Part shown: positions 1-64,000 of the stretch, piece after piece | How positions within the stretch are numbered: the stretch's first letter is position 1 | Layout: every line of letters begins with the position of its first letter | Assembly (NCBI RefSeq): GCF_900258045.1 | Contig: NZ_OGVD01000002.1 | Coordinates: forward strand, 124,001 to 188,000 | DNA length: 64,000 nucleotides | Reading direction: 5' to 3' | Source: Sphingorhabdus sp. EL138 | GTDB lineage: Bacteria; Pseudomonadota; Alphaproteobacteria; Sphingomonadales; Sphingomonadaceae | The notes under the pieces: generated by a model | What the model was told of the DNA's origin: nothing | The model's database searches: none | What the model saw: only the letters and a program-made list of their open reading frames with translations | Position numbers and translations under genes: made by a program

Positions 1-219
1 GGCGCCATATCATCGGAAGCGCTCGTAAAACCCTTCGACCCGACAATTTCGGCCATACTATTTAACCAATCGGGTATTTCCGACATGATGCGCTCCAAGA
101 TGATGAGAAGGGATTTCTCGGCTATAGATGCTTTGCACTCAAACACCAATATGGCAGTAGAAAAGACAGTTCATCAATTGTTCAATCGCCGTTGTTATAG
201 CCATGGTGATGATAACTAG
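1..219 (+). CDS. C-terminal fragment of an unidentified protein (cut by window edge)
   Basis: Frame 1 is open from the first base to a TAG at 217-219 and would encode the last 72 residues of a protein starting outside the window. It ends 9 bp before the next gene's GTG start on the same strand, so the two are probably co-transcribed. The visible tail is mixed polar/basic and has no motif I recognise. It is called coding because of the open frame and tight spacing, not homology. Confidence 0.45.
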   Translation, partial: GAISSEALVKPFDPTISAILFNQSGISDMMRSKMMRRDFSAIDALHSNTNMAVEKTVHQLFNRRCYSHGDDN

Positions 220-228
220 GGGTTTCGG

Positions 229-723
229 GTGAGTCTTTCACTTTTTGCATCACTGCTGCTGGCGACGCCGACCGCTTCAGAGCTGCCGATTACCGATACT
301 CCGGGGACAGCCGAGGGCGTTTTTATTGGCCCGGCCGAATACAAATTGGCGCAGGTCCGTATCGAAAAGCGGGTAATCATCCGGGTACCGCGACGACGTG
401 CACGTAGGTCTAACCCAGTGGCAGATTTTTCGCGAAGATCTGCCCCCGTGACCTATAAGGAGCAGAAAATCGGGAAATGTCTGCCGATGGACAATATCCT
501 TGGAGTTCAGCGGTTTGGTGAGCGTTATCTGGATCTAGTTACAAAGGACCGTCAGCAGATACGGGCCCGGCTAAAGAAAAAATGCCAGGCACGCAGTTTT
601 TACTCGGGTTTCTACATGGAAAAATCCGGTGACGGAAAAATCTGTGTTGACCGTGACATTTTGCATTCGCGAACCGGCACGAAATGCGAGATTGATAAGT
701 TTCGATTGCTAGTACGCGAATGA
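229..723 (+). CDS. Small conserved exported protein of unknown function
   Basis: The 164-residue protein starts at a GTG with an AGGGG-type ribosome binding site a few bases upstream. The first ~17 residues are hydrophobic (LFASLLLATPTAS) and look like a signal peptide. A strongly basic stretch follows (residues 42-60, RVPRRRARR), then a C-terminal domain with four cysteines (KCLPMD, KKCQAR, KICVDRD, TKCEIDKF) that could form two disulfides in the periplasm. I remember similar small proteins (Cys-rich end with 'FYSGFY' and 'CxDRD') from sphingomonads, but know no function. Confidence 0.7.
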   Translation: MSLSLFASLLLATPTASELPITDTPGTAEGVFIGPAEYKLAQVRIEKRVIIRVPRRRARRSNPVADFSRRSAPVTYKEQKIGKCLPMDNILGVQRFGERYLDLVTKDRQQIRARLKKKCQARSFYSGFYMEKSGDGKICVDRDILHSRTGTKCEIDKFRLLVRE

Positions 724-861
724 TCACCATTGCTGAGCATCGTCTGACCAATTGAAAACGCTAGACAGCTTGACAAAAGCAGCGTTTCGCACCATCCCCC
801 CGAACAGCTTTGACAGGCTTGTTGATCGTGCGTCTATGCACTGTAATTTTCCGGAAACACT

Positions 862-2217
862 ATGAAATTTGCCGACCTCGGCCTCTCTGATGAATTGTTA
901 AAAGCTGTAGCTGATGCAGGCTATGATGAGCCGACGCCCATTCAGGCACAGGCCATTCCGCCCGTCCTGATGATGAAGGACATTATCGGGATTGCACAGA
1001 CCGGTACCGGTAAAACAGCAAGTTTCGTGCTTCCGATGATCGATATCTTGGCCCACGGTCGTTCCCGGGCGCGAATGCCGAGGTCGCTGATCCTCGAGCC
1101 AACCCGAGAATTGGCGGCGCAGGTTGCGGAGAATTTTGAGAAATATGGCAAGAACCACAATCTTAGCATGGCGCTGCTCATCGGCGGAGTCTCGATGGGC
1201 GATCAGGTCAAGGCTTTGGAAAAAGGTGTGGACGTCCTGATCGCCACTCCTGGTCGATTGATGGATTTGTTTGAACGCGGACGGATTTTGATGTCCGGTT
1301 GTGAATTGCTGGTCATTGATGAAGCGGACCGCATGCTCGACATGGGTTTCATTCCGGATATCGAACAAATTTGTTCGAAATTGCCATCCACGCGGCAGAC
1401 AATGCTCTTTTCTGCCACGATGCCGCCACCGATCAAGAAATTGTCCGATCAGTTTCTCAATAATCCCAAGTCTGTTGAAGTGTCACGGCCTGCAACAGCC
1501 AACACGTCGATTGATCAATCGATTATCAATGTCGCGCCAAAGGCAAAGCGCAAGCTGCTCTATGGTATATTGGACAATGAAGGTGTCGATACTGCGATAA
1601 TCTTTTGTAATCGCAAAACCGAAGTTCGCGATCTTTGTCAGCAGATGCGCAAAGATGGATTTGATGCCGGTCAGATACACGGCGACATGGATCAAAGTTC
1701 ACGCCTTGCCGAACTGGAACGCTTCAAGTCCGGTGAAATCAACATATTATGTGCATCCGATGTTGCCGCGCGCGGCTTGGATATAAAGGGTGTCAGCCAT
1801 GTAGTGAACTACGACATCCCTTGGCATCCCGATGATTATGTTCACCGGATCGGCCGAACTGGACGAGCTGGAGCCACTGGCATCGCAATCACATTTGTTA
1901 CCAAGCGCGACGATGAGCATGTCGATAGCATAGAGAAGTTGACTGGAATTAAAATACCCGTGCGGGACAGTAAGTCGGTCAAGCCGGAAAAAAAGCAGAG
2001 CAGCAAGACATCATCGCCGGATAAACCAAAAGGCGACAAGCCCAAAAAACAGCATGCGGATGATAAGGCTGGAGAAGCCAAAAAGCGTCCGTCCAAATCG
2101 TCCGAAAAGTCGGCGAAACCGGCAAAAGAGCAGCCAAAGCCTGAGGCGATCGATGAGGAAGAAGATGGCTGGAACGGACCGGTTCCAGGGTTTCTGGACG
2201 CTAAGCTGAATCGTTAA
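862..2217 (+). CDS. DEAD-box ATP-dependent RNA helicase (RhlE-like)
   Basis: The 451-residue protein has the full DEAD-box set in order: Q motif (PTPIQAQAIP, ~25-34), Walker A AQTGTGKT (45-52), PTRELA, TPGRL, DEAD (VIDEADRMLDMGF, ~152), SAT (FSATMP), ARGLD and HRIGRTGRAG. The last ~90 residues form a lysine-rich, low-complexity tail typical of RhlE-type helicases, which bind RNA through such tails. It would unwind RNA duplexes in ribosome assembly or mRNA turnover. It is monocistronic and convergent with the downstream lipoprotein gene, with a hairpin between them. Confidence 0.93.
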   Translation: MKFADLGLSDELLKAVADAGYDEPTPIQAQAIPPVLMMKDIIGIAQTGTGKTASFVLPMIDILAHGRSRARMPRSLILEPTRELAAQVAENFEKYGKNHNLSMALLIGGVSMGDQVKALEKGVDVLIATPGRLMDLFERGRILMSGCELLVIDEADRMLDMGFIPDIEQICSKLPSTRQTMLFSATMPPPIKKLSDQFLNNPKSVEVSRPATANTSIDQSIINVAPKAKRKLLYGILDNEGVDTAIIFCNRKTEVRDLCQQMRKDGFDAGQIHGDMDQSSRLAELERFKSGEINILCASDVAARGLDIKGVSHVVNYDIPWHPDDYVHRIGRTGRAGATGIAITFVTKRDDEHVDSIEKLTGIKIPVRDSKSVKPEKKQSSKTSSPDKPKGDKPKKQHADDKAGEAKKRPSKSSEKSAKPAKEQPKPEAIDEEEDGWNGPVPGFLDAKLNR

Positions 2218-2253
2218 ACCAGCCTAAACGGCTTTTGAAAAATTCGGCTGGTT
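2217..2253. terminator. Candidate bidirectional terminator hairpin
   Basis: AACCAGCC (2217-2224) and GGCTGGTT (2246-2253) form an 8-bp perfect stem in the short gap between convergent genes. The stem starts within the helicase stop codon. The flanking T-run is weak, so intrinsic termination is inferred from position and stem only. Confidence 0.5.
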
Positions 2254-2262
2254 ATATATCCG

Positions 2263-2868
2263 CTATTGCAGCGCTAGGCTGTCCAATATCTGTGTGGCAA
2301 GTGGATCAAGAGTTTCGGCACTATCAACCGGATAGCTGACGGCAGCTTGGATCATGGTACCATCAGGTTTGCGCAGGATACGCTGAGCCGTTTTGCTGCC
2401 TTCCTCGATAATGCCGGATGCGCGATATTCATTTTCATTGACATAGTCACCGGTCACGCTTTCACCGGCGTCTTCCAGCACCTTAACAGCGGCGGCCAAA
2501 TCGGCATCTTCGCGATTTTCTATCCAGCCGGCGGTTACCGTCGCATTGGATGCGCTGTCCACAAACACTTGCCCATTGTCGTCACTGGCTTCTTCATCAA
2601 CGGTCCAGTTTTTCGGAACCATGATGGAAAAACCGCGCAGCGCATTGGAATAGCTTGTCATTTCAGCACTATCTACAACAGGAGCGGCGCCATCTGCGTT
2701 GGCAGCGGCCTCTTCATCGCGAATGGCTTTGCTAGCCGCATCAGCCTGCTGCGCCAGTTCCTCACTGGATGGCACGTCACCGACGGCCTCCTGTTTTCCA
2801 CAAGAGGACAGAAGCAAGGCCGCTGATATGGCCGCACTGATCGGAGCTAAGATTCGGTCGTTTGTCAT
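2263..2868 (-). CDS. Predicted outer- or inner-membrane lipoprotein, unknown function
   Basis: The 201-residue protein has a lipoprotein signal peptide (AALLLSSC lipobox; Cys ~23). An acidic Ala-rich linker follows, then a compact domain with GFSIMVPKNW and VDSASNATVTAGW. The 'SIMVPKNW' segment recalls PsbP-like or DUF1795-type stress lipoproteins, but this is weak. It lies downstream of the NtrC-type regulator on the same strand (72 bp gap), so they may share transcription. Confidence 0.75.
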   Translation of the reverse strand: MTNDRILAPISAAISAALLLSSCGKQEAVGDVPSSEELAQQADAASKAIRDEEAAANADGAAPVVDSAEMTSYSNALRGFSIMVPKNWTVDEEASDDNGQVFVDSASNATVTAGWIENREDADLAAAVKVLEDAGESVTGDYVNENEYRASGIIEEGSKTAQRILRKPDGTMIQAAVSYPVDSAETLDPLATQILDSLALQ

Positions 2869-2940
2869 GTTCGCTAGACTTAGGGAGTGCGGCGTTAAAC
2901 ATCAACTGGGAAGATCAAGTGGTTGGATCAAACAGTCAGA

Positions 2941-4368
2941 TCAGGCCGCGTTGTCGATTCCCAGATCCGCCAGTTTGCGGTAGAGAGTAGAGCGGCCAAT
3001 GCCGAGACGGCGTGCGACCTCGGTCATGCGTCCACGATAGTGACCGATAGCCAGACGAATGACATCGGCTTCGATTTCTTCCAGCGGGCGTAAATTGCCG
3101 TCTTCAGAATATAATGTAACCCCAATGCCTTCCGGGCTGCTCGGCATCGGCGGATGTGTATCACCGGAATCGGCAACAAAAGATGCAATCTGCGGAAACT
3201 CGTCGCAGGTGAGCGCATCACGATCGCACATGACGGCGGCCCGAAACAAAACACTTTGCAATTGGCGAACATTACCCGGCCATTGATAGCTGCGCAGCAA
3301 ATTCAATGCTTCATCGGTAATGCCGAGGCTGCGAAGCCCGGGCTGCAGCGCCAGCCGAGTCAGAAAATGCCGTGCAAGAGCCGGGATATCCCCGGTCCGG
3401 TCCCGCAAAGGCGGGATGGTAAGCTGTACCACATTCAGTCGGTAATAGAGGTCCTCGCGGAAGCGCTCTTTCTTAACTTCCTGGTCCAGTGAACGATTGG
3501 TGGCGGCGATGACGCGAACATCAATCTGGAAACTGTTCGGGCTCCCCAGGGGCTGAATCTCGGAAGATTTGAGAAAGCGTAGAAGGCGAACCTGCGTTTC
3601 CGGAGGCAGCCGGTCAACCTCATCAAGGAAAATCGTGCCGCCTTCTCCCTGTTGCAGAAGGCCGATTTTGCGGTCAAAGGCCCCGGTAAAGGCGCCTTTT
3701 TCATGACCGAACAGAATCGAATCGAGCAGATTGCCGATGATTGCGCCGCAATTGACTTTCAAAAATGGCTGCTTGGAGCGCGGGCTTGCGGCGTGAATGG
3801 CGTCGGCAATGACTTCCTTGCCTACGCCGCCTTCGCCTTCAATCAGCACAGGTACCCGGGCACGGGCCGCTTTTGCCGCTATCGCAAGGGCCGCGCGGAA
3901 GGCCGGTGCCGCTCCGACAATTTCTTCAAATTCCAGCGGTGCCGTGATTTTTTCACTAAGCGGCTGCAACTCACCGGCTTCCTTTGAGCTTTCCACAGCG
4001 GTGGTCAAAGCCTGCAACATCTGTTCCGGAGCAACCGGCTTGATCAGATAGTCGGTCGCGCCGGCGCGAACGGCATCAACGGCTTCTGTCACCGAGCCAA
4101 CGGCGGTCAGCATTAATATGGGCAGCGCAGGGCGGCGCGATTTCAGTTCGGTAATCAGCTCGGTAGCCTCTGATCCCGGTGCCCAATGGTCCAGGATAAT
4201 GGCGTCCAGCATCATGCCATCTTGTGTTCCCAGTGTAGCAATTGCGGTTTCGGCGTCGCGCGCAAAGATCGTGCGATAACCCGCGCGCGATGCAAGAGCC
4301 GAAATTAGCCGGCATTGCGCCGGTTCATCATCAATTAGCATCAGCAATTTCGTGCCGTTTTGAGCCAT
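2941..4368 (-). CDS. Sigma-54-dependent NtrC-family response regulator
   Basis: 475 residues from the MAQNG start; an ATG 10 codons upstream is also open, but the receiver begins immediately after MAQNG. It has an N-terminal receiver (acidic pair DDE, phosphoacceptor Asp in IILDHWAPG, Thr in LMLTAVG, Lys in LIKPV). An AAA+ domain follows with Walker A GEGGVGKE, the RpoN-contact loop GAFTGA, Walker B TIFLDEVD and an arginine finger region. A Fis-type HTH ends the protein (VARRLGIGRSTLYRKL). It would activate sigma-54 promoters when phosphorylated. No histidine kinase is adjacent, so the partner is elsewhere. The residues after the phospho-Asp (HWAPG) differ from the usual LxMPG. Confidence 0.93.
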   Translation of the reverse strand: MAQNGTKLLMLIDDEPAQCRLISALASRAGYRTIFARDAETAIATLGTQDGMMLDAIILDHWAPGSEATELITELKSRRPALPILMLTAVGSVTEAVDAVRAGATDYLIKPVAPEQMLQALTTAVESSKEAGELQPLSEKITAPLEFEEIVGAAPAFRAALAIAAKAARARVPVLIEGEGGVGKEVIADAIHAASPRSKQPFLKVNCGAIIGNLLDSILFGHEKGAFTGAFDRKIGLLQQGEGGTIFLDEVDRLPPETQVRLLRFLKSSEIQPLGSPNSFQIDVRVIAATNRSLDQEVKKERFREDLYYRLNVVQLTIPPLRDRTGDIPALARHFLTRLALQPGLRSLGITDEALNLLRSYQWPGNVRQLQSVLFRAAVMCDRDALTCDEFPQIASFVADSGDTHPPMPSSPEGIGVTLYSEDGNLRPLEEIEADVIRLAIGHYRGRMTEVARRLGIGRSTLYRKLADLGIDNAA

Positions 4369-4547
4369 TTTTACCCTATATGTGCCAGAATGGATCACTT
4401 CTGTAGCAACGAGGGGTAAAGACCGGATTAAGACCTGCTGATATTTTCTATCACTCTTATTAGGATAAATCGGCTTACGGGGCCTTGAGCCATACGATAT
4501 ATATGGTTAGAGCAGCGACAATCTTTATTCGAATATTTGGAGGAACC

Positions 4548-4673
4548 ATGGCTTCTGATAACAATATGAAATCGGCGGAAGAAACATATGGCCGCTTTCT
4601 CTCATGGCTAAAGATCGGAACGATCATCACGACCTTGGTGACGATATTGGTCATCATTCTCATTGTCAGCTGA
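4548..4673 (+). CDS. aa3-type cytochrome c oxidase subunit IV-like small membrane protein
   Basis: A 41-residue protein with an excellent ribosome binding site (TTTGGAGGAACC directly before ATG 4548). A short polar N-terminus contains AEETYGRFLSWLKIG, followed by one transmembrane helix (TIITTLVTILVIILIV). This TYxxFL-x(n)-helix layout matches the bacterial aa3 oxidase subunit IV family (COX4_pro_2). The stop is 12 bp before pntAA, so it is the first gene of the transhydrogenase operon. Its role there is unknown; the family name comes from crystallised aa3 oxidases. A longer open frame begins upstream at 4485, but lacks a ribosome binding site. Confidence 0.8.
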   Translation: MASDNNMKSAEETYGRFLSWLKIGTIITTLVTILVIILIVS

Positions 4674-4685
4674 TTGGAATAATCC

Positions 4686-5816
4686 TTGAAAATTGCGGTA
4701 TTGAAAGAACTCGCCGACGGTGAGCAGCGGGTTAGTGCTTCCCCGGAAACGGTAAAGAAGTTTACGGGACTGGGCGCCACTATGGCGGTCGAAAAAGGGG
4801 CCGGTGTTTCCGCCTCGATTGCGGATTCGGATTATGAAGCTGCCGGTGCCAGCGTCGGCACCCGGGCAGCAGTGCTGAAAGATGCCGACATTGTTCTGGG
4901 CGTGCAGGGGCCGGATCCCAAATCGCTCAAGGGAATGAAAAAGGGCGCATGGCTGGTTGCCAGCCTCAATCCCTTTGGAGAGCGCAAACGGGTCGATGAA
5001 TATGCAGGGCTGGGCATTGATGCCCTGGCAATGGAGTTCATGCCGCGGATTACCCGTGCGCAGTCGATGGATATCCTCTCTTCGCAATCAAACTTGTCTG
5101 GCTACAAGGCTGTGATTGAAGCTGCGTCCCACTATGGCCGTGCCTTTCCGATGATGATGACGGCAGCGGGCACGGTGTCTGCTGCGAAATGTTTTGTCAT
5201 GGGTGTCGGCGTTGCCGGCCTGCAGGCTATTGCGACAGCGCGGCGTCTTGGCGCTCAGGTATCGGCAACGGATGTTCGGGCTGCGACCAAAGAGCAGATT
5301 CAATCACTCGGCGCTAAACCCATTTTTGTCGAAGATGTCGCCGGTATCGAAGGCGAAGGCACTGGCGGTTATGCGACCGAAATGAGCGAGGAATATCAAA
5401 AGGCGCAAGCTGAACTGGTGTCCAAGCATATCGCCAAGCAGGATATTGTAATTACCACCGCACTCATCCCCGGTCGTCCGGCACCGCGGCTGATCAGCGA
5501 TGCGCAGATTGCGACGATGCGTACAGGCAGCGTGATCGTCGATCTGGCCGCTGAGCAAGGCGGCAATGTCGAAGGCGCTGTCGCGGGCAAAGTTGTAGAG
5601 AAGCATGGCGTCAAGATTTACGGCGCGAACAACATGCCATCGACTATGGCGGCGGATAGCTCCGCATTGTTTGCCCGTAACCTCTATAATTTCCTCAGTG
5701 CCTATTGGGATGAAGAGGCCAAACGGCCTGTGCTGCCCGATGATGATGAAGTGACGGTGGGCATCCGGCTGACCAAAGACGGCAAAGTTGTGAACGAGCG
5801 CCTTCTGGCGAGCTAA
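4686..5816 (+). CDS. pntAA: NAD(P) transhydrogenase subunit alpha part 1 (NAD-binding)
   Basis: 376 residues from a TTG start preceded by GGAA. This is the soluble NAD(H)-binding dI component of proton-translocating transhydrogenase, which transfers hydride from NADH to NADP+ using the proton gradient. Diagnostic parts are the N-terminal KIAVLKELADGEQRV, the central Rossmann region (VMGVGVAGLQAIATARRLGA) followed by TDVRAATKEQ, and ALIPGRPAPRLI. It is the split form (as in Rhodospirillum rubrum), with alpha in two genes. It is followed after 10 bp by pntAB. Confidence 0.95.
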   Translation: MKIAVLKELADGEQRVSASPETVKKFTGLGATMAVEKGAGVSASIADSDYEAAGASVGTRAAVLKDADIVLGVQGPDPKSLKGMKKGAWLVASLNPFGERKRVDEYAGLGIDALAMEFMPRITRAQSMDILSSQSNLSGYKAVIEAASHYGRAFPMMMTAAGTVSAAKCFVMGVGVAGLQAIATARRLGAQVSATDVRAATKEQIQSLGAKPIFVEDVAGIEGEGTGGYATEMSEEYQKAQAELVSKHIAKQDIVITTALIPGRPAPRLISDAQIATMRTGSVIVDLAAEQGGNVEGAVAGKVVEKHGVKIYGANNMPSTMAADSSALFARNLYNFLSAYWDEEAKRPVLPDDDEVTVGIRLTKDGKVVNERLLAS

Positions 5817-5826
5817 GGGCAGAAAA

Positions 5827-6123
5827 ATGGACTTTATATCAATTCTCTCAATCTTCGTATTGGCCTGTTTTGTGGGCTATTATGTCGTCTGGTCGGTGAC
5901 GCCGGCGCTGCATACGCCGCTGATGGCGGTGACCAATGCGATTAGCTCGGTGATCATTGTCGGCGCCCTTATTGCGGCAGCTGCGGGCTCGCAGGCTGAT
6001 GGCGGTCAGACAGCGAAATGGCTTGGCCTTGTCGGTGTTGTTCTGGCCAGCGTGAACATATTTGGCGGCTTTGCCGTGACCGAGCGCATGCTCGCAATGT
6101 ACAAGAAAAAGGAGCGCAAATAA
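5827..6123 (+). CDS. pntAB: NAD(P) transhydrogenase subunit alpha part 2 (membrane)
   Basis: 98 residues with three hydrophobic helices (ISILSIFVLACFVGYYVVW, AVTNAISSVIIVGALIAAAA, WLGLVGVVLASVNIFGGF), including the family signature TPLMAVTNAISS. It forms part of the proton channel (domain II) of the enzyme with PntB. Its TAA overlaps the pntB ATG by one base (TAATG), consistent with translational coupling and fixed stoichiometry. Confidence 0.95.
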   Translation: MDFISILSIFVLACFVGYYVVWSVTPALHTPLMAVTNAISSVIIVGALIAAAAGSQADGGQTAKWLGLVGVVLASVNIFGGFAVTERMLAMYKKKERK

Positions 6124-7607
6124 TGCGCGGATTATTGGGGCCAACTATCGGGGGCGCAGCGGCGCTATTCTTTGCCACGCCAGCAATGGCGGCATCCGGC
6201 GAAGCGGTTAATCCATGGGTCGCGGTGGCCTACCTTATCTCCGGTGTTTTGTTCATTCTGGCTCTGCGCGGGCTCTCATCGCCCGAATCCAGTCGGCGCG
6301 GCAATCGTTTCGGCATGATTGGTATGCTGATCGCTGTGGTCACGACTTTGGTCACGCATGATATAGCCAGCTTGCCGGAAATCGGCGTTGCCATTGCCAT
6401 TGGTGGCGCGATCGGTTTCGTGATCGCCCGGCGCATTCCGATGACCGATATGCCGCAGCTTGTTGCGGCCTTTCACAGCCTTGTCGGTATGGCTGCGGTG
6501 CTGGTCGGTATTGCCGCTTATCTCAACCCGGGCGCCTTTGACATATTGGACGCGGCTGGTGAGATACTGGTCGTCAGTCGGGTCGAACTCGGTCTGGGCG
6601 TTGCCATTGGTGCGATTACCTTCTCCGGTTCGGTTATCGCTTTCCTGAAATTGAACGGGAATATGTCCGGTGCGCCAATCATGCTGCCCGGCCGCCATGT
6701 GATCAATCTCGGTGTGCTGGCCGGCATTATCGGTTTGACCGCCTATTTCGCGGTTCTGCCCACTGCCGAAACAGCTATGATCTTCTGGACTATTGTGGCG
6801 CTGGCCTTTGTCATCGGTTTCCTCCTGATCATCCCGATTGGCGGCGCGGATATGCCGGTCGTCGTGTCGATGCTCAACAGCTATTCCGGCTGGGCCGCAG
6901 CAGCCATGGGCTTTACGCTGGGCAACACCGCAATGATCATCACTGGCGCGCTCGTGGGCTCGTCCGGTGCGATCCTGTCCTACATCATGTGCAAGGCGAT
7001 GAACCGCAGCTTCATAAGCGTGATAGCTGGCGGCTTTGGTGCCGACAGCGGGCCATCCGAAGGGGCCGAGAAGATTGATCGTCCGTGGAAACGCGGCAGC
7101 GCCGAAGATGCGGCGTACATGATGAAGCAGGCGGAAAATGTCATCATCGTGCCCGGTTATGGCATGGCGGTGGCGCAGGCGCAGCATGCGCTTCGCGAAA
7201 TGGGTGACATGCTCAAAGAAGAGGGCGTCAGCGTCAAATATGCCATTCACCCGGTCGCAGGCCGGATGCCCGGGCATATGAACGTGCTGCTTGCCGAAGC
7301 CAACGTGCCTTATGACGAGGTGTTTGAGCTGGAAGATATTAACAGCGAATTTGCGCAGGCCGATGTCGCCTTTGTCATTGGTGCCAATGACGTGGTGAAC
7401 CCGGCGGCGAAGACCGACAAGGGCTCGCCCATTTATGGCATGCCGGTTTTCGATGTTGATAAGGCGAAGACAATCTTCTTCATCAAGCGCTCCATGGGCG
7501 GGGTCGGCTATGCCGGCGTGGACAATGAGGTATTTTACATGGATCAGACCATGATGCTGTTGTCCGATGCCAAGAAAATGTGCGAAGATATCGTCAAATC
7601 GCTTTAG
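6123..7607 (+). CDS. pntB: NAD(P) transhydrogenase subunit beta
   Basis: 494 residues from the ATG overlapping the pntAB stop; an earlier in-frame ATG at 6018 lies inside pntAB and is unlikely. The N-terminal ~280 residues are multi-spanning membrane domain (dII). The C-terminal dIII binds NADP(H): VPGYGMAVAQAQHALREM, then HPVAGRMPGHMNVLLAEA, IGANDVVNPAA and the closing KRSMGGVGYAG. The first ~23 residues (ALFFATPAMA) resemble a cleavable signal, slightly longer than the usual PntB start. It completes the operon that supplies NADPH from the proton-motive force. Confidence 0.95.
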   Translation: MRGLLGPTIGGAAALFFATPAMAASGEAVNPWVAVAYLISGVLFILALRGLSSPESSRRGNRFGMIGMLIAVVTTLVTHDIASLPEIGVAIAIGGAIGFVIARRIPMTDMPQLVAAFHSLVGMAAVLVGIAAYLNPGAFDILDAAGEILVVSRVELGLGVAIGAITFSGSVIAFLKLNGNMSGAPIMLPGRHVINLGVLAGIIGLTAYFAVLPTAETAMIFWTIVALAFVIGFLLIIPIGGADMPVVVSMLNSYSGWAAAAMGFTLGNTAMIITGALVGSSGAILSYIMCKAMNRSFISVIAGGFGADSGPSEGAEKIDRPWKRGSAEDAAYMMKQAENVIIVPGYGMAVAQAQHALREMGDMLKEEGVSVKYAIHPVAGRMPGHMNVLLAEANVPYDEVFELEDINSEFAQADVAFVIGANDVVNPAAKTDKGSPIYGMPVFDVDKAKTIFFIKRSMGGVGYAGVDNEVFYMDQTMMLLSDAKKMCEDIVKSL

Positions 7608-7655
7608 CAGGATATGATTCCGGCAAAGCGGACAACTTTGTCAGGGAAGATATTG

Positions 7656-8351
7656 ATGCGTAAAATTGGTCTGATAGGCGGTATGTCCTGGGTTTCGACC
7701 GAGAGCTATTATCGCCGAATCAACAGCGAAGTGCAGCGCAAGCTGGGCGGCTTTGCCAGTGCGCATTTGTTGATTGAGAGCGTGAACTTTAATGACTATG
7801 CGCGTCTTCAGTCGGATGATGACTGGGATGCGGCCGCCGGCTTGATGACACGCTCCGCCAAGCGGCTGGAGCAATCCGGTGCGACGGCCATCCTGATCTG
7901 TTCCAACGCCATGCACAAGATATACGAACAGGTTGCGCCAGAAGTGGGCGTGCCGATCCTGCATATCGCCGATTGCGTCGGTGACCAGATGGTTGCAGAT
8001 GGAGTGAAGACGGCCACTCTGCTTGGCACCCGCAACGTGATGACCGAAGGTTTTTACCGCAAACGATTGGTCGGAAAGGGCATCACCCTGACCCCGCCGG
8101 ACGAGGACCGGGTCGAGGAGATTGAGCGGATCATTTACGAGGAGCTGATGTTCAGCAAGGTGAAGCGCGATTCCGAGCGGACATTGAAAACCTTCATCAC
8201 CAATATCGCCAAACAGGAAGTGGAAGCGATTGTAATCGGCTGTACTGAACTGGACCTGATCATCGATACCAAGGCGAATATCCTGCCGATTTACGACAGC
8301 ACCGAAATCCATGCGGATGCCGCAGTGGACTGGATTTTAGCGGAGCAATAG
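7656..8351 (+). CDS. Aspartate/glutamate racemase family protein
   Basis: 231 residues. I chose MRKIGLIGGMSW at 7656 because it carries an AGGGAAG ribosome binding site and the family's N-terminal signature; the open frame begins earlier at 7614. Both catalytic-cysteine motifs of the two-base racemase family are present: ICSNAMHK and IGCTELDL. The likely reaction is cofactor-independent racemisation of aspartate or a related amino acid in the cytoplasm. It follows pntB by ~50 bp and could be read through from that operon. Confidence 0.88.
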   Translation: MRKIGLIGGMSWVSTESYYRRINSEVQRKLGGFASAHLLIESVNFNDYARLQSDDDWDAAAGLMTRSAKRLEQSGATAILICSNAMHKIYEQVAPEVGVPILHIADCVGDQMVADGVKTATLLGTRNVMTEGFYRKRLVGKGITLTPPDEDRVEEIERIIYEELMFSKVKRDSERTLKTFITNIAKQEVEAIVIGCTELDLIIDTKANILPIYDSTEIHADAAVDWILAEQ

Positions 8352-8376
8352 CGGTTCGATATTGAAAGAAAAGCTC

Positions 8377-8943
8377 ATGTCATTAACGAAGCTCCTCGTC
8401 CCGACCTATATGCAAATGCTCAAATCACTCTCGGGCTGGTTGACGAAAGCGCAGGCACAAATGCCGGAGGCTGATGCGGAGGCCTTGCTGTCCGCGCGTC
8501 TGGCACCAGACATGTTTCCGCTTTCGACTCAGGTTCGCTTTGTCTGCGTGCAGGCGCAGGAAGGAATATACCGGCTTCGGGGAGAGGCTTTCCCGGACTC
8601 TCTTGATGATCTTGTGAACGAGGGCCGGAATGGTGTTGAACAGCCCGGCTCACTTTCGGATGCGCAGGCCCGGATTGATGAAACGCTTGCCTTGCTGGAC
8701 GGCCTTTCTTCTGACGCGCTGGATGGAGACCCGGGCAGACCCGTCGCTCATGAATTGCCCAACGGTATGATCTTCGACTTGACTGCAGAGCAATATGCTC
8801 GCGACTGGGCGCTGGTTCAGTTTTATTTCCACCTGATGACCGCATATGCCATATTGCGCAGCGAGAAAGTCGAACTCGGCAAGGTGGACTACATACCGCA
8901 TATGTTTGCTTATCTGCGTCCCGGGACGATGCCTGAAGGTTGA
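8377..8943 (+). CDS. DUF1993 family protein
   Basis: 188 residues from ATG 8377 (AAAGAAAAG upstream); a TTG 15 bp upstream is possible. The pattern MQMLKSLSGWLTKAQA, LAPDMFPLSTQVRFVC and VQFYFHLMTAYAILR fits DUF1993, an all-helical family distantly like the DinB four-helix bundle. Function is unknown. It is on the same strand as the racemase, 25 bp downstream. Confidence 0.85.
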   Translation: MSLTKLLVPTYMQMLKSLSGWLTKAQAQMPEADAEALLSARLAPDMFPLSTQVRFVCVQAQEGIYRLRGEAFPDSLDDLVNEGRNGVEQPGSLSDAQARIDETLALLDGLSSDALDGDPGRPVAHELPNGMIFDLTAEQYARDWALVQFYFHLMTAYAILRSEKVELGKVDYIPHMFAYLRPGTMPEG

Positions 8944-9066
8944 TCGTTAGGCAGCTAGAGAAAAGAAAACAGCTTAGAACGGACGAGCTCTATTACTAAC
9001 AGTCTTGTCAATGCTATTGGCAAGGGAATAAAATTGCGTCATTATCCCCCTTAAATGGGAGAGAAA

Positions 9067-10260
9067 ATGATGATCCGGACGTTACTAGCCGCCACAGCTT
9101 TGTGCTGCACTATGCCAGCGCTGGCCAAAACCATTACAGTTGAGGCGGGCGCCGATGCGCAGGAACGGCTTCAGGAAGCGCTTATTCTCGCACAGCCAGG
9201 CGATGTAGTTGAGCTGGGCGCGGGGACATTTGAACTGACCGATGGTCTATCGCTCGATGTCAACAAAGTCACCGTTCGCGGTGCCGGAATGGACAAGAGT
9301 ATTCTCAATTTCGCGGGGCAGCTTGGAGCGGGCGAGGGCCTGCTGGTCACTTCCGATGATGTCGTTTTGCGCGATTTCGCGGTTGAGGACAGCAAGGGTG
9401 ATGGCATCAAATCCAAAGGGGCGGACCGGATCGTCTATCACGCGGTTCGCGTGGAATGGACCGGCGGTCCGAAAGCCAGCAACGGTGCTTATGGAATCTA
9501 TCCGGTGGAGGCGAGTGATATCCTCGTGCAGGACAGTGTCGTGCGCGGTGCTTCTGATGCCGGCATCTATGTCGGACAATCGAAAAACATCATCGTCCGC
9601 CGCAACACCGCGATTGAAAATGTCGCCGGTATCGAGATTGAGAATAGCTTTGACGCCGAAGTCACCGAAAATCTGGTGACCGAAAATACCGGCGGTATAT
9701 TGGTGTTTGACTTGCCGAATTTACCTCAAATGGGCGGGCACAATGTGCTGGTCGCGCGCAATGCAATCATCAATAACAACACCGACAATTTTGCACCCGA
9801 AGGTAATATCGTTGCCAGTGTTCCGGCCGGTACCGGCGTGATGGTAATGGCTAATCGAAATGTGCAAGTTGTTGAAAATGCCATGATTAACAATGGCACC
9901 AGCAACGTGATGGTGGTGGCCTACACGCAGGGCTTTGATGACCCCAATTATGATCCGACCCCGCGAGATGTCTATATCGCGGACAATGTCTACGGCCGGG
10001 CGGGGTTTGCGCCTGATTTCGATGGCGGTCAGCAGCTGGCGGCGGCATTTGGCGGTGCATTGCCAGGGGTTTTTTACGATGGACTCGGGAAGGGGCTTGT
10101 CGTCAATGATCCGGTGCCGGTGCTTAATCTTGGCCTGACGAAAGTTGGGCAATCGCCAACCGAGGCCAAGCCATCGCTCCACAACCAAAAAGGCGCGAGT
10201 GAAGCCGTGGCCCTGTCACCAATCGTCTTGCCGGCTTCGATGGAGGCGGCGCTCAAATAA
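9067..10260 (+). CDS. Exported parallel beta-helix repeat protein (partner of diheme cytochrome)
   Basis: 397 residues from ATG 9067, preceded by GGGAGAGAAA; an ATG 12 bp upstream is also in frame. A signal peptide (LLAATALCCTMPALA) precedes a right-handed beta-helix of PbH1-type repeats (~60-300) rich in Asn ladders (ENVAGIEIENSFDAEVTENL, NVLVARNAIINNN). It resembles the TIGR03805 family, which as I recall is consistently encoded beside an SO2930-type diheme cytochrome. Here the next gene is exactly that, with stop and start overlapping by one base. It probably acts in the periplasm or at the outer surface; substrate unknown. Confidence 0.88.
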   Translation: MMIRTLLAATALCCTMPALAKTITVEAGADAQERLQEALILAQPGDVVELGAGTFELTDGLSLDVNKVTVRGAGMDKSILNFAGQLGAGEGLLVTSDDVVLRDFAVEDSKGDGIKSKGADRIVYHAVRVEWTGGPKASNGAYGIYPVEASDILVQDSVVRGASDAGIYVGQSKNIIVRRNTAIENVAGIEIENSFDAEVTENLVTENTGGILVFDLPNLPQMGGHNVLVARNAIINNNTDNFAPEGNIVASVPAGTGVMVMANRNVQVVENAMINNGTSNVMVVAYTQGFDDPNYDPTPRDVYIADNVYGRAGFAPDFDGGQQLAAAFGGALPGVFYDGLGKGLVVNDPVPVLNLGLTKVGQSPTEAKPSLHNQKGASEAVALSPIVLPASMEAALK

Positions 10261-11279
10261 TGCGCACTTTTCTCGCTGCCACTGCTCTTTGTGTTGCCGG
10301 TTTCGCGGTCAGCGCCGCGCCGACTGCACCGGTCGCGCCAGTGGATGATGCGGTGATCACATCGGCGGGCATGCCCAAGAAACTGTCAGACTTTGGCTTT
10401 TTCAAAGATGCGGCGGGATGGCAGCCGAACAATGGCGTAGAGCTTTATCTGCTCAACAGCCCCTTGTTCACTGACTATGCCGAGAAATATCGCTATATTT
10501 ATATCCCTGCAGGTGAAAAGGCAGTTGCTAGCGATGATGGTGTCGTTAAGTTTCCCGTCGGTTCCGCTTTGATCAAAAGTTTCGGCTATAAAATTGATGG
10601 CAAGGACAGGTTGCTTGAAACCCGTCTGCTGCTTCACCGTGCCGATGGCTGGATTGCTTTGCCCTATGTCTGGAATGCAGAACAGACTGAGGCTACGCTG
10701 AAAGTGGCAGGCAAGCGCATACCGGTAAGCTTCACAGACCCTTCCGGGAATAAGCGCGATATTAGCTATGCTGTACCGAACAAAAACCAGTGCAAGGAAT
10801 GTCATTCTTTGTCAGGAGCGGTCGTTCCGATCGGGCCGAAAATGCGCAACTTGCCGCATGATACGTTGGACATGTTGCTCAGTAATGCGATGCTCGAAAA
10901 AACCGCTGGCGATCATCCGCCCATACCGGATTATGCCGATGACGGCATGCCATTGGAAAGTCGGGCGCGGGCCTATCTCGATATTAACTGTGCGCATTGC
11001 CACAACCGCGAGGGATCGGCGAGCAATTCGGGTTTGTTCCTGACCTATGAAGAGGAAGCACAGGTCCATCTGGGTGTTGGCAAGCGCCCGGTTGCCGCAG
11101 GGCGCGGCAGCGGTGGATTTGAATTCGCGATTGCACCGGGCGAGCCGGATCAGAGTATCATGATGCACCGGCTCAAAAGTCTGGAGCCCGGTGTGGCGAT
11201 GCCGGAAGTTGGCCGGTCTTTGGTGCATGAAGAAGGCGCGGCCTTGCTTGGCGAGTGGATCGCGGCGATGGAAGAATGA
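10260..11279 (+). CDS. SO2930-family diheme c-type cytochrome
   Basis: 339 residues with a signal peptide (FLAATALCVAGFAVSA). There are two haem c attachment motifs, CKECH (NQCKECHSLSGAV) and CAHCH (INCAHCHNREGSA), and candidate axial Met residues later (SIMMHRLKS, VAMPEVGRS). The ATG overlaps the beta-helix gene's stop by one base, indicating obligate co-translation. The family (TIGR03806) is periplasmic and of unknown electron-transfer partner; pairing with a beta-helix protein is its defining context. Confidence 0.9.
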   Translation: MRTFLAATALCVAGFAVSAAPTAPVAPVDDAVITSAGMPKKLSDFGFFKDAAGWQPNNGVELYLLNSPLFTDYAEKYRYIYIPAGEKAVASDDGVVKFPVGSALIKSFGYKIDGKDRLLETRLLLHRADGWIALPYVWNAEQTEATLKVAGKRIPVSFTDPSGNKRDISYAVPNKNQCKECHSLSGAVVPIGPKMRNLPHDTLDMLLSNAMLEKTAGDHPPIPDYADDGMPLESRARAYLDINCAHCHNREGSASNSGLFLTYEEEAQVHLGVGKRPVAAGRGSGGFEFAIAPGEPDQSIMMHRLKSLEPGVAMPEVGRSLVHEEGAALLGEWIAAMEE

Positions 11280-11302
11280 CGTTCGGTTTGGTTCTTTAAT
11301 AA

Positions 11303-11502
11303 CCTCAAGCGCCGGGCGCGGGCATCCGCTCGCTTGGCTACGCGCCACAAGGCGCGGCGGCCAGTCGGCCTTGCCTCGCTGCGCTCGGACGATGCTCTGA
11401 AAGTGGCACCAGCCCGACGCATAGCGTCGGCAAGCGCGACCGCGCGCCCGAGCTTATGCGAGGAAAGCCAAGGGCACGGATGTGCCCGCCCGGCGCCTGA
11501 GG
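11303..11502 (+). repeat. Multi-hairpin palindromic intergenic element, copy 1
   Basis: 200 bp. It begins CCTCAAGCGCCGGGCGCGG and ends CCCGGCGCCTGAGG, so the ends are inverted repeats of ~37 bp. The left half to GGACGATGCTCT and the right half from CGACGCATAGCGTCGG match copies 2 and 3 closely, while the ~15 bp centre is unique. Inner hairpins include GCGCCacaaGGCGC and CGACGCatAGCGTCG. The right terminal hairpin is GGCAC-ggat-GTGCC where the other copies have CGGGC-ggat-GCCCG. The element lies between the convergent diheme cytochrome and DUF2147 genes, 15 bp from the latter's stop. Confidence 0.92.
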
Positions 11503-11517
11503 TCAAAAAAAGAATCC

Positions 11518-11946
11518 CTATTTCGCCCGGGTCCAGTTCTGTCCCTGGCAGAAAAAGGCGATACAGCCCTTCACTTTCAGCTTTGACGGGGACCGCAGGC
11601 TCACTTCGGAGCGATAGCTTTTCCCGGTTTTGGGATCATAAATCCGCCCACGCCAGACTTTGCCGTCCAGTTTGAAACCGGATAGCACCGCTATACCCAG
11701 CAATTTACGGCTGCGCAGTTTCTTATTCGGATTGTTGATATCTTTCTGGTCCACGCCATTGGGCGGTGTGACGAGATATTTATGTAACCGTCCACAGACC
11801 GTGTTACCGCATTTACCGATCTTGACGATTGCATCGCCGTCTTGCGTTACCCAATTGCCATTTATCGAGCCAGAGGCCAGTGCTGGTGTTGTCATCAACA
11901 GTCCACCAATCAACATAGCGGCCTTTGCAATCTGAGACTGTTTCAT
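11518..11946 (-). CDS. DUF2147 family exported protein
   Basis: 142 residues with a signal peptide (AMLIGGLLMTTPALAS). The DUF2147 pattern follows: GNWVTQDGDAIVKIGKCGNTVCGRL, then LLGIAVLSGFKLDGKVWRGRIYDPKTGKSYRSEVSL and LKVKGCIAFFCQGQNW. The four conserved cysteines likely form two disulfides in a lipocalin-like beta barrel in the periplasm. Function is unknown. Its 3' end abuts repeat copy 1. Confidence 0.9.
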   Translation of the reverse strand: MKQSQIAKAAMLIGGLLMTTPALASGSINGNWVTQDGDAIVKIGKCGNTVCGRLHKYLVTPPNGVDQKDINNPNKKLRSRKLLGIAVLSGFKLDGKVWRGRIYDPKTGKSYRSEVSLRSPSKLKVKGCIAFFCQGQNWTRAK

Positions 11947-11976
11947 GTGGTCCTGCCCTATATGTTTCTAAGATAT

Positions 11977-13257
11977 CTATTCTTTCGGCGATAGTGGCTC
12001 TTTGGTTACAACTGCCTGAACACGCCGGAATAACTGCCCTTTTTCTGCCCATAAGACAAACAGAAATGAAGCGCAGCCGCAAAGGAAAAATCCGATGACC
12101 AAAGGCAATGTGGATCCGTCAAATTGAAGTCCAATGGCCGCACCAATTGCGGCCGATATCAGGGACCGTGTGAAATTCTGGAAGGACGACGCCACGCCAG
12201 CACTTTTGCCGAAGGGTTGCATCGCAATGGCACTGAAATTCGCGCCGGTAAAGCCAACCATACCCATAGAAGCGGCCAACAGAGCAACAAACAGCGGCAG
12301 GGTAAGCCATCCCGACAGCGTGACAGCCAAATGGATGATCGCCACGAAGATGAAGAACAGAAGCGCCGCTTGCGATACGCGGCGCGCGCCAAATCGCATC
12401 ACGATCCGGCTATTTATGAAATTGCCGAAAGCCATGGCAATGGCGTTGATGGCAAAGATAAAAACGAAAATATCGGCTGCATCAAATGTATCGGAAAATA
12501 TCTGCTGGGCTGATGCGATAAAGGCGAATAGCGGAGCCATCATAAGGCCGCTGGCCAGAACGTGACCAACAGCGTTGCGATGCAGGATCACGCTCTTCCA
12601 GGCGCTTGTTACCGACGCCATGTTGATCAGCGTTTTGTCCTCGGGTCTAAGCGTTTCTGGCAAGCGGATCAGCACCCATATCAATGCCAATGCGCCAAAG
12701 GATGACAGGACAATGAAAATCACCTGCCAGGGCGCGAAAACCAGCACGAGCTGGCCCAACATGGGCGCCATGACCGGTACCACCATGAATACCATCATGA
12801 TTGTCGACATGGTTCGGGCCATTGCATCGCCCTCATAACGATCGCGAATGATGCTGTTTGCGAGAACCCCCATGGCAGAGGCGGCCAGACCCTGAACAAA
12901 GCGCGCACCAAGCAAGAGGTTATAATTCTCACTGAATGCACAGAGAATACCGAAGCCGACATAAATGGTGATAGTCCCCAAAAGTACCGGTTTTCGCCCG
13001 TAGCGATCAGCCAGTGAGCCGTAGAGGATCGATCCGATCGCCATGCCATAAATATAGGACGTGACAATCCATTGCCGGTCATTCGCGCCGGTCAGGCCAA
13101 AATCGTCCGAAATCAGGCCGAGTGCCGGCAGCATGATGTCGATAGCCAAGGCATTGAGCGACATCAGGCTGGCCATCATGATGACCAGCTCAAGGCGCCC
13201 CATTGGAAAAGGAAGAGATTTGTTACTCACTGGCGGGCTATGGCAACTATTATTCAT
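11977..13257 (-). CDS. MFS multidrug efflux transporter (Bcr/CflA family)
   Basis: 426 residues from MNNSCHSPP; the open frame extends ~56 codons upstream with non-membrane, low-complexity sequence that I exclude. About 12 transmembrane helices. MFS motif A is present as GSLADRYGRKPVLL, and the start LMSLNALAIDIMLPAL is typical of Bcr/CflA drug/H+ antiporters. It is divergent from the pentapeptide-repeat gene at 13321, sharing a ~60 bp intergenic region. The substrate cannot be read from sequence. Confidence 0.88.
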   Translation of the reverse strand: MNNSCHSPPVSNKSLPFPMGRLELVIMMASLMSLNALAIDIMLPALGLISDDFGLTGANDRQWIVTSYIYGMAIGSILYGSLADRYGRKPVLLGTITIYVGFGILCAFSENYNLLLGARFVQGLAASAMGVLANSIIRDRYEGDAMARTMSTIMMVFMVVPVMAPMLGQLVLVFAPWQVIFIVLSSFGALALIWVLIRLPETLRPEDKTLINMASVTSAWKSVILHRNAVGHVLASGLMMAPLFAFIASAQQIFSDTFDAADIFVFIFAINAIAMAFGNFINSRIVMRFGARRVSQAALLFFIFVAIIHLAVTLSGWLTLPLFVALLAASMGMVGFTGANFSAIAMQPFGKSAGVASSFQNFTRSLISAAIGAAIGLQFDGSTLPLVIGFFLCGCASFLFVLWAEKGQLFRRVQAVVTKEPLSPKE

Positions 13258-13320
13258 CGTGGCTATAGGTGAAAATGCTATAGTGATTGGCCGATACGCG
13301 AACAGGGAGTTTTGGGGATC

Positions 13321-14904
13321 GTGAAGTACATGAAGATGTGGCTTTGGGGCATGATGATGGCTCTGCCGTTCATGACCAACCCCGCCGCCGCGCAATTGCC
13401 AATACCACCGATTCCCGGCTGCCAATATGCCTATGGCAATATCTACGGCAGCGCCGATGGCAAAGCCGCAGGCGAAGCGATGAAAACCTATGACGGCACG
13501 ACAATCACTTCGCCGGAGCAGCTGGCGGACTATTCCGAGGCTGCGGGCGACAAAACCATCCTGATCGAAGGAGGCAATTTTTCGGGCTGGGATTTTACCG
13601 GTGTTGAATTGTCCAACATCTGTTTTGTGGAGAGTGACCTGCGCCGCACGGACTGGACCGGGGTGAAGGCGCCCGGCGTTGGTTTCATCAAATCAAATTT
13701 GGACGCCGCCGGAATGATCGGCGCAAATATGCAGGATATCCTGATCCGCAGCAGTATTTTTTCTCGGGTCGATGCCAAAGCGGTTGATTGGAGCAGCGGT
13801 AAACTGGATGGCGGTTGGGACGGCGATGTCGAGGGGCTCAATCTGGACGGCGCCAACCTGACCGGGTTCAAATTTGATTGCGGGATTACAGTTATCGATG
13901 GCTGCCCGATAGGACGCAACGGTATTAGTGCGCAGGTCACAAATCTCGCCTTTTCCGACTGGAGCAGCTTTGGCTTTTATGATGCTAATCTGACTGGCGT
14001 GGTATTGAACCAGACAATCATCAGCCCCCGCCAGTTCACCCAATTTCAGGATGCCCGCCTGATGGGACCAGTTTTCATATCCGGCGGCGATGAGAAGGTC
14101 ATGGTGCTGCCCGAAACCTGGGCGGTGCTAATGGCTTCGGCATTGGCAGCACAGGAAAATGACGCGCCATCTTTCGATTGCCGCAGGGCAAGGACTGATG
14201 TTGAGAAGGAAATCTGCGGCGAATATAACAGCACCATGCGCTTCTATGACCGGCAAGTTGCGGCACTTTACAAAGAAGTGCTCAAACGGGATCGCAGCGT
14301 GAAAGTCAGTCAGAAAGCCTGGCTGAAACAGCGGGATGCTTGCGGACTGGAACAATATCCAACCGACTGTCTGCGCCGCACCTATGATCAGCGTGTCGGC
14401 CATTTGATCGGGCTTATGGGAGAGCAGGATTGGCTTAAGCTTGGTGAAGCAGCCTTGTTTTTGGAAGATGTTCTTCCGCTCACCGACGATATCAAACAGT
14501 CACCAAGCTACCCACAACTGACGCCGATATTGGTCGGCGAAGCACGTGCGAGCCTGTTGGTTAAACGCAGCATGGACGGCAGTCTGGAAGCTTATGGCGA
14601 TGCCATTGGTGCCAATGCCCATATTTGCGGGCTCAGGGTAAAGGATCTGCGCTTTGATCCGGCGACCGGCTGGTACAGCATAAAGCAGGAAAAAGACGGT
14701 GTGACGCGCAACTTTCCGGTAATGCGCTATCATGACGGGCGCATGGAAATCTACAGAAACGGGCAGCTGCGCGGTGATGAGGATGGTCCGATGATGGACT
14801 ATGTCAGCTGCGGCGCGCGGGCGAGCTTTCCGCCCATGGTCCGGATGGCAGTGCCCGCCGCGGTTATGGAGCGATACCGCGAGGCCGCCGAAACCGAACG
14901 ATGA
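13321..14904 (+). CDS. Exported pentapeptide-repeat protein fused to an LprI-like domain
   Basis: 527 residues from GTG 13321 (TTG 13312 and ATG 13330 are alternatives). A signal peptide (MMMALPFMTNPAAA) is followed by a pentapeptide-repeat-like region (~75-240), with units such as FSGWDFTG, LRRTDWTG, LDGANLTG and YDANLTG. An LprI-type lysozyme-inhibitor-like domain (~275-360) follows: FDCRRARTDVEKEIC, DRQVAALYKEVLKR, KAWLKQRDAC, CLRRTYDQRV, with the conserved cysteines. The final ~150 residues have no domain I recognise. Its stop overlaps dinB by 4 bp (ATGA). Confidence 0.82.
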   Translation: MKYMKMWLWGMMMALPFMTNPAAAQLPIPPIPGCQYAYGNIYGSADGKAAGEAMKTYDGTTITSPEQLADYSEAAGDKTILIEGGNFSGWDFTGVELSNICFVESDLRRTDWTGVKAPGVGFIKSNLDAAGMIGANMQDILIRSSIFSRVDAKAVDWSSGKLDGGWDGDVEGLNLDGANLTGFKFDCGITVIDGCPIGRNGISAQVTNLAFSDWSSFGFYDANLTGVVLNQTIISPRQFTQFQDARLMGPVFISGGDEKVMVLPETWAVLMASALAAQENDAPSFDCRRARTDVEKEICGEYNSTMRFYDRQVAALYKEVLKRDRSVKVSQKAWLKQRDACGLEQYPTDCLRRTYDQRVGHLIGLMGEQDWLKLGEAALFLEDVLPLTDDIKQSPSYPQLTPILVGEARASLLVKRSMDGSLEAYGDAIGANAHICGLRVKDLRFDPATGWYSIKQEKDGVTRNFPVMRYHDGRMEIYRNGQLRGDEDGPMMDYVSCGARASFPPMVRMAVPAAVMERYREAAETER

Positions 14905-16001
14905 CGCAACAGATCGGCATCCGGAAAATCATCCATATCGATATGGATGCGTTTTTTGCCAGCGTCGAACAGCGCGATCATCCCGAATTGCGCGGCAAAC
15001 CGGTTGCGGTCGGTGGATCGGCCGCGCGCGGCGTCGTTGCGGCTGCGAGCTATGAAGCGCGGCAATTTGGTGTGCGCTCGGCCATGCCGTCCGTGACCGC
15101 GAAACGGCGCTGCCCCGACTTGATTTTCGTCAAGCATCGCTTTGATGTCTATCGCGAGGTGTCGCGGCAGATCCGCGAGATATTCCGCATGCATAGTGAT
15201 CTGGTGGAGCCGCTATCGCTCGACGAGGCCTATATCGATGTGACGCAAGACAAGATGGGGATCGGCAACGCCACCCGCATCGCCGAGATGATCCGCGCCG
15301 AGATCAAGAAACAGACGCAGTTGACTGCGAGCGCGGGCGTAAGCTACAATAAGTTCATCGCCAAAATCGCGTCCGACCAGAACAAACCCGATGGTATGTG
15401 TGTCATCAAGCCGCATCAGGGCGCAGATTTCGTCGCGCAATTGCCGGTGCGGAGGTTTTTTGGCGTGGGCCCCAAAACTGCGGAACGCATGTCCAAGCTG
15501 GGCATCCTTACGGGCGCAGATTTGCGCGCCCAGTCGGAGGATTTTCTGCGCCAGCATTTTGGTAAGTCGGCCGGTTATCTGTTCCGTGCCTCTCGCGGCG
15601 TCGACCACCGTGAGGTTAAACCTAACCGCATCCGTAAATCGGTTGGCGGCGAACGCACCTATGGCAGCGATCTGGTGAGCGACACCGATCTGGAAGAAGC
15701 GATGGAGAAGATTATCGACATTGTCTGGAACAGTATCGAGAAATCCGGATCGCGCGGCCGGACGGTGACGCTAAAGGCGAAATATGCCGATTTCCGGCAG
15801 ATTACCCGGTCCAAATCGCTCGACCGCAATGTCGAAGGCAAGGCGGAGTTTGCCGATATTGGCCGCGAATTGCTGGCCAGCATCATGCCGGTGGAAAATG
15901 GCGTGCGGCTATTGGGCCTAACGCTCGCGAATCTGGAAGGGGTTGATGAAGCGGAAGGCGAGCCCGCTGAGGAGGAGGGGCAGGCCGCCTTTGAGTTTTA
16001 G
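14901..16001 (+). CDS. dinB: DNA polymerase IV (Y-family)
   Basis: 366 residues. Y-family motifs are intact: catalytic Asp in IHIDMDAFFASVEQRD, then VAAASYEARQFGVRSAMPS, and the second acidic pair in PLSLDEAYIDVT. A helix-hairpin-helix follows (RFFGVGPKTAERMSKLGI) with a little-finger domain. It ends in an acidic tail (EAEGEPAEEEGQAAFEF), where the final residues resemble a beta-clamp-binding peptide. It performs translesion synthesis. Its ATG overlaps the preceding gene's stop, so it is translationally coupled rather than in an SOS cassette. Confidence 0.95.
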   Translation: MTQQIGIRKIIHIDMDAFFASVEQRDHPELRGKPVAVGGSAARGVVAAASYEARQFGVRSAMPSVTAKRRCPDLIFVKHRFDVYREVSRQIREIFRMHSDLVEPLSLDEAYIDVTQDKMGIGNATRIAEMIRAEIKKQTQLTASAGVSYNKFIAKIASDQNKPDGMCVIKPHQGADFVAQLPVRRFFGVGPKTAERMSKLGILTGADLRAQSEDFLRQHFGKSAGYLFRASRGVDHREVKPNRIRKSVGGERTYGSDLVSDTDLEEAMEKIIDIVWNSIEKSGSRGRTVTLKAKYADFRQITRSKSLDRNVEGKAEFADIGRELLASIMPVENGVRLLGLTLANLEGVDEAEGEPAEEEGQAAFEF

Positions 16002-16022
16002 AGAAGAGCATGTAGCCCCATG

Positions 16023-16062
16023 CCCGTCATCCTGGCCGGTTCTGGCCAGCCAAGATGACGGG
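16023..16062. terminator. Long hairpin between convergent dinB and TonB receptor genes
   Basis: CCCGTCAT (16023-16030) pairs with ATGACGGG (16055-16062), and inside it CTGGCC (16032-16037) pairs with GGCCAG (16044-16049). Position in the 77 bp gap between converging genes suggests a bidirectional transcription stop. No clear T-run follows; it could also be a single REP-like unit. Confidence 0.5.
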
Positions 16063-16078
16063 GCAATTGGAAGCCTGC

Positions 16079-18355
16079 TTAGAACTTCGTGCCTATCTCA
16101 AGACCATATATACGCGGCTGATTTACAAATGTGGTTAGATTGTTGAAATCGATGCCGCCCACAGCTGACTCATCACCGGTTATGTTCCGTACAAATCCGG
16201 CAATGTCTATCTTGCCGTTTCCTGTGCGATAGCCAACGCGCAGCCCTCCTTCGAGCAGACTGTCATCGCTAAACTCAACGGATTCGTACAGGAAGAAGTT
16301 GATCTTCGAACGGTAATACCAATCAGTAAAGGCATAAAGCTCGCCGCTGCCAAGCGGGATATTATAGCCAGCGGTCCAGTTAACCGTCCAGCGAGGCGAT
16401 TGCGGCAAAGTGTTACCATCTATCGAGAAAATGCCAGGGCTGCCCGCAACGGCAGGATCCAGAACCGTACAAGGCGCGCCGCAGCCAGCTACCGCCAGAT
16501 CATCGTCCTTGATCTCATTTTCATTATAGCCAACACCAACGGTGAAAGTCAGATTTTCCACCGGGCGCGCTTCCAATTCGGCTTCAAAGCCATAGCCTTC
16601 GACGTCATCAGCGTTCAGCAGAGTGGTAAAGTTTGAACCACCACCAACAGCCGTTAGCTGCAGATCTTCGGTATTGTAATAATAGCCGGTCAGGTTGAAC
16701 CGGGCGCGGCCATCCAGGAAGGTCGTTTTGATGCCTGCTTCATAAGACATGGTGCGCTCGTCCGTGGCGGTCGACAGTGTGCGGCCAAAGGCCAGACGAC
16801 CCTGGATTGCAGGTGCACGATAGCCGCGGGCTGCGCGGGCAAAAATATTGATGTCCGGGCTGACTTCATAGAGTGCGCTCAAATCCCAGGTCAGCAAGTT
16901 TGCATCCACGCTGGTACGCTGGAACGGAACAGGTCCGCCAAAACCAAGGAAGCCAGGCCGCGTATCCAGCGTCCGCCCAGCTACAAAATCGCGCTGATCA
17001 TCGTTATAACGCAGGCCGCCTTGCAGTTTCAGACCATTGTCGAACGCGTAAAATACCGATCCGAAGATGCCGAAGGCTTCGCTGACCTGTCGCTGGCGGG
17101 CAATCGCTGCGGGAGTAACGTCCTGCGGGGCTCCGAAATCGAGCGTCGTAATGTCGAGGCGCTCGTTGAAATAAAAGCCACCAAACTGATAACCAAGACC
17201 TTCGTCATTGTTTGAAGCAACGCGGATTTCTTGTGTATATTGGTTGAGGCTGGGAACATCATCCTGCGTCTGGGCCGAGAAGGGTATGGAACCTGGCCCG
17301 CCTGGGGGGGTGAATGGCAAATCGTTGCTAAAGCCGCCATCAATATCGCCGCGGCTCTGCAAATCACCTTCCCAATAAGACGTAACCGAGGTCAGCGTAA
17401 CCGGTCCGAAATCATATTCGACTGTCAGCCCGAGGTTGTAGTTATTCAGCTTCTGAAAGTTTATACCGTCCGAACGGGTTAAATCGCGTTCGAATTCTGT
17501 TCCGGGTCCACCGAGACCGATCAGGTCGTTGCTGCCAGTTGCGACGCTGTTGGCACGAAAAACGATAGCGGAACCGTCCATTGTGCGGACTTGCCCAACC
17601 AATCTTGCGGTGAGCGGGCCATCTTCATATTGCAGCTGCAGACGGGCAGCAACGTCGTCATATCCGCCCAGATCATTGCCAGGACCATTGTCGACATTGT
17701 CGATCCAGTCATCGCGATGCTGATAAAGCGCCGATAGCCGGACGGAGAAGCCATTGTCGTCAGCAACACCGGCCGCGCCCTCAACCTGATATGTACCCAA
17801 ACGCGCTATACTGACCTTAGCATAGCCACCAGTTTCGCCGGGTTTCACCGTATCGAATTTCACAATGCCAGCGGGCGTATTACGACCAAATAATGTGCCT
17901 TGCGGACCACGCAATACTTCAATCCGGTCCAGATCGAATACCGGGAAACCTTTGAGGATTGGGTTTTCCAGCACGACGTCATCATAGACGAGGCTAACCG
18001 GCTGTGACGCGTTGAGATCAAAATCGGTGTTGCCGAGGCCGCGAATGAAAAAACGCGGGAAGGTCCGGCCGAAAGAGCTTTCGATGTTAAGGTTTGGAAC
18101 GCGGCCAGCCAGGCTGCGAATATCGTTGCCACCAGATTGCACGGCGTTCAGGGCATCGTTGCTCAATGTAGAAACAGACAGCGGTACATCCTGAATATTC
18201 TCTTCGCGCCGCTGTGCGGTCACGACGATTGTACCGAGCTGATCATCGTCAACGCCAGCTTCATCCTGAGCAAGAACAGGTTGCGATAGACCGCCTGCGA
18301 GCAGGGCTCCAGCAAGGGCGAAACGAGAAATAGCTGATACAGATATGCGGCGCAT
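16079..18355 (-). CDS. TonB-dependent outer-membrane receptor
   Basis: 758 residues from MRRISVSAISRF; the frame is open 22 codons further upstream. A signal peptide (ALAGALLAGGLSQPVLAQ) is followed by a TonB-box-like GTIVVTAQRREENIQDVPLS. The plug domain has IRGLGN and IEVLRGPQGTLFGRNTPAG, and a 22-strand barrel ends in the outer-membrane signature IYGLEIGTKF. The plug sequence is of the type expanded in sphingomonads, often for complex organic ligands rather than siderophores. The ligand cannot be deduced and no catabolic gene is adjacent. The next gene upstream, gshA, is 193 bp away. Confidence 0.93.
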   Translation of the reverse strand: MRRISVSAISRFALAGALLAGGLSQPVLAQDEAGVDDDQLGTIVVTAQRREENIQDVPLSVSTLSNDALNAVQSGGNDIRSLAGRVPNLNIESSFGRTFPRFFIRGLGNTDFDLNASQPVSLVYDDVVLENPILKGFPVFDLDRIEVLRGPQGTLFGRNTPAGIVKFDTVKPGETGGYAKVSIARLGTYQVEGAAGVADDNGFSVRLSALYQHRDDWIDNVDNGPGNDLGGYDDVAARLQLQYEDGPLTARLVGQVRTMDGSAIVFRANSVATGSNDLIGLGGPGTEFERDLTRSDGINFQKLNNYNLGLTVEYDFGPVTLTSVTSYWEGDLQSRGDIDGGFSNDLPFTPPGGPGSIPFSAQTQDDVPSLNQYTQEIRVASNNDEGLGYQFGGFYFNERLDITTLDFGAPQDVTPAAIARQRQVSEAFGIFGSVFYAFDNGLKLQGGLRYNDDQRDFVAGRTLDTRPGFLGFGGPVPFQRTSVDANLLTWDLSALYEVSPDINIFARAARGYRAPAIQGRLAFGRTLSTATDERTMSYEAGIKTTFLDGRARFNLTGYYYNTEDLQLTAVGGGSNFTTLLNADDVEGYGFEAELEARPVENLTFTVGVGYNENEIKDDDLAVAGCGAPCTVLDPAVAGSPGIFSIDGNTLPQSPRWTVNWTAGYNIPLGSGELYAFTDWYYRSKINFFLYESVEFSDDSLLEGGLRVGYRTGNGKIDIAGFVRNITGDESAVGGIDFNNLTTFVNQPRIYGLEIGTKF

Positions 18356-18548
18356 GACGATTATCTCCGGCAATGGCGTTGGTAATGGACTCGGAGAGCT
18401 TCCCTGTTCTCCGCGCCGCAACCCCTGACCATCATGGCCGTAACGGTCAAGTTTATGGCTGTGTTAATGGACGGAATCGTAAGGAATCCAGCGCAACTGT
18501 TGCAATTGCGTTACAAAAGCGTTGTTGGAACGGGTGTTTCGACCGGCT

Positions 18549-19925
18549 TTAGAAACTCATCTCGTCATAAATGTGCGACAAATCGCCATTCCACTCGCCA
18601 TGATAGCGATCAAGCAGTTGAGCAGCTGGTGATTTGCCCTTGGCGACCACATCGCGCAGCGGATCGAGAAAACCGCTTTCATTGTCACCGCTGGTATTCA
18701 GGCGGCCCCGTGCGGTAAGGCCGGCGGAAGCAATATCGAGAATTTCCCCGGCCAGATCGAGCAGCTTGCCGCCATTGGGCAGCGGGGCGCTCAACCCCTG
18801 TTTTGGAACCGCGTTGCGCAAGGCTTCACGTTCTTCCATGCTCCAGCCCTTGACCCGGTCCCAGGCCGCATCAAGCGCAGTCTGGTCATAGAGCAGACCG
18901 ACCCAGAAAGCGGGCAGGGCACAGATACGGTTCCATGGTCCGCCATCGGCGCCGCGCATTTCGAGGAAGCTTTTCAGGCGCACTTCGGGGAAGGCCGTGG
19001 ACAGATGGTCATTCCAATCAGCCATGGTCGGTTTCTCACCGGGCAGGACGGACAATTCGCCCTTCAGGAAATCGCGGAAACTGAGCCCCGCCGCATTGAT
19101 ATATTTGCCGTCGCGAAAGACGAAATACATCGGCACGTCGAGCATATATTCGGCATAGCGTTCATAGCCAAAGCCCTCTTCAAATACGAAGGGCAGCATG
19201 CCGGTGCGGTGCGGATCGGTGTCCGACCAGATATGGCTGCGGAAGCTTTCAAAACCATTGGGCTTGTTTTCGGTGAACGGCGAATTGGCGAACAGCGCGG
19301 TGGCGAGCGGTTGCAGGGCCAGACCGACACGGAATTTCTGCGCCATGTCGGCTTCGCTGGCATAGTCAAGATTGACCTGGATCGTGCAGGTGCGCAGCAT
19401 CATGTCGAGGCCGAGATTGCCGACGGTCGGCATATGGTTCAGCATGATGCCGTAACGCCCCTTGGGCATGATCGGCAGCTCGGCGCGGGTCTTGTCCGGC
19501 CACATGCCCATGCCAAGGAAACCCTTGCCGGTTTTTTCGCCTATGGCTTTGACTTGCTGCAAATGGCGCCCGGTTTCGTTGCAGGTCTCGTGCAGATTTT
19601 CAAGCGGTGCACCGGAAAGTTCTAGCTGCCCGGCTGGCTCCAGGCTGACCGTTCCGTCGTCCCCGGCCATGGCAATGACCTTTCCGTTTTCCTCAACCGG
19701 CTTCCAGCCAAATTCCTGCAGAGCGAGCAGCAGGTCCTTGATCCCGCCAGGCTCGTCATAGCTGGGCGCGTGATGGTCGTTGGTACAATAGACGAATTTC
19801 TCATGCTCGGTACCAATGCGCCACTGGTCTTTTGGCTTCTCGCCGCCTTGCATCGGTTCGATAAGCTGGCTGAAATCCTCGATCACAGGATCGTTGCTAT
19901 TTGAAACTTGTCTCGTGCTCATCAT
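18549..19925 (-). CDS. gshA: Glutamate-cysteine ligase, plant/alphaproteobacterial type
   Basis: 458 residues. It catalyses the ATP-dependent first step of glutathione synthesis in the cytoplasm. Signatures are WRIGTEHEKFVY near the N-terminus, DGTVSLEPAGQLELSGAPLEN, LGMGMWP, KGRYGIMLNHMP and LEMRGADGGPWNRICALPAFWVG. This is the plant-like GshA class found in Alphaproteobacteria. The start has two ATGs in tandem. Repeat copy 2 lies ~70 bp upstream of the start. Confidence 0.95.
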   Translation of the reverse strand: MMSTRQVSNSNDPVIEDFSQLIEPMQGGEKPKDQWRIGTEHEKFVYCTNDHHAPSYDEPGGIKDLLLALQEFGWKPVEENGKVIAMAGDDGTVSLEPAGQLELSGAPLENLHETCNETGRHLQQVKAIGEKTGKGFLGMGMWPDKTRAELPIMPKGRYGIMLNHMPTVGNLGLDMMLRTCTIQVNLDYASEADMAQKFRVGLALQPLATALFANSPFTENKPNGFESFRSHIWSDTDPHRTGMLPFVFEEGFGYERYAEYMLDVPMYFVFRDGKYINAAGLSFRDFLKGELSVLPGEKPTMADWNDHLSTAFPEVRLKSFLEMRGADGGPWNRICALPAFWVGLLYDQTALDAAWDRVKGWSMEEREALRNAVPKQGLSAPLPNGGKLLDLAGEILDIASAGLTARGRLNTSGDNESGFLDPLRDVVAKGKSPAAQLLDRYHGEWNGDLSHIYDEMSF

Positions 19926-19994
19926 TTGCGTTTAGGCAAGTGTCCGAAATATCGCTAGAAATATTTTATTCGGGCGGGAGGAGTCTTTATTTAA

Positions 19995-20210
19995 CCTCAG
20001 GCGCCGGGCGCGGGCATCCGCCCGCTTGGCTACGCGCCATAAGGCGCGGCGGCCGGTCGGCCTTGCCTCGCTACACTCGGACGATGCTCTTTAGGTTTAA
20101 CCAGTTAAATCTGTCACCAGTCCGACGCATAGCGTCGGCAAGCGCGACCGCGCGCCCGAGCTTATGCGAGGAAAGCCAAGCGGGCGGATGCCCGCGCCCG
20201 GCGCCTGAGG
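19995..20210 (+). repeat. Multi-hairpin palindromic intergenic element, copy 2
   Basis: 216 bp, same orientation as copy 1. The end inverted repeats are nearly perfect over ~37 bp (CCTCAGGCGCCGGGCGCGGG at left, CCCGCGCCCGGCGCCTGAGG at right). Inner hairpins include GCGCCataaGGCGC, CGACGCatAGCGTCG and GCGCGaccGCGCGC. The ~31 bp centre (TTAGGTTTAACCAGTTAAAT and on) is unrelated to those of copies 1 and 3. It fills most of the gap between the YqaA-type gene's stop and the gshA start, both on the minus strand. Confidence 0.93.
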
Positions 20211-20220
20211 CTCAAAAAAA

Positions 20221-20802
20221 TTACAGCAGCCACTTGACCGCAACAAAGCCGCCAACGAACAATATCCCGCCGAGCGTTGTCGCCAGCGCAAAATTCTTGT
20301 CGATCCATTCTTTCATCGGTGCGCCAAACTGGGCAAGCAGAACAGCAACAAGGAAGAAGCGAGCGGATCGCGCAATAATGGCTGCAAAGATAAGGATATA
20401 GAGCGGCATGGAAGTGCTGCCCGCAGCTATAGTGATCACCTTGAACGGCAATGGCGTAAACCCGGCGAGCAGGACGACAATCCAGCCTTGCTCGTTAAAA
20501 TTCTGGGCAAACAGGTCGAATTTGTCAGTCACGCCGTAAAATTCAAGGATTGCAATACCAACAGTTTCGAACAGGAAAAAGCCGATCGCATAGCCAAGCA
20601 AAGCGCCCAACACCGACGAAACGGTACAGATGAAAGCATACCAATAGGCGCGTTTCGGCTTGGCCAAACACATCGGCGCAAGCATGACATCGGGCGGAAT
20701 GGGGAAGAAGCTCGACTCTGCAAAGCTGATCCCCGCAAGCCACTTGGTCGCTTGTGGATGACCGGCCTTGTCGAGCATCCATTCGTAAAGGCGTTTGAGC
20801 AT
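20221..20802 (-). CDS. YqaA/DedA-like (VTT domain) inner-membrane protein
   Basis: 193 residues and about five hydrophobic segments. Matches to the YqaA branch of the SNARE-associated/DedA superfamily are FAESSFFPIPPDVMLAPM near the N-terminus and LLAGFTPLPFKVITIAAG in the middle, the re-entrant-loop motifs of this fold. DedA-type proteins include lipid carriers; the YqaA branch is uncharacterised. The gene is flanked by repeat copies 2 and 3 in opposite orientations, 10 bp from each of its ends. Confidence 0.87.
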   Translation of the reverse strand: MLKRLYEWMLDKAGHPQATKWLAGISFAESSFFPIPPDVMLAPMCLAKPKRAYWYAFICTVSSVLGALLGYAIGFFLFETVGIAILEFYGVTDKFDLFAQNFNEQGWIVVLLAGFTPLPFKVITIAAGSTSMPLYILIFAAIIARSARFFLVAVLLAQFGAPMKEWIDKNFALATTLGGILFVGGFVAVKWLL

Positions 20803-20812
20803 TCTTATTGGC

Positions 20813-21042
20813 CCTCAAGCGCCGGGCGCGGGCATCCGCCCGCTTGGCTTTCCTCGCATAAGCTCGGGCGCGCAGTCGCGCTTGCCGACGCGATGCGTTG
20901 GTCCGGTGCCGAACTTAAGGTTATCCTAATCGGGTCTACCCTAGAGAGCATCGTCCGAGCATAGCGAGGCAAGGCCGACCGGCCGCCGCGCCTTGTTGGC
21001 GCGATAGCCAAGCGGGCGGATGCCCGCGCCCGGCGCTTGAGG
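20813..21042 (-). repeat. Multi-hairpin palindromic intergenic element, copy 3 (inverted)
   Basis: 230 bp, inverted relative to copies 1 and 2. The terminal inverted repeats are CCTCAAGCGCCGGGCGCGGG and its complement. Halves are conserved with the other copies (AGAGCATCGTCCGAG marks the conserved boundary), but the ~46 bp centre (around 20900-20946) is unique and contains GGTCC/GGACC-like and GGGTctACCC pairings. A further end fragment (CGGCGCCCGGCGCTTGAGGG, ~21058-21077) follows after a short A-rich spacer. The element lies between the AGCS stop and the YqaA-type start. Confidence 0.92.
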
Positions 21043-21087
21043 GCCAAAAAAGAATCTCGGCGCCCGGCGCTTGAGGGAATCAAAAAC

Positions 21088-22659
21088 CTAATGCCCCGCT
21101 GCCCCCGACACTTCCTCTTGCAGTTCCTTCGGCGTCTCGCGGCCGTGGTCGGTGCCCGCTGTCCGGTTGCCCTTGGCGAGGGCAAAGACCACGCCGGACA
21201 AGGCAAGCAGGGCTACAATATTCGGCAGCGTCATAACGGCGTTCGAAATATCGCCCAGGCGCCAGACCAGTTGCAGGGGTGCGAAGGAACCGAAGAAGAT
21301 CACCACGCACCACAAGACGCGCCAGATAAAGTGCAGTTTTTTCTCACCGCTCAGGCTCGCACCGGGCAGCAGGTCGTAAAGATAGGTGATCGCGCGCTCG
21401 CCATAATAGCTCCAGGTGAGCAGGGTGGTGAACACGAACAGGATCAGCGCGACCGAGACAATCAACGTGCCGATGGGAATGCTGAACACTTCAAACGGGA
21501 AGGCTGCACCATAAGCGCCCGATGTCATGGCAAAGCCATTGAGGTCGGATTGCCAGGCATGTTCGACCACGGTTTTGACGCCATTGGCATCAGTCACGGT
21601 GAAGTCGCCGGCGACCGTCAGCATGACCAAGGCGGTCATGGTGCAAATCACGATGGTGTCGATAAACGTGCCCATCATCGCAAAACGGCCCTGTGCCGCT
21701 GGATCATTGGTCTGTGCAACAGCATGGGCAATCGGGGTGGAACCCTGACCCGCCTCGTTGGAGAACAGCCCGCGCGCAACACCGGCGCGAATGGCAATCA
21801 TAATCATCGCGCCAAGGAAACCACCGGCCGCGGCGTCATAGCCAAATGCGCCTGCAAAGATGCGGGAGAAGGTTTCCGGCAGATAAGGCAGGTTGATCAT
21901 CAAGGCGATGAAAGCCATCACCAGATAAGCGGCCGCCATCCAAGGAACGATCGTTTCAGCGACTTTACCGATGGATTTGATACCGCCAATAATGACCGCG
22001 AAAACCGCAACAGCAGCAACTGCACCACCAATCCATTCCTCGACACCGAACAGTTCATTGGCGCTATCCCCCAGACTATTCGCCTGAATACCATTGCCGG
22101 TAACCAGCGCGGAAAATAGCGCGCCGATACAGAAAAGCACCGCCAGCCAGGTCCATTTCGGGCCAAGACCAAGGGTAATATAGGTCATGGGTCCGCCGCG
22201 ATAAGTGCCATCTTCGGCTTGTTCGCGGAAGCGGATGGCCAGCGACCCTTCGGCAAAGGCGAGCGCCATGCCGAACAGAGCGGTGATCCACATCCAGAAA
22301 ATTGCACCCGGCCCGCCGAGTGTAATGGCCGTCGCAACGCCCGCGAGATTGCCGGTACCCACTTGCCCGGAAAGGGCCGTCGACAGGGCTGCGAAGGGAG
22401 AAATCTCACCCGCGCCTTTACTGTCGGATTTCTTGAAAAGGCCAGCGAGGGCCGGGAACAGGCGGCGCAGCGGATAGCCGCGCAGACCGATCATGAAATA
22501 GATACCGGCGCCCAGCAGGATGATTACCATCGGCGGAATTGGCTGACCAGCAATGGCTATAACCGCTTCGCCATTCCAGGTCCCGCCCCAGATAAAGTCC
22601 GATACATTGGTGACCGGCTGAATAGCCGCTTCAAACCCCGAAACTGGCGCTGTACTCAC
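21088..22659 (-). CDS. Sodium:alanine/amino-acid symporter (AGCS family)
   Basis: 523 residues with about 11 helices. AGCS signatures are ALSTALSGQVGTGNLAGVAT (sodium/substrate site), IFWMWITALFGMALAFAEGS, GGPMTYI, FSNEAGQGSTPIAHA and WSYYGERAITYL. It would import alanine or glycine with Na+ across the inner membrane. The C-terminus carries a cytoplasmic tail. The 3' end is followed by the partial repeat end and copy 3. Its 5' region is shared with the divergent DUF2855 gene. Confidence 0.93.
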   Translation of the reverse strand: MSTAPVSGFEAAIQPVTNVSDFIWGGTWNGEAVIAIAGQPIPPMVIILLGAGIYFMIGLRGYPLRRLFPALAGLFKKSDSKGAGEISPFAALSTALSGQVGTGNLAGVATAITLGGPGAIFWMWITALFGMALAFAEGSLAIRFREQAEDGTYRGGPMTYITLGLGPKWTWLAVLFCIGALFSALVTGNGIQANSLGDSANELFGVEEWIGGAVAAVAVFAVIIGGIKSIGKVAETIVPWMAAAYLVMAFIALMINLPYLPETFSRIFAGAFGYDAAAGGFLGAMIMIAIRAGVARGLFSNEAGQGSTPIAHAVAQTNDPAAQGRFAMMGTFIDTIVICTMTALVMLTVAGDFTVTDANGVKTVVEHAWQSDLNGFAMTSGAYGAAFPFEVFSIPIGTLIVSVALILFVFTTLLTWSYYGERAITYLYDLLPGASLSGEKKLHFIWRVLWCVVIFFGSFAPLQLVWRLGDISNAVMTLPNIVALLALSGVVFALAKGNRTAGTDHGRETPKELQEEVSGAAGH

Positions 22660-22714
22660 TCAAATTCTCCCCGTATCGCGCATTTTGGCGCTGAAAACTC
22701 CACCCTGTTCGGGC

Positions 22715-22729
22715 TGTAATTTAATTACA
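22715..22729. promoter_or_regulatory. Palindromic operator candidate TGTAAT-tta-ATTACA
   Basis: A 6-bp-arm perfect inverted repeat with a 3-bp spacer lies in the 195 bp region between the divergent AGCS and DUF2855 genes, 55 bp upstream of the AGCS start. Size and symmetry suit a dimeric repressor site. No regulator gene is adjacent, so the factor is unknown. Confidence 0.35.
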
Positions 22730-22854
22730 ATCGCAACAGGATTAGCAGTCCCGCCGTTTTTGGCAAATGCTTTTGCCAATCGCGCGTGAAAGCCTATGAT
22801 AAAGTTAGAAAATCAAAACCAATATGATGATTCTTTGACAGATGGAGCAGCCAA

Positions 22855-23934
22855 ATGAGTGACCAGACAAGCAGCCTATGGGTGAAAAAGGCGGATCTTC
22901 CGCAAAGCGAGTGGCACGCGGGACTTTCGCCGGAGCTTGGCGAAGGTCAGGTTTTGCTGGAGATCCAGAAATATGCGCTGACTGCCAACAACATCACCTA
23001 TGCAGCGGTTGGTGACGGCTTTGGTTACTGGAATTTCTTCCCGACCGGGGATGCGGACTGGGGTATTGTGCCGGTCTGGGGCTTTGCCAAAGTGGCGGCT
23101 TCGCAAAATGCCGATATTGCGATTGGCGAGCGGGTTTACGGCTATCTGCCAATGGCCAGCCACTTGGTTGTATCCCCGGGCAATGTTACCGAGGCGGGAT
23201 TTGTTGATCATGCCGAACATCGTCAAGGGCTGGCGATCATCTACAATCAATATCACCGTCTCGGCATGGATGTAGGGGAGATGGAAGAGGAGCGTGCGCT
23301 CTATCAGCCGCTGTTCACGACCAGCTTTTTGATCGAAGACATGATGCGCAAAGCCGATTGGCATGGCGCGGATGCGGTGCTGCTCACCAGTGCATCTTCC
23401 AAAACGGCGCTGGGTCTTGCGGTGGTTGCCAAGAATCTCAGCCCCGATATCAAGCGCATCGGTCTGACTTCGGCCGGCAACAAGGCGTTTGTTGAAGGAA
23501 CCGGGCTTTATGATGAGGTGCTGACCTATGATGATCTGTCCAGCGCCGATGCATCGCAGAATATCGTATCGGTTGACTTTGCCGGCAACAGCGCGCTGCT
23601 TACCGCGATCCACGCGCATTGGGATGCCAATCTGAAGTTCAGCTCCATGGTGGGGGCCACTCATTTTGAGGAACGCAAGGGTACAGGCGATCTGAAGGGC
23701 CCTGCGCCGGTGCTGTTTTTCGCGCCAACAGTGGCTGAAACGCTGATGAAAGAAGTTGGCCCTGCAACGTTTCGCGCGATGGTGGATGAACAATTTGCCG
23801 CTTTTGTTGCGAGTGTGGCGAACCATCTCTCGGTTGAACATCTCTCAGGGCAGGATGCCTTGCAAAGCGCCTATCTCGAAATGCTGGCCAACAAGGTTGC
23901 ACCCAGTCGCGGTTTGATCTGCGCGCTGGGTTGA
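22855..23934 (+). CDS. DUF2855 family protein (MDR/quinone-oxidoreductase-like)
   Basis: 359 residues, the usual family length. The N-terminal part (GEGQVLLEIQKYALTANNITYAAVGDGFGYWNFFP) resembles the GroES-like fold of zinc-free medium-chain dehydrogenases. The middle (ADAVLLTSASSKTALGLA) and SVDFAGNSALLTAI are the family's Rossmann-like part. The usual GxGxxG is not clear, so an NAD(P)H-dependent activity is only inferred. It is transcribed divergently from the AGCS symporter. Confidence 0.85.
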   Translation: MSDQTSSLWVKKADLPQSEWHAGLSPELGEGQVLLEIQKYALTANNITYAAVGDGFGYWNFFPTGDADWGIVPVWGFAKVAASQNADIAIGERVYGYLPMASHLVVSPGNVTEAGFVDHAEHRQGLAIIYNQYHRLGMDVGEMEEERALYQPLFTTSFLIEDMMRKADWHGADAVLLTSASSKTALGLAVVAKNLSPDIKRIGLTSAGNKAFVEGTGLYDEVLTYDDLSSADASQNIVSVDFAGNSALLTAIHAHWDANLKFSSMVGATHFEERKGTGDLKGPAPVLFFAPTVAETLMKEVGPATFRAMVDEQFAAFVASVANHLSVEHLSGQDALQSAYLEMLANKVAPSRGLICALG

Positions 23935-24007
23935 GAATGAATAAGCGTTGATTATCAACACAGAAGGGCAGATAACAGCCTGAACGGGGTCGCGCCTAGG
24001 GGACGAC

Positions 24008-25795
24008 ATGACTGAAACACCGGTTTCCGGACCAAATCTGGCCCGCCACGCGCTATTTGATGGCGTGTCGGAGGCGGCGCTCGATGCACTGGAATCGGTG
24101 TCCACGCTGAAGCCCGTATCAGGTGGCGAAAATCTCGTCGTGCAGGGCGATGACGCCGACGCGCTCTATTTTGTCGAATCCGGCCGGTTCCGCGTGGTGG
24201 TCAACAAGGTCCATATTGTCGCACATATCGAAGCCGGAGAAGCGGTCGGCGAGCTGGCTTTTTTCGCAGGCGGCAAGCGCACCGCCGATGTGATTGCGAT
24301 GCGCGATTCGGTTGTGCTGGAAGTGTCGCGCCAAGCGTTTGACAATATCGCCCTTGATCATCCGGAACTGACCCAGGCGATGCTGAAACTGGTATCGGAG
24401 CGCCTTGCCGTCGCCACGGCGCGCACGGTATCGGTATCAACCGGAACGCCGCGTGTAATTGCCTTGCTACCAGCCGGAACCAGCCAATTGCCCGACGGTT
24501 TACTGTCGCGGTTAGCGGCTGCCTTTGAAGCGGTGTTGAAAGACGATACTCCAATCATCGCAGTGGATCAGGGGACAAATGAAGCCTCCGGCGGTGCGGC
24601 CTATCAGGCTTGGCTGGCGGAGCAGGAAGCCAAGGGTGCATATGTTCTGATTGACGGTAGCGGGTCGGAGGAATGGGGCGGTCAGGTCTGCCGCAATGCC
24701 GATGCTCTGGTCATGGTCGGCTGTCCGGGGCGGGCCGAACCCGAGCCCAATGCTATGGAACAGACGGCAATGCGCTGGATTGCTCCGCCGCAGCGGTCCC
24801 TGTTGCTGGTGCGGGAAAAGGCCGAAAAAACAATCACCAAAAGCGCCCAATGGATCGGCCCTCGCGAACCGAAACTACACCATCATGCCGCTCTTGATAG
24901 CGATGCCGATTTCACCAAGGTTGCCCGCTTCTTGACGGGTCGTGCAGTCGGCCTTGTCCTTGCTGGCGGTGGGGCGCTGGGCTGCGCGCATCTGGGTGTC
25001 GTGCAGGCGCTGAGACAGGCCGATATTCCGATCGACTTTATCGGCGGAGCCAGTGCTGGCGCGGCGATGGGCGGCGCGATTGCCCGCGGGATGACGGTCG
25101 AGGAAACGCTCGACCAGATGGAAGCGATGTTCATCAAGGCCAAGGCGATGCGGCGGTTGACGCTGCCGCTCTACTCATTGCTCGATCCCACGGTGTTCGA
25201 TGCCGAGCTGCGTCAACGATACGGGACCAAGGACATTGCCGATCAACCGATTAATTTCTTTGGCGTTTCTACCAATCTGTCGACCAATGGCCTGCACGTC
25301 CACCGGCGCGGTCCGCTGTGGGAATGCGTCCGTGCTTCGGGATCGCTGCCGACCATATTGCCGCCCTTTATCGATAGCGATGGCAATATTCTTGTCGACG
25401 GCGGGGTGCTCGACAATGTGCCGGTCAAGGTGATGCATGGCCTGAAAACCGGTCCCAATATCGTGGTGTCGCTGGGCGATCCTGACGAGATCTGGCGCAC
25501 CGATGTAGAATATGAAGATATCCGCGGGCGCTGGACATTGATGAAGGACGTGCTGCTACGCAAAAAACGCGAGGCGGAGTTCCCCTCGATAGTCGAGATC
25601 ATGTCCCGGTCGATGGTGGTGGCCAGCCGGATGGCATCGAAAGAAATGCTCGGCGATCAGGACCTGCTGGTGAACCCCCCAATCATCCCCGACATGCAGA
25701 TTCTCGATTGGCATCTGGGGCGCGAGCTGGCCGAAATGGCAGAAGAATATATCACCAGCCAGGTCATCGAAAGCGCAGGCCTGAAACATTTGTAA
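24008..25795 (+). CDS. Patatin-like phospholipase with N-terminal cyclic-nucleotide-binding domain
   Basis: 595 residues. An N-terminal CNB/CRP-type sensor domain (~10-130) includes GDDADALYFVESGRFRVVV and GEAVGELAFFAGGKRTADV. A linker (~150-300) follows. The patatin domain (~310-500) has the oxyanion-hole GGGALGCAHLG, nucleophile Ser in GGASAGAAMGG and catalytic Asp in VDGGVLDNVPV. This is the neuropathy-target-esterase-like layout, with a single CNB domain. It probably hydrolyses phospholipid or lysophospholipid at the inner membrane. No adenylate cyclase is nearby. Confidence 0.92.
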   Translation: MTETPVSGPNLARHALFDGVSEAALDALESVSTLKPVSGGENLVVQGDDADALYFVESGRFRVVVNKVHIVAHIEAGEAVGELAFFAGGKRTADVIAMRDSVVLEVSRQAFDNIALDHPELTQAMLKLVSERLAVATARTVSVSTGTPRVIALLPAGTSQLPDGLLSRLAAAFEAVLKDDTPIIAVDQGTNEASGGAAYQAWLAEQEAKGAYVLIDGSGSEEWGGQVCRNADALVMVGCPGRAEPEPNAMEQTAMRWIAPPQRSLLLVREKAEKTITKSAQWIGPREPKLHHHAALDSDADFTKVARFLTGRAVGLVLAGGGALGCAHLGVVQALRQADIPIDFIGGASAGAAMGGAIARGMTVEETLDQMEAMFIKAKAMRRLTLPLYSLLDPTVFDAELRQRYGTKDIADQPINFFGVSTNLSTNGLHVHRRGPLWECVRASGSLPTILPPFIDSDGNILVDGGVLDNVPVKVMHGLKTGPNIVVSLGDPDEIWRTDVEYEDIRGRWTLMKDVLLRKKREAEFPSIVEIMSRSMVVASRMASKEMLGDQDLLVNPPIIPDMQILDWHLGRELAEMAEEYITSQVIESAGLKHL

Positions 25796-25797
25796 TT

Positions 25798-25817
25798 GCT
25801 TGCCGCGCGCGGCAAGC
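25798..25817. terminator. Perfect 20-bp palindrome after the patatin gene
   Basis: GCTTGCCGCGCGCGGCAAGC begins three bases after the patatin stop. As RNA it forms a GC-rich hairpin directly after the stop codon. There is no following U-run, so it may protect the 3' end or stop transcription only weakly. Confidence 0.5.
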
Positions 25818-25921
25818 TTGGTACGGGCAATCGAATAGACGCATCATGTACCTGCAAAAAAGGGGAGGATTTTGCACGGTGTCTGCATTAAACAGCGATT
25901 CCCCCGATATCAGGATGACTT

Positions 25922-26578
25922 ATGACCCCCACCACCAATCCCCCACAAGCTCTTGAGTTTCAATGTGAATGCGGTGCCATTCATGGTGTTGTGCGCGAGT
26001 CCTTTCCGCCAAACGGCCGCCGTCTGGTTTGCCATTGCAATGATTGTCAGGCCTTTGCCCATTATCTGGACAGGGAAAAACAGATATTGGACGACCATGC
26101 CGGGACGCATGTCTACCAGATGGATTCATCGAAATTCACCATCAGCAAAGGACAGGACAAGCTTGCCTGTGTGACCGTTACCGGCGGGCCGCTGCTGCGC
26201 TGGTATTGCGCGACATGCAAAACACCGATTGCCAATACGCTTAGCTCCACGCGCTTTCCGTTTCTCTCGTTGATCCTGTCGGCCTTTGATCAGGGAAAAA
26301 CCGATGCAATGCTGGGATCGGCTGTCGAACATGTTGCGATACCATCCGGTGCCGGCGATCCCGGCAAGGTCAAGACCGCTGGAATGGCGGGCATGTTGTG
26401 GCAGTTGCTGGTCCGCGTGATCAAGGCACGGTTCAACCCGGAGCTGAAAAAATCGCCGCTATTTGATGACGCCACGGGTAAACCGCTGGCTGAGCCAATC
26501 AAGCTGGAGCGTTCAGAACGGTTGGCGATTGACGAAAAGGCAGATATTTACCGCGAGGTTTTGGCAGAGGCTCAATAG
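25922..26578 (+). CDS. DUF6151/GFA-like zinc-binding protein
   Basis: 218 residues. The cysteine pattern CECGAIHGVV, CHCNDCQAF and YCATCKTPIANT is that of glutathione-dependent formaldehyde-activating-like (GFA/CENP-V fold) zinc domains. The C-terminal half (~130-218) is specific to the DUF6151 group. The CxC-CxCxxC-CxxC array would bind two zinc ions. No formaldehyde-pathway gene is near, so a GFA function should not be assumed. Start is ATG 25922, 127 bp after the patatin stop. Confidence 0.8.
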   Translation: MTPTTNPPQALEFQCECGAIHGVVRESFPPNGRRLVCHCNDCQAFAHYLDREKQILDDHAGTHVYQMDSSKFTISKGQDKLACVTVTGGPLLRWYCATCKTPIANTLSSTRFPFLSLILSAFDQGKTDAMLGSAVEHVAIPSGAGDPGKVKTAGMAGMLWQLLVRVIKARFNPELKKSPLFDDATGKPLAEPIKLERSERLAIDEKADIYREVLAEAQ

Positions 26579-26600
26579 GCGATTGTGTCGTCCAGCTTCA

Positions 26601-26630
26601 ACGTCCGCTATGGATGCTAAAACGGACATT
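26601..26630. repeat. Degenerate GTCCGCTTTCG palindrome family member
   Basis: GTCCG (26603-26607) and CGGAC (26623-26627) are inverted arms of a ~28 bp element with an A/T-rich centre. It is similar to elements at 27301, 28261, 41560, 45187 and 56240, and lies in the 355 bp gene-free stretch before the ABM gene. Confidence 0.5.
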
Positions 26631-26842
26631 AGGAGTGCAGAACCTGCCATTCAGCAAACGACCCGATGTCCGGCATTGAACCTTCCAGTCTTAAGCTTCC
26701 GAACACGGACATATTCTGTTGACGAAGTCGGTAGATGGGAGGGTTGTCGGCTGCTCCGGATTTGTCCGCAACCAGATGTCTTCAGTATCTGAAAGTTGAT
26801 CAACTTGGCCTAAGTCGTTCAATTCACTGTCATAAAACACTA

Positions 26843-26860
26843 CTGACACAATGTTGTCAG
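26843..26860. promoter_or_regulatory. Operator-like inverted repeat CTGACA-n6-TGTCAG
   Basis: Perfect 6-bp arms (CTGACA 26843-26848, TGTCAG 26855-26860) lie 74 bp upstream of the ABM start, with a further CTGTCA-like half site at ~26826. The geometry suits a dimeric repressor. No regulator gene is nearby, so the binding factor is unknown. Confidence 0.4.
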
Positions 26861-26933
26861 GAGGGGTTCTGTATATCGAATTCACCGGAGGCGAATTGAA
26901 CCACGCTTTGGTTGTATATGAAAGGAAAATGAT

Positions 26934-27248
26934 ATGAGTACTCTAGCTGCTTTAGTGCCCGTCGCAATCATATGGGAACTTACGGTGAATCCATCCCGGA
27001 CCAAAGAGTTTACCGACATGATGGCAGACAATATTATCGCTAGCCGAACATATGACGGCAATTTGCAGTTTGATGTGTTCACCGATCCCACCCGTCTGGA
27101 CAAAGTCATTCTTATCGAAAAGTGGGAGTCCGAAGAGAAGCGTCAAATATATATGCAATGGCGCATGAAAACAGGTGGTATGGACCAAATCCAACCCTAT
27201 TTTCTTAAATCCCCTGTTCTCGTAAAACTTAATCAGGCTGTTGAGTGA
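26934..27248 (+). CDS. Antibiotic-biosynthesis-monooxygenase (ABM) domain protein
   Basis: 104 residues, one ferredoxin-like ABM domain. VAIIWELTVNPSRTKEFTDMM, NLQFDVFTDPTRLDKVILIEKWESEE and the trailing polar helix match quinol monooxygenase/YgiN-like proteins. These small dimers oxidise quinols or polyketide-like aromatics without cofactor, or act as stress proteins. The start has an AAAGGAAAA ribosome binding site. It is monocistronic in an accessory-looking stretch with several degenerate palindromes. Confidence 0.8.
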   Translation: MSTLAALVPVAIIWELTVNPSRTKEFTDMMADNIIASRTYDGNLQFDVFTDPTRLDKVILIEKWESEEKRQIYMQWRMKTGGMDQIQPYFLKSPVLVKLNQAVE

Positions 27249-27300
27249 GCTGCCCAACGGAACACCCCGTTCAAAAGTCATTCGTCCCTACAATCTCTGA

Positions 27301-27328
27301 CTTCCGCTTTCGAGATACATTGGACGGG
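27301..27328. repeat. Degenerate GTCCGCTTTCG palindrome family member
   Basis: CTTCCGCTTTCGAGATACAT followed by TGGACGGG. It shares CCGCTTTCGAGATA with the element at 28261, which lies on the other side of the methyltransferase gene. Confidence 0.45.
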
Positions 27329-27391
27329 AAGGACAGTCTCAACTTGACTATAAAATGTTCAATCTGATCACAATTAATGTAAGCTTGCTCG

Positions 27392-28228
27392 ATGCACCAG
27401 CTACTTACGAACTTTGTATCCATGCCTGAGTTGTTTTCTACTTACACAACTCGAAAACTTTGGAGCGACACACATATATCTACGCAAATGCTGAAGGCTC
27501 ATATTGATCCATCCAGTGATCGTGCATCGAGACAAGCTGAAACCATCGCTGATTCAGTGACTTGGCTGGATGATCGCTTGAAGCTTGCGGGAAAAAAGCT
27601 CTGTGATCTTGGGTGCGGTCCGGGGCTATATGCCCGGCAGTTCCATGAACGGGGCGCTCAAACAATCGGAGTTGATATCTCTTCGAACTCCATTGAGTAC
27701 GCACGCAGAAACGCTAGTGGATCGGCGCATGGGATCAAATATGAGATTTTGGACTATACTCAGGATCCGTTGCCGTCCGGTATGGATATCTTCACTTTGA
27801 TATATTGCGACTTTTGTGTTCTTTCTGGCGACCAGCGCCACCATTTGCTCCGGCAGATACACAAGTATCTCAACGATGACGGTCAACTTGCATTGGATGT
27901 GTATTCACTAACCGCGTTTTCAAAGTTTCGTGAAGGCGTTTCGTTTGAACACAATTTCATGGATGGCTTTTGGTCACCAGAAGACTATGTCGGTCTGCAC
28001 AAGTCGTTCAGATACGAACGCGAAAAAGCTAGCCTTGATCGATATCTAATTATCCAACCAGATAAACACTGGGAAGTCTACAACTGGCTTCAGTACTTCT
28101 CCGTAGAAAGCATCGGAATGGAACTGGAAGCCGCAGGTTTTCAGATTGATCACCTGGCCTCCTCAATGACCGGTGAAATCTATACCGATACAAGTGAGCA
28201 GATTGCTATCATCGCCTCTGCCATCTAA
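27392..28228 (+). CDS. Class I SAM-dependent methyltransferase
   Basis: 278 residues. Motif I is KKLCDLGCGPGLYARQF (~72-88), acidic loop post-I is TIGVDISSNSIEYARRN, and motif II/III are in FTLIYCDFCVLSGDQR and YLNDDGQLALDVYS. The remainder (EHNFMDGFWSPEDYVGL, DKHWEVYNWLQYFSVESIGMELEAAGF) resembles small-molecule methyltransferases. The substrate is unknown. Base composition looks more AT-rich than the core genes, and the two flanking palindromes share sequence, so lateral origin is possible. MPELF 12 codons in is an alternative start. Confidence 0.82.
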   Translation: MHQLLTNFVSMPELFSTYTTRKLWSDTHISTQMLKAHIDPSSDRASRQAETIADSVTWLDDRLKLAGKKLCDLGCGPGLYARQFHERGAQTIGVDISSNSIEYARRNASGSAHGIKYEILDYTQDPLPSGMDIFTLIYCDFCVLSGDQRHHLLRQIHKYLNDDGQLALDVYSLTAFSKFREGVSFEHNFMDGFWSPEDYVGLHKSFRYEREKASLDRYLIIQPDKHWEVYNWLQYFSVESIGMELEAAGFQIDHLASSMTGEIYTDTSEQIAIIASAI

Positions 28229-28260
28229 ACTGAGTTTGTTTCTATCTTCGTCTCCCTGCT

Positions 28261-28290
28261 GTCCGCTTTCGAGATAAACTAGCCGCCGCT
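28261..28290. repeat. Degenerate GTCCGCTTTCG palindrome family member
   Basis: GTCCGCTTTCGAGATAAACT followed by AGCCGCCGCT, 32 bp after the methyltransferase stop. Best match to the element at 27301; the right arm is degraded. Confidence 0.45.
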
Positions 28291-28335
28291 CCCCTAACTT
28301 CCAAATTCCTTTTATAACCAAATAGGTGCAAACAC

Positions 28336-28372
28336 TTGACATCGTCACGCTGTTTTGGTACATATCAGGAAC
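28336..28372 (+). promoter_or_regulatory. Possible promoter with a LexA-like half-matched box before the GTA remnant
   Basis: TTGACA (28336-28341) is followed after 17 bp by TACATA, a plausible sigma-70-type promoter. Overlapping it, GTAC-n7-GAAC (28358-28372) reads GTTC-n7-GTAC on the other strand. That is one mismatch from the alphaproteobacterial LexA box GTTC-n7-GTTC. Confidence 0.3.
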
Positions 28373-28417
28373 ATCGAGAAATTGTGATTCGGGCCGAGCG
28401 GCTCTGAACACCGGTTT

Positions 28418-28446
28418 GGCCCCAACACGGGGCTGCCGGGGTTTTT
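28418..28446 (+). terminator. Terminator-like hairpin upstream of the GTA remnant
   Basis: GCCCC-aacac-GGGGC is followed by TGCCGGGGTTTTTC, so two alternative pairings of CCCC with downstream G-runs end near a T5 run. Lying between a promoter-like sequence and the TerS-like gene, it could be an attenuator. Confidence 0.4.
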
Positions 28447-28503
28447 CAGCGCTGGCCCTTTTTAATGCCCGCGATCCCACGCGATCCGGGCGTGAGGATA
28501 GAT

Positions 28504-29067
28504 ATGGCTGACACTCATGAAAACCACCGGCCCGGCGCCATCGCTCCGGAGCCCGGTACTGACCCGCGCGCCGACCACAAAGCGGCCAAGCAACGCGCCT
28601 TTCTGGAACATCTGGCGATCACGTCCAGCATCAAGAAATCGGCGGCGGTCGCAGGTATTGCCAATGGCACATTATATTTCTGGCGAGAGCGCGATCCCGA
28701 TTTTGCCGCCGCCTGGTTAAAGGCGCTGGCCGAGGGTTATGCGCTGCTCGAAATGGAAATGCTCGAACGTGCTCGAAAAGGGGTGGAGCGCAAGATTTAC
28801 TATCATGGCAAGCATATCGGCACGGTGCGCGACTATGATCACAAAACCGCCTTGCAACTGCTGCGCCTGCACAAGGAAACCGTGGCTCTGGTGCGCGCGG
28901 CGCAGGCCGAGCAGGCGGTGGAGGAGGAACCGGAAGATAGGCTGGAGGATAAGCTGAAAAAGATCAACGTGCGTTTGCGCGCCTTTCGGAAGGAGAAGCA
29001 GCGAAAACAGGCAGCGGGACAGAAACCTGATCGCGGTGAAAGGAACGGTGCTTTGCATGGAAGGTGA
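28504..29067 (+). CDS. Phage/GTA small terminase-like (TerS) protein
   Basis: 187 residues from ATG 28504, preceded by GTGAGGATAG; an upstream ATG at 28465 is less likely. An N-terminal HTH-like segment (FLEHLAITSSIKKSAAVAGI, then LYFWRERDPDFAAAWLKALA) is followed by ERARKGVERKIYYHGKHIGT, a signature I associate with small terminases. A long charged coiled-coil-like C-terminus (~125-187) follows. It overlaps the large-terminase fragment, as in GTA clusters. It appears intact, unlike everything downstream. Confidence 0.72.
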   Translation: MADTHENHRPGAIAPEPGTDPRADHKAAKQRAFLEHLAITSSIKKSAAVAGIANGTLYFWRERDPDFAAAWLKALAEGYALLEMEMLERARKGVERKIYYHGKHIGTVRDYDHKTALQLLRLHKETVALVRAAQAEQAVEEEPEDRLEDKLKKINVRLRAFRKEKQRKQAAGQKPDRGERNGALHGR

Positions 29068-29449
29068 GGTGAGAACAGCGACCGAGATTGGCGCGCTGAA
29101 AGACGCTGAGCGTGCGTTTGTCCTTAGCGAGATGGATCGCAAAACCCGTTTGCAATATGAAGCCAGTTGGCACCACTGGGCGCGAGACGAACAATTGGCG
29201 CCCGCCGGTAACTGGATCACATGGCTGATCATGGCTGGGCGCGGTTTTGGCAAGACCCGGGCCGGGGCTGAATGGGTTCGCGAAATTGCCGAGGCCGACG
29301 GCAGCGCGCGCCTTGCTCTGGTTGGTGCGAATTTTTCCGAGACGCGGATGGTGATGGTGGAGGGTGAAAGCGGGCTATTGTCGATCGCTCCGCTAAAGAA
29401 CCGCCCGCTGTGGGAGCCGTCGTTAAAGCGTCTGCGCTGTGGATTGTGA
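29036..29449 (+). pseudogene. Truncated GTA/phage large terminase (N-terminal ATPase fragment)
   Basis: Only ~130 residues of a normally ~420-450-residue protein. ATG 29057 is another possible start. The Walker A region is clear (LIMAGRGFGKTRAGAEW), as is ALVGANFSETRMVMVEGESG; both are diagnostic for the RcGTA-type TerL. It stops just after PLWEPSLKRLR, where family members continue with the rest of the ATPase and the nuclease domain. The next bases already encode the tail of a different GTA gene, so a deletion joined them near 29438. It cannot package DNA. Confidence 0.85.
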
Positions 29450-29717
29450 TGTCCCCACCGGCTATTCCATCCGGAGCGGGTCTGCCGAGCAAATTTCGGA
29501 GGTGATGACGCGCGCGGGATTTACAGCCATGCAGCCACGCGAGCCGCTGAGGGAGGGGGATATCGCACTGGCCCGGCCCAGTCCGGTGCAATGGCATCTG
29601 ATGATCAGAACCGGCGGCGGTTTCGTCCATGCCCATGCCGGCATCGGTCAGGTGGTTTTCACACCGGGTGAAGCCCCATGGCCGATCAAAACAATTTTCA
29701 GAATTTTGGAGGGTTGA
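29439..29717 (+). pseudogene. 3' remnant of the GTA NlpC/P60-type peptidase gene (gp14-like)
   Basis: 92 residues matching the C-terminal two thirds of the sphingomonad GTA cell-wall peptidase: PTGYSIRSGSAEQISEVMTR, REGDIALARPSPVQWHLMI (with the likely catalytic His) and FVHAHAGIGQVV. The N-terminal part with the catalytic Cys motif is missing, removed by the deletion that also cut the terminase. The frame is different from the terminase frame. The 3' end meets gp15 exactly as in intact clusters (adjacent stop/start). Confidence 0.8.
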
Positions 29718-30596
29718 ATGGCAACCTTGGTTTTGACAGCCGTCGGTACTGCTGTCGGCGGTCCGGTAGGGGGAGCTCTTGGCGCGTTTCTGGGCCAGCA
29801 AGTTGACCAGAATATCCTGTTCAAACCCAAGGGACGGGAAGGTCCCCGGTTGCAGGAACTGGCCGTGCAAACCTCCAGCTATGGCACGCAGATCCCGCGT
29901 ATATACGGCAAGATGCGGGTGGCCGGGACGGTGATCTGGGCCACTGATCTGAAGGAAGCAAGCGAATCAAATGGCGGCGGCAAGGGGCGCCCAAGCAGCA
30001 CCACTTACAGTTATTCGGCTTGCTTGGCTGTGGCGCTGTCCAGCCGAGAAATCAAGGATATAGGTCGTATCTGGGCGGATGGTAAAATTTTCCGCGGTAG
30101 TGCGGGTGATTTTAAAACCGAAACCGGATTCCGTTTTGTCCAAGGTCATGAAGATCAAGTTGTTGATGGTTTGATTGCCAGCGCCGAAGCTGCCGGCGGA
30201 ACGCCAGCCTATCGCGGCATGGCGCTGGCGGTTTTTGAAGATATGGATCTCACGGAATATGGCAACCGCATTCCCTCTCTGACCTTTGAGGTCATCGCGG
30301 ATGATGGGACCGTCAGTCTTGGTACCATTATCAATGATGTTTCGGGTGACAGAGTTGATGCTTCTATAGATGAAAGCCTTCATGGTTTCGCAGCTGCCGG
30401 TCAGGATCGCCGAGAGGTACTGGCAGCGATCAGCGAGAGTTTTTCGCTATCGTTTCCAGCTGTTTCGGACACTTTGTCTGCAAAGCGGCGACAGTATGAA
30501 CCGGGCGCAGAGATACACACTCAAAGGAAAGAGAATGACAATATTGGAAACACCGAGATTCGCATTGCCTTTATTGGCCGTCGGTCAAGCACATAA
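29718..30596 (+). pseudogene. Truncated GTA gp15-like host-specificity/baseplate protein
   Basis: 292 residues of a protein normally far longer. The start MATLVLTAVGTAVGGPVGG is intact, followed by LAVQTSSYGTQIPRIYGKMR, AGTVIWATDLKE and RIWADGKIFRGSAGDFK. These are typical of the RcGTA gp15 'megatron' N-terminus. After about residue 265 the sequence (RRQYEPGAEIHTQRKEND) becomes unlike the family and reads out of frame through the start of the DUF2793 gene. A second deletion near 30500 therefore removed most of gp15. Confidence 0.85.
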
Positions 30597-30987
30597 AGAG
30601 CTATTTCATAATGATGCGCTGCTATTACTTGATTTTCTGGCTCACCCGGTGGTGCAGGCGGTAGTTGATGATCCAACGCCCCTGTCGCCCGCAGAAGGTG
30701 ACTGCTGGCTTGTCGGCTCTGCTGCGCTCGCTGAGTGGAGTGGAAGGGAAGACCATATTGCCGGTTGGTCCGCCGGCGGATGGTGCTTCGTTAAACCGCA
30801 GGAATCTATGAAAATTATCGTAGAAAGCGATCATAGTTCGGCCGTTTATGTTGATGGAGTGTGGCAATTTCTGCAACACATCAATGCACCGATTGGTGGA
30901 GTCAATATTGATTTGGAGGCGCGGACAGCGATTGATTCGATTCTTGCCCTGCTAAGAACTGCGCAAATTTTACCTCAAATCAACTAG
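30535..30987 (+). CDS. DUF2793 domain protein associated with GTA clusters
   Basis: 150 residues from ATG 30535, which has a good ribosome binding site (CAAAGGAAAGAG). Family features: ETPRFALPLLAVGQAHKELFHNDALLLLDF at the N-terminus, then DPTPLSPAEGDCWLVG, GWSAGGWCFVKPQESM and the closing IDSILALLRTAQILPQIN. DUF2793 proteins sit at the 3' end of sphingomonad GTA clusters and are thought to be fibre- or wall-interacting; that role is not established. The reading frame looks intact, although the truncated gp15 frame runs over its start. Confidence 0.82.
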   Translation: MTILETPRFALPLLAVGQAHKELFHNDALLLLDFLAHPVVQAVVDDPTPLSPAEGDCWLVGSAALAEWSGREDHIAGWSAGGWCFVKPQESMKIIVESDHSSAVYVDGVWQFLQHINAPIGGVNIDLEARTAIDSILALLRTAQILPQIN

Positions 30988-31169
30988 TTTGATTATGATT
31001 TGGGTAGCAATTCGGCTTGATTGCAGCACCTTAGAGGTGATTTTTTAAGCTAAATCACGAAAATGGCGACATTTTCGCAACAGTTCTACCATTTGTCCGC
31101 TTGCACTGTTTCTGGTGAGAGGTTACAAAGCGCCGTGAATTCAGAACCTAAATGAGAAGGGGAATATAA

Positions 31170-32279
31170 ATGCGGAAGCTTGCCATAGGATTGGCGCTTG
31201 CCTCCACGGCGCTCGCTTCACCTGCCCTGGCCCGTGATGGCCAATGGTATGTGGGCGTAGAAGGCGGCGCGATGCTTGTCGAAGATATTACATCAGATGT
31301 CGGCGGCGTTAGCAATACATCAGAAGTCGACCACGACACCGGCTATGATTTCGATGGTATCGTCGGGTATGATTTTGGCGGATTTCGTTTGGAATCAGAA
31401 GTAGCCTATAAATCTGCATCGGCTGACCGGCTGCAAATTGGTGCGCCAGGTATTCCACAGACCGCCAGCGGTGCTGGCCTGCCATTTTCAGGCACAACTG
31501 ACATCAACGGTGAAGTTAACGCTCTGAGCTTTATGCTCAACGGCATGGTAGACTTTGGTGAAGATGATGGCGTCCAAGCCTTTATTGGCGGTGGTGTTGG
31601 TGTAGCTCGTACCGAGGTTACCAATATTTTCGCTGGCCCTTATCTTGATGATTCAGACACCGGGTTCGCTTGGCAGGCTATTGCGGGTATCCGCGCGCCA
31701 CTGAGCGACAGCTGGGATGTTGGCGTGAAATACCGTTTCTTCAATGCTGACAGGATCGACCTTGTTGACCAAGTTGGTAACGATGTAAGCACCCGTCTGC
31801 GTACGCATTCGATTTTGGGTAGCTTGATCTACAACTTTGGCGGTGAGCCAGAGGCACCACCACCGCCTCCTCCTCCACCACCACCACCGCCTCCACCACC
31901 ACCACCGCCGCCTCCACCGGCTGCTGTGTGTGCGCCTGGACCTTACATTGTATTCTTTGACTGGGATCAGTCAGACATTACACCAGAAGCTGCTACAGTT
32001 CTGGACAATGCGGTTACGGCATATGGTGATTGTGGAAATGCTCAGGTTATGTTGGCTGGTAATGCCGATAAATCTGGCTCCGCGAGCTACAATGTTGGTT
32101 TGTCCCAGCGTCGTAACGATTCTGTTCGGGCTTACCTCGAATCACGTGGCATTAGCGGCGGCGTGATCTCCAGCGAAGCCTTCGGTGAAACGCGTCCTCG
32201 CGTCGAAACCGCAGACGGCGTTCGTGAGCCACAGAACCGGAACGTGACCATTCAATATGGTCCTGGTTCAGGTAACTAA
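31170..32279 (+). CDS. OmpA-family outer-membrane protein with polyproline linker
   Basis: 369 residues with an AAGGGGAA ribosome binding site. A signal peptide (GLALASTALASPALA) is followed by an eight-strand OmpA/OmpW-like barrel (~23-225: QWYVGVEGGAMLVEDI, GIRAPLSDSWDVGVKYRFF). A run of about 21 prolines follows, then a peptidoglycan-binding OmpA C-terminal domain (IVFFDWDQSDITPEAATVLD, SYNVGLSQRRNDSVRAYLES, NRNVTIQYG). It tethers the outer membrane to peptidoglycan. The proline codons are mixed CCA/CCT/CCG repeats, so linker length could vary by slippage. A strong terminator follows. Confidence 0.94.
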   Translation: MRKLAIGLALASTALASPALARDGQWYVGVEGGAMLVEDITSDVGGVSNTSEVDHDTGYDFDGIVGYDFGGFRLESEVAYKSASADRLQIGAPGIPQTASGAGLPFSGTTDINGEVNALSFMLNGMVDFGEDDGVQAFIGGGVGVARTEVTNIFAGPYLDDSDTGFAWQAIAGIRAPLSDSWDVGVKYRFFNADRIDLVDQVGNDVSTRLRTHSILGSLIYNFGGEPEAPPPPPPPPPPPPPPPPPPPPPAAVCAPGPYIVFFDWDQSDITPEAATVLDNAVTAYGDCGNAQVMLAGNADKSGSASYNVGLSQRRNDSVRAYLESRGISGGVISSEAFGETRPRVETADGVREPQNRNVTIQYGPGSGN

Positions 32280-32302
32280 GAGCATCTAATCTTGATTTAG
32301 CG

Positions 32303-32335
32303 AAAAGGGCTGGTCTTCGGATCGGCCCTTTTTTA
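32303..32335 (+). terminator. Rho-independent terminator of the OmpA gene
   Basis: AAAAGGGCtGGTCTTCGGATCgGCCCTTTTTT: a GC stem around a TTCGG-type loop is followed by a run of T, 24 bp after the stop codon. Textbook intrinsic terminator on the plus strand. Confidence 0.88.
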
Positions 32336-32455
32336 TTGGGGCAGCCCCTTGAACAAAAGTAAACTGGTTGAAACCATTGTTCAAACTCACGTATCAGTAT
32401 AGCATGTTCCTTTCCGACGACGGTGCGTCCAAGATGCAGCCGACTGGAGGAGGTA

Positions 32456-32959
32456 ATGACGCGTTTTTCGATGGTAAACCGGAAAGGCGAAAATAATCAC
32501 AATCCCCATTATCAACGCCATCACCTGATACCCCTGCAAGCTGCCACCATATCCGATCTTCGTGGCCCGCTGAACGAGATGACCAGTGGTGGTTTTGATT
32601 TTGATGATTTCGAGAGAAATGGGGTTTTGCTACCCTCTGATGAAAAACTAGCGCTTCAAACGGGACGTCCCTTACACAGAGGCCCTCATCCGCATTACAA
32701 CGAACTTGTTATTGAGCGGCTATTTCTCATAAAACAGCTTGGCAGCCGTATTGAAAACACCGGCAAGCGCAGGGTTTTCTTCCATCTTAGAATGAGCCTT
32801 TTGCAGGCGGCATTGCGAAGGGCGCTGGTGGGTTCCGCACTGCCTGTATTTCGTCTTAATAAAAAGGATCCGGGCCTATCTTCTGCGGCATTTGCGGATT
32901 TGGATAGCTGTGTTGATCTTCTCTTCGTCGCGACCCAGTGGTCACCTCAGCAGAAATAG
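32456..32959 (+). CDS. AHH-family predicted nuclease-like protein (stand-alone)
   Basis: 167 residues from ATG 32456, which has a near-perfect ribosome binding site (GGAGGAGGTA); a GTG 33 bp upstream is in frame. The AHH/HNH-EndoVII motif is visible as HYQRHHLIPLQ, then GFDFDDFERNGVLLPS, and RPLHRGPHPHYNELVIERL. The leading Ala of 'AHH' is Arg here. The His residues (HH, HRG, HPHYN) would form the metal-binding active site. The C-terminal ~70 residues are helical and family-specific. Many AHH domains are toxin tips, but this one has no signal peptide, repeats or adjacent immunity gene. Confidence 0.72.
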   Translation: MTRFSMVNRKGENNHNPHYQRHHLIPLQAATISDLRGPLNEMTSGGFDFDDFERNGVLLPSDEKLALQTGRPLHRGPHPHYNELVIERLFLIKQLGSRIENTGKRRVFFHLRMSLLQAALRRALVGSALPVFRLNKKDPGLSSAAFADLDSCVDLLFVATQWSPQQK

Positions 32960-32977
32960 CTCTGTCAGGAATTGCGG

Positions 32978-33634
32978 TTAAGCCAGCAGGCTTTCGAAAA
33001 GTTTAAGTCCGTCTGATCCACCGTGCTTATTGTCAATAGCGCGCTCGGGATGCGGCATCATGCCGAGCACGTTACCTTTGTCATTCAGAACGCCCGCAAT
33101 ATTTCGCGCCGATCCGTTGACATTGGTCACATAGCGAAAGGCCACCCGGTCATCATCTTCCAATCGATCCAAAGTCTCATCATCTGCAAAATAGTTGCCG
33201 TCATGATGGGCGACCGGAATAGTGATGGCTTCGCTGTCTTTATATGCAGATGTGAATGCCGAGCGAGACTGTCCCACGGTTAATGGCACATCCTTGCAAA
33301 TAAACTCGATATTCTGGTTGCGCATCAAAACGCCCGGCAACAAGCCGATTTCGGTTAATATTTGAAAGCCATTACATACGCCCAGAATTTTGATGCCTTT
33401 ATCCGCGGCTTCGATCACGGAGTCGATAATATGGGACCGTGCCGCCATCGCTCCTGAACGCAGGTAGTCGCCGTAGGAAAAACCGCCCGGTATCGCGATT
33501 ACATCCAGACTGTCTGGCAAGCTGTTGTGACCGTGCCAAACCATATGCGGCTTTGTACCGGTCACCGTTTCCAGCGCGACGGCCATGTCGCGATCACAAT
33601 TGGAACCGGGGAAGACGAGGACGGCAGAGTTCAT
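32978..33634 (-). CDS. purQ: Phosphoribosylformylglycinamidine synthase subunit PurQ (glutaminase)
   Basis: 218 residues. Class I glutamine amidotransferase that supplies ammonia for FGAM synthesis in purine biosynthesis. The nucleophile Cys is in [12 protein letters not shown] and the oxyanion region is [17 protein letters not shown]. The His-Glu pair is in MMPHPERAI. It follows purS by 2 bp, typical of the PurS-PurQ-PurL complex. purL is not in the window. Confidence 0.96.
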
Positions 33635-33636
33635 GT

Positions 33637-33891
33637 TCAGACTTCTTCTGCTGTTTGGCCGGACAGTTTCTGAATTTCAAAATTCTCGATCACTGTATTG
33701 GCGAGCAGTTTTTCGCACATTTTTTCAAGGTCGCTGTCTGTCATGCGGTCATCAACATCAAGTTCGATGAGCTTGCCAGCGCGCACGTCATTTACACCCT
33801 TGAAGTCCAGATTTTCCAGGGCGTGATGTATGGCTTTCCCCTGGGGGTCGAGGACACCGTTTTTCAGTGTCACAAAAATTCTTATCTTCAT
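33637..33891 (-). CDS. purS: Phosphoribosylformylglycinamidine synthase subunit PurS
   Basis: 84 residues from [20 protein letters not shown]; nine upstream in-frame codons are not family-like. Further signatures are [21 protein letters not shown] and [17 protein letters not shown]. PurS bridges PurQ and PurL in the multi-subunit FGAM synthase. The upstream neighbour is the Slam gene, not purC as I would expect. Confidence 0.95.
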
Positions 33892-34008
33892 GAATCTCGC
33901 TTCTTGGTTGGCCGACATGCTGCGCTAATTCCTATAGCGCTGTCGTCAAAAGGAGCAAGAGATGGTTGTCATCCGATATGTCGGGTCATGGCAGTAGATT
34001 GATTGAAA

Positions 34009-35448
34009 TCAGAAAAACTTCGCAAATTTGAAATTCACCCGGTGGCGGTTCATCTGGTACAGGTCATAATTGCTGTCGACGCGGGAATAATTATAGTCGA
34101 TCGAGGGTGAGAAGCCGAGTACCTTGATCTGCCGGCTACCGATATAGGCTCGGGCAAAAGTTCGCCAGTCCCGGCGTTTTTCGGTTGAGTAGAAAGTGTT
34201 GGCCTCGTCAAAGGTCGACCGGCTGATGCTGGCCGAAATGCCTGCGTTCAACCCGAATGGCATTTCGCCACCAACACCCAGATTCATGCCGTAATTGAGA
34301 CTAGAAAACTGATCGGAATCGAGTAGATCGCGCCGTGCAAATATGCTGGCTGATGCGATCAATGACTTACCGATCAAGTGTTCGTAAGTCGCATTGGCGC
34401 CCAGCTGCCAACCACTAAAACTGTCACTCAGTTTCGAATCAACCCGCCGGCCGTCCAGCTCGATACCGGCTCTTTGCCCCCGGCTGAGCGCTGTTTGAAA
34501 GCCCAATCGTGCTCCATACTCGCGGGTCGCCAGACGGCCACCGAACCAGCGTTGCTGACCCACAGCCTGCACGGAAACACTCGCATAGCGCGCAATCCGG
34601 AATTCCGGACCAGCTGCAATCTGCCCGACAATGTCGTCCGCTGCTTTACCCTTATAGTTGATGATTTTGCTATCAGCGTCGAACAGGAACGCGAGCTTGT
34701 CACTGGCTTTTAAACGAATCCCGCCGGAAAATCCCGCAATCTGACCAACGCCTGATCGTTGTCTGGCATTTTCATCAAGCTGCAACTCGCCTTGGGCATC
34801 GCCCAGTACAGGGAAAATGGCACCAAAATTGACATCAATCGTTTCCGCGTTTGTCGCACCATTGATGTTGGTGTCGGGCGCGAAGCCGAAATCGAAACTG
34901 AAACGCCAGACCCGCTGATCCCTTAAAATACTGCGCGTATTGCGAATCGTCCGAGCGATCTCATCCGGCAGGTTCTCGTCATTTTGCGCGAGACGAAAAT
35001 GATAGTCGGCACTGGCTTCTTTGCCGCTCATCAGATAGGTGCGCGCGAGTTCCAGCCGCACGCGCGTTTGACCTGGATCCTCATCAAGGATCGAGCGAAA
35101 GGTTTTGATAGCCTTTTTTAGATCACCTGTTTCGACAGCGATGTAGCCCGCCAAAAATTGCTGCTGTATTCGAAGGTCAGGAACCTGTCCGAGAACCTCG
35201 ACAAGTGGCAGTGCCCGGTCATATTGTTTTGCCTGAATGAAGGCTTCGGCCTTGGCAAGCAATTGCGCTGGAGTAACTTGAAAGCGACAGATACCAGACT
35301 CGTCGCATTTCGGCGTCGCCGCTGTAATTGCGGTTTCTGCCGCTGCTTCATCTGCAGCGATTTCTGCCGCTGCAGGAGTGATATGCAAGGATGCTGCAAG
35401 CCCTCCTGTAATCAGGAGGGCTGTTTTGGCAGTGACCGGCATTTTCAT
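34009..35448 (-). CDS. Slam-type surface lipoprotein assembly modifier (DUF560, type XI secretion)
   Basis: 479 residues with a signal peptide (LLITGGLAASLHITPAAA). An N-terminal TPR-like region (~55-170: AEAFIQAKQYDRALPLVEVL, GYIAVETGDLKKAIKTFRSI, TRVRLELARTYLMSGKEASA) is followed by RTIRNTRSILRDQRVWRFSFDFGFAPDTNIN. A C-terminal outer-membrane barrel (~190-479) ends NRHRVNFKFAKFF. This TPR-plus-barrel layout is that of Slam proteins, which move lipoproteins to the outer surface. The gene directly upstream (9 bp gap) encodes a TbpB-like lipoprotein, its probable client. Confidence 0.85.
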   Translation of the reverse strand: MKMPVTAKTALLITGGLAASLHITPAAAEIAADEAAAETAITAATPKCDESGICRFQVTPAQLLAKAEAFIQAKQYDRALPLVEVLGQVPDLRIQQQFLAGYIAVETGDLKKAIKTFRSILDEDPGQTRVRLELARTYLMSGKEASADYHFRLAQNDENLPDEIARTIRNTRSILRDQRVWRFSFDFGFAPDTNINGATNAETIDVNFGAIFPVLGDAQGELQLDENARQRSGVGQIAGFSGGIRLKASDKLAFLFDADSKIINYKGKAADDIVGQIAAGPEFRIARYASVSVQAVGQQRWFGGRLATREYGARLGFQTALSRGQRAGIELDGRRVDSKLSDSFSGWQLGANATYEHLIGKSLIASASIFARRDLLDSDQFSSLNYGMNLGVGGEMPFGLNAGISASISRSTFDEANTFYSTEKRRDWRTFARAYIGSRQIKVLGFSPSIDYNYSRVDSNYDLYQMNRHRVNFKFAKFF

Positions 35449-35457
35449 GACCGGCCC

Positions 35458-36699
35458 CTAGTTTCCTCTGCCGACGAAGGTCCCCAATATGTCAATCCGT
35501 TCATCCGGCGTGCCGCCAACGATACGATAACCGCCGCCAACTTCTTCGCCATTCGGTCCGTAGAAAGCTCCATCAACGCTGGAGCCGGCAATGTTCACGT
35601 CCAAGCGGGCGCCGCCGGGATTGACGAACCAGGCTTCGTTGAACTGACCGAGAAAGCCGCCCGCCGCAACCAGATCGATCTGACCCGCAGCATTGGCGCG
35701 GAATTGTGCGTTTTCTTGTACGCTAAAGCTCCCGCTGGTGCCGTCAAACAGTGGCGCGCTGACGGTGCCGTCCAAGGAGAGGGCAAAGGTATTTGCGCTG
35801 AAATCAACGGTCGTGTTTGCACGGCCGGCGATCCATTGAAAATAAGTGTCGGTGTTACCCAATGTATCAGGCTGGTCATTGAAGACCATCGAGGCCAACA
35901 TTGTACCTTCGAAAGAACCCGAACCGCTCGTTGGGACCTGATTGTTTGCGCTAAGCTCGCCATAGGCCAGCGCGCCCCGTTCGAAGGTGTTTGTCTGGGT
36001 CAAGATCGTGCTGGTGCTACCATCGGGATTGTCGATATCCGACTGCACGACACCAGCGGTGTTCCGCAGGTAACCGGCAAAGGTAACATATTGTGTTTCT
36101 GTTCCCGGAGTCTGATAGAAAAAGGTCGTTACATCGTAACTACCAGCTTCTGCTGTGTTTATGAGGTCAAAAATAAACTCGCCACCAGGCCTGCGAGAGA
36201 CGTTGCTGGCAGATCCTGACTCGAGATAGTTAATTCCCTGCAGTCCAAAAGCGGTCGACTCAAGATCGGGTGTACCAAATTGGGGTTCAAGCGCTCCGCC
36301 GAAGTCGGTGCGGTGAAGTGGATCCTGAAAACGGCTTGTAGCACTTGTACCAGCCAGACCATTGGAAAAGCTTACGTTAAAAATTGCATCGCGTGGACTA
36401 TAATCAATGGTCAGGTTTGAATTTCTGACGGTTTTGGCGTCACCTTGGTAAAGCTGGGCACTCTGACCGGCACCGGGCGTACCGGCGTCTTGTACGGAAT
36501 ATTGATAGCTGTGTGTGCTACCTACAGCAGTGTAGGACTTTGGTTCGGTCGGATTGACAAATGTATGGGTTTCTCCGCTGCCGTTGGTTCCACCGGTACC
36601 CGTGCCTCCTCCTGGTGCGGCACTGCCTGCAGACTGGGGGCCGGCTCCGCCACATGCGGCAAGCATTGTTGTACTGGCTAACAAGATCAAAAGGCGCAT
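35458..36699 (-). CDS. TbpB-like surface lipoprotein, probable Slam client
   Basis: 413 residues. Lipoprotein signal MRLLILLASTTMLAAC (lipobox LAAC), then a Gly/Ser-rich flexible linker (~22-45) and a beta-rich body. The C-terminal barrel has the transferrin-binding-protein-like pattern: NTFALSLDGTVSAP, FSVQENAQFRANAAGQID, and the closing GAFYGPNGEEVGGGYRIVG. Known Slam clients share this barrel as export signal. The ligand is not predictable; no haem or transferrin receptor gene is adjacent. Two tandem CACATGAG words lie just upstream of the start (36713-36731). Confidence 0.82.
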   Translation of the reverse strand: MRLLILLASTTMLAACGGAGPQSAGSAAPGGGTGTGGTNGSGETHTFVNPTEPKSYTAVGSTHSYQYSVQDAGTPGAGQSAQLYQGDAKTVRNSNLTIDYSPRDAIFNVSFSNGLAGTSATSRFQDPLHRTDFGGALEPQFGTPDLESTAFGLQGINYLESGSASNVSRRPGGEFIFDLINTAEAGSYDVTTFFYQTPGTETQYVTFAGYLRNTAGVVQSDIDNPDGSTSTILTQTNTFERGALAYGELSANNQVPTSGSGSFEGTMLASMVFNDQPDTLGNTDTYFQWIAGRANTTVDFSANTFALSLDGTVSAPLFDGTSGSFSVQENAQFRANAAGQIDLVAAGGFLGQFNEAWFVNPGGARLDVNIAGSSVDGAFYGPNGEEVGGGYRIVGGTPDERIDILGTFVGRGN

Positions 36700-36853
36700 C
36701 GGAAAAATTCCTCACATGAGTTCCACATGAGGGCGGTGCTATCAGTCCAATGGTTAAATTCGCGTAAACCATCATGGCTATTTAAGTGTGATTTGCCCGC
36801 CCCTTGATGGACAAATGCATCGAATCACCTAACAACAAGCCGAAAGACTATGG

Positions 36854-37633
36854 TTACTTTCCGCGCTTTTTCCGTTCACTATCCAGGTCAAGTACTTCAC
36901 TTAGGCCGCCTTCTGGGAACAATCCCATACGCCGTGCAACTTCCTGATATGCCTCGGCTTCTCCCCCTAAATCACGGCGAAAACGATCCTTGTCGAGTTT
37001 TTCATTGGTCTCGATATCCCACAAACGACAGCCATCAGGACTAATTTCGTCTGCCAGAATAATCCGGGAGAAATCTCCATCAAAAAGTCGGCCAAATTCT
37101 AGTTTGAAATCGACCAATTTTATCCCGATTCCAGCAAACATTCCTGCCATGAAGTCGTTGATCCGGATCGCCATTGCAGAAATGTCCTGCATTTCCTCCT
37201 GCGTTGCCCAGCCAAAACAGGCAATATGCTCCTCCGCAACCAGCGGATCTCCCAAAGCATCATCCTTATAACAATATTCCAGCAACGTATGTGGCAACGG
37301 CGTGCCTTCCTCGATGCCCAGACGCTTGCTCAACGAACCGGCGGCTACATTGCGAACAATAACTTCGATAGGAACAATTTCGACCTGTTTTACCAGTTGC
37401 TCACGCATGTTCAGGCGGCGGATGAAGTGGCTGGGTATTCCAATATGGCTGAGCAATGTGAAAATATGCTCGCTAACACGGTTATTGATCACGCCCTTGC
37501 CGTTGATTGTGCCCTTTTTTTCCGCGTTGAAAGCAGTGGCATCATCCTTAAAATATTGAATGATCGTACCAGGCTCCGGTCCTTCATAAAGGATTTTGGC
37601 CTTGCCTTCATATATTTGGCGACGACGGGACAT
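36854..37633 (-). CDS. purC: SAICAR synthetase (phosphoribosylaminoimidazole-succinocarboxamide synthase)
   Basis: 259 residues, standard length. It ligates aspartate to CAIR with ATP in purine biosynthesis. Motifs: [50 protein letters not shown] and [16 protein letters not shown]. The start [18 protein letters not shown] is canonical. It lies upstream of, and on the same strand as, the TbpB-like/Slam pair and purS-purQ. Confidence 0.96.
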
Positions 37634-37672
37634 ATCGGATTCCTACTCACAGGAAGAAGTATCAAAAACCAA

Positions 37673-37714
37673 GCCCCGATTGTGCGAATCAATCAGACTC
37701 GAAGCAATCGGGGC
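37673..37714 (-). terminator. Intrinsic terminator of the DUF4349 gene
   Basis: GCCCCGATTG (37673-37682) and CAATCGGGGC (37705-37714) form a 10-bp perfect stem. On the minus strand the stem is followed by TTGGTTTTTGATAC. It lies between the DUF4349 stop and the purC start, so it should insulate purC from upstream transcription. Confidence 0.75.
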
Positions 37715-37754
37715 GTTGATTTCTTTCTATAAGCCAAAGGCTATGGCGGTGCAA

Positions 37755-38681
37755 TCAATCCTCTGCCGGCACAGTTGACTCGATTTTCCGGCCCCAGAAT
37801 GTACGGTCCGCGCCTTTAAAGCGTCGCCGCAAATATATTGCCAGAGCCAAGAGCAATATCCACGGCAGCAGGATGGCAACAAAAGAGATTACTGCGCCCA
37901 CCGAATATCCCAGAGTTGAGGCGATATCGCCAAAAGCTTCGCGGATTGGCCGGGTGAAACCTCCGGAACCCGGAGCGCCAGACCGATAGTTTACCAGCAC
38001 AGTGCTGTAAGCCACGCGCCCACGCATTTCTTTGAGCCAGCTGCGTGCCTGATCGATTTCTTCATTAACCTCGGTTACGGCGCGTTCTGCTTCCACGAGT
38101 TCGGCCACTGTGCCTTTACGGGCCCGTAGCAACTCTGTCAGGCGCTCGGACAGCAAGACACGACTGCGTAAACGCGCCTCGGTATCCACAATTTTCTTCG
38201 AAAGGTCTTCACCTGTGATCGAGGCTGCGACCTGGCTGCCGCCGCTTTCGTCAACTGCTTCGGCTAGCCTTTCGCCAAAGGCGCGGGCTTTGGGGGCGGC
38301 CACTTCGAGGTGCAGACGGCCCGTCGCATAATCACCTTCGCCACCGCTGTTGGACATATTGAGTACACGGCAACCATTGTCGGGCATCTCGTTGCACAAG
38401 GCGATATGCGCTTGTTGTGCTTTGGGAATTTCGGATGAAGGCAAGCGAAAGCCGTAGTCATAGCTATAGGCAATTTGGGGTTGGCTTACCGGGATTTCCG
38501 TAGTGTTGGTTTCGCCCTCTGCCACGCGATTTGACGGTGACGCCAAAGCAGACGGTTCCGCTTCAGCCTCTGCGACATCCGCTTCTGCCATGTCAAAAGA
38601 TGTCATGTTTTCAGGCCCCTCGGCGCAGGCGGCAAGGCTGAAAATCGTGATGGTGGCGATTAAGGTATTGCGCATTCGCAT
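37755..38681 (-). CDS. DUF4349 domain lipoprotein
   Basis: 308 residues. The lipoprotein signal has the lipobox SLAAC, followed by an acidic Ala/Glu-rich linker. The DUF4349 domain (~65-250) includes QIAYSYDYGFRLPSSEIPKAQ, GRLHLEVAAPKARAFGERLA and a long coiled coil (KIVDTEARLRSRVLLSERL, LVEAERAVTEVNEEIDQARS). One transmembrane helix (~265-290) and a basic tail follow. The family is of unknown function. Transcription ends at the hairpin at 37673. Confidence 0.88.
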   Translation of the reverse strand: MRMRNTLIATITIFSLAACAEGPENMTSFDMAEADVAEAEAEPSALASPSNRVAEGETNTTEIPVSQPQIAYSYDYGFRLPSSEIPKAQQAHIALCNEMPDNGCRVLNMSNSGGEGDYATGRLHLEVAAPKARAFGERLAEAVDESGGSQVAASITGEDLSKKIVDTEARLRSRVLLSERLTELLRARKGTVAELVEAERAVTEVNEEIDQARSWLKEMRGRVAYSTVLVNYRSGAPGSGGFTRPIREAFGDIASTLGYSVGAVISFVAILLPWILLLALAIYLRRRFKGADRTFWGRKIESTVPAED

Positions 38682-38784
38682 GTATCTTCTCCAATGTGAG
38701 GGGCGCAGGCTTCATTTGATACAATGAACATAATCAAGGGAAAAGTACTTATTTTTAACGCTGAAACTCTGGAAGGAGCAGGTT

Positions 38785-39225
38785 GTGACCAAATATGCCA
38801 CCATAGATGAAGTGATGGAAACGCTTTATGATTGCATATCCGGACCGCCGGGTGGGCAAGATTGGGAGCGCGATCGAGAAATCTATCATCCCAAAGCGCT
38901 GATCAATCGTACACGTATTGTTGATGGCAAGCCGGTTATCTTTTCCTTTTCCTATGATGAGTTTGTCGAGGCCACCATTCCGCTGCTGGAAGGACGGTCT
39001 TTTTACGAGATTGAAATTGGCCGCAAGACGGATCTGTTTGGCCAGATTGCCCATGTCTATTCGACCTATGAAGCCCGGGAGACCCCTGACCATCCTGAAA
39101 TCCAGTTTCGTGGCGTGAATATGGTACATTTATGGAATGATGGAGCCCGCTGGTGGATCATGGCGATGATCTGGGACAATGAACGGGAAGGGGTAAACTT
39201 GCCGAAAGAATGGCTCGTCAAATAA
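38785..39225 (+). CDS. NTF2-like (SnoaL-type) fold protein
   Basis: 146 residues from a GTG start with a strong GGAAGGAGC ribosome binding site. The N-terminal helix (TIDEVMETLYDCISGPPG) and the curved-sheet strands (FSFSYDEFVEATIPLLEG, IAHVYSTYEA, GVNMVHLWNDGARWWIMAMIWDNE) fit a cone-shaped NTF2-like domain. Ligand or reaction is unknown. It is followed 42 bp later by parC. Confidence 0.78.
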   Translation: MTKYATIDEVMETLYDCISGPPGGQDWERDREIYHPKALINRTRIVDGKPVIFSFSYDEFVEATIPLLEGRSFYEIEIGRKTDLFGQIAHVYSTYEARETPDHPEIQFRGVNMVHLWNDGARWWIMAMIWDNEREGVNLPKEWLVK

Positions 39226-39267
39226 TCCCTCTCCACAAGCGGAATCGACCCTGCTATCGCATCCAGC

Positions 39268-41541
39268 ATGAGTGATGTAACCGATGCGCCCGGCGCTGAG
39301 CCCGAAGATGAATTTGATGCCATAGTGGACGCACCGTTTGATGCGGCGCTGTCCGAGCGTTACCTGATTTACGCCATGTCGACAATCACCGCGCGGTCGC
39401 TGCCCGATCTGCGTGACGGCCTGAAACCTGTGCACCGGCGACTTCTGTGGGCGATGCGGTTGCTGAAACTGGATCCGGCACAGGGTTATAAAAAATGTGC
39501 CCGCGTCGTCGGCGATGTCATCGGTAAATATCACCCGCATGGTGACCAGTCTGTCTATGACGCGATGGTCCGTCTCGCGCAGAGTTTTGCGATGCGCTAT
39601 CCACTCGTCGACGGGCAGGGAAATTTCGGCAATATCGACGGAGATAATGCGGCTGCCTATCGATATACCGAAGCGCGCCTGACCCGCACGGCGATTGAGC
39701 TGATGCATGGTCTTGACGAAGGTACCGTTGATTTTAAGCCTACCTATAATGGCGAAGATGAAGAGCCTGAGATCATGCCCGGCCTGTTCCCCAATCTGCT
39801 CGCCAATGGCGCGAGCGGCATTGCGGTCGGCATGGCGACCAGCATTCCTTCGCATAATGTGGCCGAGATTATCGATGCCGCAACATTGCTGATCGAAAGG
39901 CCGAAGGCCGAGCACGCTGAAATAATGGAGATTATCAAGGGCCCTGATCTTCCCACTGGCGGCACGCTTGTCGATCCGAAGTCGGTTATTGATGCTGCTT
40001 ATGAAAGCGGCCGCGGCGCGATGCGCGTGCGGGCGAAGTGGGAGAAGGAAGACGCCGAAGGTCGAGGTGCCTGGCAGATAGTCGTAACCGAAATTCCTTA
40101 TCAGGTGCAAAAGGGCAAGCTGATCGAGCAGATTGCCCAGATTATTGCCGACAAGAAGCTTCCCATTCTCGCGGACATTCGCGATGAGTCAGACGAAGAC
40201 GTTCGCATCGTGCTGGAGCCAAAAAGTCGCGCCGTCGATCCTGATGATCTGATGAACGCCTTGTTCCGGATGAGCGATCTGGAGAACCGCTTTTCGCTCA
40301 ACATGAATGTGCTCGACAAGGACCGCACGCCGAAGGTCATGGGTATCACCGAAGTCCTGCAACATTGGATTGTCCATCAGATCGAGGTGCTGGTGCGCCG
40401 TTCGCAGCATCGCATAGACAAAATCGATTCCCGGCTGGAGCTGCTCGAAGGCTATATTATCGCCTATCTCAATCTCGATCGCGTGATTGAGATTATCCGC
40501 AATAATGATGAGCCGAAGCCACTTCTGATGGAAGAATTCAAGCTGAACGACCGACAGGCGGAGGCGATCCTCAACATGCGGTTGCGGTCTTTGCGCAAGC
40601 TGGAGGAAATGGAGTTGCGGACCGAGCGGGACAAGCTGCTCGAAGAACGCGAGGGGCTGGCAAAATTGATCGAAAGTCCGGCACGGCAGAAGACACGTCT
40701 GAAAAAAGACCTCGCGGCGATGCGCAAACTTTATGCAGAGGATACCGAGTTGGGCGCGCGCCGGACGATGCTGGAAGAAGCGGCGCCCGCGCGTGAAATT
40801 TCGCTCGAAGCTTTTATCGAGAAAGAACCGGTTACCGTGATCATGTCCAAGCGCGGCTGGATCAAGGCGATGAAGGGTCATGCCGATCTGTCCAAGCCAG
40901 AGTCCTTCAAGTTCAAGGAAGGCGATGGTCCGAGATACGCCTTTCATGCACAAACGACGGACAAGCTGTTAATGTGCTGCGATAACGGACGATTCTACAC
41001 GATAGGTGCGGACAAGCTACCCGGCGCGCGGGGTTTCGGTGAACCAGTGGCGTCGATGGTCGACATGGAGCCCGGAACCGAGCCAATTGCCATGATGGTG
41101 GCTGATCCCAAGGGCAAGCTTCTGATCGCGTCGACATGGGGGCGCGGCTTTGTCACCAACATCTCTGATGTGGTTGCCGAGACCAAAAAGGGCCGTCAGG
41201 TCGTCAACCTGAAAGGCGATGCAAAATTACTGGTTGTGCGGCCGGTTACTACGGATGCGGACCATGTTGCGGCCATTGGTGAAAACCGCAAACTGGTGGT
41301 CTTCGCACTGTCCGAAATGCCGGAAATGGCGAAGGGGCAGGGCGTCATGTTGCAACGCTATAAAGATGGCGGATTGTCAGACGCGACAGTGTTCAAACTG
41401 GAAGAAGGCCTGAGCTGGGCGATGGGCGGTGAGTCCGGCCGCACGCGGACCGAGCATGATCTGACCATGTGGCGGGTTGCCCGCGGGGCGGCGGGAAGAC
41501 TGCCGCCGACAGGTTTCCCAAAGAGCAGGAAATTTGATTGA
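39268..41541 (+). CDS. parC: DNA topoisomerase IV subunit A
   Basis: 757 residues. The breakage-reunion domain has [31 protein letters not shown] and catalytic Tyr in [29 protein letters not shown] and a long coiled coil follow. The C-terminal pinwheel begins [14 protein letters not shown] and is shorter than in GyrA. No GyrA-box (QRRGGKG) is seen, supporting ParC over GyrA. It decatenates daughter chromosomes together with ParE, which is encoded elsewhere. Confidence 0.95.
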
Positions 41542-41559
41542 ACCCGGCACCTTAAGATA

Positions 41560-41585
41560 CCCGCTTTGGGCGAAAGAGCGGACAT
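41560..41585. repeat. Palindrome of the GTCCGCTTTCG family, possible parC terminator
   Basis: CCGCT (41561-41565) and AGCGG (41577-41581), with TTT/AAA extending the stem, form a hairpin 18 bp after parC. The minus strand reads ATGTCCGCTCTTTCGCCCAA, close to the family core. No T-run follows. Confidence 0.5.
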
Positions 41586-41620
41586 AAAACTGCTCTCGAA
41601 TTGGCTACAGCAGATCTGAT

Positions 41621-42256
41621 TTATTCAGCGTGACCATTCATTGTGCTAGCCGTTCGGGCCGTATTTCCAATCAAATCAAGATCAGGTGATCCCTTGGGGA
41701 CGAGCCAACTACCTCCAACGCAAAGCACGTTTTTCAAGGCCAGCCAATCCACCGCATTCTTTGCGTTAATCCCACCGGTGGGACAAAACAGGCACTGGCC
41801 AAACGGTCCGCTTAGCGCTTTTAATGATGGAATCCCGCCGGACGCTTCTGCCGGAAAGAATTTGAAATGACGGAAGCCCATGTCCATGCCACGCATGATG
41901 TCACTAGCGCTGGCTATTCCGGGAAGAAATGGAATTTTTGCTGAGAGGACTGCCTTACCCAAATCTTCGGTTAATCCCGGGGATACAATAAATTCCGCGC
42001 CGGCCAAAAGTGCTGCATCGAGATTGTCGGGATTGGTGATCGTACCAGCCCCCACGATTGCACCATCTACCTTTCGCATTTCTCGAATAATGTCGAGCGC
42101 GGCTTCGGTTCTCAAAACCACTTCAAGAACTCTCAATCCATTGGCCACGAGCGTTTGTGCTATGGGTCGCGCGTCCGCGATATCATCAATGACCAATACC
42201 GGGATGACCGGCGCGGTCCGCATAAGCTTCTCAATCGGCTGCATATCACCACTCAT
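41621..42256 (-). CDS. KDPG/KHG-type class I aldolase in a glycan operon
   Basis: 211 residues from MSGDMQPIE, which has GGAG six bases upstream; ATG 42268 is four codons earlier. It has catalytic Glu in GLRVLEVVLRTEAA and Schiff-base Lys in FRHFKFFPAEASGG. PVIPVLVIDD, GAGTITNPDNLDAALLAGA and CPTGGINAKNAVDWL complete a KDPG aldolase. KDPG aldolases cleave or form 2-keto-3-deoxy-6-phosphogluconate from pyruvate and glyceraldehyde-3-phosphate. Here it is the last gene of an operon with a HAD phosphatase and a CMP-sugar synthetase, not with edd or zwf, so a biosynthetic role is plausible. Confidence 0.85.
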   Translation of the reverse strand: MSGDMQPIEKLMRTAPVIPVLVIDDIADARPIAQTLVANGLRVLEVVLRTEAALDIIREMRKVDGAIVGAGTITNPDNLDAALLAGAEFIVSPGLTEDLGKAVLSAKIPFLPGIASASDIMRGMDMGFRHFKFFPAEASGGIPSLKALSGPFGQCLFCPTGGINAKNAVDWLALKNVLCVGGSWLVPKGSPDLDLIGNTARTASTMNGHAE

Positions 42257-42276
42257 CTCTGGCTCCATATGATTAT

Positions 42277-42981
42277 TCAAGCAGCTTTCCTGCTTGCGGA
42301 AGTCGATGTGGCAGGCTTCCCATCGTCCGCGATGAAGAACTTGCCCAATCGGTCGACTACAGTTGTCCCCTCGGGAAAGGGGTTCGTTGCTTTTTCGGCA
42401 CGGCCCAAGAAGTCCATATCGCAAGCCAAGGCGCAGTTATAATCCGTCATTGCGTCACCTACAAAAAGGCATTGATCGACAGTCAAACCGTTCGCGCGCA
42501 TAATATCGTGCGCAATCACATCCTTTTTTTCCGGTGAACCTCGGGCGGTTTTGAAGAATGGGTTCAGGCCTTTGCGTTCAACAATGATCTGTAGTTCATC
42601 ATGCGGGGTTCCCGATACAATATGGGCCTGAATATTGCGCCGTACCAACATTGCAAGAATATCGGCGACGTCAGGCAGCAAGGGGCTCGCCACGACCTCA
42701 TCCAGCACAATCGAAGACAATTTGTTGCACCATTGCAGAACTTCATCTTCTGACAATGTTATGCCGAGCAAATCGCGATGAAAGCGCGGAATTTTGTCAT
42801 ATCGGGTTTCGCCGGGAACGGCGCGTTGATAATCCTCCACCGCCTGTCGGACATCTGGTCCGAACTCATCATATAGCGCTCCGAAAGCGGTTATTTTGGC
42901 ATCAACGGAATCGGCGATCACTCCGTCAAAATCAAAGAGGATACAGTCATATGGCGACAGGGAAGTCGGGGTCATGGGCAC
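42277..42981 (-). CDS. HAD-superfamily phosphatase
   Basis: 234 residues. Motif I is ILFDFDGVIADS (nucleophile and acid/base Asp), motif II is AHIVSGTPHDEL, motif III Lys is near ARGSPEKKDVI and motif IV is CLFVGDAMTDYNCA. The helical cap lies between ~25 and 95. The start (CTGGAGTGCCC before ATG) overlaps the 3' end of the cytidylyltransferase gene by 35 bp. Similar HAD enzymes with this N-terminus occur in capsule clusters beside cytidylyltransferases. Its likely role is to dephosphorylate a keto-deoxy sugar acid before CMP activation (inference). Confidence 0.88.
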   Translation of the reverse strand: MPMTPTSLSPYDCILFDFDGVIADSVDAKITAFGALYDEFGPDVRQAVEDYQRAVPGETRYDKIPRFHRDLLGITLSEDEVLQWCNKLSSIVLDEVVASPLLPDVADILAMLVRRNIQAHIVSGTPHDELQIIVERKGLNPFFKTARGSPEKKDVIAHDIMRANGLTVDQCLFVGDAMTDYNCALACDMDFLGRAEKATNPFPEGTTVVDRLGKFFIADDGKPATSTSASRKAA

Positions 42982-43696
42982 TCCAGTTCACTATTGTTGA
43001 GGGATTGACGGCGTCCAGCCCGTCTTCAGCATAGACCGCGTAGAGGGCCCGGGCGATGCGATAATCCTCGATATAGTCGATATCGACACCAGCCAGCTTG
43101 GACAGCGGCTGAAGTACCGGATTATCGCCAACGAAATATTCGCGCGCCAATATTTGCTGGCGCGGTGCCATGTAGATGCTGTTGGTCACTTTGAACCAAT
43201 CGGGCAATTCCTGTGAAATTGTATGATTGCGACTGGCTTCATAATTGAGGGCACCTTCGCGCGACCAGAAATATTCCTTCATCAAATTGACGCCTAGCAA
43301 GGAGTCATTCTCGCCTTGGATGACCTGATCAAGATAGGCGCGAAAAGCATCCGAATATTCCTGCGGTGCCATTAACGGACAAACCACGGTGGACCATGCG
43401 ATATGGGTGTGGGGTATGTCCCGCACGATTCCGGTTATGACGTCGCGAAATGGCGCAATATGGTCCACTGCCAAATGGCGCGCACGGTGATGGCGAGAGA
43501 CGCCGAAACGGTCGCCTAATTCCAAAAACGCTTCGTCTTCGCTCGACAGATAAATACGCCGTGGGTCGATTATTTTGGTCAGCTGCGCCAACTTCCATTC
43601 GATCAGCGTTTCCTGATCCCCAAAGGGAAGCAAGCATTTTTCCGCAATGCGTGAACTTCCACGTCGAACCGGCACGATTACTCCCAGATCATACAT
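42947..43696 (-). CDS. Acylneuraminate/ulosonate-type cytidylyltransferase
   Basis: 249 residues. The N-terminal nucleotide-binding loop is GVIVPVRRGSSRIAEKCLLPFG, a variant of the PARGGSKR-x-K signature of CMP-sialate/CMP-Kdo synthetases. SSEDEAFLELGDRFGV and STVVCPLMAP follow in order, matching this fold. It would join CMP to a keto-deoxy sugar acid. It differs from KdsB and from standard NeuA in spacing, so the substrate is probably unusual. The gap to the upstream glycosyltransferase gene is 24 bp. Confidence 0.85.
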   Translation of the reverse strand: MYDLGVIVPVRRGSSRIAEKCLLPFGDQETLIEWKLAQLTKIIDPRRIYLSSEDEAFLELGDRFGVSRHHRARHLAVDHIAPFRDVITGIVRDIPHTHIAWSTVVCPLMAPQEYSDAFRAYLDQVIQGENDSLLGVNLMKEYFWSREGALNYEASRNHTISQELPDWFKVTNSIYMAPRQQILAREYFVGDNPVLQPLSKLAGVDIDYIEDYRIARALYAVYAEDGLDAVNPSTIVNWSAHDPDFPVAI

Positions 43697-43720
43697 GAAC
43701 AGTTTCCTTTTTGATTGCTC

Positions 43721-44917
43721 TCATGCAGCTTTCTCCAATGGCTGATCGAGATAGCGGGTTATGGCATGGCCCCAGCGATCTGGATCAACCGGCTGGATCA
43801 TGCGAGAAACAATATCACTGGCATCAAGGGTAGGATCGGTGGGATCAAACACGCTATTGGCAAGATGGAAGGCAAACCAGCGGCGTGCCAAAGCAGGGTC
43901 TGCCCGCCTAGCCGTACCGCTAGCAATATCGGCAAGAAATGTGGGTAAATCTTTGTAAGCCTGAAGCCAGTCACCCGTCGCAAAATCGGACAGTCGCAAA
44001 ATTGGTGTTCCAAGTGCGGCGCATGCAGACCAGCTTTTGGAATTACCAACAATCATACCGTCACAATGTTGACTCAAAGCCAATGTGGTATGACCGGCCT
44101 CCTCGTTACTGCGGAGCATTACGACCTGACCATGTCTGGCCGATATGGCGGCATCAACCGCACGGTTGTCGCCATATAGTTCATTTAAAGGATGGTTGGT
44201 TACGGCGAGGATAACATCATCGCCCAATACCGATGCGAGTTCCAAGATCATCTCAGCATTGTTTGAATAGCGATGGTGTTGCCCGAAGAAATTCTCTTCG
44301 TGCTCATATTCCAGTGGCAAGCCGATAATGATTTTGTCGTTTGGCAAACCCGTTTTTGTCAGAAACTCTGCACGAGTCGAAAGCGCCATATCTGCAAGCA
44401 TTTGTTCCCACAAAGGTTCAGCAAGCCGGTCAAGCTCGTCGGCCTGTTCAGATGAAAAAGAGGGCATCAGGCCATGATCGAACAGCGACGGGGGCAAAGA
44501 TATCCAGTTGCTTCCTGTCCGGAAAGGCGGTGCAGCGCCTTCCATAATATAGCGCACAATGCCTGGAAATCGCCTGGGTGTACCAATATCGGCGCTGCGA
44601 CACAAAACAAGATCTGGATCAATGTCATCAACCAACGCAAAAAGATCATCTTCTCCGTTGGCGTCGGTGCGTAACAGGGGATGATCCGGGCCATCCAGAA
44701 CATACCAGCGGACATGATCTAGATCGCCAATCAAATGGATTTGTTCTTCACCGATGCCAGTATTCTGCCATAGTGGCGACACCAGCACATGAACGTCATG
44801 ATCCCGGGCAATGGCTCTGATCAAATGGACAACAATATTTTCGAACCACCATGGGGTTACGACGGGCAGGTAAAATAATATGACTTTCCTTTCCTTTGTC
44901 ACCACATGTTCCAACAT
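43721..44917 (-). CDS. Predicted GT-B-type glycosyltransferase of a surface glycan
   Basis: 398 residues from MLEHVVTKERK (AAGGGAAAGCG upstream; an ATG 12 codons earlier is less likely). An N-terminal Rossmann-like half begins ERKVILFYLPVVTPWWFENIVVHLI. The C-terminal half has VILAVTNHPLNELYG, GHTTLALSQHCDGMIVGNSKSWSACAALGTPIL, which has the shape of the nucleotide-sugar-binding half of GT-B enzymes in capsule systems. The exact family is not recognised. First gene of the four-gene operon, probably transferring the CMP-activated sugar made by its neighbours. Confidence 0.6.
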   Translation of the reverse strand: MLEHVVTKERKVILFYLPVVTPWWFENIVVHLIRAIARDHDVHVLVSPLWQNTGIGEEQIHLIGDLDHVRWYVLDGPDHPLLRTDANGEDDLFALVDDIDPDLVLCRSADIGTPRRFPGIVRYIMEGAAPPFRTGSNWISLPPSLFDHGLMPSFSSEQADELDRLAEPLWEQMLADMALSTRAEFLTKTGLPNDKIIIGLPLEYEHEENFFGQHHRYSNNAEMILELASVLGDDVILAVTNHPLNELYGDNRAVDAAISARHGQVVMLRSNEEAGHTTLALSQHCDGMIVGNSKSWSACAALGTPILRLSDFATGDWLQAYKDLPTFLADIASGTARRADPALARRWFAFHLANSVFDPTDPTLDASDIVSRMIQPVDPDRWGHAITRYLDQPLEKAA

Positions 44918-45276
44918 CGCTTTCCCTTCTCTTGAACGCTCCTGCCGAAGCAATCAGACCCAACGACCCGCCGTCTTTGTTCCGAAGGCACGCACATCGC
45001 TTGTGAAAGCAGAGCAAACTATATGCCAACCGCTTTGCAATTCTGCTTAAGTGACTGTATTTTGGGAATATCGGGATATTCGAATGTTCGCGGGTGTTGG
45101 GTCAACTTCCGAAAACGGCAAAAATTAGTTCAACCCGGCAAGATTTTGCCGGACCCAGATTGTTTTAGGGGATTACCAGGCAACCAACGTCCGCTTTCGG
45201 GATAATGCGGATACCATAAATACGCACTGTACCGTCCGGTGGAGCCGCGCCGTAATCCAACCCGCCCAATCGAGCG
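44918..45276. other. 359 bp intergenic region upstream of the glycan operon
   Basis: No credible gene. It should hold the promoter of the minus-strand operon starting at 44917. It contains a perfect hairpin CCGGCAA-gatt-TTGCCGG (45135-45152) without a T-run and a GTCCGCTTTCG-family element at 45187-45212. The EamA transporter's 3' end borders it. Confidence 0.6.
45187..45212. repeat. GTCCGCTTTCG palindrome family member
   Basis: ACGTCCGCTTTCGGGATAAT followed by GCGGAT: the arms GTCCGC (45189-45194) and GCGGAT (45207-45212) are one base from perfect inversion. This is one of the clearest members. Confidence 0.55.
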
Positions 45277-46203
45277 TCATTCCACCTTCGGCTTGCGCGC
45301 TCGCAATGCGACCAGCAGTCCGGCCATGGCAAGCAGTGCGCCGGCGGCTGGCAAAAAGGTCCAGACATAACCTTCGAACAGCGTTGAAAGGATCATCGCG
45401 ACGACTGGCACCAGCACGCTGGAATAGGCCGCTTTTCCGGCTCCGATTTCGCGCAGGAGCACAAAATAGAGCGGAAAGGTGATTACCGAACCGACAATGG
45501 CGAGATAGACGATACCGCCAAGATAGGCGGCGCGCATTTCGATCACGGGCGGGCCGACAGTGATCCATGACAGTAATATATTGATCGCCGCACCCCAGAA
45601 CATCGCCCATGCCAAAAGCGTCAGGATCGGATAGCTTTTCAGCCGCGGCAAGGCCTGCATCACATTGGCGACCGACGCAGATAAAATACCCCCCACAGTC
45701 AACGCTACTCCCAATATCACATCAGCCAGTGTCGCCGGCGAGCTTTTATATTCGTGCCAGAAAAGCAGCGCGATGCCGACGGCTGCGATGGCGGAGCCGG
45801 CCAAAAAAGCAGCGTTTATCCGTTGGCCCAGAAAGATCCGGCCCAATATCGCATTGGGTACCATCAACAGAGCAAACAAGACTGCAACCAGGCCGGAGGT
45901 AATGTATAGCTCGGCATTATAGACGAAGTTGAAGTTGAACGAGAATTGGGCAATGCCGATCAAGACGGCCCAGAACTGCCCCTTCATGCCCAAACGGAAT
46001 GGCAAGCGTTTGAAGCCAACCAGCACGAACATCGCAGCGGCTGCGATCATGAACCGGTAGCTGACCGACCAGCTTGGCGGGACGTCGGAAATCTGGTCCT
46101 TGATCACCAGCCAGGTCGAGCCCCAGATCAGGGAAACCAGTAAAAACGGGACCAATATGCGCGGCGTAAGTAAACTGGTTTCGCCGTTATCCGACGGTGT
46201 CAT
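45277..46203 (-). CDS. DMT-superfamily EamA-type transporter
   Basis: 308 residues with ten predicted helices in two EamA repeats (LLVSLIWGSTWLVIKDQI in the first; VTWGP-like region and VPVVAMILSTLFEGYVWT in the second). Such proteins export amino acids or metabolites. Its ATG overlaps the stop of the threonine aldolase gene by 4 bp, so the two are translationally coupled. Export of a threonine/glycine-related compound is a reasonable inference. Confidence 0.9.
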   Translation of the reverse strand: MTPSDNGETSLLTPRILVPFLLVSLIWGSTWLVIKDQISDVPPSWSVSYRFMIAAAAMFVLVGFKRLPFRLGMKGQFWAVLIGIAQFSFNFNFVYNAELYITSGLVAVLFALLMVPNAILGRIFLGQRINAAFLAGSAIAAVGIALLFWHEYKSSPATLADVILGVALTVGGILSASVANVMQALPRLKSYPILTLLAWAMFWGAAINILLSWITVGPPVIEMRAAYLGGIVYLAIVGSVITFPLYFVLLREIGAGKAAYSSVLVPVVAMILSTLFEGYVWTFLPAAGALLAMAGLLVALRARKPKVE

Positions 46204-47201
46204 AGGGCCTGGATCGCCTCGGCCAACGGGCGGATGTCCTCCGTGCTCTGGTTCCAGCTCGTGACCAGCCGGGCCTGGCCTTCGCCCCAGTCATAGAAAT
46301 CAAATCCGGCGGCGCGCAGGCTTTCCGCTTCGCTGGCGGATAATCTGATGAATATCTCGTTTGCTTCGACGGGATGAATTAACCGGTTGCTGGCCGCCTC
46401 GGCAATGATCTGCGCCCCGGTATTGGCTGCGCGCGAATTATCCAGCCACAGGTCATCATTCAGCATCGCCAGTATCTGGGCGGCAAGATAACGTCCCTTG
46501 GACTGTAGATGCCCACCACGCTTGCGGCGGTAATGGGTTTCGCGGGCCAGTTCCGTGTCGAAAAAGACGAGCGCCTCTGCGCCCATGCCGCCATTTTTGA
46601 CAAAGCCGAAGCTAAGCGCATCAACGCCGGCTTTCCATGTGATATCGGCCGGGTGACAGCCGAGAGTTGCAATCGCATTGGCAAAGCGCGCGCCATCCAT
46701 ATGCAAACCAAGTTTCCGCTGTTTGCAAACTTCCGCAACAGCTGAAACTTCGTCCGGCCTGTAAACCAGACCATATTCCGAGGCATTGGTCAGCGATACC
46801 GCGGCGGGCTGCACCTGGTGTACATCGTCGCGGATTGCGGCGCAGTGCTGATCTATGGTTTGCGCGGCAACTTTGGCACCTTCGCCATCCACCAGCATCA
46901 GCTTCGCCCCGCCAGTATAGAAACCGGGCGCCCCCGCTTCATCCTGTTCGATATGCGCTTCGCGGTGGCAGATTACCCCCTGATGGGGTTGGCACAGTGC
47001 CGCCAAAGCCAGCGAGTTGGCGGCTGTTCCCGTTGCCACCCACAAAACCTCGACGTTGGTTTCAAACAGCTTGGAAAAGGCGCCATTCAACTGCGCGCTC
47101 AAAGCATCGCCATCATAGGCGGTATCCTGATGGTTGGCTTCCGCCAAAGCTTCCATCACCTTGGGGTGAACGGAAGCAGCATTATCGGAGAAAAATCGCA
47201 T
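46200..47201 (-). CDS. Low-specificity L-threonine aldolase family PLP enzyme
   Basis: 333 residues from MRFFSDNAASVHPKVMEAL; the open frame upstream is not family-like. PLP-fold type I features: VLWVATGTAANSLALAALC, EAHIEQDEAGAPGF, LGLHMDGARFANAIATLG and the PLP Lys in DALSFGFVKNGGMGAEALVFF. It cleaves beta-hydroxy amino acids such as L-threonine to glycine and aldehyde. The sequence around the Lys (FVKNGGM rather than SKGLG) is the divergent branch common in Alphaproteobacteria. Confidence 0.9.
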   Translation of the reverse strand: MRFFSDNAASVHPKVMEALAEANHQDTAYDGDALSAQLNGAFSKLFETNVEVLWVATGTAANSLALAALCQPHQGVICHREAHIEQDEAGAPGFYTGGAKLMLVDGEGAKVAAQTIDQHCAAIRDDVHQVQPAAVSLTNASEYGLVYRPDEVSAVAEVCKQRKLGLHMDGARFANAIATLGCHPADITWKAGVDALSFGFVKNGGMGAEALVFFDTELARETHYRRKRGGHLQSKGRYLAAQILAMLNDDLWLDNSRAANTGAQIIAEAASNRLIHPVEANEIFIRLSASEAESLRAAGFDFYDWGEGQARLVTSWNQSTEDIRPLAEAIQAL

Positions 47202-47304
47202 AAGATGGCCATGCTGCCAACCAGCCGCCGCGTCAAGATTGTGATTGCGGGGAGCGCTAAGAATGTAACAGGCTTTACGTGGTCCCACCTACTTCAAGGG
47301 CAGA

Positions 47305-47799
47305 TCAACCAAGCCCAGCAGATACCTTATTCGATACTGTCATATCATTGTCTGCGATGCCCCTCAAACCCACTGGCTTATCCATTCCTACTCGAATATA
47401 TTCAAACAGTTGAGCTATCTTCGTCATGGCTTTGTCGGTCAGCAATATGTACGGCTCATCACCTATATGCTGTTCGTGATATAAAAACCCATCCGCGGAC
47501 AGGAGATCGATGTAACGAAGCACCAGTTTTTCTGATATTTTTGCTTTTTCCGAAATTTCGGACAGTCGCAGCTTCGCGCCAGATCGCTTGGCTTCGTAGA
47601 GCTCAAGCAAAACATCCCAGATATTGCCTGTACAATATTCATCAGGAAAAACGCCAACTCGTGCTCTTCTAAGATCGATGGCAAATTGGCCAAGATCAAT
47701 CTTTCCGATCGCCTGCTCCCATTGTTGGTTTTCCAGCCGCTCCAGTCTTTGCTGGATGTCTTCCAGTAACAAGATTTGATCGCGCGTTTGATCCATCAC
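47305..47799 (-). CDS. Winged-helix DNA-binding protein (MarR-like)
   Basis: 164 residues. An N-terminal coiled coil (QILLLEDIQQRLERLENQ) precedes a DNA-binding domain: SEISEKAKISEKLVLRYIDLL is the HTH, with a wing around DEPYILLTDKAMTKIAQLFEY. It is a candidate local regulator for the aldolase/exporter pair downstream on the same strand or for the divergent LuxR gene. No ligand domain is seen. Confidence 0.75.
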   Translation of the reverse strand: MMDQTRDQILLLEDIQQRLERLENQQWEQAIGKIDLGQFAIDLRRARVGVFPDEYCTGNIWDVLLELYEAKRSGAKLRLSEISEKAKISEKLVLRYIDLLSADGFLYHEQHIGDEPYILLTDKAMTKIAQLFEYIRVGMDKPVGLRGIADNDMTVSNKVSAGLG

Positions 47800-47970
47800 G
47801 TATCTCCGATAATGCAGGGGGGACTTTAACTTTTACCAAGTCACGTCAGCGAAAGGCCAAATAGAGACAAGGCCAAGTGATGTTGTCACGCAAACAGGGG
47901 ACAAGTTGAAAAATTTTGTAAATTGGCCTAGGCTTGATGCCGAAAAGCCACAACGCAAGTAGCAGGGGCC

Positions 47971-48711
47971 ATGGCTACGGAGAACCAGAACTTACATATC
48001 GGCGAACTTTTTCAGAGGATCGCTTCGCTATCCTCTCTCGCAGATATACTGGAGCTTGTTCGAATAGCCGTTGTAAATCTTGGTGCCAACCGGACCAGCT
48101 ATCATTTTACCCCAAAATTAAAATCGCAAACAGATCATATGGTTCAACTGGCAACCTATGGCTTTTCGAGAGAATGGCTTGGGTTATATGAAGAACCAGG
48201 TTTTCGAAAACATGACCCGATTCCGGACATAGTCATGCAGCATGGCGGACCCATGTTGTGGAACGATGCCCTTGCCTTGCGGCGACTGAATGAAAATGAG
48301 GAAAGGTTCGTCAATCTACTTAAGGCACATGACCTGGATCAGGGGATAGGTATTCCCTTATATGGCCCAAAAGGGCGTCATGCTTATTCGGCGTTTACGT
48401 TTGATCCTGTTCAACTTACGTATGATGAAGCTACTATAGCGACGGTAGCTGCGATCGCCAGCGCTGCGCATGTCAGAATATGCAATATTCTGGACAAGCA
48501 ATATGAACCGCAGGTGCACTTGTCACAAAGAGAAACGCAAGTCATCCGGCTGATCGCACATGGTCATTCGAATAAAGCGATAGCAGCGGACTTGGATATA
48601 GGAGGATCAACCGCTGATACATATGTCCGCCGGGTCTTTGCAAAACTGGATGCCAGCGACAGAATCAGTGCCTCCATCCGCGCCCTGGAACTTGGTATAT
48701 TGCGGTTGTAG
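47971..48711 (+). CDS. LuxR-type autoinducer-binding transcriptional regulator (solo)
   Basis: 246 residues with AGGGGCC before the ATG. The N-terminal autoinducer-binding domain keeps the conserved pattern YGFSREWLGLYEEPGFRKHDPIPD, then W in PMLWNDAL and G in GIGIPLYGPKGR. The C-terminal GerE-type HTH is LSQRETQVIRLIAHGHSNKAIAADLDI. No luxI-type synthase is in the window, so it is a solo that could sense acyl-homoserine lactones made elsewhere or by neighbours. It converges on the GGDEF-EAL gene 10 bp away. Confidence 0.92.
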   Translation: MATENQNLHIGELFQRIASLSSLADILELVRIAVVNLGANRTSYHFTPKLKSQTDHMVQLATYGFSREWLGLYEEPGFRKHDPIPDIVMQHGGPMLWNDALALRRLNENEERFVNLLKAHDLDQGIGIPLYGPKGRHAYSAFTFDPVQLTYDEATIATVAAIASAAHVRICNILDKQYEPQVHLSQRETQVIRLIAHGHSNKAIAADLDIGGSTADTYVRRVFAKLDASDRISASIRALELGILRL

Positions 48712-48721
48712 CGCTTGGATA

Positions 48722-51073
48722 TCAGGCTTTTTTACGCTTTTGGCCCGCTGGTATCGGCGCATCAGTTGCTGGCAAATAGATTGTTTCCACATTGGGAACA
48801 AACTGATCGGTAAGACGCAGATCGGTGCATTCTTCCAAGGCTTCGGCTTTTCCGTATAAAAAGCCCTGCACCTGATCACAGCCTTCCAGTCGCAATTCCT
48901 CGACCTGATCTTCGCGCTCCACACCTTCGGCCGTGGTTGTCATGCCGAGATTCTGCGCAAGGTTGATAACGGACCGGATAATTGCCCTGCAATCTTCGCG
49001 TGTATCGATTTCACTGACAAAACAACGATCAATCTTGATCTTGTCGAACGGGAAACTGCGCAGATAATTCAGCGAGCTATATCCCGTCCCGAAGTCATCC
49101 AACGATATCCGGATGCCCAGATCACGAAGCGTATGCAAGGTACGGATATTGGCATCGCTATCTTGCATCAATATGCTCTCGGTTATCTCCAGTTCCAGCC
49201 GGCGGGGGTCGACTCCGGAATGCGCGAGGGCATTGACAATCGTTGATACCAGGTTGGCACTGCGCATTTGGGTGGGAGAGAGGTTTATTGCGATCGTCAG
49301 GTGGTCATCCCAGGCCGCAGCATCATCTAGCGCTTTGCGAATGACCCATTCCCCCAACTGCACGATCATGCCAGTTTCTTCGGCCACGGTGATGAAATCA
49401 TCCGGCATGACAACGCCGCGCTCCGGATGTTCCCATCGCAGCAGCGCTTCATAGCCGGTCCTCTTTTGCGTCTTTAACTCCACCAGCGGCTGGTAGTGCA
49501 AGCGCATTTCATCACGGCCCAGTGATGCCCGCAAATCGAGCTCCAGGTTACGTCGTGCCTGAGCGGCAACATCCATACCCTCTTCAAAACTAGCAACCCG
49601 GTTTCTGCCGGCCCCTTTTGCCGAGTAAAGTGCAAGATCGGCATATTTCAAAAGCTGGTTTGCATCGTCCATATCAGAATGCCATTCGGCCACGCCGACG
49701 CTGACTCCCGATATTACATTATGGTCATCGACCATGAACGGGCACCCAATTTGCTCGACAATCTGATCCGCGACACCCCGTGCATCCTTGGCTCTTTCAC
49801 CTTTCAACAGAAGAGCAAACTCGTCGCCGCCAATTCGGGCAAGCAGATCTCCTGGTCTCGACAGCTTTTCGAGCCGCCGTGAAATCATTTGCAGCAACCT
49901 GTCGCCAATCGGATGCCCCAGGGTATCATTGATCGTTTTGAAATGGTCCAAATCAAAGAAGATCAAAGCCACGTCATCGCCAGACTTGGCTCGATGGATC
50001 GTGCGATTGAGCGTTTCGGTAAACAAACGCCGGTTGGGTAAATCGGTCAGGCCGTCGAAATGCGCCATGTAACTGACTTTGGCTTCTGCATTTTTTTGGG
50101 CTGTAATGTCTTCAATAACACCTCTCATCGCGATGTTTTCAGAATCAGGAACGCCTTCGTTAGCCCGCGCACTGACGGTCCACCATTGCAGTTCACCTTC
50201 CACTTCAACCGGGACGGTCAAGTCCCGAAAGGACCGCCCATTGGCGATATGATCAGCAAGCAGTTCGCGATGCTCTTCATCGTCCAGCAGGGAAACAAGC
50301 TTCATCCCGTTCATTACCTGTTTGGGCCGACGAAAAGCCTCGGCGAAGCGGTCGCAGACGTCAACAAGCTGACCCTCTTTGTCCAGGGAGAATAACCAGT
50401 TGGAAGCCTGTTCTTCAAAGTCGTTTAGCAGCAATTTTACTGTTTCAGCCGATTGCCGGATTTCCTGACCGGCCAAAAGCTGTTTGGCAAAATTGTCGAA
50501 TATATTGCCGCAATTTACATATAATACCGCTGCAAACATCGTCAGCAAAGCGATGGCAAGATAGCTCTCTATCCCACCGAGATAAAGCAGTCCGGCCGTC
50601 AGTCCAACATAGATGATCAGGGTCCATGCACGTGAGGCCTCCGGAATATGTCGATATGACACAACTGCAGTGCTCATTTTGCCAGCACCGATAATTGCCA
50701 GAAGCATCAGTTGAGCAGGTGTCGCCACCGGTAGAAGACAAGCAACCCCTGCACCCCACATATGGGCATAGCCAGCTGCGTTAAATATGATGTGCTTTTT
50801 GAGTTTCAGCATTTCACCGCGAGGCAAATCCTGAGCTTTGGCCCGCTCAGCCAGTTGCAAGCGCCTGACGGAAAGATAGGCAAACATGCCATACCACAGC
50901 AGATGCATGGCCATGGGGGCCTGATCAAAGAACAGGAACGATAAAATCGCGGCGTTTATGATGTTGGCAAACACTGTCACACGAATGGACTTGCCATGTT
51001 CGGCAAGCTGCTCGCGCAATATCAAATCCTGATCGGAATCCCCCAGGTCGCTTGTCTTGTTTTTCGTCGTCAT
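48722..51073 (-). CDS. Membrane PAS-GGDEF-EAL cyclic-di-GMP enzyme
   Basis: 783 residues. About six transmembrane helices (~28-185), a PAS-like sensor (~215-330: NWLFSLDKEGQLVDVCDRFAEAF), GGDEF (~345-505) and EAL (~515-760). The active site RIGGDEFALLL is intact and the EAL signature reads YEALLRWEHP with DDFGTGYSSL and EGVER. Both cyclase and phosphodiesterase activities are therefore possible. The usual I-site RxxD is not obvious. It would set local c-di-GMP for motility or biofilm control. Confidence 0.94.
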   Translation of the reverse strand: MTTKNKTSDLGDSDQDLILREQLAEHGKSIRVTVFANIINAAILSFLFFDQAPMAMHLLWYGMFAYLSVRRLQLAERAKAQDLPRGEMLKLKKHIIFNAAGYAHMWGAGVACLLPVATPAQLMLLAIIGAGKMSTAVVSYRHIPEASRAWTLIIYVGLTAGLLYLGGIESYLAIALLTMFAAVLYVNCGNIFDNFAKQLLAGQEIRQSAETVKLLLNDFEEQASNWLFSLDKEGQLVDVCDRFAEAFRRPKQVMNGMKLVSLLDDEEHRELLADHIANGRSFRDLTVPVEVEGELQWWTVSARANEGVPDSENIAMRGVIEDITAQKNAEAKVSYMAHFDGLTDLPNRRLFTETLNRTIHRAKSGDDVALIFFDLDHFKTINDTLGHPIGDRLLQMISRRLEKLSRPGDLLARIGGDEFALLLKGERAKDARGVADQIVEQIGCPFMVDDHNVISGVSVGVAEWHSDMDDANQLLKYADLALYSAKGAGRNRVASFEEGMDVAAQARRNLELDLRASLGRDEMRLHYQPLVELKTQKRTGYEALLRWEHPERGVVMPDDFITVAEETGMIVQLGEWVIRKALDDAAAWDDHLTIAINLSPTQMRSANLVSTIVNALAHSGVDPRRLELEITESILMQDSDANIRTLHTLRDLGIRISLDDFGTGYSSLNYLRSFPFDKIKIDRCFVSEIDTREDCRAIIRSVINLAQNLGMTTTAEGVEREDQVEELRLEGCDQVQGFLYGKAEALEECTDLRLTDQFVPNVETIYLPATDAPIPAGQKRKKA

Positions 51074-51165
51074 TAAATCCCCACGTCACGCGGGGTAGCG
51101 GAAAACTGTAAATATTTTACTATTTTGCCTATTTTACATAGATTTACAGATTGTCGACTGAGCGA

Positions 51166-51345
51166 CTAACGCTTCTTCGCTATCTTGAGCTTATCGGCTT
51201 TCGCGCGCTTTTTGATTGATTCTTCGCTGCGGGTGAGCGCCTTGGAGATTGCTTTCAGGGTCATGCCCTTTTTGGCAAAAGCATGGAGCTTTTGAATTTC
51301 TTCGCTGTTCCAAGGCTGTTTGTGACGTTCGAAACGCTCTTTCAT
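51166..51345 (-). CDS. Small SANT/Myb-like HTH protein
   Basis: 59 residues starting MKERFERHKQPW (AGGA nine bases upstream); an ATG at 51354 is nearer to the Shine-Dalgarno-like sequence. The body (WNSEEIQKLHAFAKKGMTLK, then AISKALTRSEESIKKRAKAD) looks like a single Myb/SANT or sigma-70-region-4-like helix-turn-helix with a lysine-rich tail. Similar tiny proteins are common in sphingomonads. It lies 26 bp downstream of tag on the same strand and may be co-transcribed. Confidence 0.72.
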   Translation of the reverse strand: MKERFERHKQPWNSEEIQKLHAFAKKGMTLKAISKALTRSEESIKKRAKADKLKIAKKR

Positions 51346-51371
51346 ATTGATCATTCCTATATGAATGGCGA

Positions 51372-51947
51372 CTATGCCTGCCAGCAATCCGCCATATGAT
51401 CATCAACCATCCCGATTGCCTGCATATAGGCATAAATGATTGTGCTGCCAACGAAACTCATTCCACGCTTTTTGAGATATTTGGAGATGATATCGCTAAT
51501 CGGGGACGTCGCCAGCATTTCCGACATATCGACAGGCCGGTTGGTGATGGGCGAGCCATCCACATGGGCCCAAAGCCAATTGTCAAAGCTACCAAACTCC
51601 TTCTGCATATCGAGAAAGACCCGCGCATTTTTGCGGGTGGAGTAGATTTTCAGCTTGTTACGGATGATCCCTTCATCCTCTCGCAACGCCTCCAGTTCGC
51701 CGTCGGTCATGGCCGCCACACGTGCGATATCAAAGCCGTGAAAGGCGCGGCGATAACCTTCCCGTTTCCGGAGTACCGTTTCCCAGCTTAGCCCTGCTTG
51801 CGCGCCCTCCAGTATCAGGTTCTCGAACAGTTTTTGGTCATCATGCTCTGGAACGCCCCATTCCTCGTCATGATAAACCCCGTAAAATTCTTTACCTGCC
51901 TGTCCGCCAAAGCAGCGGCGTTTTCCATCGGTACCAATCACTGTCAT
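51372..51947 (-). CDS. tag: DNA-3-methyladenine glycosylase I
   Basis: 191 residues. Removes 3-methyladenine from alkylated DNA. Family features: RCFGG with YHDEEWGVPEHDD, LFENLILEGAQAGLSWETVLRKREGYR, and the C-terminal DDHMADCW. Cys12, His26, the late His and the final Cys form the expected zinc snap. KKRGMSFVGSTIIYAYMQAIG is the usual base-binding region. Not preceded by an obvious Ada-type operator. Confidence 0.95.
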   Translation of the reverse strand: MTVIGTDGKRRCFGGQAGKEFYGVYHDEEWGVPEHDDQKLFENLILEGAQAGLSWETVLRKREGYRRAFHGFDIARVAAMTDGELEALREDEGIIRNKLKIYSTRKNARVFLDMQKEFGSFDNWLWAHVDGSPITNRPVDMSEMLATSPISDIISKYLKKRGMSFVGSTIIYAYMQAIGMVDDHMADCWQA

Positions 51948-51997
51948 CCGGCCAGTTTATGTCCGTATTCGGGCTTTTGAAAGCCCCAATGGTTTTT

Positions 51998-53317
51998 CTA
52001 TTCAGCAGGCTGAATTTCCGGTTCCGGTTTGTCAGCTGATGGCCACCAGCCGACTTTCACCTTGGCCCAGTTAATAGCGCGCGGGATCGGGGCGTTGCGG
52101 TCCATCCATTCTGCATATGCCTTATAGGCGGGATCGCTGAGCAGGTGTTTTTCTTCTGTCTTCGCTCGCCAGTAATATACGCCGCTGACCACCGCAATGA
52201 TGGCGGTGTTGCGCACCATATCGATGAAGCTGCCCGACGTCACCAGAAACGGCATGGTCGCCAGCCACCAATACAGGTTTTTCGCCACATAGGCGGGATG
52301 CTTGGTAAAGCGATACGGTCCATGGGTCAGTATGCCCCGATGCGTAAGGTTCGAAAAGCGCAGACCAAAGGCAACAGTCGCCCAAGCGTAGATTGCAGTC
52401 AATAGGACCAGAATTCCACCCCAGATTGCCAAAATCGTCTGATGCCCTTGCAGCCAATAAGCCCAATCCGCCGTGTTGACATGATAGTTTAGCGGACCAT
52501 CCATCAATATGAACGGCGGATAGCAAATCAACGCTGCCACCCAACCGGCAAGATAGGGGTTGGCCGTCCGGATATGCGCATCCAGCGGCTTCATGGTCAG
52601 CAAATAACCGACGGTCGCAAACTGCACGTCGACGACAAACATGGCAATAATCAACCAATGGGCGATAGCGACAGGGTCATTGATAATCTGTGATAGGTCG
52701 AGGCGGACAATATCGCCAAATCCGCCTGGCACGATGGAGATCATAAAGGCCAGGAAAAAGCCTTTGACCGCCCAAGCTCGTAGATGATGATCGATCTGCT
52801 CACGGTCATATTCGCCCCGTGCCCCCATCAGAAATTGACCGAAATGCCAGGCACCATCACGGGGTTCGACAAACCTGCGGTCCATCCACATGACATAAGG
52901 AATGGACAGGCCAAGCAAAAAGGGAGCTGCCGTCTCCATCATTTCCATCGAAAACTGATACTGCCCGGTCCAATACCAGCGTCCCACGCAGTAGATAAAA
53001 GCTATAATGGCCCATGTCGCCCACAGACCGGCCAGCTTGGCGACGCTAATATCAAATGTCTGTTTGAGCGGTTTGGGGTTTTTCCAATCAATGCCGGTTG
53101 ACGCGCGCAGATGTACTTTGTCGTAGAGCAACGACCAGATTACCATGGGCACGGCACAGGCTAGGCAGGCAACAAGCGCGGAATATGGGCCATCCATGCC
53201 ATATTGTCGCGCTATCATAACCCACGAGAATAATCCGATCAGTCCGGCAATACCCACACCGCTGGATACCGCAGATGGCGGGCGCGGATCAGGCCTGTCT
53301 GATTTTCGTGCGAACAT
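51998..53317 (-). CDS. Multi-spanning ICMT/DUF1295-like membrane methyltransferase family protein
   Basis: 439 residues with about ten transmembrane helices. The C-terminal ~110 residues carry the isoprenylcysteine-carboxyl-methyltransferase-like signature: GILTHGPYRFTKHPAYVAKNLYWWL and YYWRAKTEEKHLLSDPAYKAYAEW. This region binds SAM in the superfamily. The N-terminal ~320 residues are an unusual membrane extension with no domain I recognise. The substrate is unknown; bacterial members act on lipids or small thiols. Confidence 0.8.
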   Translation of the reverse strand: MFARKSDRPDPRPPSAVSSGVGIAGLIGLFSWVMIARQYGMDGPYSALVACLACAVPMVIWSLLYDKVHLRASTGIDWKNPKPLKQTFDISVAKLAGLWATWAIIAFIYCVGRWYWTGQYQFSMEMMETAAPFLLGLSIPYVMWMDRRFVEPRDGAWHFGQFLMGARGEYDREQIDHHLRAWAVKGFFLAFMISIVPGGFGDIVRLDLSQIINDPVAIAHWLIIAMFVVDVQFATVGYLLTMKPLDAHIRTANPYLAGWVAALICYPPFILMDGPLNYHVNTADWAYWLQGHQTILAIWGGILVLLTAIYAWATVAFGLRFSNLTHRGILTHGPYRFTKHPAYVAKNLYWWLATMPFLVTSGSFIDMVRNTAIIAVVSGVYYWRAKTEEKHLLSDPAYKAYAEWMDRNAPIPRAINWAKVKVGWWPSADKPEPEIQPAE

Positions 53318-53474
53318 GGCTCAGTGCTTTAACCGGAAATGGTAAGTAACGAGTGAACGTCGGCTTTTGACGCCCGATTATTCTAGGAATTGCTATTGTA
53401 ATCCGCTATATTTTCACAAAATCAGCCATAGGCAACTTACTGGATCCACATAGAAAATGATCATGGGAACAAAA

Positions 53475-54641
53475 ATGAGAAATCTTACACTTGCAACCGG
53501 ATTATCTATCGTTCTTATCGCCTGCAGCAACGGCGACGATGCACAGGCTAGTCAGGGTGGTTCAGAAGAGGCTCAAGCTTCAACTGACATCTCTCCGGTG
53601 GACCGCAAGCCTTTTGAAAAAAACGAGATCGCCAGTTTTGACGAGCCTTGGGCAATGACCTTCCTGCCCGATGGCCGGATGCTGATCACGGAGAAGAAGG
53701 GCAAGCTTTTGCTCGTAGACCAGAAGGGCGCAAAAACCGAAATCGCAAATGTGCCCGAGGTTGATTATGGCGGTCAGGGCGGTTTTGGCGATGTCATTCT
53801 CGCACCTGATTTTGAGACCAGCGGACGGGTTTATCTCAGCTGGGTTGAAGCCGGAGACGATGACACGCGCGGCGCGGTTATCGCGCACGCCCAACTTGAT
53901 CTTCAGGGCACTCAACCGGATTTGAAAGAACTGAAAACAATCTGGACCCAAAACCCGAAAACCACGGGGCGAGGCCATTATTCTCACCGCATGGTGTTTT
54001 CACCCGATGGCAAATATCTGTTTATCGGGTCCGGTGAGCGGCAGAAATTTGATCCGTCGCAGGATATGACCGGCAATCTGGGCAAGATCATCCGGCTTTA
54101 CCCGGATGGCAGTGTGCCAGAAGACAATCCATTTGTTGGTCAGGACGGCGCGCTGCCAGAAATCTGGTCCCTGGGTCACCGCAACATTCTCGGCATGGCT
54201 TTTGATAGTGAGGGCAGGCTGTGGAACCAGGAAATGGGGCCGAAAGATGGTGATGAGCTGAATCTGGTCCAGCCAAAAGCCAATTATGGTTATCCGATTG
54301 TTTCGGAGGGCGATCATTATGATGGGAAAAAAATCCCAAACCATGATACACGCCCCGAATTCGCTGCACCAAAAGTGGCCTGGGTCCCGACCATCGCGCC
54401 ATCTGGAATGATATTCTATTCAGATGACCTTTTCCCTGCATGGAAAGGCAGTGCTTTTATCGGCGGTCTGGCAAGCGAAGCGATTATTCGCGTATCCTTT
54501 GATGGCGAAACGGCGCAGGAAGCGGAACGCTATGCCATGGACACACGTATCCGTGAAGTTGAACAGGGACCCGAAGGCGCTCTATGGGTACTGGAAGATG
54601 GCGAAGACGGGCGGTTGTTAAAGCTCACGCCGCCCCAATAG
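53475..54641 (+). CDS. PQQ-dependent soluble aldose dehydrogenase-like lipoprotein
   Basis: 388 residues from [18 protein letters not shown] (GGGAA upstream; two ATGs 12-18 bp earlier are in frame). Lipobox LIAC, an acidic linker, then a six-bladed propeller of the GSDH/YliI class: [22 protein letters not shown], the catalytic His region [48 protein letters not shown] and [13 protein letters not shown]. It oxidises aldose sugars in the periplasm with PQQ as cofactor and passes electrons to the respiratory chain. No pqq synthesis gene is here. Confidence 0.9.
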
Positions 54642-54648
54642 CATCGTT

Positions 54649-55515
54649 TCAAGAAGCAGTGGTCGTTGTGCCCGATAAATCGCTCAGGAACTGACGCACC
54701 CGTTTGGCATTGGCGCCAAGGTCATGAATGCCGACCCGTGATACCGACCGCATGTCGATAATGCTGGCCTGGCCGTTTTCTGCTGCGCGAGCACGGATGA
54801 CCACGTCATCTTTGAAACGGAACAGGGAAATCGTGGCTGTCGCTTCCAAATGACCGGATGCAGGGTCGACATTGGCGACATCCCATCCACGATCTTCCGC
54901 CAAACGCTTAGCTTTTTCAATAACTTCAGCGACTGGTTGGTCGATGCGAACAGAGCGAATATCCGGATAAGCACCCTGATGCAGGGTCGCCCAGCGTTGA
55001 CGGGGGTTCATCCCGCGCATGGCGCTATCATCGGCACCCGGGATATTGTCCCAATTGTCGGCGCGTAGGGTTAAGGCGGAGAATTGTGGCGGGTCCGCCA
55101 GATCGGTGGTGATGTCATGGATCGCCGGAAGAGACGCCAATGTCATCGCATAGCTGGCCAAATAGCCGATAAATCCCAGTGAAACCAAAGTTCCAATGCC
55201 GAGCAAAGGCCAGCGCGTCTTACGATCTTTCCGGCGATCAAGAATAATCCCGACGATGGCAACAAGCAGAGCAATCAAAGCCAACAGACCGGTCCATGGC
55301 AAAATTCCCAGCCCGGCTTGCCAACCCCATAGTCCAATGCCCGATCCGAACGCCGAACCAAAGAACATGATTACGGCAGCTACCGCCAATATGAACACAA
55401 TCCAGCCTTTCGGATCGCTACGCAATTGTGCCAGCTTCCCGGTCGCGGCTCCACTGGTATCGACGGCCGGTTGATCGGTCTGTGGTTGCTGATCCTGTTG
55501 ACTATTCACGGGCAT
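54649..55515 (-). CDS. DUF1499 family membrane protein
   Basis: 288 residues. After a polar Gln/Asp-rich N-terminus (~1-30) come three to four transmembrane helices (~35-135). The DUF1499 domain (~140-285) follows: ISTDLADPP-like start (ITTDLADPPQFSAL), IRSVRIDQPVAEVIEKAKRLA, ATATISLFRFKDDVVIRARA and MRSVSRVGIHDLGANAKRVRQFL. Function is unknown. It is convergent with the PQQ dehydrogenase gene, 7 bp apart. Confidence 0.88.
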   Translation of the reverse strand: MPVNSQQDQQPQTDQPAVDTSGAATGKLAQLRSDPKGWIVFILAVAAVIMFFGSAFGSGIGLWGWQAGLGILPWTGLLALIALLVAIVGIILDRRKDRKTRWPLLGIGTLVSLGFIGYLASYAMTLASLPAIHDITTDLADPPQFSALTLRADNWDNIPGADDSAMRGMNPRQRWATLHQGAYPDIRSVRIDQPVAEVIEKAKRLAEDRGWDVANVDPASGHLEATATISLFRFKDDVVIRARAAENGQASIIDMRSVSRVGIHDLGANAKRVRQFLSDLSGTTTTAS

Positions 55516-55672
55516 AACTCCTTTGATTACGGTCTTTTAGACGCGGTAAAGCGATAGTGCAATCAACACTGCACAACCAGTTTGGTTTAGACCAATCTCT
55601 TGCTCGACAGCGGTGTTCAATAGCGTTAGAGGCGCATTTCTCTAAGTTTCTTCCGAAAATTGGACCGGTGAT

Positions 55673-56185
55673 TTGACGACTATAATGCCTCTCGCTGAAA
55701 TTGACCCCGCGCTGGTTGAGGATCTGCTCGATGCTGCTTTCGGCCAAAAACGCACGCAGCGAACCGCCTATAAAGTTCGGGAAGGCATGGATATGCTCGA
55801 TGGGCTTAGCGTCGCTGCGGTTGATATGGCGGAGAACGAACTGCTCGGCTCGCTGCAATGCTGGCCTGTTGGACTAACCGACCCGCAAGGTAAAAAGCAT
55901 CCCATGATCATGGTGGGGCCAGTAGCGGTTTATCCTGATTGCCAGCAACAGGGCGTGGGTCAGGCCCTAATGAAAGGCATGTTGAAAGAATTACAGGACA
56001 ACGAGGGCCTGCCGCTCGTGATGATCGGTGACCCTGCCTATTATGACCGCTTCTTCGGTTTCTCGCCAGAGCGGACCGGCGGCTGGACATTACCTGGTCC
56101 ATGGGAGCCGGAACGCTTGCTGGTGCGCGCACCCAAAGATGCCGTTTTGCCCGAGAAGGGCAAGCTAGGTCCCTGGACAAGCTGA
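55673..56185 (+). CDS. GNAT-family N-acetyltransferase
   Basis: 170 residues from a TTG start, chosen because the conserved N-terminus (LAEIDPALVEDLLDAAFG) leaves little room for a later start; ATG 55685 is the alternative. Motif A of GNAT is VGPVAVYPDCQQQGVGQALMKGML (Q-x-x-G-x-G CoA loop), and the end is PAYYDRFFGFSPE. It resembles YhbS-like acetyltransferases. Substrate unknown. The region between it and the DUF1499 gene (divergent) is ~157 bp. Confidence 0.85.
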   Translation: MTTIMPLAEIDPALVEDLLDAAFGQKRTQRTAYKVREGMDMLDGLSVAAVDMAENELLGSLQCWPVGLTDPQGKKHPMIMVGPVAVYPDCQQQGVGQALMKGMLKELQDNEGLPLVMIGDPAYYDRFFGFSPERTGGWTLPGPWEPERLLVRAPKDAVLPEKGKLGPWTS

Positions 56186-56239
56186 AAATTCATAGGCGTA
56201 ACGATTCTAAACGCCTTTGATTATTAGCGATACTTTACA

Positions 56240-56263
56240 CGTCCGCTTATTCCCAATAGGCAC
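56240..56263. repeat. GTCCGCTTTCG palindrome family member (weak)
   Basis: CGTCCGCTTATTCCCAATAG followed by GCAC, directly upstream of the DUF1285 start. The left arm matches the family core; the right arm is degraded (GGCAC for GCGGAC). Confidence 0.35.
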
Positions 56264-56268
56264 AGCGC

Positions 56269-56862
56269 ATGCCCTATGCACCGCCGCCTGAACTCGCCTC
56301 TCTATCGCTTAGTGACATTGCAGAGTTGGTAGAAGCGCAGAAATTGCCGCCGGTCGACCAATGGGAGCCGAAGGAAACCGGCGATAGCGAAATGCGTATT
56401 GCAGTTGATGGCACCTGGTTTCATCAAGGGTCACCGATTAATCGCCCGGCCATGGTCCGCGCCTTTTCCACCCTCTTGCGACAGGAAAAGGATGGTAGCT
56501 ACGCTTTGGTCACGCCCTACCAGAAACTCCATATTCAAATAGATGACGCGCCGTTCGTTGCAGTAGAAGTTGAAAGTCAGGGGGAAGGCGTCGACCGCAA
56601 ACTCGCCTTCCGGTTGAATACTGATCATCTGGTAATGGCTGATGAAATGCACAAACTCAGCTTTCCGAAAATTGCAGCAGCGGATAATTGTGCGTCTGCA
56701 GACGAGCAGGCGAGACCCTATTTGCATGTCCGCGGCGGGCTCGAGGCCGTACTGGCACGGCCCGTCTACTATGAGCTGGCTGAATATGCACTAGCCGACG
56801 ATCTCGACCCTTTCGGCCTGTGGAGCAATGGTGCCTTTTCCCCGATCGACAAACCAGAATGA
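56269..56862 (+). CDS. DUF1285 family protein
   Basis: 197 residues. Family pattern: IAVDGTWFHQGSPINRPAMVRAFSTLLRQEKDGSYALVTP, KLHIQIDDAPFVAVEVE, RLAFRLNTDHLV-like and LEAVLARPVYYELAEYA. Cytoplasmic, structure known from structural genomics but function unknown. First gene of an ATGA-overlapping operon with the Nudix and cca genes. Confidence 0.9.
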   Translation: MPYAPPPELASLSLSDIAELVEAQKLPPVDQWEPKETGDSEMRIAVDGTWFHQGSPINRPAMVRAFSTLLRQEKDGSYALVTPYQKLHIQIDDAPFVAVEVESQGEGVDRKLAFRLNTDHLVMADEMHKLSFPKIAAADNCASADEQARPYLHVRGGLEAVLARPVYYELAEYALADDLDPFGLWSNGAFSPIDKPE

Positions 56863-57470
56863 CCGGCATCAGCGACCTCAGAACAAAGCTTTCGCAGGCC
56901 TTGCGCAGTGGTCATGCCAATGATCTAGATTATGCATTGTCCGATGAACGCGATTTCATCAAAGATTTGAATAGCCTGCGAAGCGCTGCTGTGCTGATTG
57001 CGATTACCGATCGCCCCGATCCAGGCGTCATATTGGTCCAACGTCCTGATCATATGCGTAACCATCCGGGGCAGGTCGCCTTTCCCGGCGGTAAGATTGA
57101 TCCAGAAGACAAAGACGCGGTCCACGCAGCCCTTCGGGAAGCAGAAGAGGAAGTGCAGCTTGATCCCGCCAAGGTTGATATTATCGGGCCGACCGACCGC
57201 TATCATTCGGGCAGCGGCTATAACATCCAACCCATTATCGGGGTGATCCCACCGGATCTGCCACTCGTTCCCTGCCCGGATGAAGTGGATGATTGGTTCG
57301 AAGCGCCGCTCGACTTTGTCCTCGATCCGCGAAACCAGAACACCCATGTCGGAGAATGGCGCGGGGATCGCCGTCAATATTACCAAATTAACTGGCAAAA
57401 CCGCCGTATATGGGGAATTACCGCGGGCATATTGGTGAACTTGTCAAAGCGGTTGGATTGGCTGTCATGA
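56859..57470 (+). CDS. CoA pyrophosphatase-like Nudix hydrolase
   Basis: 203 residues from MTGISDLRTKL, its ATG overlapping the DUF1285 stop. The NuCoA signature VQRPDHMRNHPGQVAFPGG precedes the Nudix box GGKIDPEDKDAVHAALREAEEEVQL (catalytic REAEEE present; the usual Gly after it is Gln). It would hydrolyse CoA or its derivatives to 4'-phosphopantetheine and 3',5'-ADP. Its end overlaps the cca start (ATGA). Confidence 0.92.
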   Translation: MTGISDLRTKLSQALRSGHANDLDYALSDERDFIKDLNSLRSAAVLIAITDRPDPGVILVQRPDHMRNHPGQVAFPGGKIDPEDKDAVHAALREAEEEVQLDPAKVDIIGPTDRYHSGSGYNIQPIIGVIPPDLPLVPCPDEVDDWFEAPLDFVLDPRNQNTHVGEWRGDRRQYYQINWQNRRIWGITAGILVNLSKRLDWLS

Positions 57471-58666
57471 AGTTACCGGAAACCCCTTGGCATCAACGTC
57501 AGTCGCTCAAAGACCTGATTGCGGTGTTGGATGGTCATCAAGGTGCCACGCGCTATGTCGGTGGTGCGGTGCGGGACACATTGCTGTCGATCCCGGCAAA
57601 GGACATTGATCTTGCAACGACATTAAGACCCGATGCCGTAATCGCCCGGCTGAAAGACGCGGACATCACTGCTGTCCCTACCGGTATCGAACATGGTACT
57701 GTCACGGCCGTCACCGAAGACGGCCCGGTTGAAATTACCACTTTGCGCTGCGATGTATCGACCGACGGACGTAGAGCGACAGTCGCATTTAGTGATGACT
57801 GGAAAGAGGATGCCGCGCGCCGGGATTTTACTATAAATGCGCTGTTTGCCGATCCGGAAACACTGGAAGTTTATGACTATTTCGGCGGGCTCGCCGACCT
57901 CGAAAAGCGCCATATCCGCTTCATCGGCTCGGCTGAGCAAAGGATCGCTGAAGACCATCTTCGTATCATGCGTTATTTCCGCTTTCTCGCCCGGTTCGGC
58001 CAACATGATGTCGACAAGGAGACGTTTGACGCGTGCCGTAAAGCCGCGCGGGAATTGTCGAAACTATCGCGCGAGCGCGTTGCAGACGAGTTGATGAAAT
58101 TGCTCGGTGCGGTCGACCCCGTCTATGCTGTACAGGAAATGATCGAGGCGGATGTTTTTGCCAATATTGTTGACGAAATCGATCCCGGAGCAGGGCCCTT
58201 GCTGGCCGTGCTCATTCTGCGCGAGGAAGCTTATGATATCCCGCCGGACCCAGTGCGGCGTTTGGTCGCCTTGCTTCCCAAAGATGCCGACAAGACAGCG
58301 GAAATTGTCACTAGCCTTCGATTTTCAAAGAAATTGCGCCGCGCTGTGGCCGATCGGTTGAGAACCTTGAAACCGGCAGTTTCAAATATCCCGGCTATCG
58401 CCTACCATTATGGTAAGGATGCGGCGCGAGACATAGCGCTTTTGTTCGTTGCAGATGGTGATCTCGATACCAGCCTTGCGAAGCTGAAAAAATGGTCAAA
58501 ACCGGTCTTCCCGATTACCGGTGGTGATTTGATCGCTATGGGTCTCAAGCCCGGGCCGATTGTGGCCGAGAGCCTGAGGGCTGTCGAGACCGCATGGATT
58601 GAAGAACAATTTCCCGATGAAAACCGGGTGCGCACACTTGCCAGAGATATTGTCAAAGGCCGCTAG
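57467..58666 (+). CDS. cca: CCA-adding tRNA nucleotidyltransferase
   Basis: 399 residues from MKLPETPWHQRQ, overlapping the Nudix stop. Class II polymerase-beta-type head: RYVGGAVRDTLL, metal-binding Asp pair in AKDIDLATT, ARRDFTINALFADPETLEVYDYFGG, and IRFIGSAEQRIAEDHLRIMRYFRF. It builds or repairs the 3' CCA end of tRNAs. No HD domain is visible. The Nudix-cca pairing is common in Alphaproteobacteria. Confidence 0.95.
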   Translation: MKLPETPWHQRQSLKDLIAVLDGHQGATRYVGGAVRDTLLSIPAKDIDLATTLRPDAVIARLKDADITAVPTGIEHGTVTAVTEDGPVEITTLRCDVSTDGRRATVAFSDDWKEDAARRDFTINALFADPETLEVYDYFGGLADLEKRHIRFIGSAEQRIAEDHLRIMRYFRFLARFGQHDVDKETFDACRKAARELSKLSRERVADELMKLLGAVDPVYAVQEMIEADVFANIVDEIDPGAGPLLAVLILREEAYDIPPDPVRRLVALLPKDADKTAEIVTSLRFSKKLRRAVADRLRTLKPAVSNIPAIAYHYGKDAARDIALLFVADGDLDTSLAKLKKWSKPVFPITGGDLIAMGLKPGPIVAESLRAVETAWIEEQFPDENRVRTLARDIVKGR

Positions 58667-58696
58667 CCCCAACGCCGATTGCAAAAGGATAGAAAT

Positions 58697-59530
58697 ATGA
58701 AAATCGACAAAGACATGGTTAGTTTTATCACGGGTGGAGCGGCCGGCATTGGCCTTGCCATTGCGCATGCGTTTGCCGCCCGGGGCGTCAAGATCATGTT
58801 AGCGGATATTGATGAGGAGAAGCTCAATCAGGCGGCTGCTGAGCTCAGCGCGAACGGCGCTGATGTTGATACGGTCCTGTGCGATGTCGCGGATGAGGCG
58901 CAGGTTCGTGCGGCTGCTCAGGCGACAGTTGATCGGTTTGGCAAAGTCCATATCGTGGTCAACAACGCCGGCGTTGCCTTGGGTGGTGCTCCCGGCGAAA
59001 TCGATATGAAAGACTGGCGCTGGATTGTGGACATCAACCTGATCGGTGTTGCGCATGGTGTGGAAATTTTCACACCACTGATCCAAAGTCATGGCGAGGG
59101 CGGTTATTTCATCAACACGGCATCCATGGCGGGTCATGGAGCGGCCCCGGGAATGGCACCCTATAACGCCACCAAATTTGCTGTTGTCGGCTATTCGGAA
59201 GCATTGAAGCAGGAGTTGGCTCCCAGCAATATCGGCGTCAGCATCCTGTGTCCGGCATGGGTCAAAACCAATATTCACCGCAGCGCCTTTGACAAGCCCA
59301 CTGGTGGAGGTGACGAGAGTGATCCGCAATTCCAGGCCATGGCCGCAGTGATTGATGGCGGGCTGAATCCCGCCGATGTCGCGGAATGGACCGCGCAATG
59401 TGTCGAAGCTGATCGCCTGTATATATTCACACACCCTGAATTTGCTGGAGCGATTGACCAGCGTTATGCCATGGTCAAGGCCGACTATGACGCTTGCTCA
59501 GAATTTCCGGCGTTTCAAAAGAAAGCGTAG
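58697..59530 (+). CDS. SDR-family oxidoreductase
   Basis: 277 residues from ATG 58697 (AAAAGGATAG upstream); a TTG six codons before is possible. Classical SDR: ITGGAAGIGLAIAHAF cofactor loop, ADIDEEK after beta-2 (NAD-preferring Asp), VNNAGVALGG, catalytic Ser in NTASMAGHG and YNATKF. The substrate is unknown. The 31 bp gap to cca suggests readthrough; the lumazine-binding-like gene follows 41 bp later. Confidence 0.92.
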   Translation: MKIDKDMVSFITGGAAGIGLAIAHAFAARGVKIMLADIDEEKLNQAAAELSANGADVDTVLCDVADEAQVRAAAQATVDRFGKVHIVVNNAGVALGGAPGEIDMKDWRWIVDINLIGVAHGVEIFTPLIQSHGEGGYFINTASMAGHGAAPGMAPYNATKFAVVGYSEALKQELAPSNIGVSILCPAWVKTNIHRSAFDKPTGGGDESDPQFQAMAAVIDGGLNPADVAEWTAQCVEADRLYIFTHPEFAGAIDQRYAMVKADYDACSEFPAFQKKA

Positions 59531-59571
59531 ATATGAGACCGTGAACGCGGTTTCAGAAGGAAGGTCAGATC

Positions 59572-59997
59572 ATGGACGTCATCCCGATTATCGCCGCAGC
59601 TACAGCTGCAAGTCAGCCGAACGTGGCAGATGTGGCAACGCTCGCTGCTATCGAGGCGACCTGTCACGACTATGTTGACGGCCAACTACAAGGAGATCCC
59701 GAGCGCGTGGCACGCTCACTGCACCCCGATCTCGCCAAGCGCGCTGTGATTGGGAAGCAGCCCTATGAAAGCTTTGGGTTGAGGCGGATGACCAAAGAGG
59801 AACTGGTTTCTCTGACCAAGCGCGGCGCTCTTAAAACACCCATCGAAAAATGGAACCGCACCTGCAAAATTCTCGATGTGACGGGCAATGCCGCTTCGGT
59901 TCGTCTCGAAACACCTTGGTTTGTCGACTATTTTCATATGGGTAATTTCGATGGGAAATGGCTGATAGTGAATGCTTTGTGGTATATGAAAAAATAG
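59572..59997 (+). CDS. Putative lumazine-binding (NTF2-like) protein
   Basis: 141 residues. DVATLAAIEATCHDYVDGQLQGDPERVARSLHPDLAKRAV and the closing VDYFHMGNFDGKWLIVNALWYMKK match the Lumazine_bd_2 branch of the NTF2-like fold. Despite the family name, lumazine binding is not established for most members. Probably co-transcribed with the SDR gene. A hairpin at 60065-60110 follows. Confidence 0.82.
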   Translation: MDVIPIIAAATAASQPNVADVATLAAIEATCHDYVDGQLQGDPERVARSLHPDLAKRAVIGKQPYESFGLRRMTKEELVSLTKRGALKTPIEKWNRTCKILDVTGNAASVRLETPWFVDYFHMGNFDGKWLIVNALWYMKK

Positions 59998-60064
59998 CTG
60001 AAGTGGCACAGTCTTGTAGTCGTTTGATCGCGGACCATGAAGGCCGCAGATCCAAACAGCAGTT

Positions 60065-60110
60065 GAACCCCATCTTCTAAATGCCGGCAAATGCGGGAAA
60101 GACGGGGTTC
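60065..60110. terminator. Hairpin between convergent NTF2-like and betA genes
   Basis: GAACCCC-a-TCTT (60065-60076) pairs with AAGA-c-GGGGTTC (60099-60110): an 11-bp stem with one mismatch in the gap between converging genes. A T-run is missing. Confidence 0.5.
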
Positions 60111-60152
60111 TGGTTGGTAGCTCGGTCCGAATTCCAAGCGTGAGCGTCGATA

Positions 60153-61850
60153 CTAAGTGTTACCAGGTGGGTTCTGTCGTTGTCTGGTCTGCCAGTTTTC
60201 GTCGATCCAGCTCGGCGCCGACGATGGTGGGAGCAGCGGCTGTCTGAGGATAATATCTGAAGCCCTTTCGGCCACCATGATGGTCGGGGCATTGATATTT
60301 CCGTTGGTGACGGTCGGGAAAACGGATGCATCAACAACGCGCAGGCTGTCCAAGCCTATGACCCTGCAGTCGGTATCTACAACTGCCAAGGGATCATCCG
60401 GTGATCCCATTTTGCAGGTTCCACACGGGTGATAAGCACTCTCCACATTGTCTTTCACCCATGCATCTATTTGCTCGTCCGAATCTATGTCTGTGCCGGG
60501 CTGTAGCTCATCTCCGCGATAGGCATCCATGGCCGGTTGCGAGATGATTTCCCGGGTGAGGCGGATGCACTGGCGCCAGACCGACACGTCATCGGGATGC
60601 TGCATATAATTATAGAGGATGCTCGGCGCTTCTGATGGGTCGGCGGACTTTATCCGCACGCGGCCTCTGCTCTTCGGCTTGTTGGGGCCGACATGAACCT
60701 GGAATCCATGTCCTTTCAAGGACGGCGTGCCATCATATCGCATGGCGGCTGGCAGGAAATGATATTGGATGTCCGGTGATTTTCGCCCGGCGTCGGATCG
60801 GATGAACGCACAGGATTCAAAATGATTTGTTGCGCCGAGACCGGATTTGAACAGAACCCACTGGATGCCGATCATCAACTTGCTGAACCAACCCAGCTTA
60901 TTGTTGAGGCTGACCGGCTCTTTGCAATGAAACTGGAAATAGACCTCCAGATGGTCCTGCAGATTTTCGCCCACGCCGGGCAGGTCGTGCACCTGCTTCA
61001 CCCCGGCATCTTGAAGCACCGATTTGGCGCCGATACCAGAACGCTGGAGCAATGCTGGCGAAGCGATAGAGCCTGCGGCGAGTATGATCTCTTTCGCGGC
61101 AAAGACGGTCGTTGTGACGCCGCTGCGTTCCAGCGCCACACCGGCGGCGTGCTTGCCTTCCATGATCAGGCGATCGACGAGCGCGCCTGTCCAGACCGTC
61201 AGATTGGGTCTTTTCTTCACAGGGTCCAGATAAGCGCGCGCGGTAGATTCCCGGATGCCGCCCCGCACCGTCATATGCATCGCGCCAAAACCCTCTTGCC
61301 GGTAGCCATTATAGTCTTCGGTTTTTGGGTATCCGGCTTGAACACCAGCATCGATAAAACTCTGGTATAGCGGATTGCCGGACATATTGTTGCCACCGCC
61401 GACGCCCAACGGCCCGCTGCCGCCGCGATAGTCGTCAGCGCCACCTTGCCAGGTTTCGGAACGCTGGAAATAGGGCAGACAATCGGCATAGCCCCATCCC
61501 TTGGCACCCGATTGTTCCCATTCGTCAAAATCGCAGCTGTGTCCGCGGACATATACCATGCCGTTGATAGACGATGTCCCGCCCAACCCCTTGCCGCGCG
61601 GACAACTTATCTGCCTGCCATCCAGTGCTGGTTCGGGGTCGCTATGATAGCCCCAGTTATAGGTTTTGGACGCCATCGGATAGGACAGGGCGGTCGGCAT
61701 CTGGACCAGGATATTCTTGTCGCTTCCGCCAGCCTCTAGCAGCAGCACCCTGTTTCTGCTGTCGGCGGTCAAACGGTTCGCCAGAACGCAGCCTGCCGAA
61801 CCGGCGCCGATGATGATATAGTCCCAGTCAGCCTGTTTATTGTTGGACAT
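60153..61850 (-). CDS. betA: Choline dehydrogenase (GMC oxidoreductase)
   Basis: 565 residues. FAD-binding [21 protein letters not shown] signature [20 protein letters not shown], catalytic His in [15 protein letters not shown] and the ending [20 protein letters not shown]. It oxidises choline to betaine aldehyde (and possibly on to glycine betaine) at the inner membrane. GMC enzymes act on many alcohols; the choline call is supported by the overlapping BCCT-like transporter gene. No betB or betI is in the window. Confidence 0.9.
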
Positions 61851-63057
61851 GAATCGGTTGCCCCGTTTGCGATAATTTTTGCAGCACTTCTCGGCGCCGG
61901 TAGATCAGAAAGTAGATACAGCCGTAAAGGGCAATCACCACCATGCCGATCCATTCGATTTTCAGCGGTGTAAACTGGTAAAGCATGATCAGCCCGAAAA
62001 GCAGCCCCCAATGACCCACAATATAGAGCGGCATGCCCAGACGCGTGACGGTCAGGTTGAGGTTTTCCGAATAAAGCCGGGTCAGGGAATCCAGTGAATT
62101 CAACACGAAAATAATGCCGACAACGACCATCGAAATTTGAAGATATTCTGCCAGGACAATCTCTTCGGTATGATAGTGGAACAGAACCGAGAACCAGATG
62201 GCAATGGGAATGGACGGCAAGATCAAAAGTGCCAACAATAGCTGCAGCGGCCTAATCCCGCCGAGGAACCGTGCGACAAATTGCCCGATCATGATGCTCC
62301 AGGCAAACCACCAGAACAGGTAGAATGCGTGATAGTCGGTAAGCGGGCTTACAAATTTGTCGATATTGATGAAATAGCCACCAAGGTTTTGGCCGCTCGC
62401 AAGAAGATCGTCGGCCCCCATTCCATTCGCCGCCATGAGGCCGAGGATCAACAGCGCGAATAGCGCGAAAGACCCATAGCTCAGCCATTTGACATACCGG
62501 ATATCGGTGCTGGATAACACTGCGCCGAGCACCACTGCTGCAACCAAAGAGTAGCGCGCAACCGGCGAAATATCAGCGATATAATCAGGCAGGTAACTCA
62601 GGAAAAGAAACCCCGTAAAGGCGCAGGTTGCGACGATGACAATATTGTTGGCCAGCGCCACCCACCACAGTTCAAACAGTTTGAGACGTGGCTCGATTAC
62701 GCAGAAATAGAAGGTTGTGAGAAAATAAAATCCCCAGACCAGAAATGCCCAGAATCCGAATTCGATCGCCAGCGGATTGGTAAAACCGTAGGGTGTTTCG
62801 GTTGCATAAACTGGAAACTCGGTAAGCGGAAACATGATCAATCCGACGTCCAGACCTGACGTAAACAGGATCGCGGTAAAGGCCAGCAGATTGCTCGGTT
62901 CCGTGCCGTAAAGTTGGATATTCCGGTAACGCAGCGCCAGAAAAGCCGATGTTGCCAGCGTAATAAGGATAGCGGTGGTCAAGATGATATGGGCGATGGG
63001 CAACAATGCTTCCTGACGAGGGCGTAAGCGCGAAGGCTTAAAGCGGGATTCCCACAA
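61837..63057 (-). CDS. Short BCCT-type choline/betaine transporter
   Basis: 406 residues with about 11 helices. BCCT features: [25 protein letters not shown] (like the family's GIGLxFWxxAEP segment) and [23 protein letters not shown] (like the aromatic signature WTxFYWAWW). It is ~100 residues shorter than usual, lacking the N-terminal part, and the DNA upstream shows no extension of the frame. Its 3' end overlaps betA by 14 bp, so uptake and oxidation are coupled. Confidence 0.75.
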
Positions 63058-63205
63058 AGTCGAACATTGAATATATATTGGCGGTCTTTTTGCAGGATCA
63101 GAAAAACTGCCCCCAAGTCATCACTAGCTTTTTTGCAACTTGCTCGCCAAACCATTGTAGCGCATCGATATTTTCAGATGGGGTCGGTTGGGTGACGAAT
63201 GATCT

Positions 63206-63892
63206 ATGGATTTTGACTTTAACACAGCGCTGCTAATTCACTTTGGCGCACTTTTTTACATCATTGCTTTTCTCATCCGGGACGAACTGAAGCTTCGTCT
63301 TATGGTGCTAGCGGGCTCGGCATTTTATCTGCTCTATTATTATTTATTCCCGGAAATTCCGTTGTGGGATGCCATCGTCACAACTTGCATATTGGTTGCC
63401 GCAAATTTGATCATTCTTTTCCGCATATTGATGGAACGCACCGTTTTTGCGCTTAAATCGGAAGAGAAAGAGTTGTTCGAGGCCTTTGACGGTTTCAGTC
63501 CCGGCCAATTTCGCCAGCTGCTCAAAATCGCGCATTGGGAGACGGCTGGATCACCTGCCATTCTGGCCGCTGCAAACGAGCCCTTGTCGGAGCTATATTT
63601 TATATTCGACGGGACCGTGGTGATCAAAAAGGGTGACAATGAATTTCAACTCACCCCGGGTAATTTTATCGGAGAAATAGCCTTTGTACTAGGCCGTCTA
63701 CCAACGGCTGACGTTACTGCAGAACCGGGGGCACGTCTGATAAAGTGGGATGCATCTCAAATCATGCGGTTGATGGAAAAATCACCCGCTTTCCAAAACG
63801 CTATCATGGCGCTGCTCAGTCGTGATTTGGCTGAAAAACTCGCAAAGAGTGTTAAAGTGGAAGGTCAGATGGACGACATACCCACAATTTAA
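63206..63892 (+). CDS. Popeye-like membrane protein with cyclic-nucleotide-binding domain
   Basis: 228 residues. Three transmembrane helices (~8-75: LLIHFGALFYIIAFLI, LMVLAGSAFYLLYYYLF, AIVTTCILVAANLIILF) precede a cytoplasmic CNB-like domain (~95-210: FSPGQFRQLLKIAHWE, ELYFIFDGTVVIKKGDNEFQL, NFIGEIAFVLGRLPTADV). This layout is that of Popeye-domain (POPDC) proteins, which bind cAMP in animals. The usual CNB Arg is not clearly in place. Start ATG 63206 follows GGGTCGGTTGGGTG. Monocistronic. Confidence 0.8.
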   Translation: MDFDFNTALLIHFGALFYIIAFLIRDELKLRLMVLAGSAFYLLYYYLFPEIPLWDAIVTTCILVAANLIILFRILMERTVFALKSEEKELFEAFDGFSPGQFRQLLKIAHWETAGSPAILAAANEPLSELYFIFDGTVVIKKGDNEFQLTPGNFIGEIAFVLGRLPTADVTAEPGARLIKWDASQIMRLMEKSPAFQNAIMALLSRDLAEKLAKSVKVEGQMDDIPTI

Positions 63893-64000
63893 CAAAGTGC
63901 ATATTGGAGCATCGTCTAAAAAAAATAAGCGTAACAGCCGCCGCTATCTTACATCTGTTCCAGCGGCCCATTGCGGGAGGCCAGTCTGTAAATTCCCCGG

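Follow-up and report, generated by a model that had tools for sequence, protein, structure and literature searches.

The intergenic repeats described here probably form a non-autonomous, non-coding family of Alphaproteobacteria with inherited addresses, overwritten occupants and local host roles, a reading that I hold with moderate confidence. Bacterial repeats are commonly cast either as parasites that move or as signals in RNA. In this family, the address appears to be inherited and the occupant exchanged, with near-random orientation, in a genome in which no REP-type transposase was detected. An old question, namely what maintains REP-like repeats (gene conversion, transposition or a benefit to the host), can be tested directly here: a covariance model and 14 shared addresses are available, along with 32 genomes from a single genus. 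The family is well suited, as a natural system, to studies of how small repeats are carried and used by bacterial genomes.

Three copies and their building block

The window, a 64-kb stretch of the Sphingorhabdus sp. EL138 genome, has three intergenic copies of about 200-230 bp, as the sequence-only reading had claimed. Copy 1 (11303-11502, plus strand, 200 bp) lies in a convergent spacer between a plus-strand gene, whose stop codon (at 11279) is 23 bp before the element, and a DUF2147 gene. Copy 2 (19995-20210, plus strand, 216 bp) is located between the 3′ end of yqaA and the 5′ end of a GCS2/gshA-type gene, and copy 3 (20813-21042, minus strand, 230 bp) between the 3′ end of a symporter gene and the 5′ end of yqaA. 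The right ends lie near minus-strand stop codons as described, at 15 bp (DUF2147), 10 bp (YqaA, a VTT domain protein) and 45 bp (sodium:alanine symporter), and the terminal inverted repeats are 78%, 93% and 96% complementary over 45-48 nt in the three copies. That reading had missed the plus-strand stop codon facing copy 1, the far end of copy 3 being 10 nt upstream of the yqaA start codon, and a solitary extra element end (GCGCCCGGCGCTTGAGG) at 21060-21076 on the plus strand, which is probably a remnant of an overwritten older copy. Copy 1 matches copy 2 over 113 and 108 nt with 89-90% identity, while copy 3 matches it as an inverted repeat over 114 nt (89%). The end motif GGATGCCCGCGCCCGGCGC, with up to three mismatches, occurs seven times in the window (0.08 expected from shuffles), and six of these are the ends of the three copies.

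The building block is a multi-hairpin module of about 93 nt, and two modules in inverted orientation make up the 200-230 bp element. With covariance model R1, half-module A of copy 1 was located at 11302-11393 (contig positions 135302-135393; minus strand, 63.1 bits) and half-module B at 11411-11503 (plus strand, 101.5 bits). The corresponding positions are 19994-20085 (A, minus strand, 66.4 bits) and 20119-20211 (B, plus strand, 102.7 bits) in copy 2, and 20812-20904 (B, minus strand, 103.8 bits) and 20950-21043 (A, plus strand, 68.3 bits) in copy 3. In the Parasphingorhabdus element, the tails of the inverted module pair point outward, with long terminal inverted repeats and the ends CCTCA/TGAGG. 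A module has about four hairpins, whose loop and linker sequences are conserved and whose stems vary but keep pairing. The RNA of copy 2 has a predicted folding energy of -161.7 kcal/mol versus -96.6 ± 4.8 kcal/mol for shuffles (z = -13.5), with the two ends paired over 37 nt, and the minus-strand RNA of copy 1 has a z of -7.0 against shuffles.

The structural conservation claimed from the letters alone was seen as strong covariation in the module stems: 97.5% of 842 cells were paired, with 111 two-sided changes versus 27.3 in shuffled data, and the covariation score was 0.306 versus 0.067 for shuffled and at most 0.075 for slid versions. Alignment A1 comprised 66 of 76 non-redundant modules, leaving out 10 with a truncated or rearranged 5′ part; 57 of the 66 rows, among the matches listed, came via an exact core pattern, so core conservation is partly by construction. 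For 49 matches elsewhere in the class, in an alignment fitted to the model, 96.9% were paired, with 95 two-sided changes versus 24.1 shuffled and a score of 0.478 versus 0.102. A CAAG/CUUG pairing across the terminal hairpin, noticed by eye, was dropped because C/T variation breaks it.

The element is indeed multi-copy and is not confined to the window. A genome-wide covariance-model search revealed 19 half-modules, or about ten elements, in EL138, and further copies were found in other genomes. The module is present in all 32 Parasphingorhabdus-group genomes searched (EL138 included; 1-39 each) and in 39 of 386 other sampled alphaproteobacterial genomes (40 of 387 counting EL138). In other lineages, the units were scored as single modules. 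Rfam gave no match in the window at the gathering score, and the lone weak Rfam match within 19900-21150 lies elsewhere (20578-20678, E 0.53). No description of the family was found in open-licence papers. Carriage by plasmids or phages was rejected on record searches: none of 72,556 plasmid records covers 80% of the element (nine match partially), and none of 50,697 phage records matches. Copies do occur on two IMG/VR contigs.

Placement beside gene ends

Most elements lie in a spacer immediately downstream of a gene. All ten in EL138 are within 46 bp of a gene 3′ end, as the proposed 3′-end placement would have it, and the hits are intergenic rather than scattered at random inside genes. Among 76 classified elements of nine genus genomes, 60 are in tandem, 15 in convergent and 1 in divergent spacers, compared with 124, 17 and 45 of 186 background spacers. 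The Fisher p value for the avoidance of divergent spacers (1e-6) is overstated, since addresses are shared by descent. A gene 3′ end lies within 60 bp of 65 of the 76 elements (median 20 bp among those 65). Outside the genus, the avoidance is weaker, with 7 of 57 classified units in divergent spacers. The gene calls come from a simple codon-usage caller rather than from annotation, and 6 of 82 elements, each overlapping a predicted ORF of low score, were left unclassified; the elements counted for placement, address, orientation and GANTC sites represent selected regions, not every copy per genome.

mRNA-stabilising 3′ hairpins have been proposed for REP in E. coli. It is possible, though unlikely, that the present element is likewise a cis-acting RNA under selection, whose hairpins, once transcribed at the mRNA 3′ end, block exonucleases or adjust how stable the upstream message is. 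The 3′-end placement, the very stable folds and the covariation are consistent with this. In genomes G261 and G468, which belong to another family, all 13 modules examined follow a stop codon, and the five in tandem spacers, the sole informative ones, are all in the sense orientation. However, single modules in tandem spacers at named loci outside the genus are sense in 9 cases and antisense in 8, and pooling the outside-genus loci with G261/G468 after removing one twice-counted locus gives 22 versus 13 (p = 0.18). A strict sense orientation, which would have been proof that the element acts as RNA, is thus unsupported beyond these two genomes. Among 1809 pairs of the terminal hairpin, whose GGAN loop was included in the search pattern, 16 are G-U and 14 are A-C mismatches; such a lack of G-U excess would be unexpected if a single RNA strand were all that mattered. 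The distribution is patchy among close relatives; G045 has the module, whereas G372 of the same genus gave no match. Furthermore, the elements are oriented almost at random with respect to their flanking genes, the longer T runs lie outside the structure and before rather than after it in the direction of transcription, and a copy stands upstream of yqaA, just before the start codon, in 25 of 29 loci (BLAST).

I regard a bidirectional transcription terminator or attenuator as very unlikely. Convergent spacers are over-represented (15/76 versus 17/186, p = 0.02), and 20 terminator-like hits were found in 11200-21200 (11.7 expected from shuffles), five of which correspond to terminal hairpins in the three copies, with TTGGCTTTC as their tail. 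The T runs are nevertheless on the wrong side of the structure, and transcripts of yqaA must cross the element or start inside it, since the element end is 7-11 nt before the start codon. At this locus, the element end TGAGG probably supplies the ribosome-binding site: its GAGG lies 7-11 nt before the ATG in 26 of 29 yqaA loci, including 4 in which the distal end was not found. In copy 3, the presumed Shine-Dalgarno GAGG is at 20813-20816 (minus strand), 10 nt before the ATG (20802-20800). The yqaA site is a candidate example of a repeat whose end has come to serve in ribosome binding.

Shared addresses and differing occupants

Addresses were assigned via flanking-protein similarity, and a mixed cluster of 7 of the 82 elements was set aside. 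Of the remaining 75 elements, 68 are at 14 addresses common to several species. Sequence identity is 0.817 at the same address across genomes, 0.811 between different addresses and 0.830 within a genome. The address effect was reached in 38 of 1000 permutations, while the genome effect, calculated with all 82 elements, was reached in none of 1000. For 26 of 75 elements, the nearest neighbour comes from the same genome (8.0 expected), and for 11 it shares the address (4.4 expected). Same-address pairs, with flanks matched by BLAST and the mixed cluster left out, are in the same orientation in 87 cases and in the opposite orientation in 76; a coarser count by flanking-gene length, with the mixed cluster included, gave 91 same, 77 opposite and 5 undetermined. 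Address-specific sequence and orientation are nearly lost. This pattern suggests that the address is inherited and the occupant overwritten. A weak address-specific signal persists, and part of the pattern is therefore plain vertical inheritance.

Both orientations were seen at 12 of the 14 addresses, which might recall a site-specific invertible switch (phase variation). Such a switch is extremely improbable, since opposite-orientation copies at an address (0.818) are no more alike than same-orientation copies (0.816) and hardly more than copies at other addresses (0.811); the flips come with altered sequence. On the preferred reading of overwriting, a second copy from the same genome would repeatedly take the occupant's place, in either orientation, through copying akin to gene conversion or through re-insertion into a copy already present, and flipping is probably cheap for the host because both element ends are alike. 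Overwriting would leave partial old ends behind. Extra solitary ends adjoin 30 of 82 elements, and all 35 are oriented like the adjacent end; the background has 2 solitary end motifs in 280 kb. The host roles would be local, with a ribosome-binding site at yqaA and an mRNA 3′ fold that may be tolerated or mildly useful elsewhere.

Ordinary homologous conversion is hard at an identity of about 82% between copies. A hot target site into which copies re-insert would give the same picture as overwriting, and strong structural constraint alone could remove any signal specific to an address. Neither an enzyme nor an intermediate or excision event was seen for the element.

GANTC sites flank the copies in the window: GAATC at 11512-11516 and 21052-21056, each 9 nt beyond the right end of copies 1 and 3, respectively, and GAGTC at 19981-19985, beyond the left end of copy 2. 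Of 164 element ends, 72 have a GANTC within 20 nt beyond them, mostly 8-13 nt from the end, and only 3 sites were found inside the 82 elements. Hemimethylation lasts longest near the replication origin. It is conceivable, if rather doubtful, that GANTC sites at a fixed distance beyond the ends, hemimethylated after fork passage, act as a CcrM clock, tied to chromosome replication, that licenses one copy to overwrite another at the fixed gene-3′-end addresses, most often near the origin. An association with the chromosome terminus (dif) was rejected, as the elements cluster at a great distance from the dif-like site and the bias runs the opposite way.

Comparison with known repeat families

The sequence-only reading had offered MITE- or REP-like mobility as an alternative. 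The terminal inverted repeats, intergenic location and lack of a gene inside hold, apart from the six of 82 elements that overlap low-scoring ORFs. In contrast, no Y1 transposase was found in EL138, and shared addresses with exchanged occupants are unlike simple insertions. A MITE derived from a classical (DDE) insertion sequence would be short, non-coding, dispersed and bounded by long terminal inverted repeats, as the element is. By eye, however, the outer flanks (GATTC-T-run and A-run-GAATC) extend the inverted repeat instead of forming direct repeats, and I consider this origin highly improbable.

REP elements are placed at gene 3′ ends, and the suggested likeness to REP/BIME in this respect was supported. 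The element also shares with REP/BIME/REPIN the intergenic palindromic modules, their inverted pairs in extragenic space, the within-genome homogenisation and the conserved pairing. Mobilisation of a REPIN-like pair by a REP-associated tyrosine transposase (RAYT, Y1_Tnp) would fit this inverted pair, the single modules of other lineages and the within-genome homogeneity. In contrast, Y1_Tnp gave no match in EL138 or in 18 of the 31 other congeners (13 of 32 genus genomes are positive), and outside the genus only 10 of the 39 genomes with the element have one. Thus, a Y1/REP transposase was rejected as a same-genome requirement, the copying enzyme is probably not a transposase of this kind encoded in the same genome, and mobilisation by RAYT has scarcely any probability, save perhaps as a relic system long without its transposase.

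REP/REPIN with RAYT are marked by a Y1 transposase gene in the genome, flanked by inverted REPs, and the other differences are of size, number and sequence: REP are 20-40 nt long, whereas the module is about 93 nt with about four hairpins, and REP/REPIN usually exceed 100 copies per genome, whereas EL138 has about ten elements. In passages of PMC2817692 and PMC3733652, a REP is defined as a short palindrome with a GTAG/CGTC head and usually >100 copies per genome; the element is no such palindrome, its CCTCA/TGAGG ends lacking GTAG.

The CcrM-associated intergenic repeats (CIR) of Caulobacter and Brucella are, like the element, alphaproteobacterial, intergenic, >100 bp long, stable in their stems and associated with GANTC. 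The review PMC2229807 describes CIR as about 110 bp, with two independent arms without end-to-end pairing and a GANTC in the terminal loop. By this description, the element is set apart from CIR; its GANTC sites are outside the ends and its ends are paired in the predicted fold. ERIC and Correia/NEMIS are likewise of the 100-200 bp class, intergenic and bounded by terminal inverted repeats, and part of PMC10969869 reports that they change mRNA processing. They differ in host class and, apparently, in internal module structure. The element fails tested defining features of REP/BIME and of CIR, yet it resembles both.

A repeat of two inverted half-modules

The sequence-only reading claimed three copies of a non-coding repeat in the window, and all three are present: copy 1 at 11303-11502 between converging genes, copy 2 at 19995-20210 on the 3′ side of yqaA, and copy 3, inverted, at 20813-21042 on the 5′ side of yqaA, whose product is a VTT-domain protein. 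The end motif occurs seven times in the window (0.08 expected), six times at the ends of these copies. Each element consists of two related half-modules, A and B, which are inverted to each other with their tails pointing out. Half B begins with a variable hairpin, CAAG, the hairpin CGCG-ACC-GCGCG and the hairpin CCGAGC-TTAT-GCGAGG, and ends with AAGCCAAG, a terminal hairpin with a GGAN loop, and GCCCGGCGCTTGAGG; half A follows the same plan with different stems. In RNA, the CCGAGC-TTAT-GCGAGG stem could contain two tandem G-A pairs. Copy 2 folds as RNA with -161.7 kcal/mol (z = -13.5 against shuffles) and as DNA with z = -12.8.

R1, a covariance model of half B with pairing in three of its four hairpins, was built from 66 sequences. 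In its alignment, 97.5% of 842 cells hold standard pairs, two-sided changes number 111 versus 27.3 in shuffles, and the covariation score is 0.306 versus 0.067 when shuffled and at most 0.075 for slid structures. This signal stems from the first and terminal hairpins; the middle hairpin (TTAT loop) is nearly invariant and thus uninformative there. In 49 matches from other alphaproteobacterial genomes, whose alignment was fitted to the R1 model, the paired fraction of cells is 96.9%, and two-sided changes occur in 10 of 12 pairs, among them all four of the middle hairpin. The covariation indicates that pairing is under constraint. The 354 GGAN-loop terminal hairpins (GGAT in 299, GGAC in 40, GGAG in 12, GGAA in 3) have 39 distinct perfect stems, and their 1809 pairs comprise 1720 Watson-Crick, 16 G-U, 14 A-C and 59 other pairs. 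The nearly equal G-U and A-C counts give no preference to a single RNA strand over DNA.

As the sequence-only reading had proposed, a genome-wide covariance-model search was performed, and it found more copies in the source genome, the whole genus (the Parasphingorhabdus group) and the class. In the source genome (four contigs, 3.66 Mb), R1 finds 19 half-modules, which make up about ten elements; eight of these were scanned as full-length. R1 matches all 32 genomes of the genus, the source included, with 1 to 39 half-modules each. Under stricter filters, by which weak matches are lost, 40 of 387 genomes in the class sample (the source included; 20 families) and 15 of 299 in the phylum sample match, all 15 from the class, the share of the 299 outside the class not being given. 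Named loci among the matches listed belong to Erythrobacter, Aurantiacibacter, Croceicoccus, Rhizorhabdus and Sphingomonas, and a Rhodospirillaceae MAG also has one. Of the 65 units at named loci outside the genus, 44 score under R1 as single modules and 21 as inverted pairs. The single module is likely the basic unit, though some of the units that R1 scores as single visibly have a divergent partner half. In non-sphingomonad loci (L094, L117, L160 and some of genome G261), the module is often followed by an extra hairpin of the CAACGG-TCAT..ATGA-CCGTTGG type. Contig ends of several assemblies fall within or right at an element (G013:C2:8-208, G030:C3:1-188, G017:C4:1-204 and G016:C3:12-90), and copies may therefore be undercounted in draft genomes. 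Plasmid records gave partial matches only (9 of 72,556) and phage records none. Full elements were seen on two IMG/VR contigs, L192 (four in 13.9 kb) and L193 (two), which may be chromosomal pieces.

Gene 3′ ends and the yqaA spacer

Placement near gene 3′ ends, noticed from the window alone, extends to the source genome and the genus. All ten elements of the source genome are intergenic with a gene 3′ end 0-46 bp away, none lies between divergent genes, and one also adjoins the 3′ end of a tRNA-Val. Genes ending beside them include those for SurE, ferredoxin, an aminotransferase, an FAA hydrolase, Lrp/AsnC, a LuxR-type regulator, DUF2147 and redoxin; no common function was apparent among ten neighbour proteins scanned against Pfam, two of which match no family. 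For the genus, 82 full-length elements were taken from fetched regions of nine genomes, and 76 were classified by spacer type, while the other six overlap low-scoring ORFs. Of the 76, 65 have a gene 3′ end no more than 60 bp away (median 20 bp). Tandem, convergent and divergent spacers hold 60, 15 and 1 elements, respectively, versus 124, 17 and 45 of the 186 background spacers of the source genome. Elements avoid divergent spacers (Fisher p = 1e-6) and show a mild preference for convergent ones (p = 0.02), both p values being overstated because many addresses (spacer sites defined by flanking genes) are shared by descent. Beyond the genus, divergent spacers are less strongly avoided: the 57 classified units comprise 22 convergent, 28 tandem and 7 divergent ones. 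In two comparison genomes, G261 and G468, all 13 modules follow a stop codon and all five informative tandem cases are sense, a strict orientation seen only there. Among all 41 modules of the analysis that included these two genomes, 16 are convergent (sense gene upstream, antisense downstream) and 14 have a sense gene on both sides; without a sense gene upstream, five have an antisense and six a sense gene downstream. Single modules in loci outside the genus are nine sense versus eight antisense.

The yqaA gene is found in 29 genomes of the genus (the source included), with an element upstream in 25 by BLAST. In 26 of the 29 loci, an element end carries GAGG 7-11 nt before the start codon (at L066, the spacing was read directly off the sequence). 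Among these, L075 retains only the GAGG-bearing end, L054 has a solitary end providing GAGG with a full element further upstream, and L058, L069 and L073 have the GAGG end with no distal end found. No such end precedes yqaA in L062, L063 and L068. Judging from the comparison of loci, the element end presumably supplies the ribosome-binding site of yqaA; since TGAGG points outward at both ends, either orientation would give the same presumed site. Other palindromic repeats, of the GTGCTCCGCACTTGATGCGGAGC, CTCTCCCTCAAGGGGAGAG and GTGCTCCCGCGTAGGCGGGAGC types, occur in yqaA spacers of other congeners (L052, L057, L058 and L064), and these spacers thus seem to be preferred sites for several families of repeats. 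Elements cluster near yqaA/gshA in several congeners (G031:C1:1791482-1821039, with nine elements within 30 kb; G011:C4:113742-134208; G013:C2:94221-177417) as in the window (11303-21042).

Addresses and their occupants

By flanking proteins, 75 of the 82 elements fall into clusters of at least two. One cluster of seven combined unrelated sites; without it, 75 elements remain, 68 of them at 14 shared addresses. Simple inheritance would predict the closest likeness between orthologous elements, which is mostly not what is seen. Mean identity across genomes is 0.817 at the same address and 0.811 at different addresses, and is 0.830 between addresses inside one genome. The genome effect (all 82 elements) was matched in 0 of 1000 permutations and the address effect in 38 of 1000; thus, a weak inherited signal remains. 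For the 75 remaining elements, the nearest neighbour shares the genome in 26 cases (8.0 expected) and the address in 11 (4.4 expected), and lies elsewhere in 38. The centres of elements at different addresses can be nearly identical within a genome: in G031, for example, the two elements flanking yqaA have identical centres and are 95.5% identical as a whole. Both orientations are found at 12 of the 14 addresses, and same-address pairs have the same orientation in 87 cases and the opposite in 76 (p = 0.43 for bias).

Extra solitary ends, 35 in total, lie within 90 bp of 30 of the 82 elements, and each points as the adjacent element end does; the motif has a background of 2 per 280 kb. One lies at 21060-21076 in the window, and in a relative, G030, the same flank leads straight into a real element end. 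I infer that the solitary ends are remnants of an older copy overwritten by a newer one, although re-insertion into an existing copy would leave a similar picture. REP elements, according to an old proposal reportedly made by Higgins and colleagues, may evolve by gene conversion. Of greatest interest is that an inherited address appears to be separate from its replaceable occupant.

GANTC lies within 20 nt outside 72 of 164 element ends in nine genomes, more than half of the ends having none, and its background is 0.04-0.06 per 21-nt window. The positions peak at 9 nt; 64 fall at 8-13 nt and 10 immediately at the end. Inside the 82 elements there are only three GANTC. In loci of other genera inspected by eye, the outside GANTC is mostly absent. 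The source genome encodes a RAMA-domain protein, for which Caulobacter gave the only match among 14 control genomes; this fits, and does not prove, a GANTC methylase of the CcrM type. In Caulobacter, GANTC sites close to the origin remain hemimethylated for the longest time. Among the elements listed for eight closed or nearly closed genomes, 43 of 49 fall within the chromosome half nearer the origin (23 of 29 when neighbours are collapsed), counts that are not independent because sites are shared by descent. The dif contig of the source genome (1.61 Mb) has none of the 19 half-modules, and G030 and G018 have some elements on the dif-bearing contig. The GANTC sites, the RAMA-domain protein and the origin-side position together would be compatible with a model of replication-clocked copying. 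A tie to the chromosome terminus was ruled out by the position of dif relative to the elements. The dif-like site ATAATATATATTATGTTAA occurs exactly once in 28 of the 32 genomes of the genus, with a one-base variant in G027.

Comparison with known repeats

The REP-type transposase raised by the sequence-only reading did not turn up: the Y1_Tnp domain was not found in the source genome, and only 13 of the 32 genomes in the genus have it, as do 10 of 39 other element carriers. On this evidence, the element does not form a standard REPIN system. Rfam gave no match to the element, and PMC3733652 does not mention sphingomonads. The element does not match CIR as described in PMC2229807. The family is confirmed as a real, structured and widespread repeat. 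By the tests made, it is a member of neither REP/BIME nor CIR as described there, yet it is close in kind to both.
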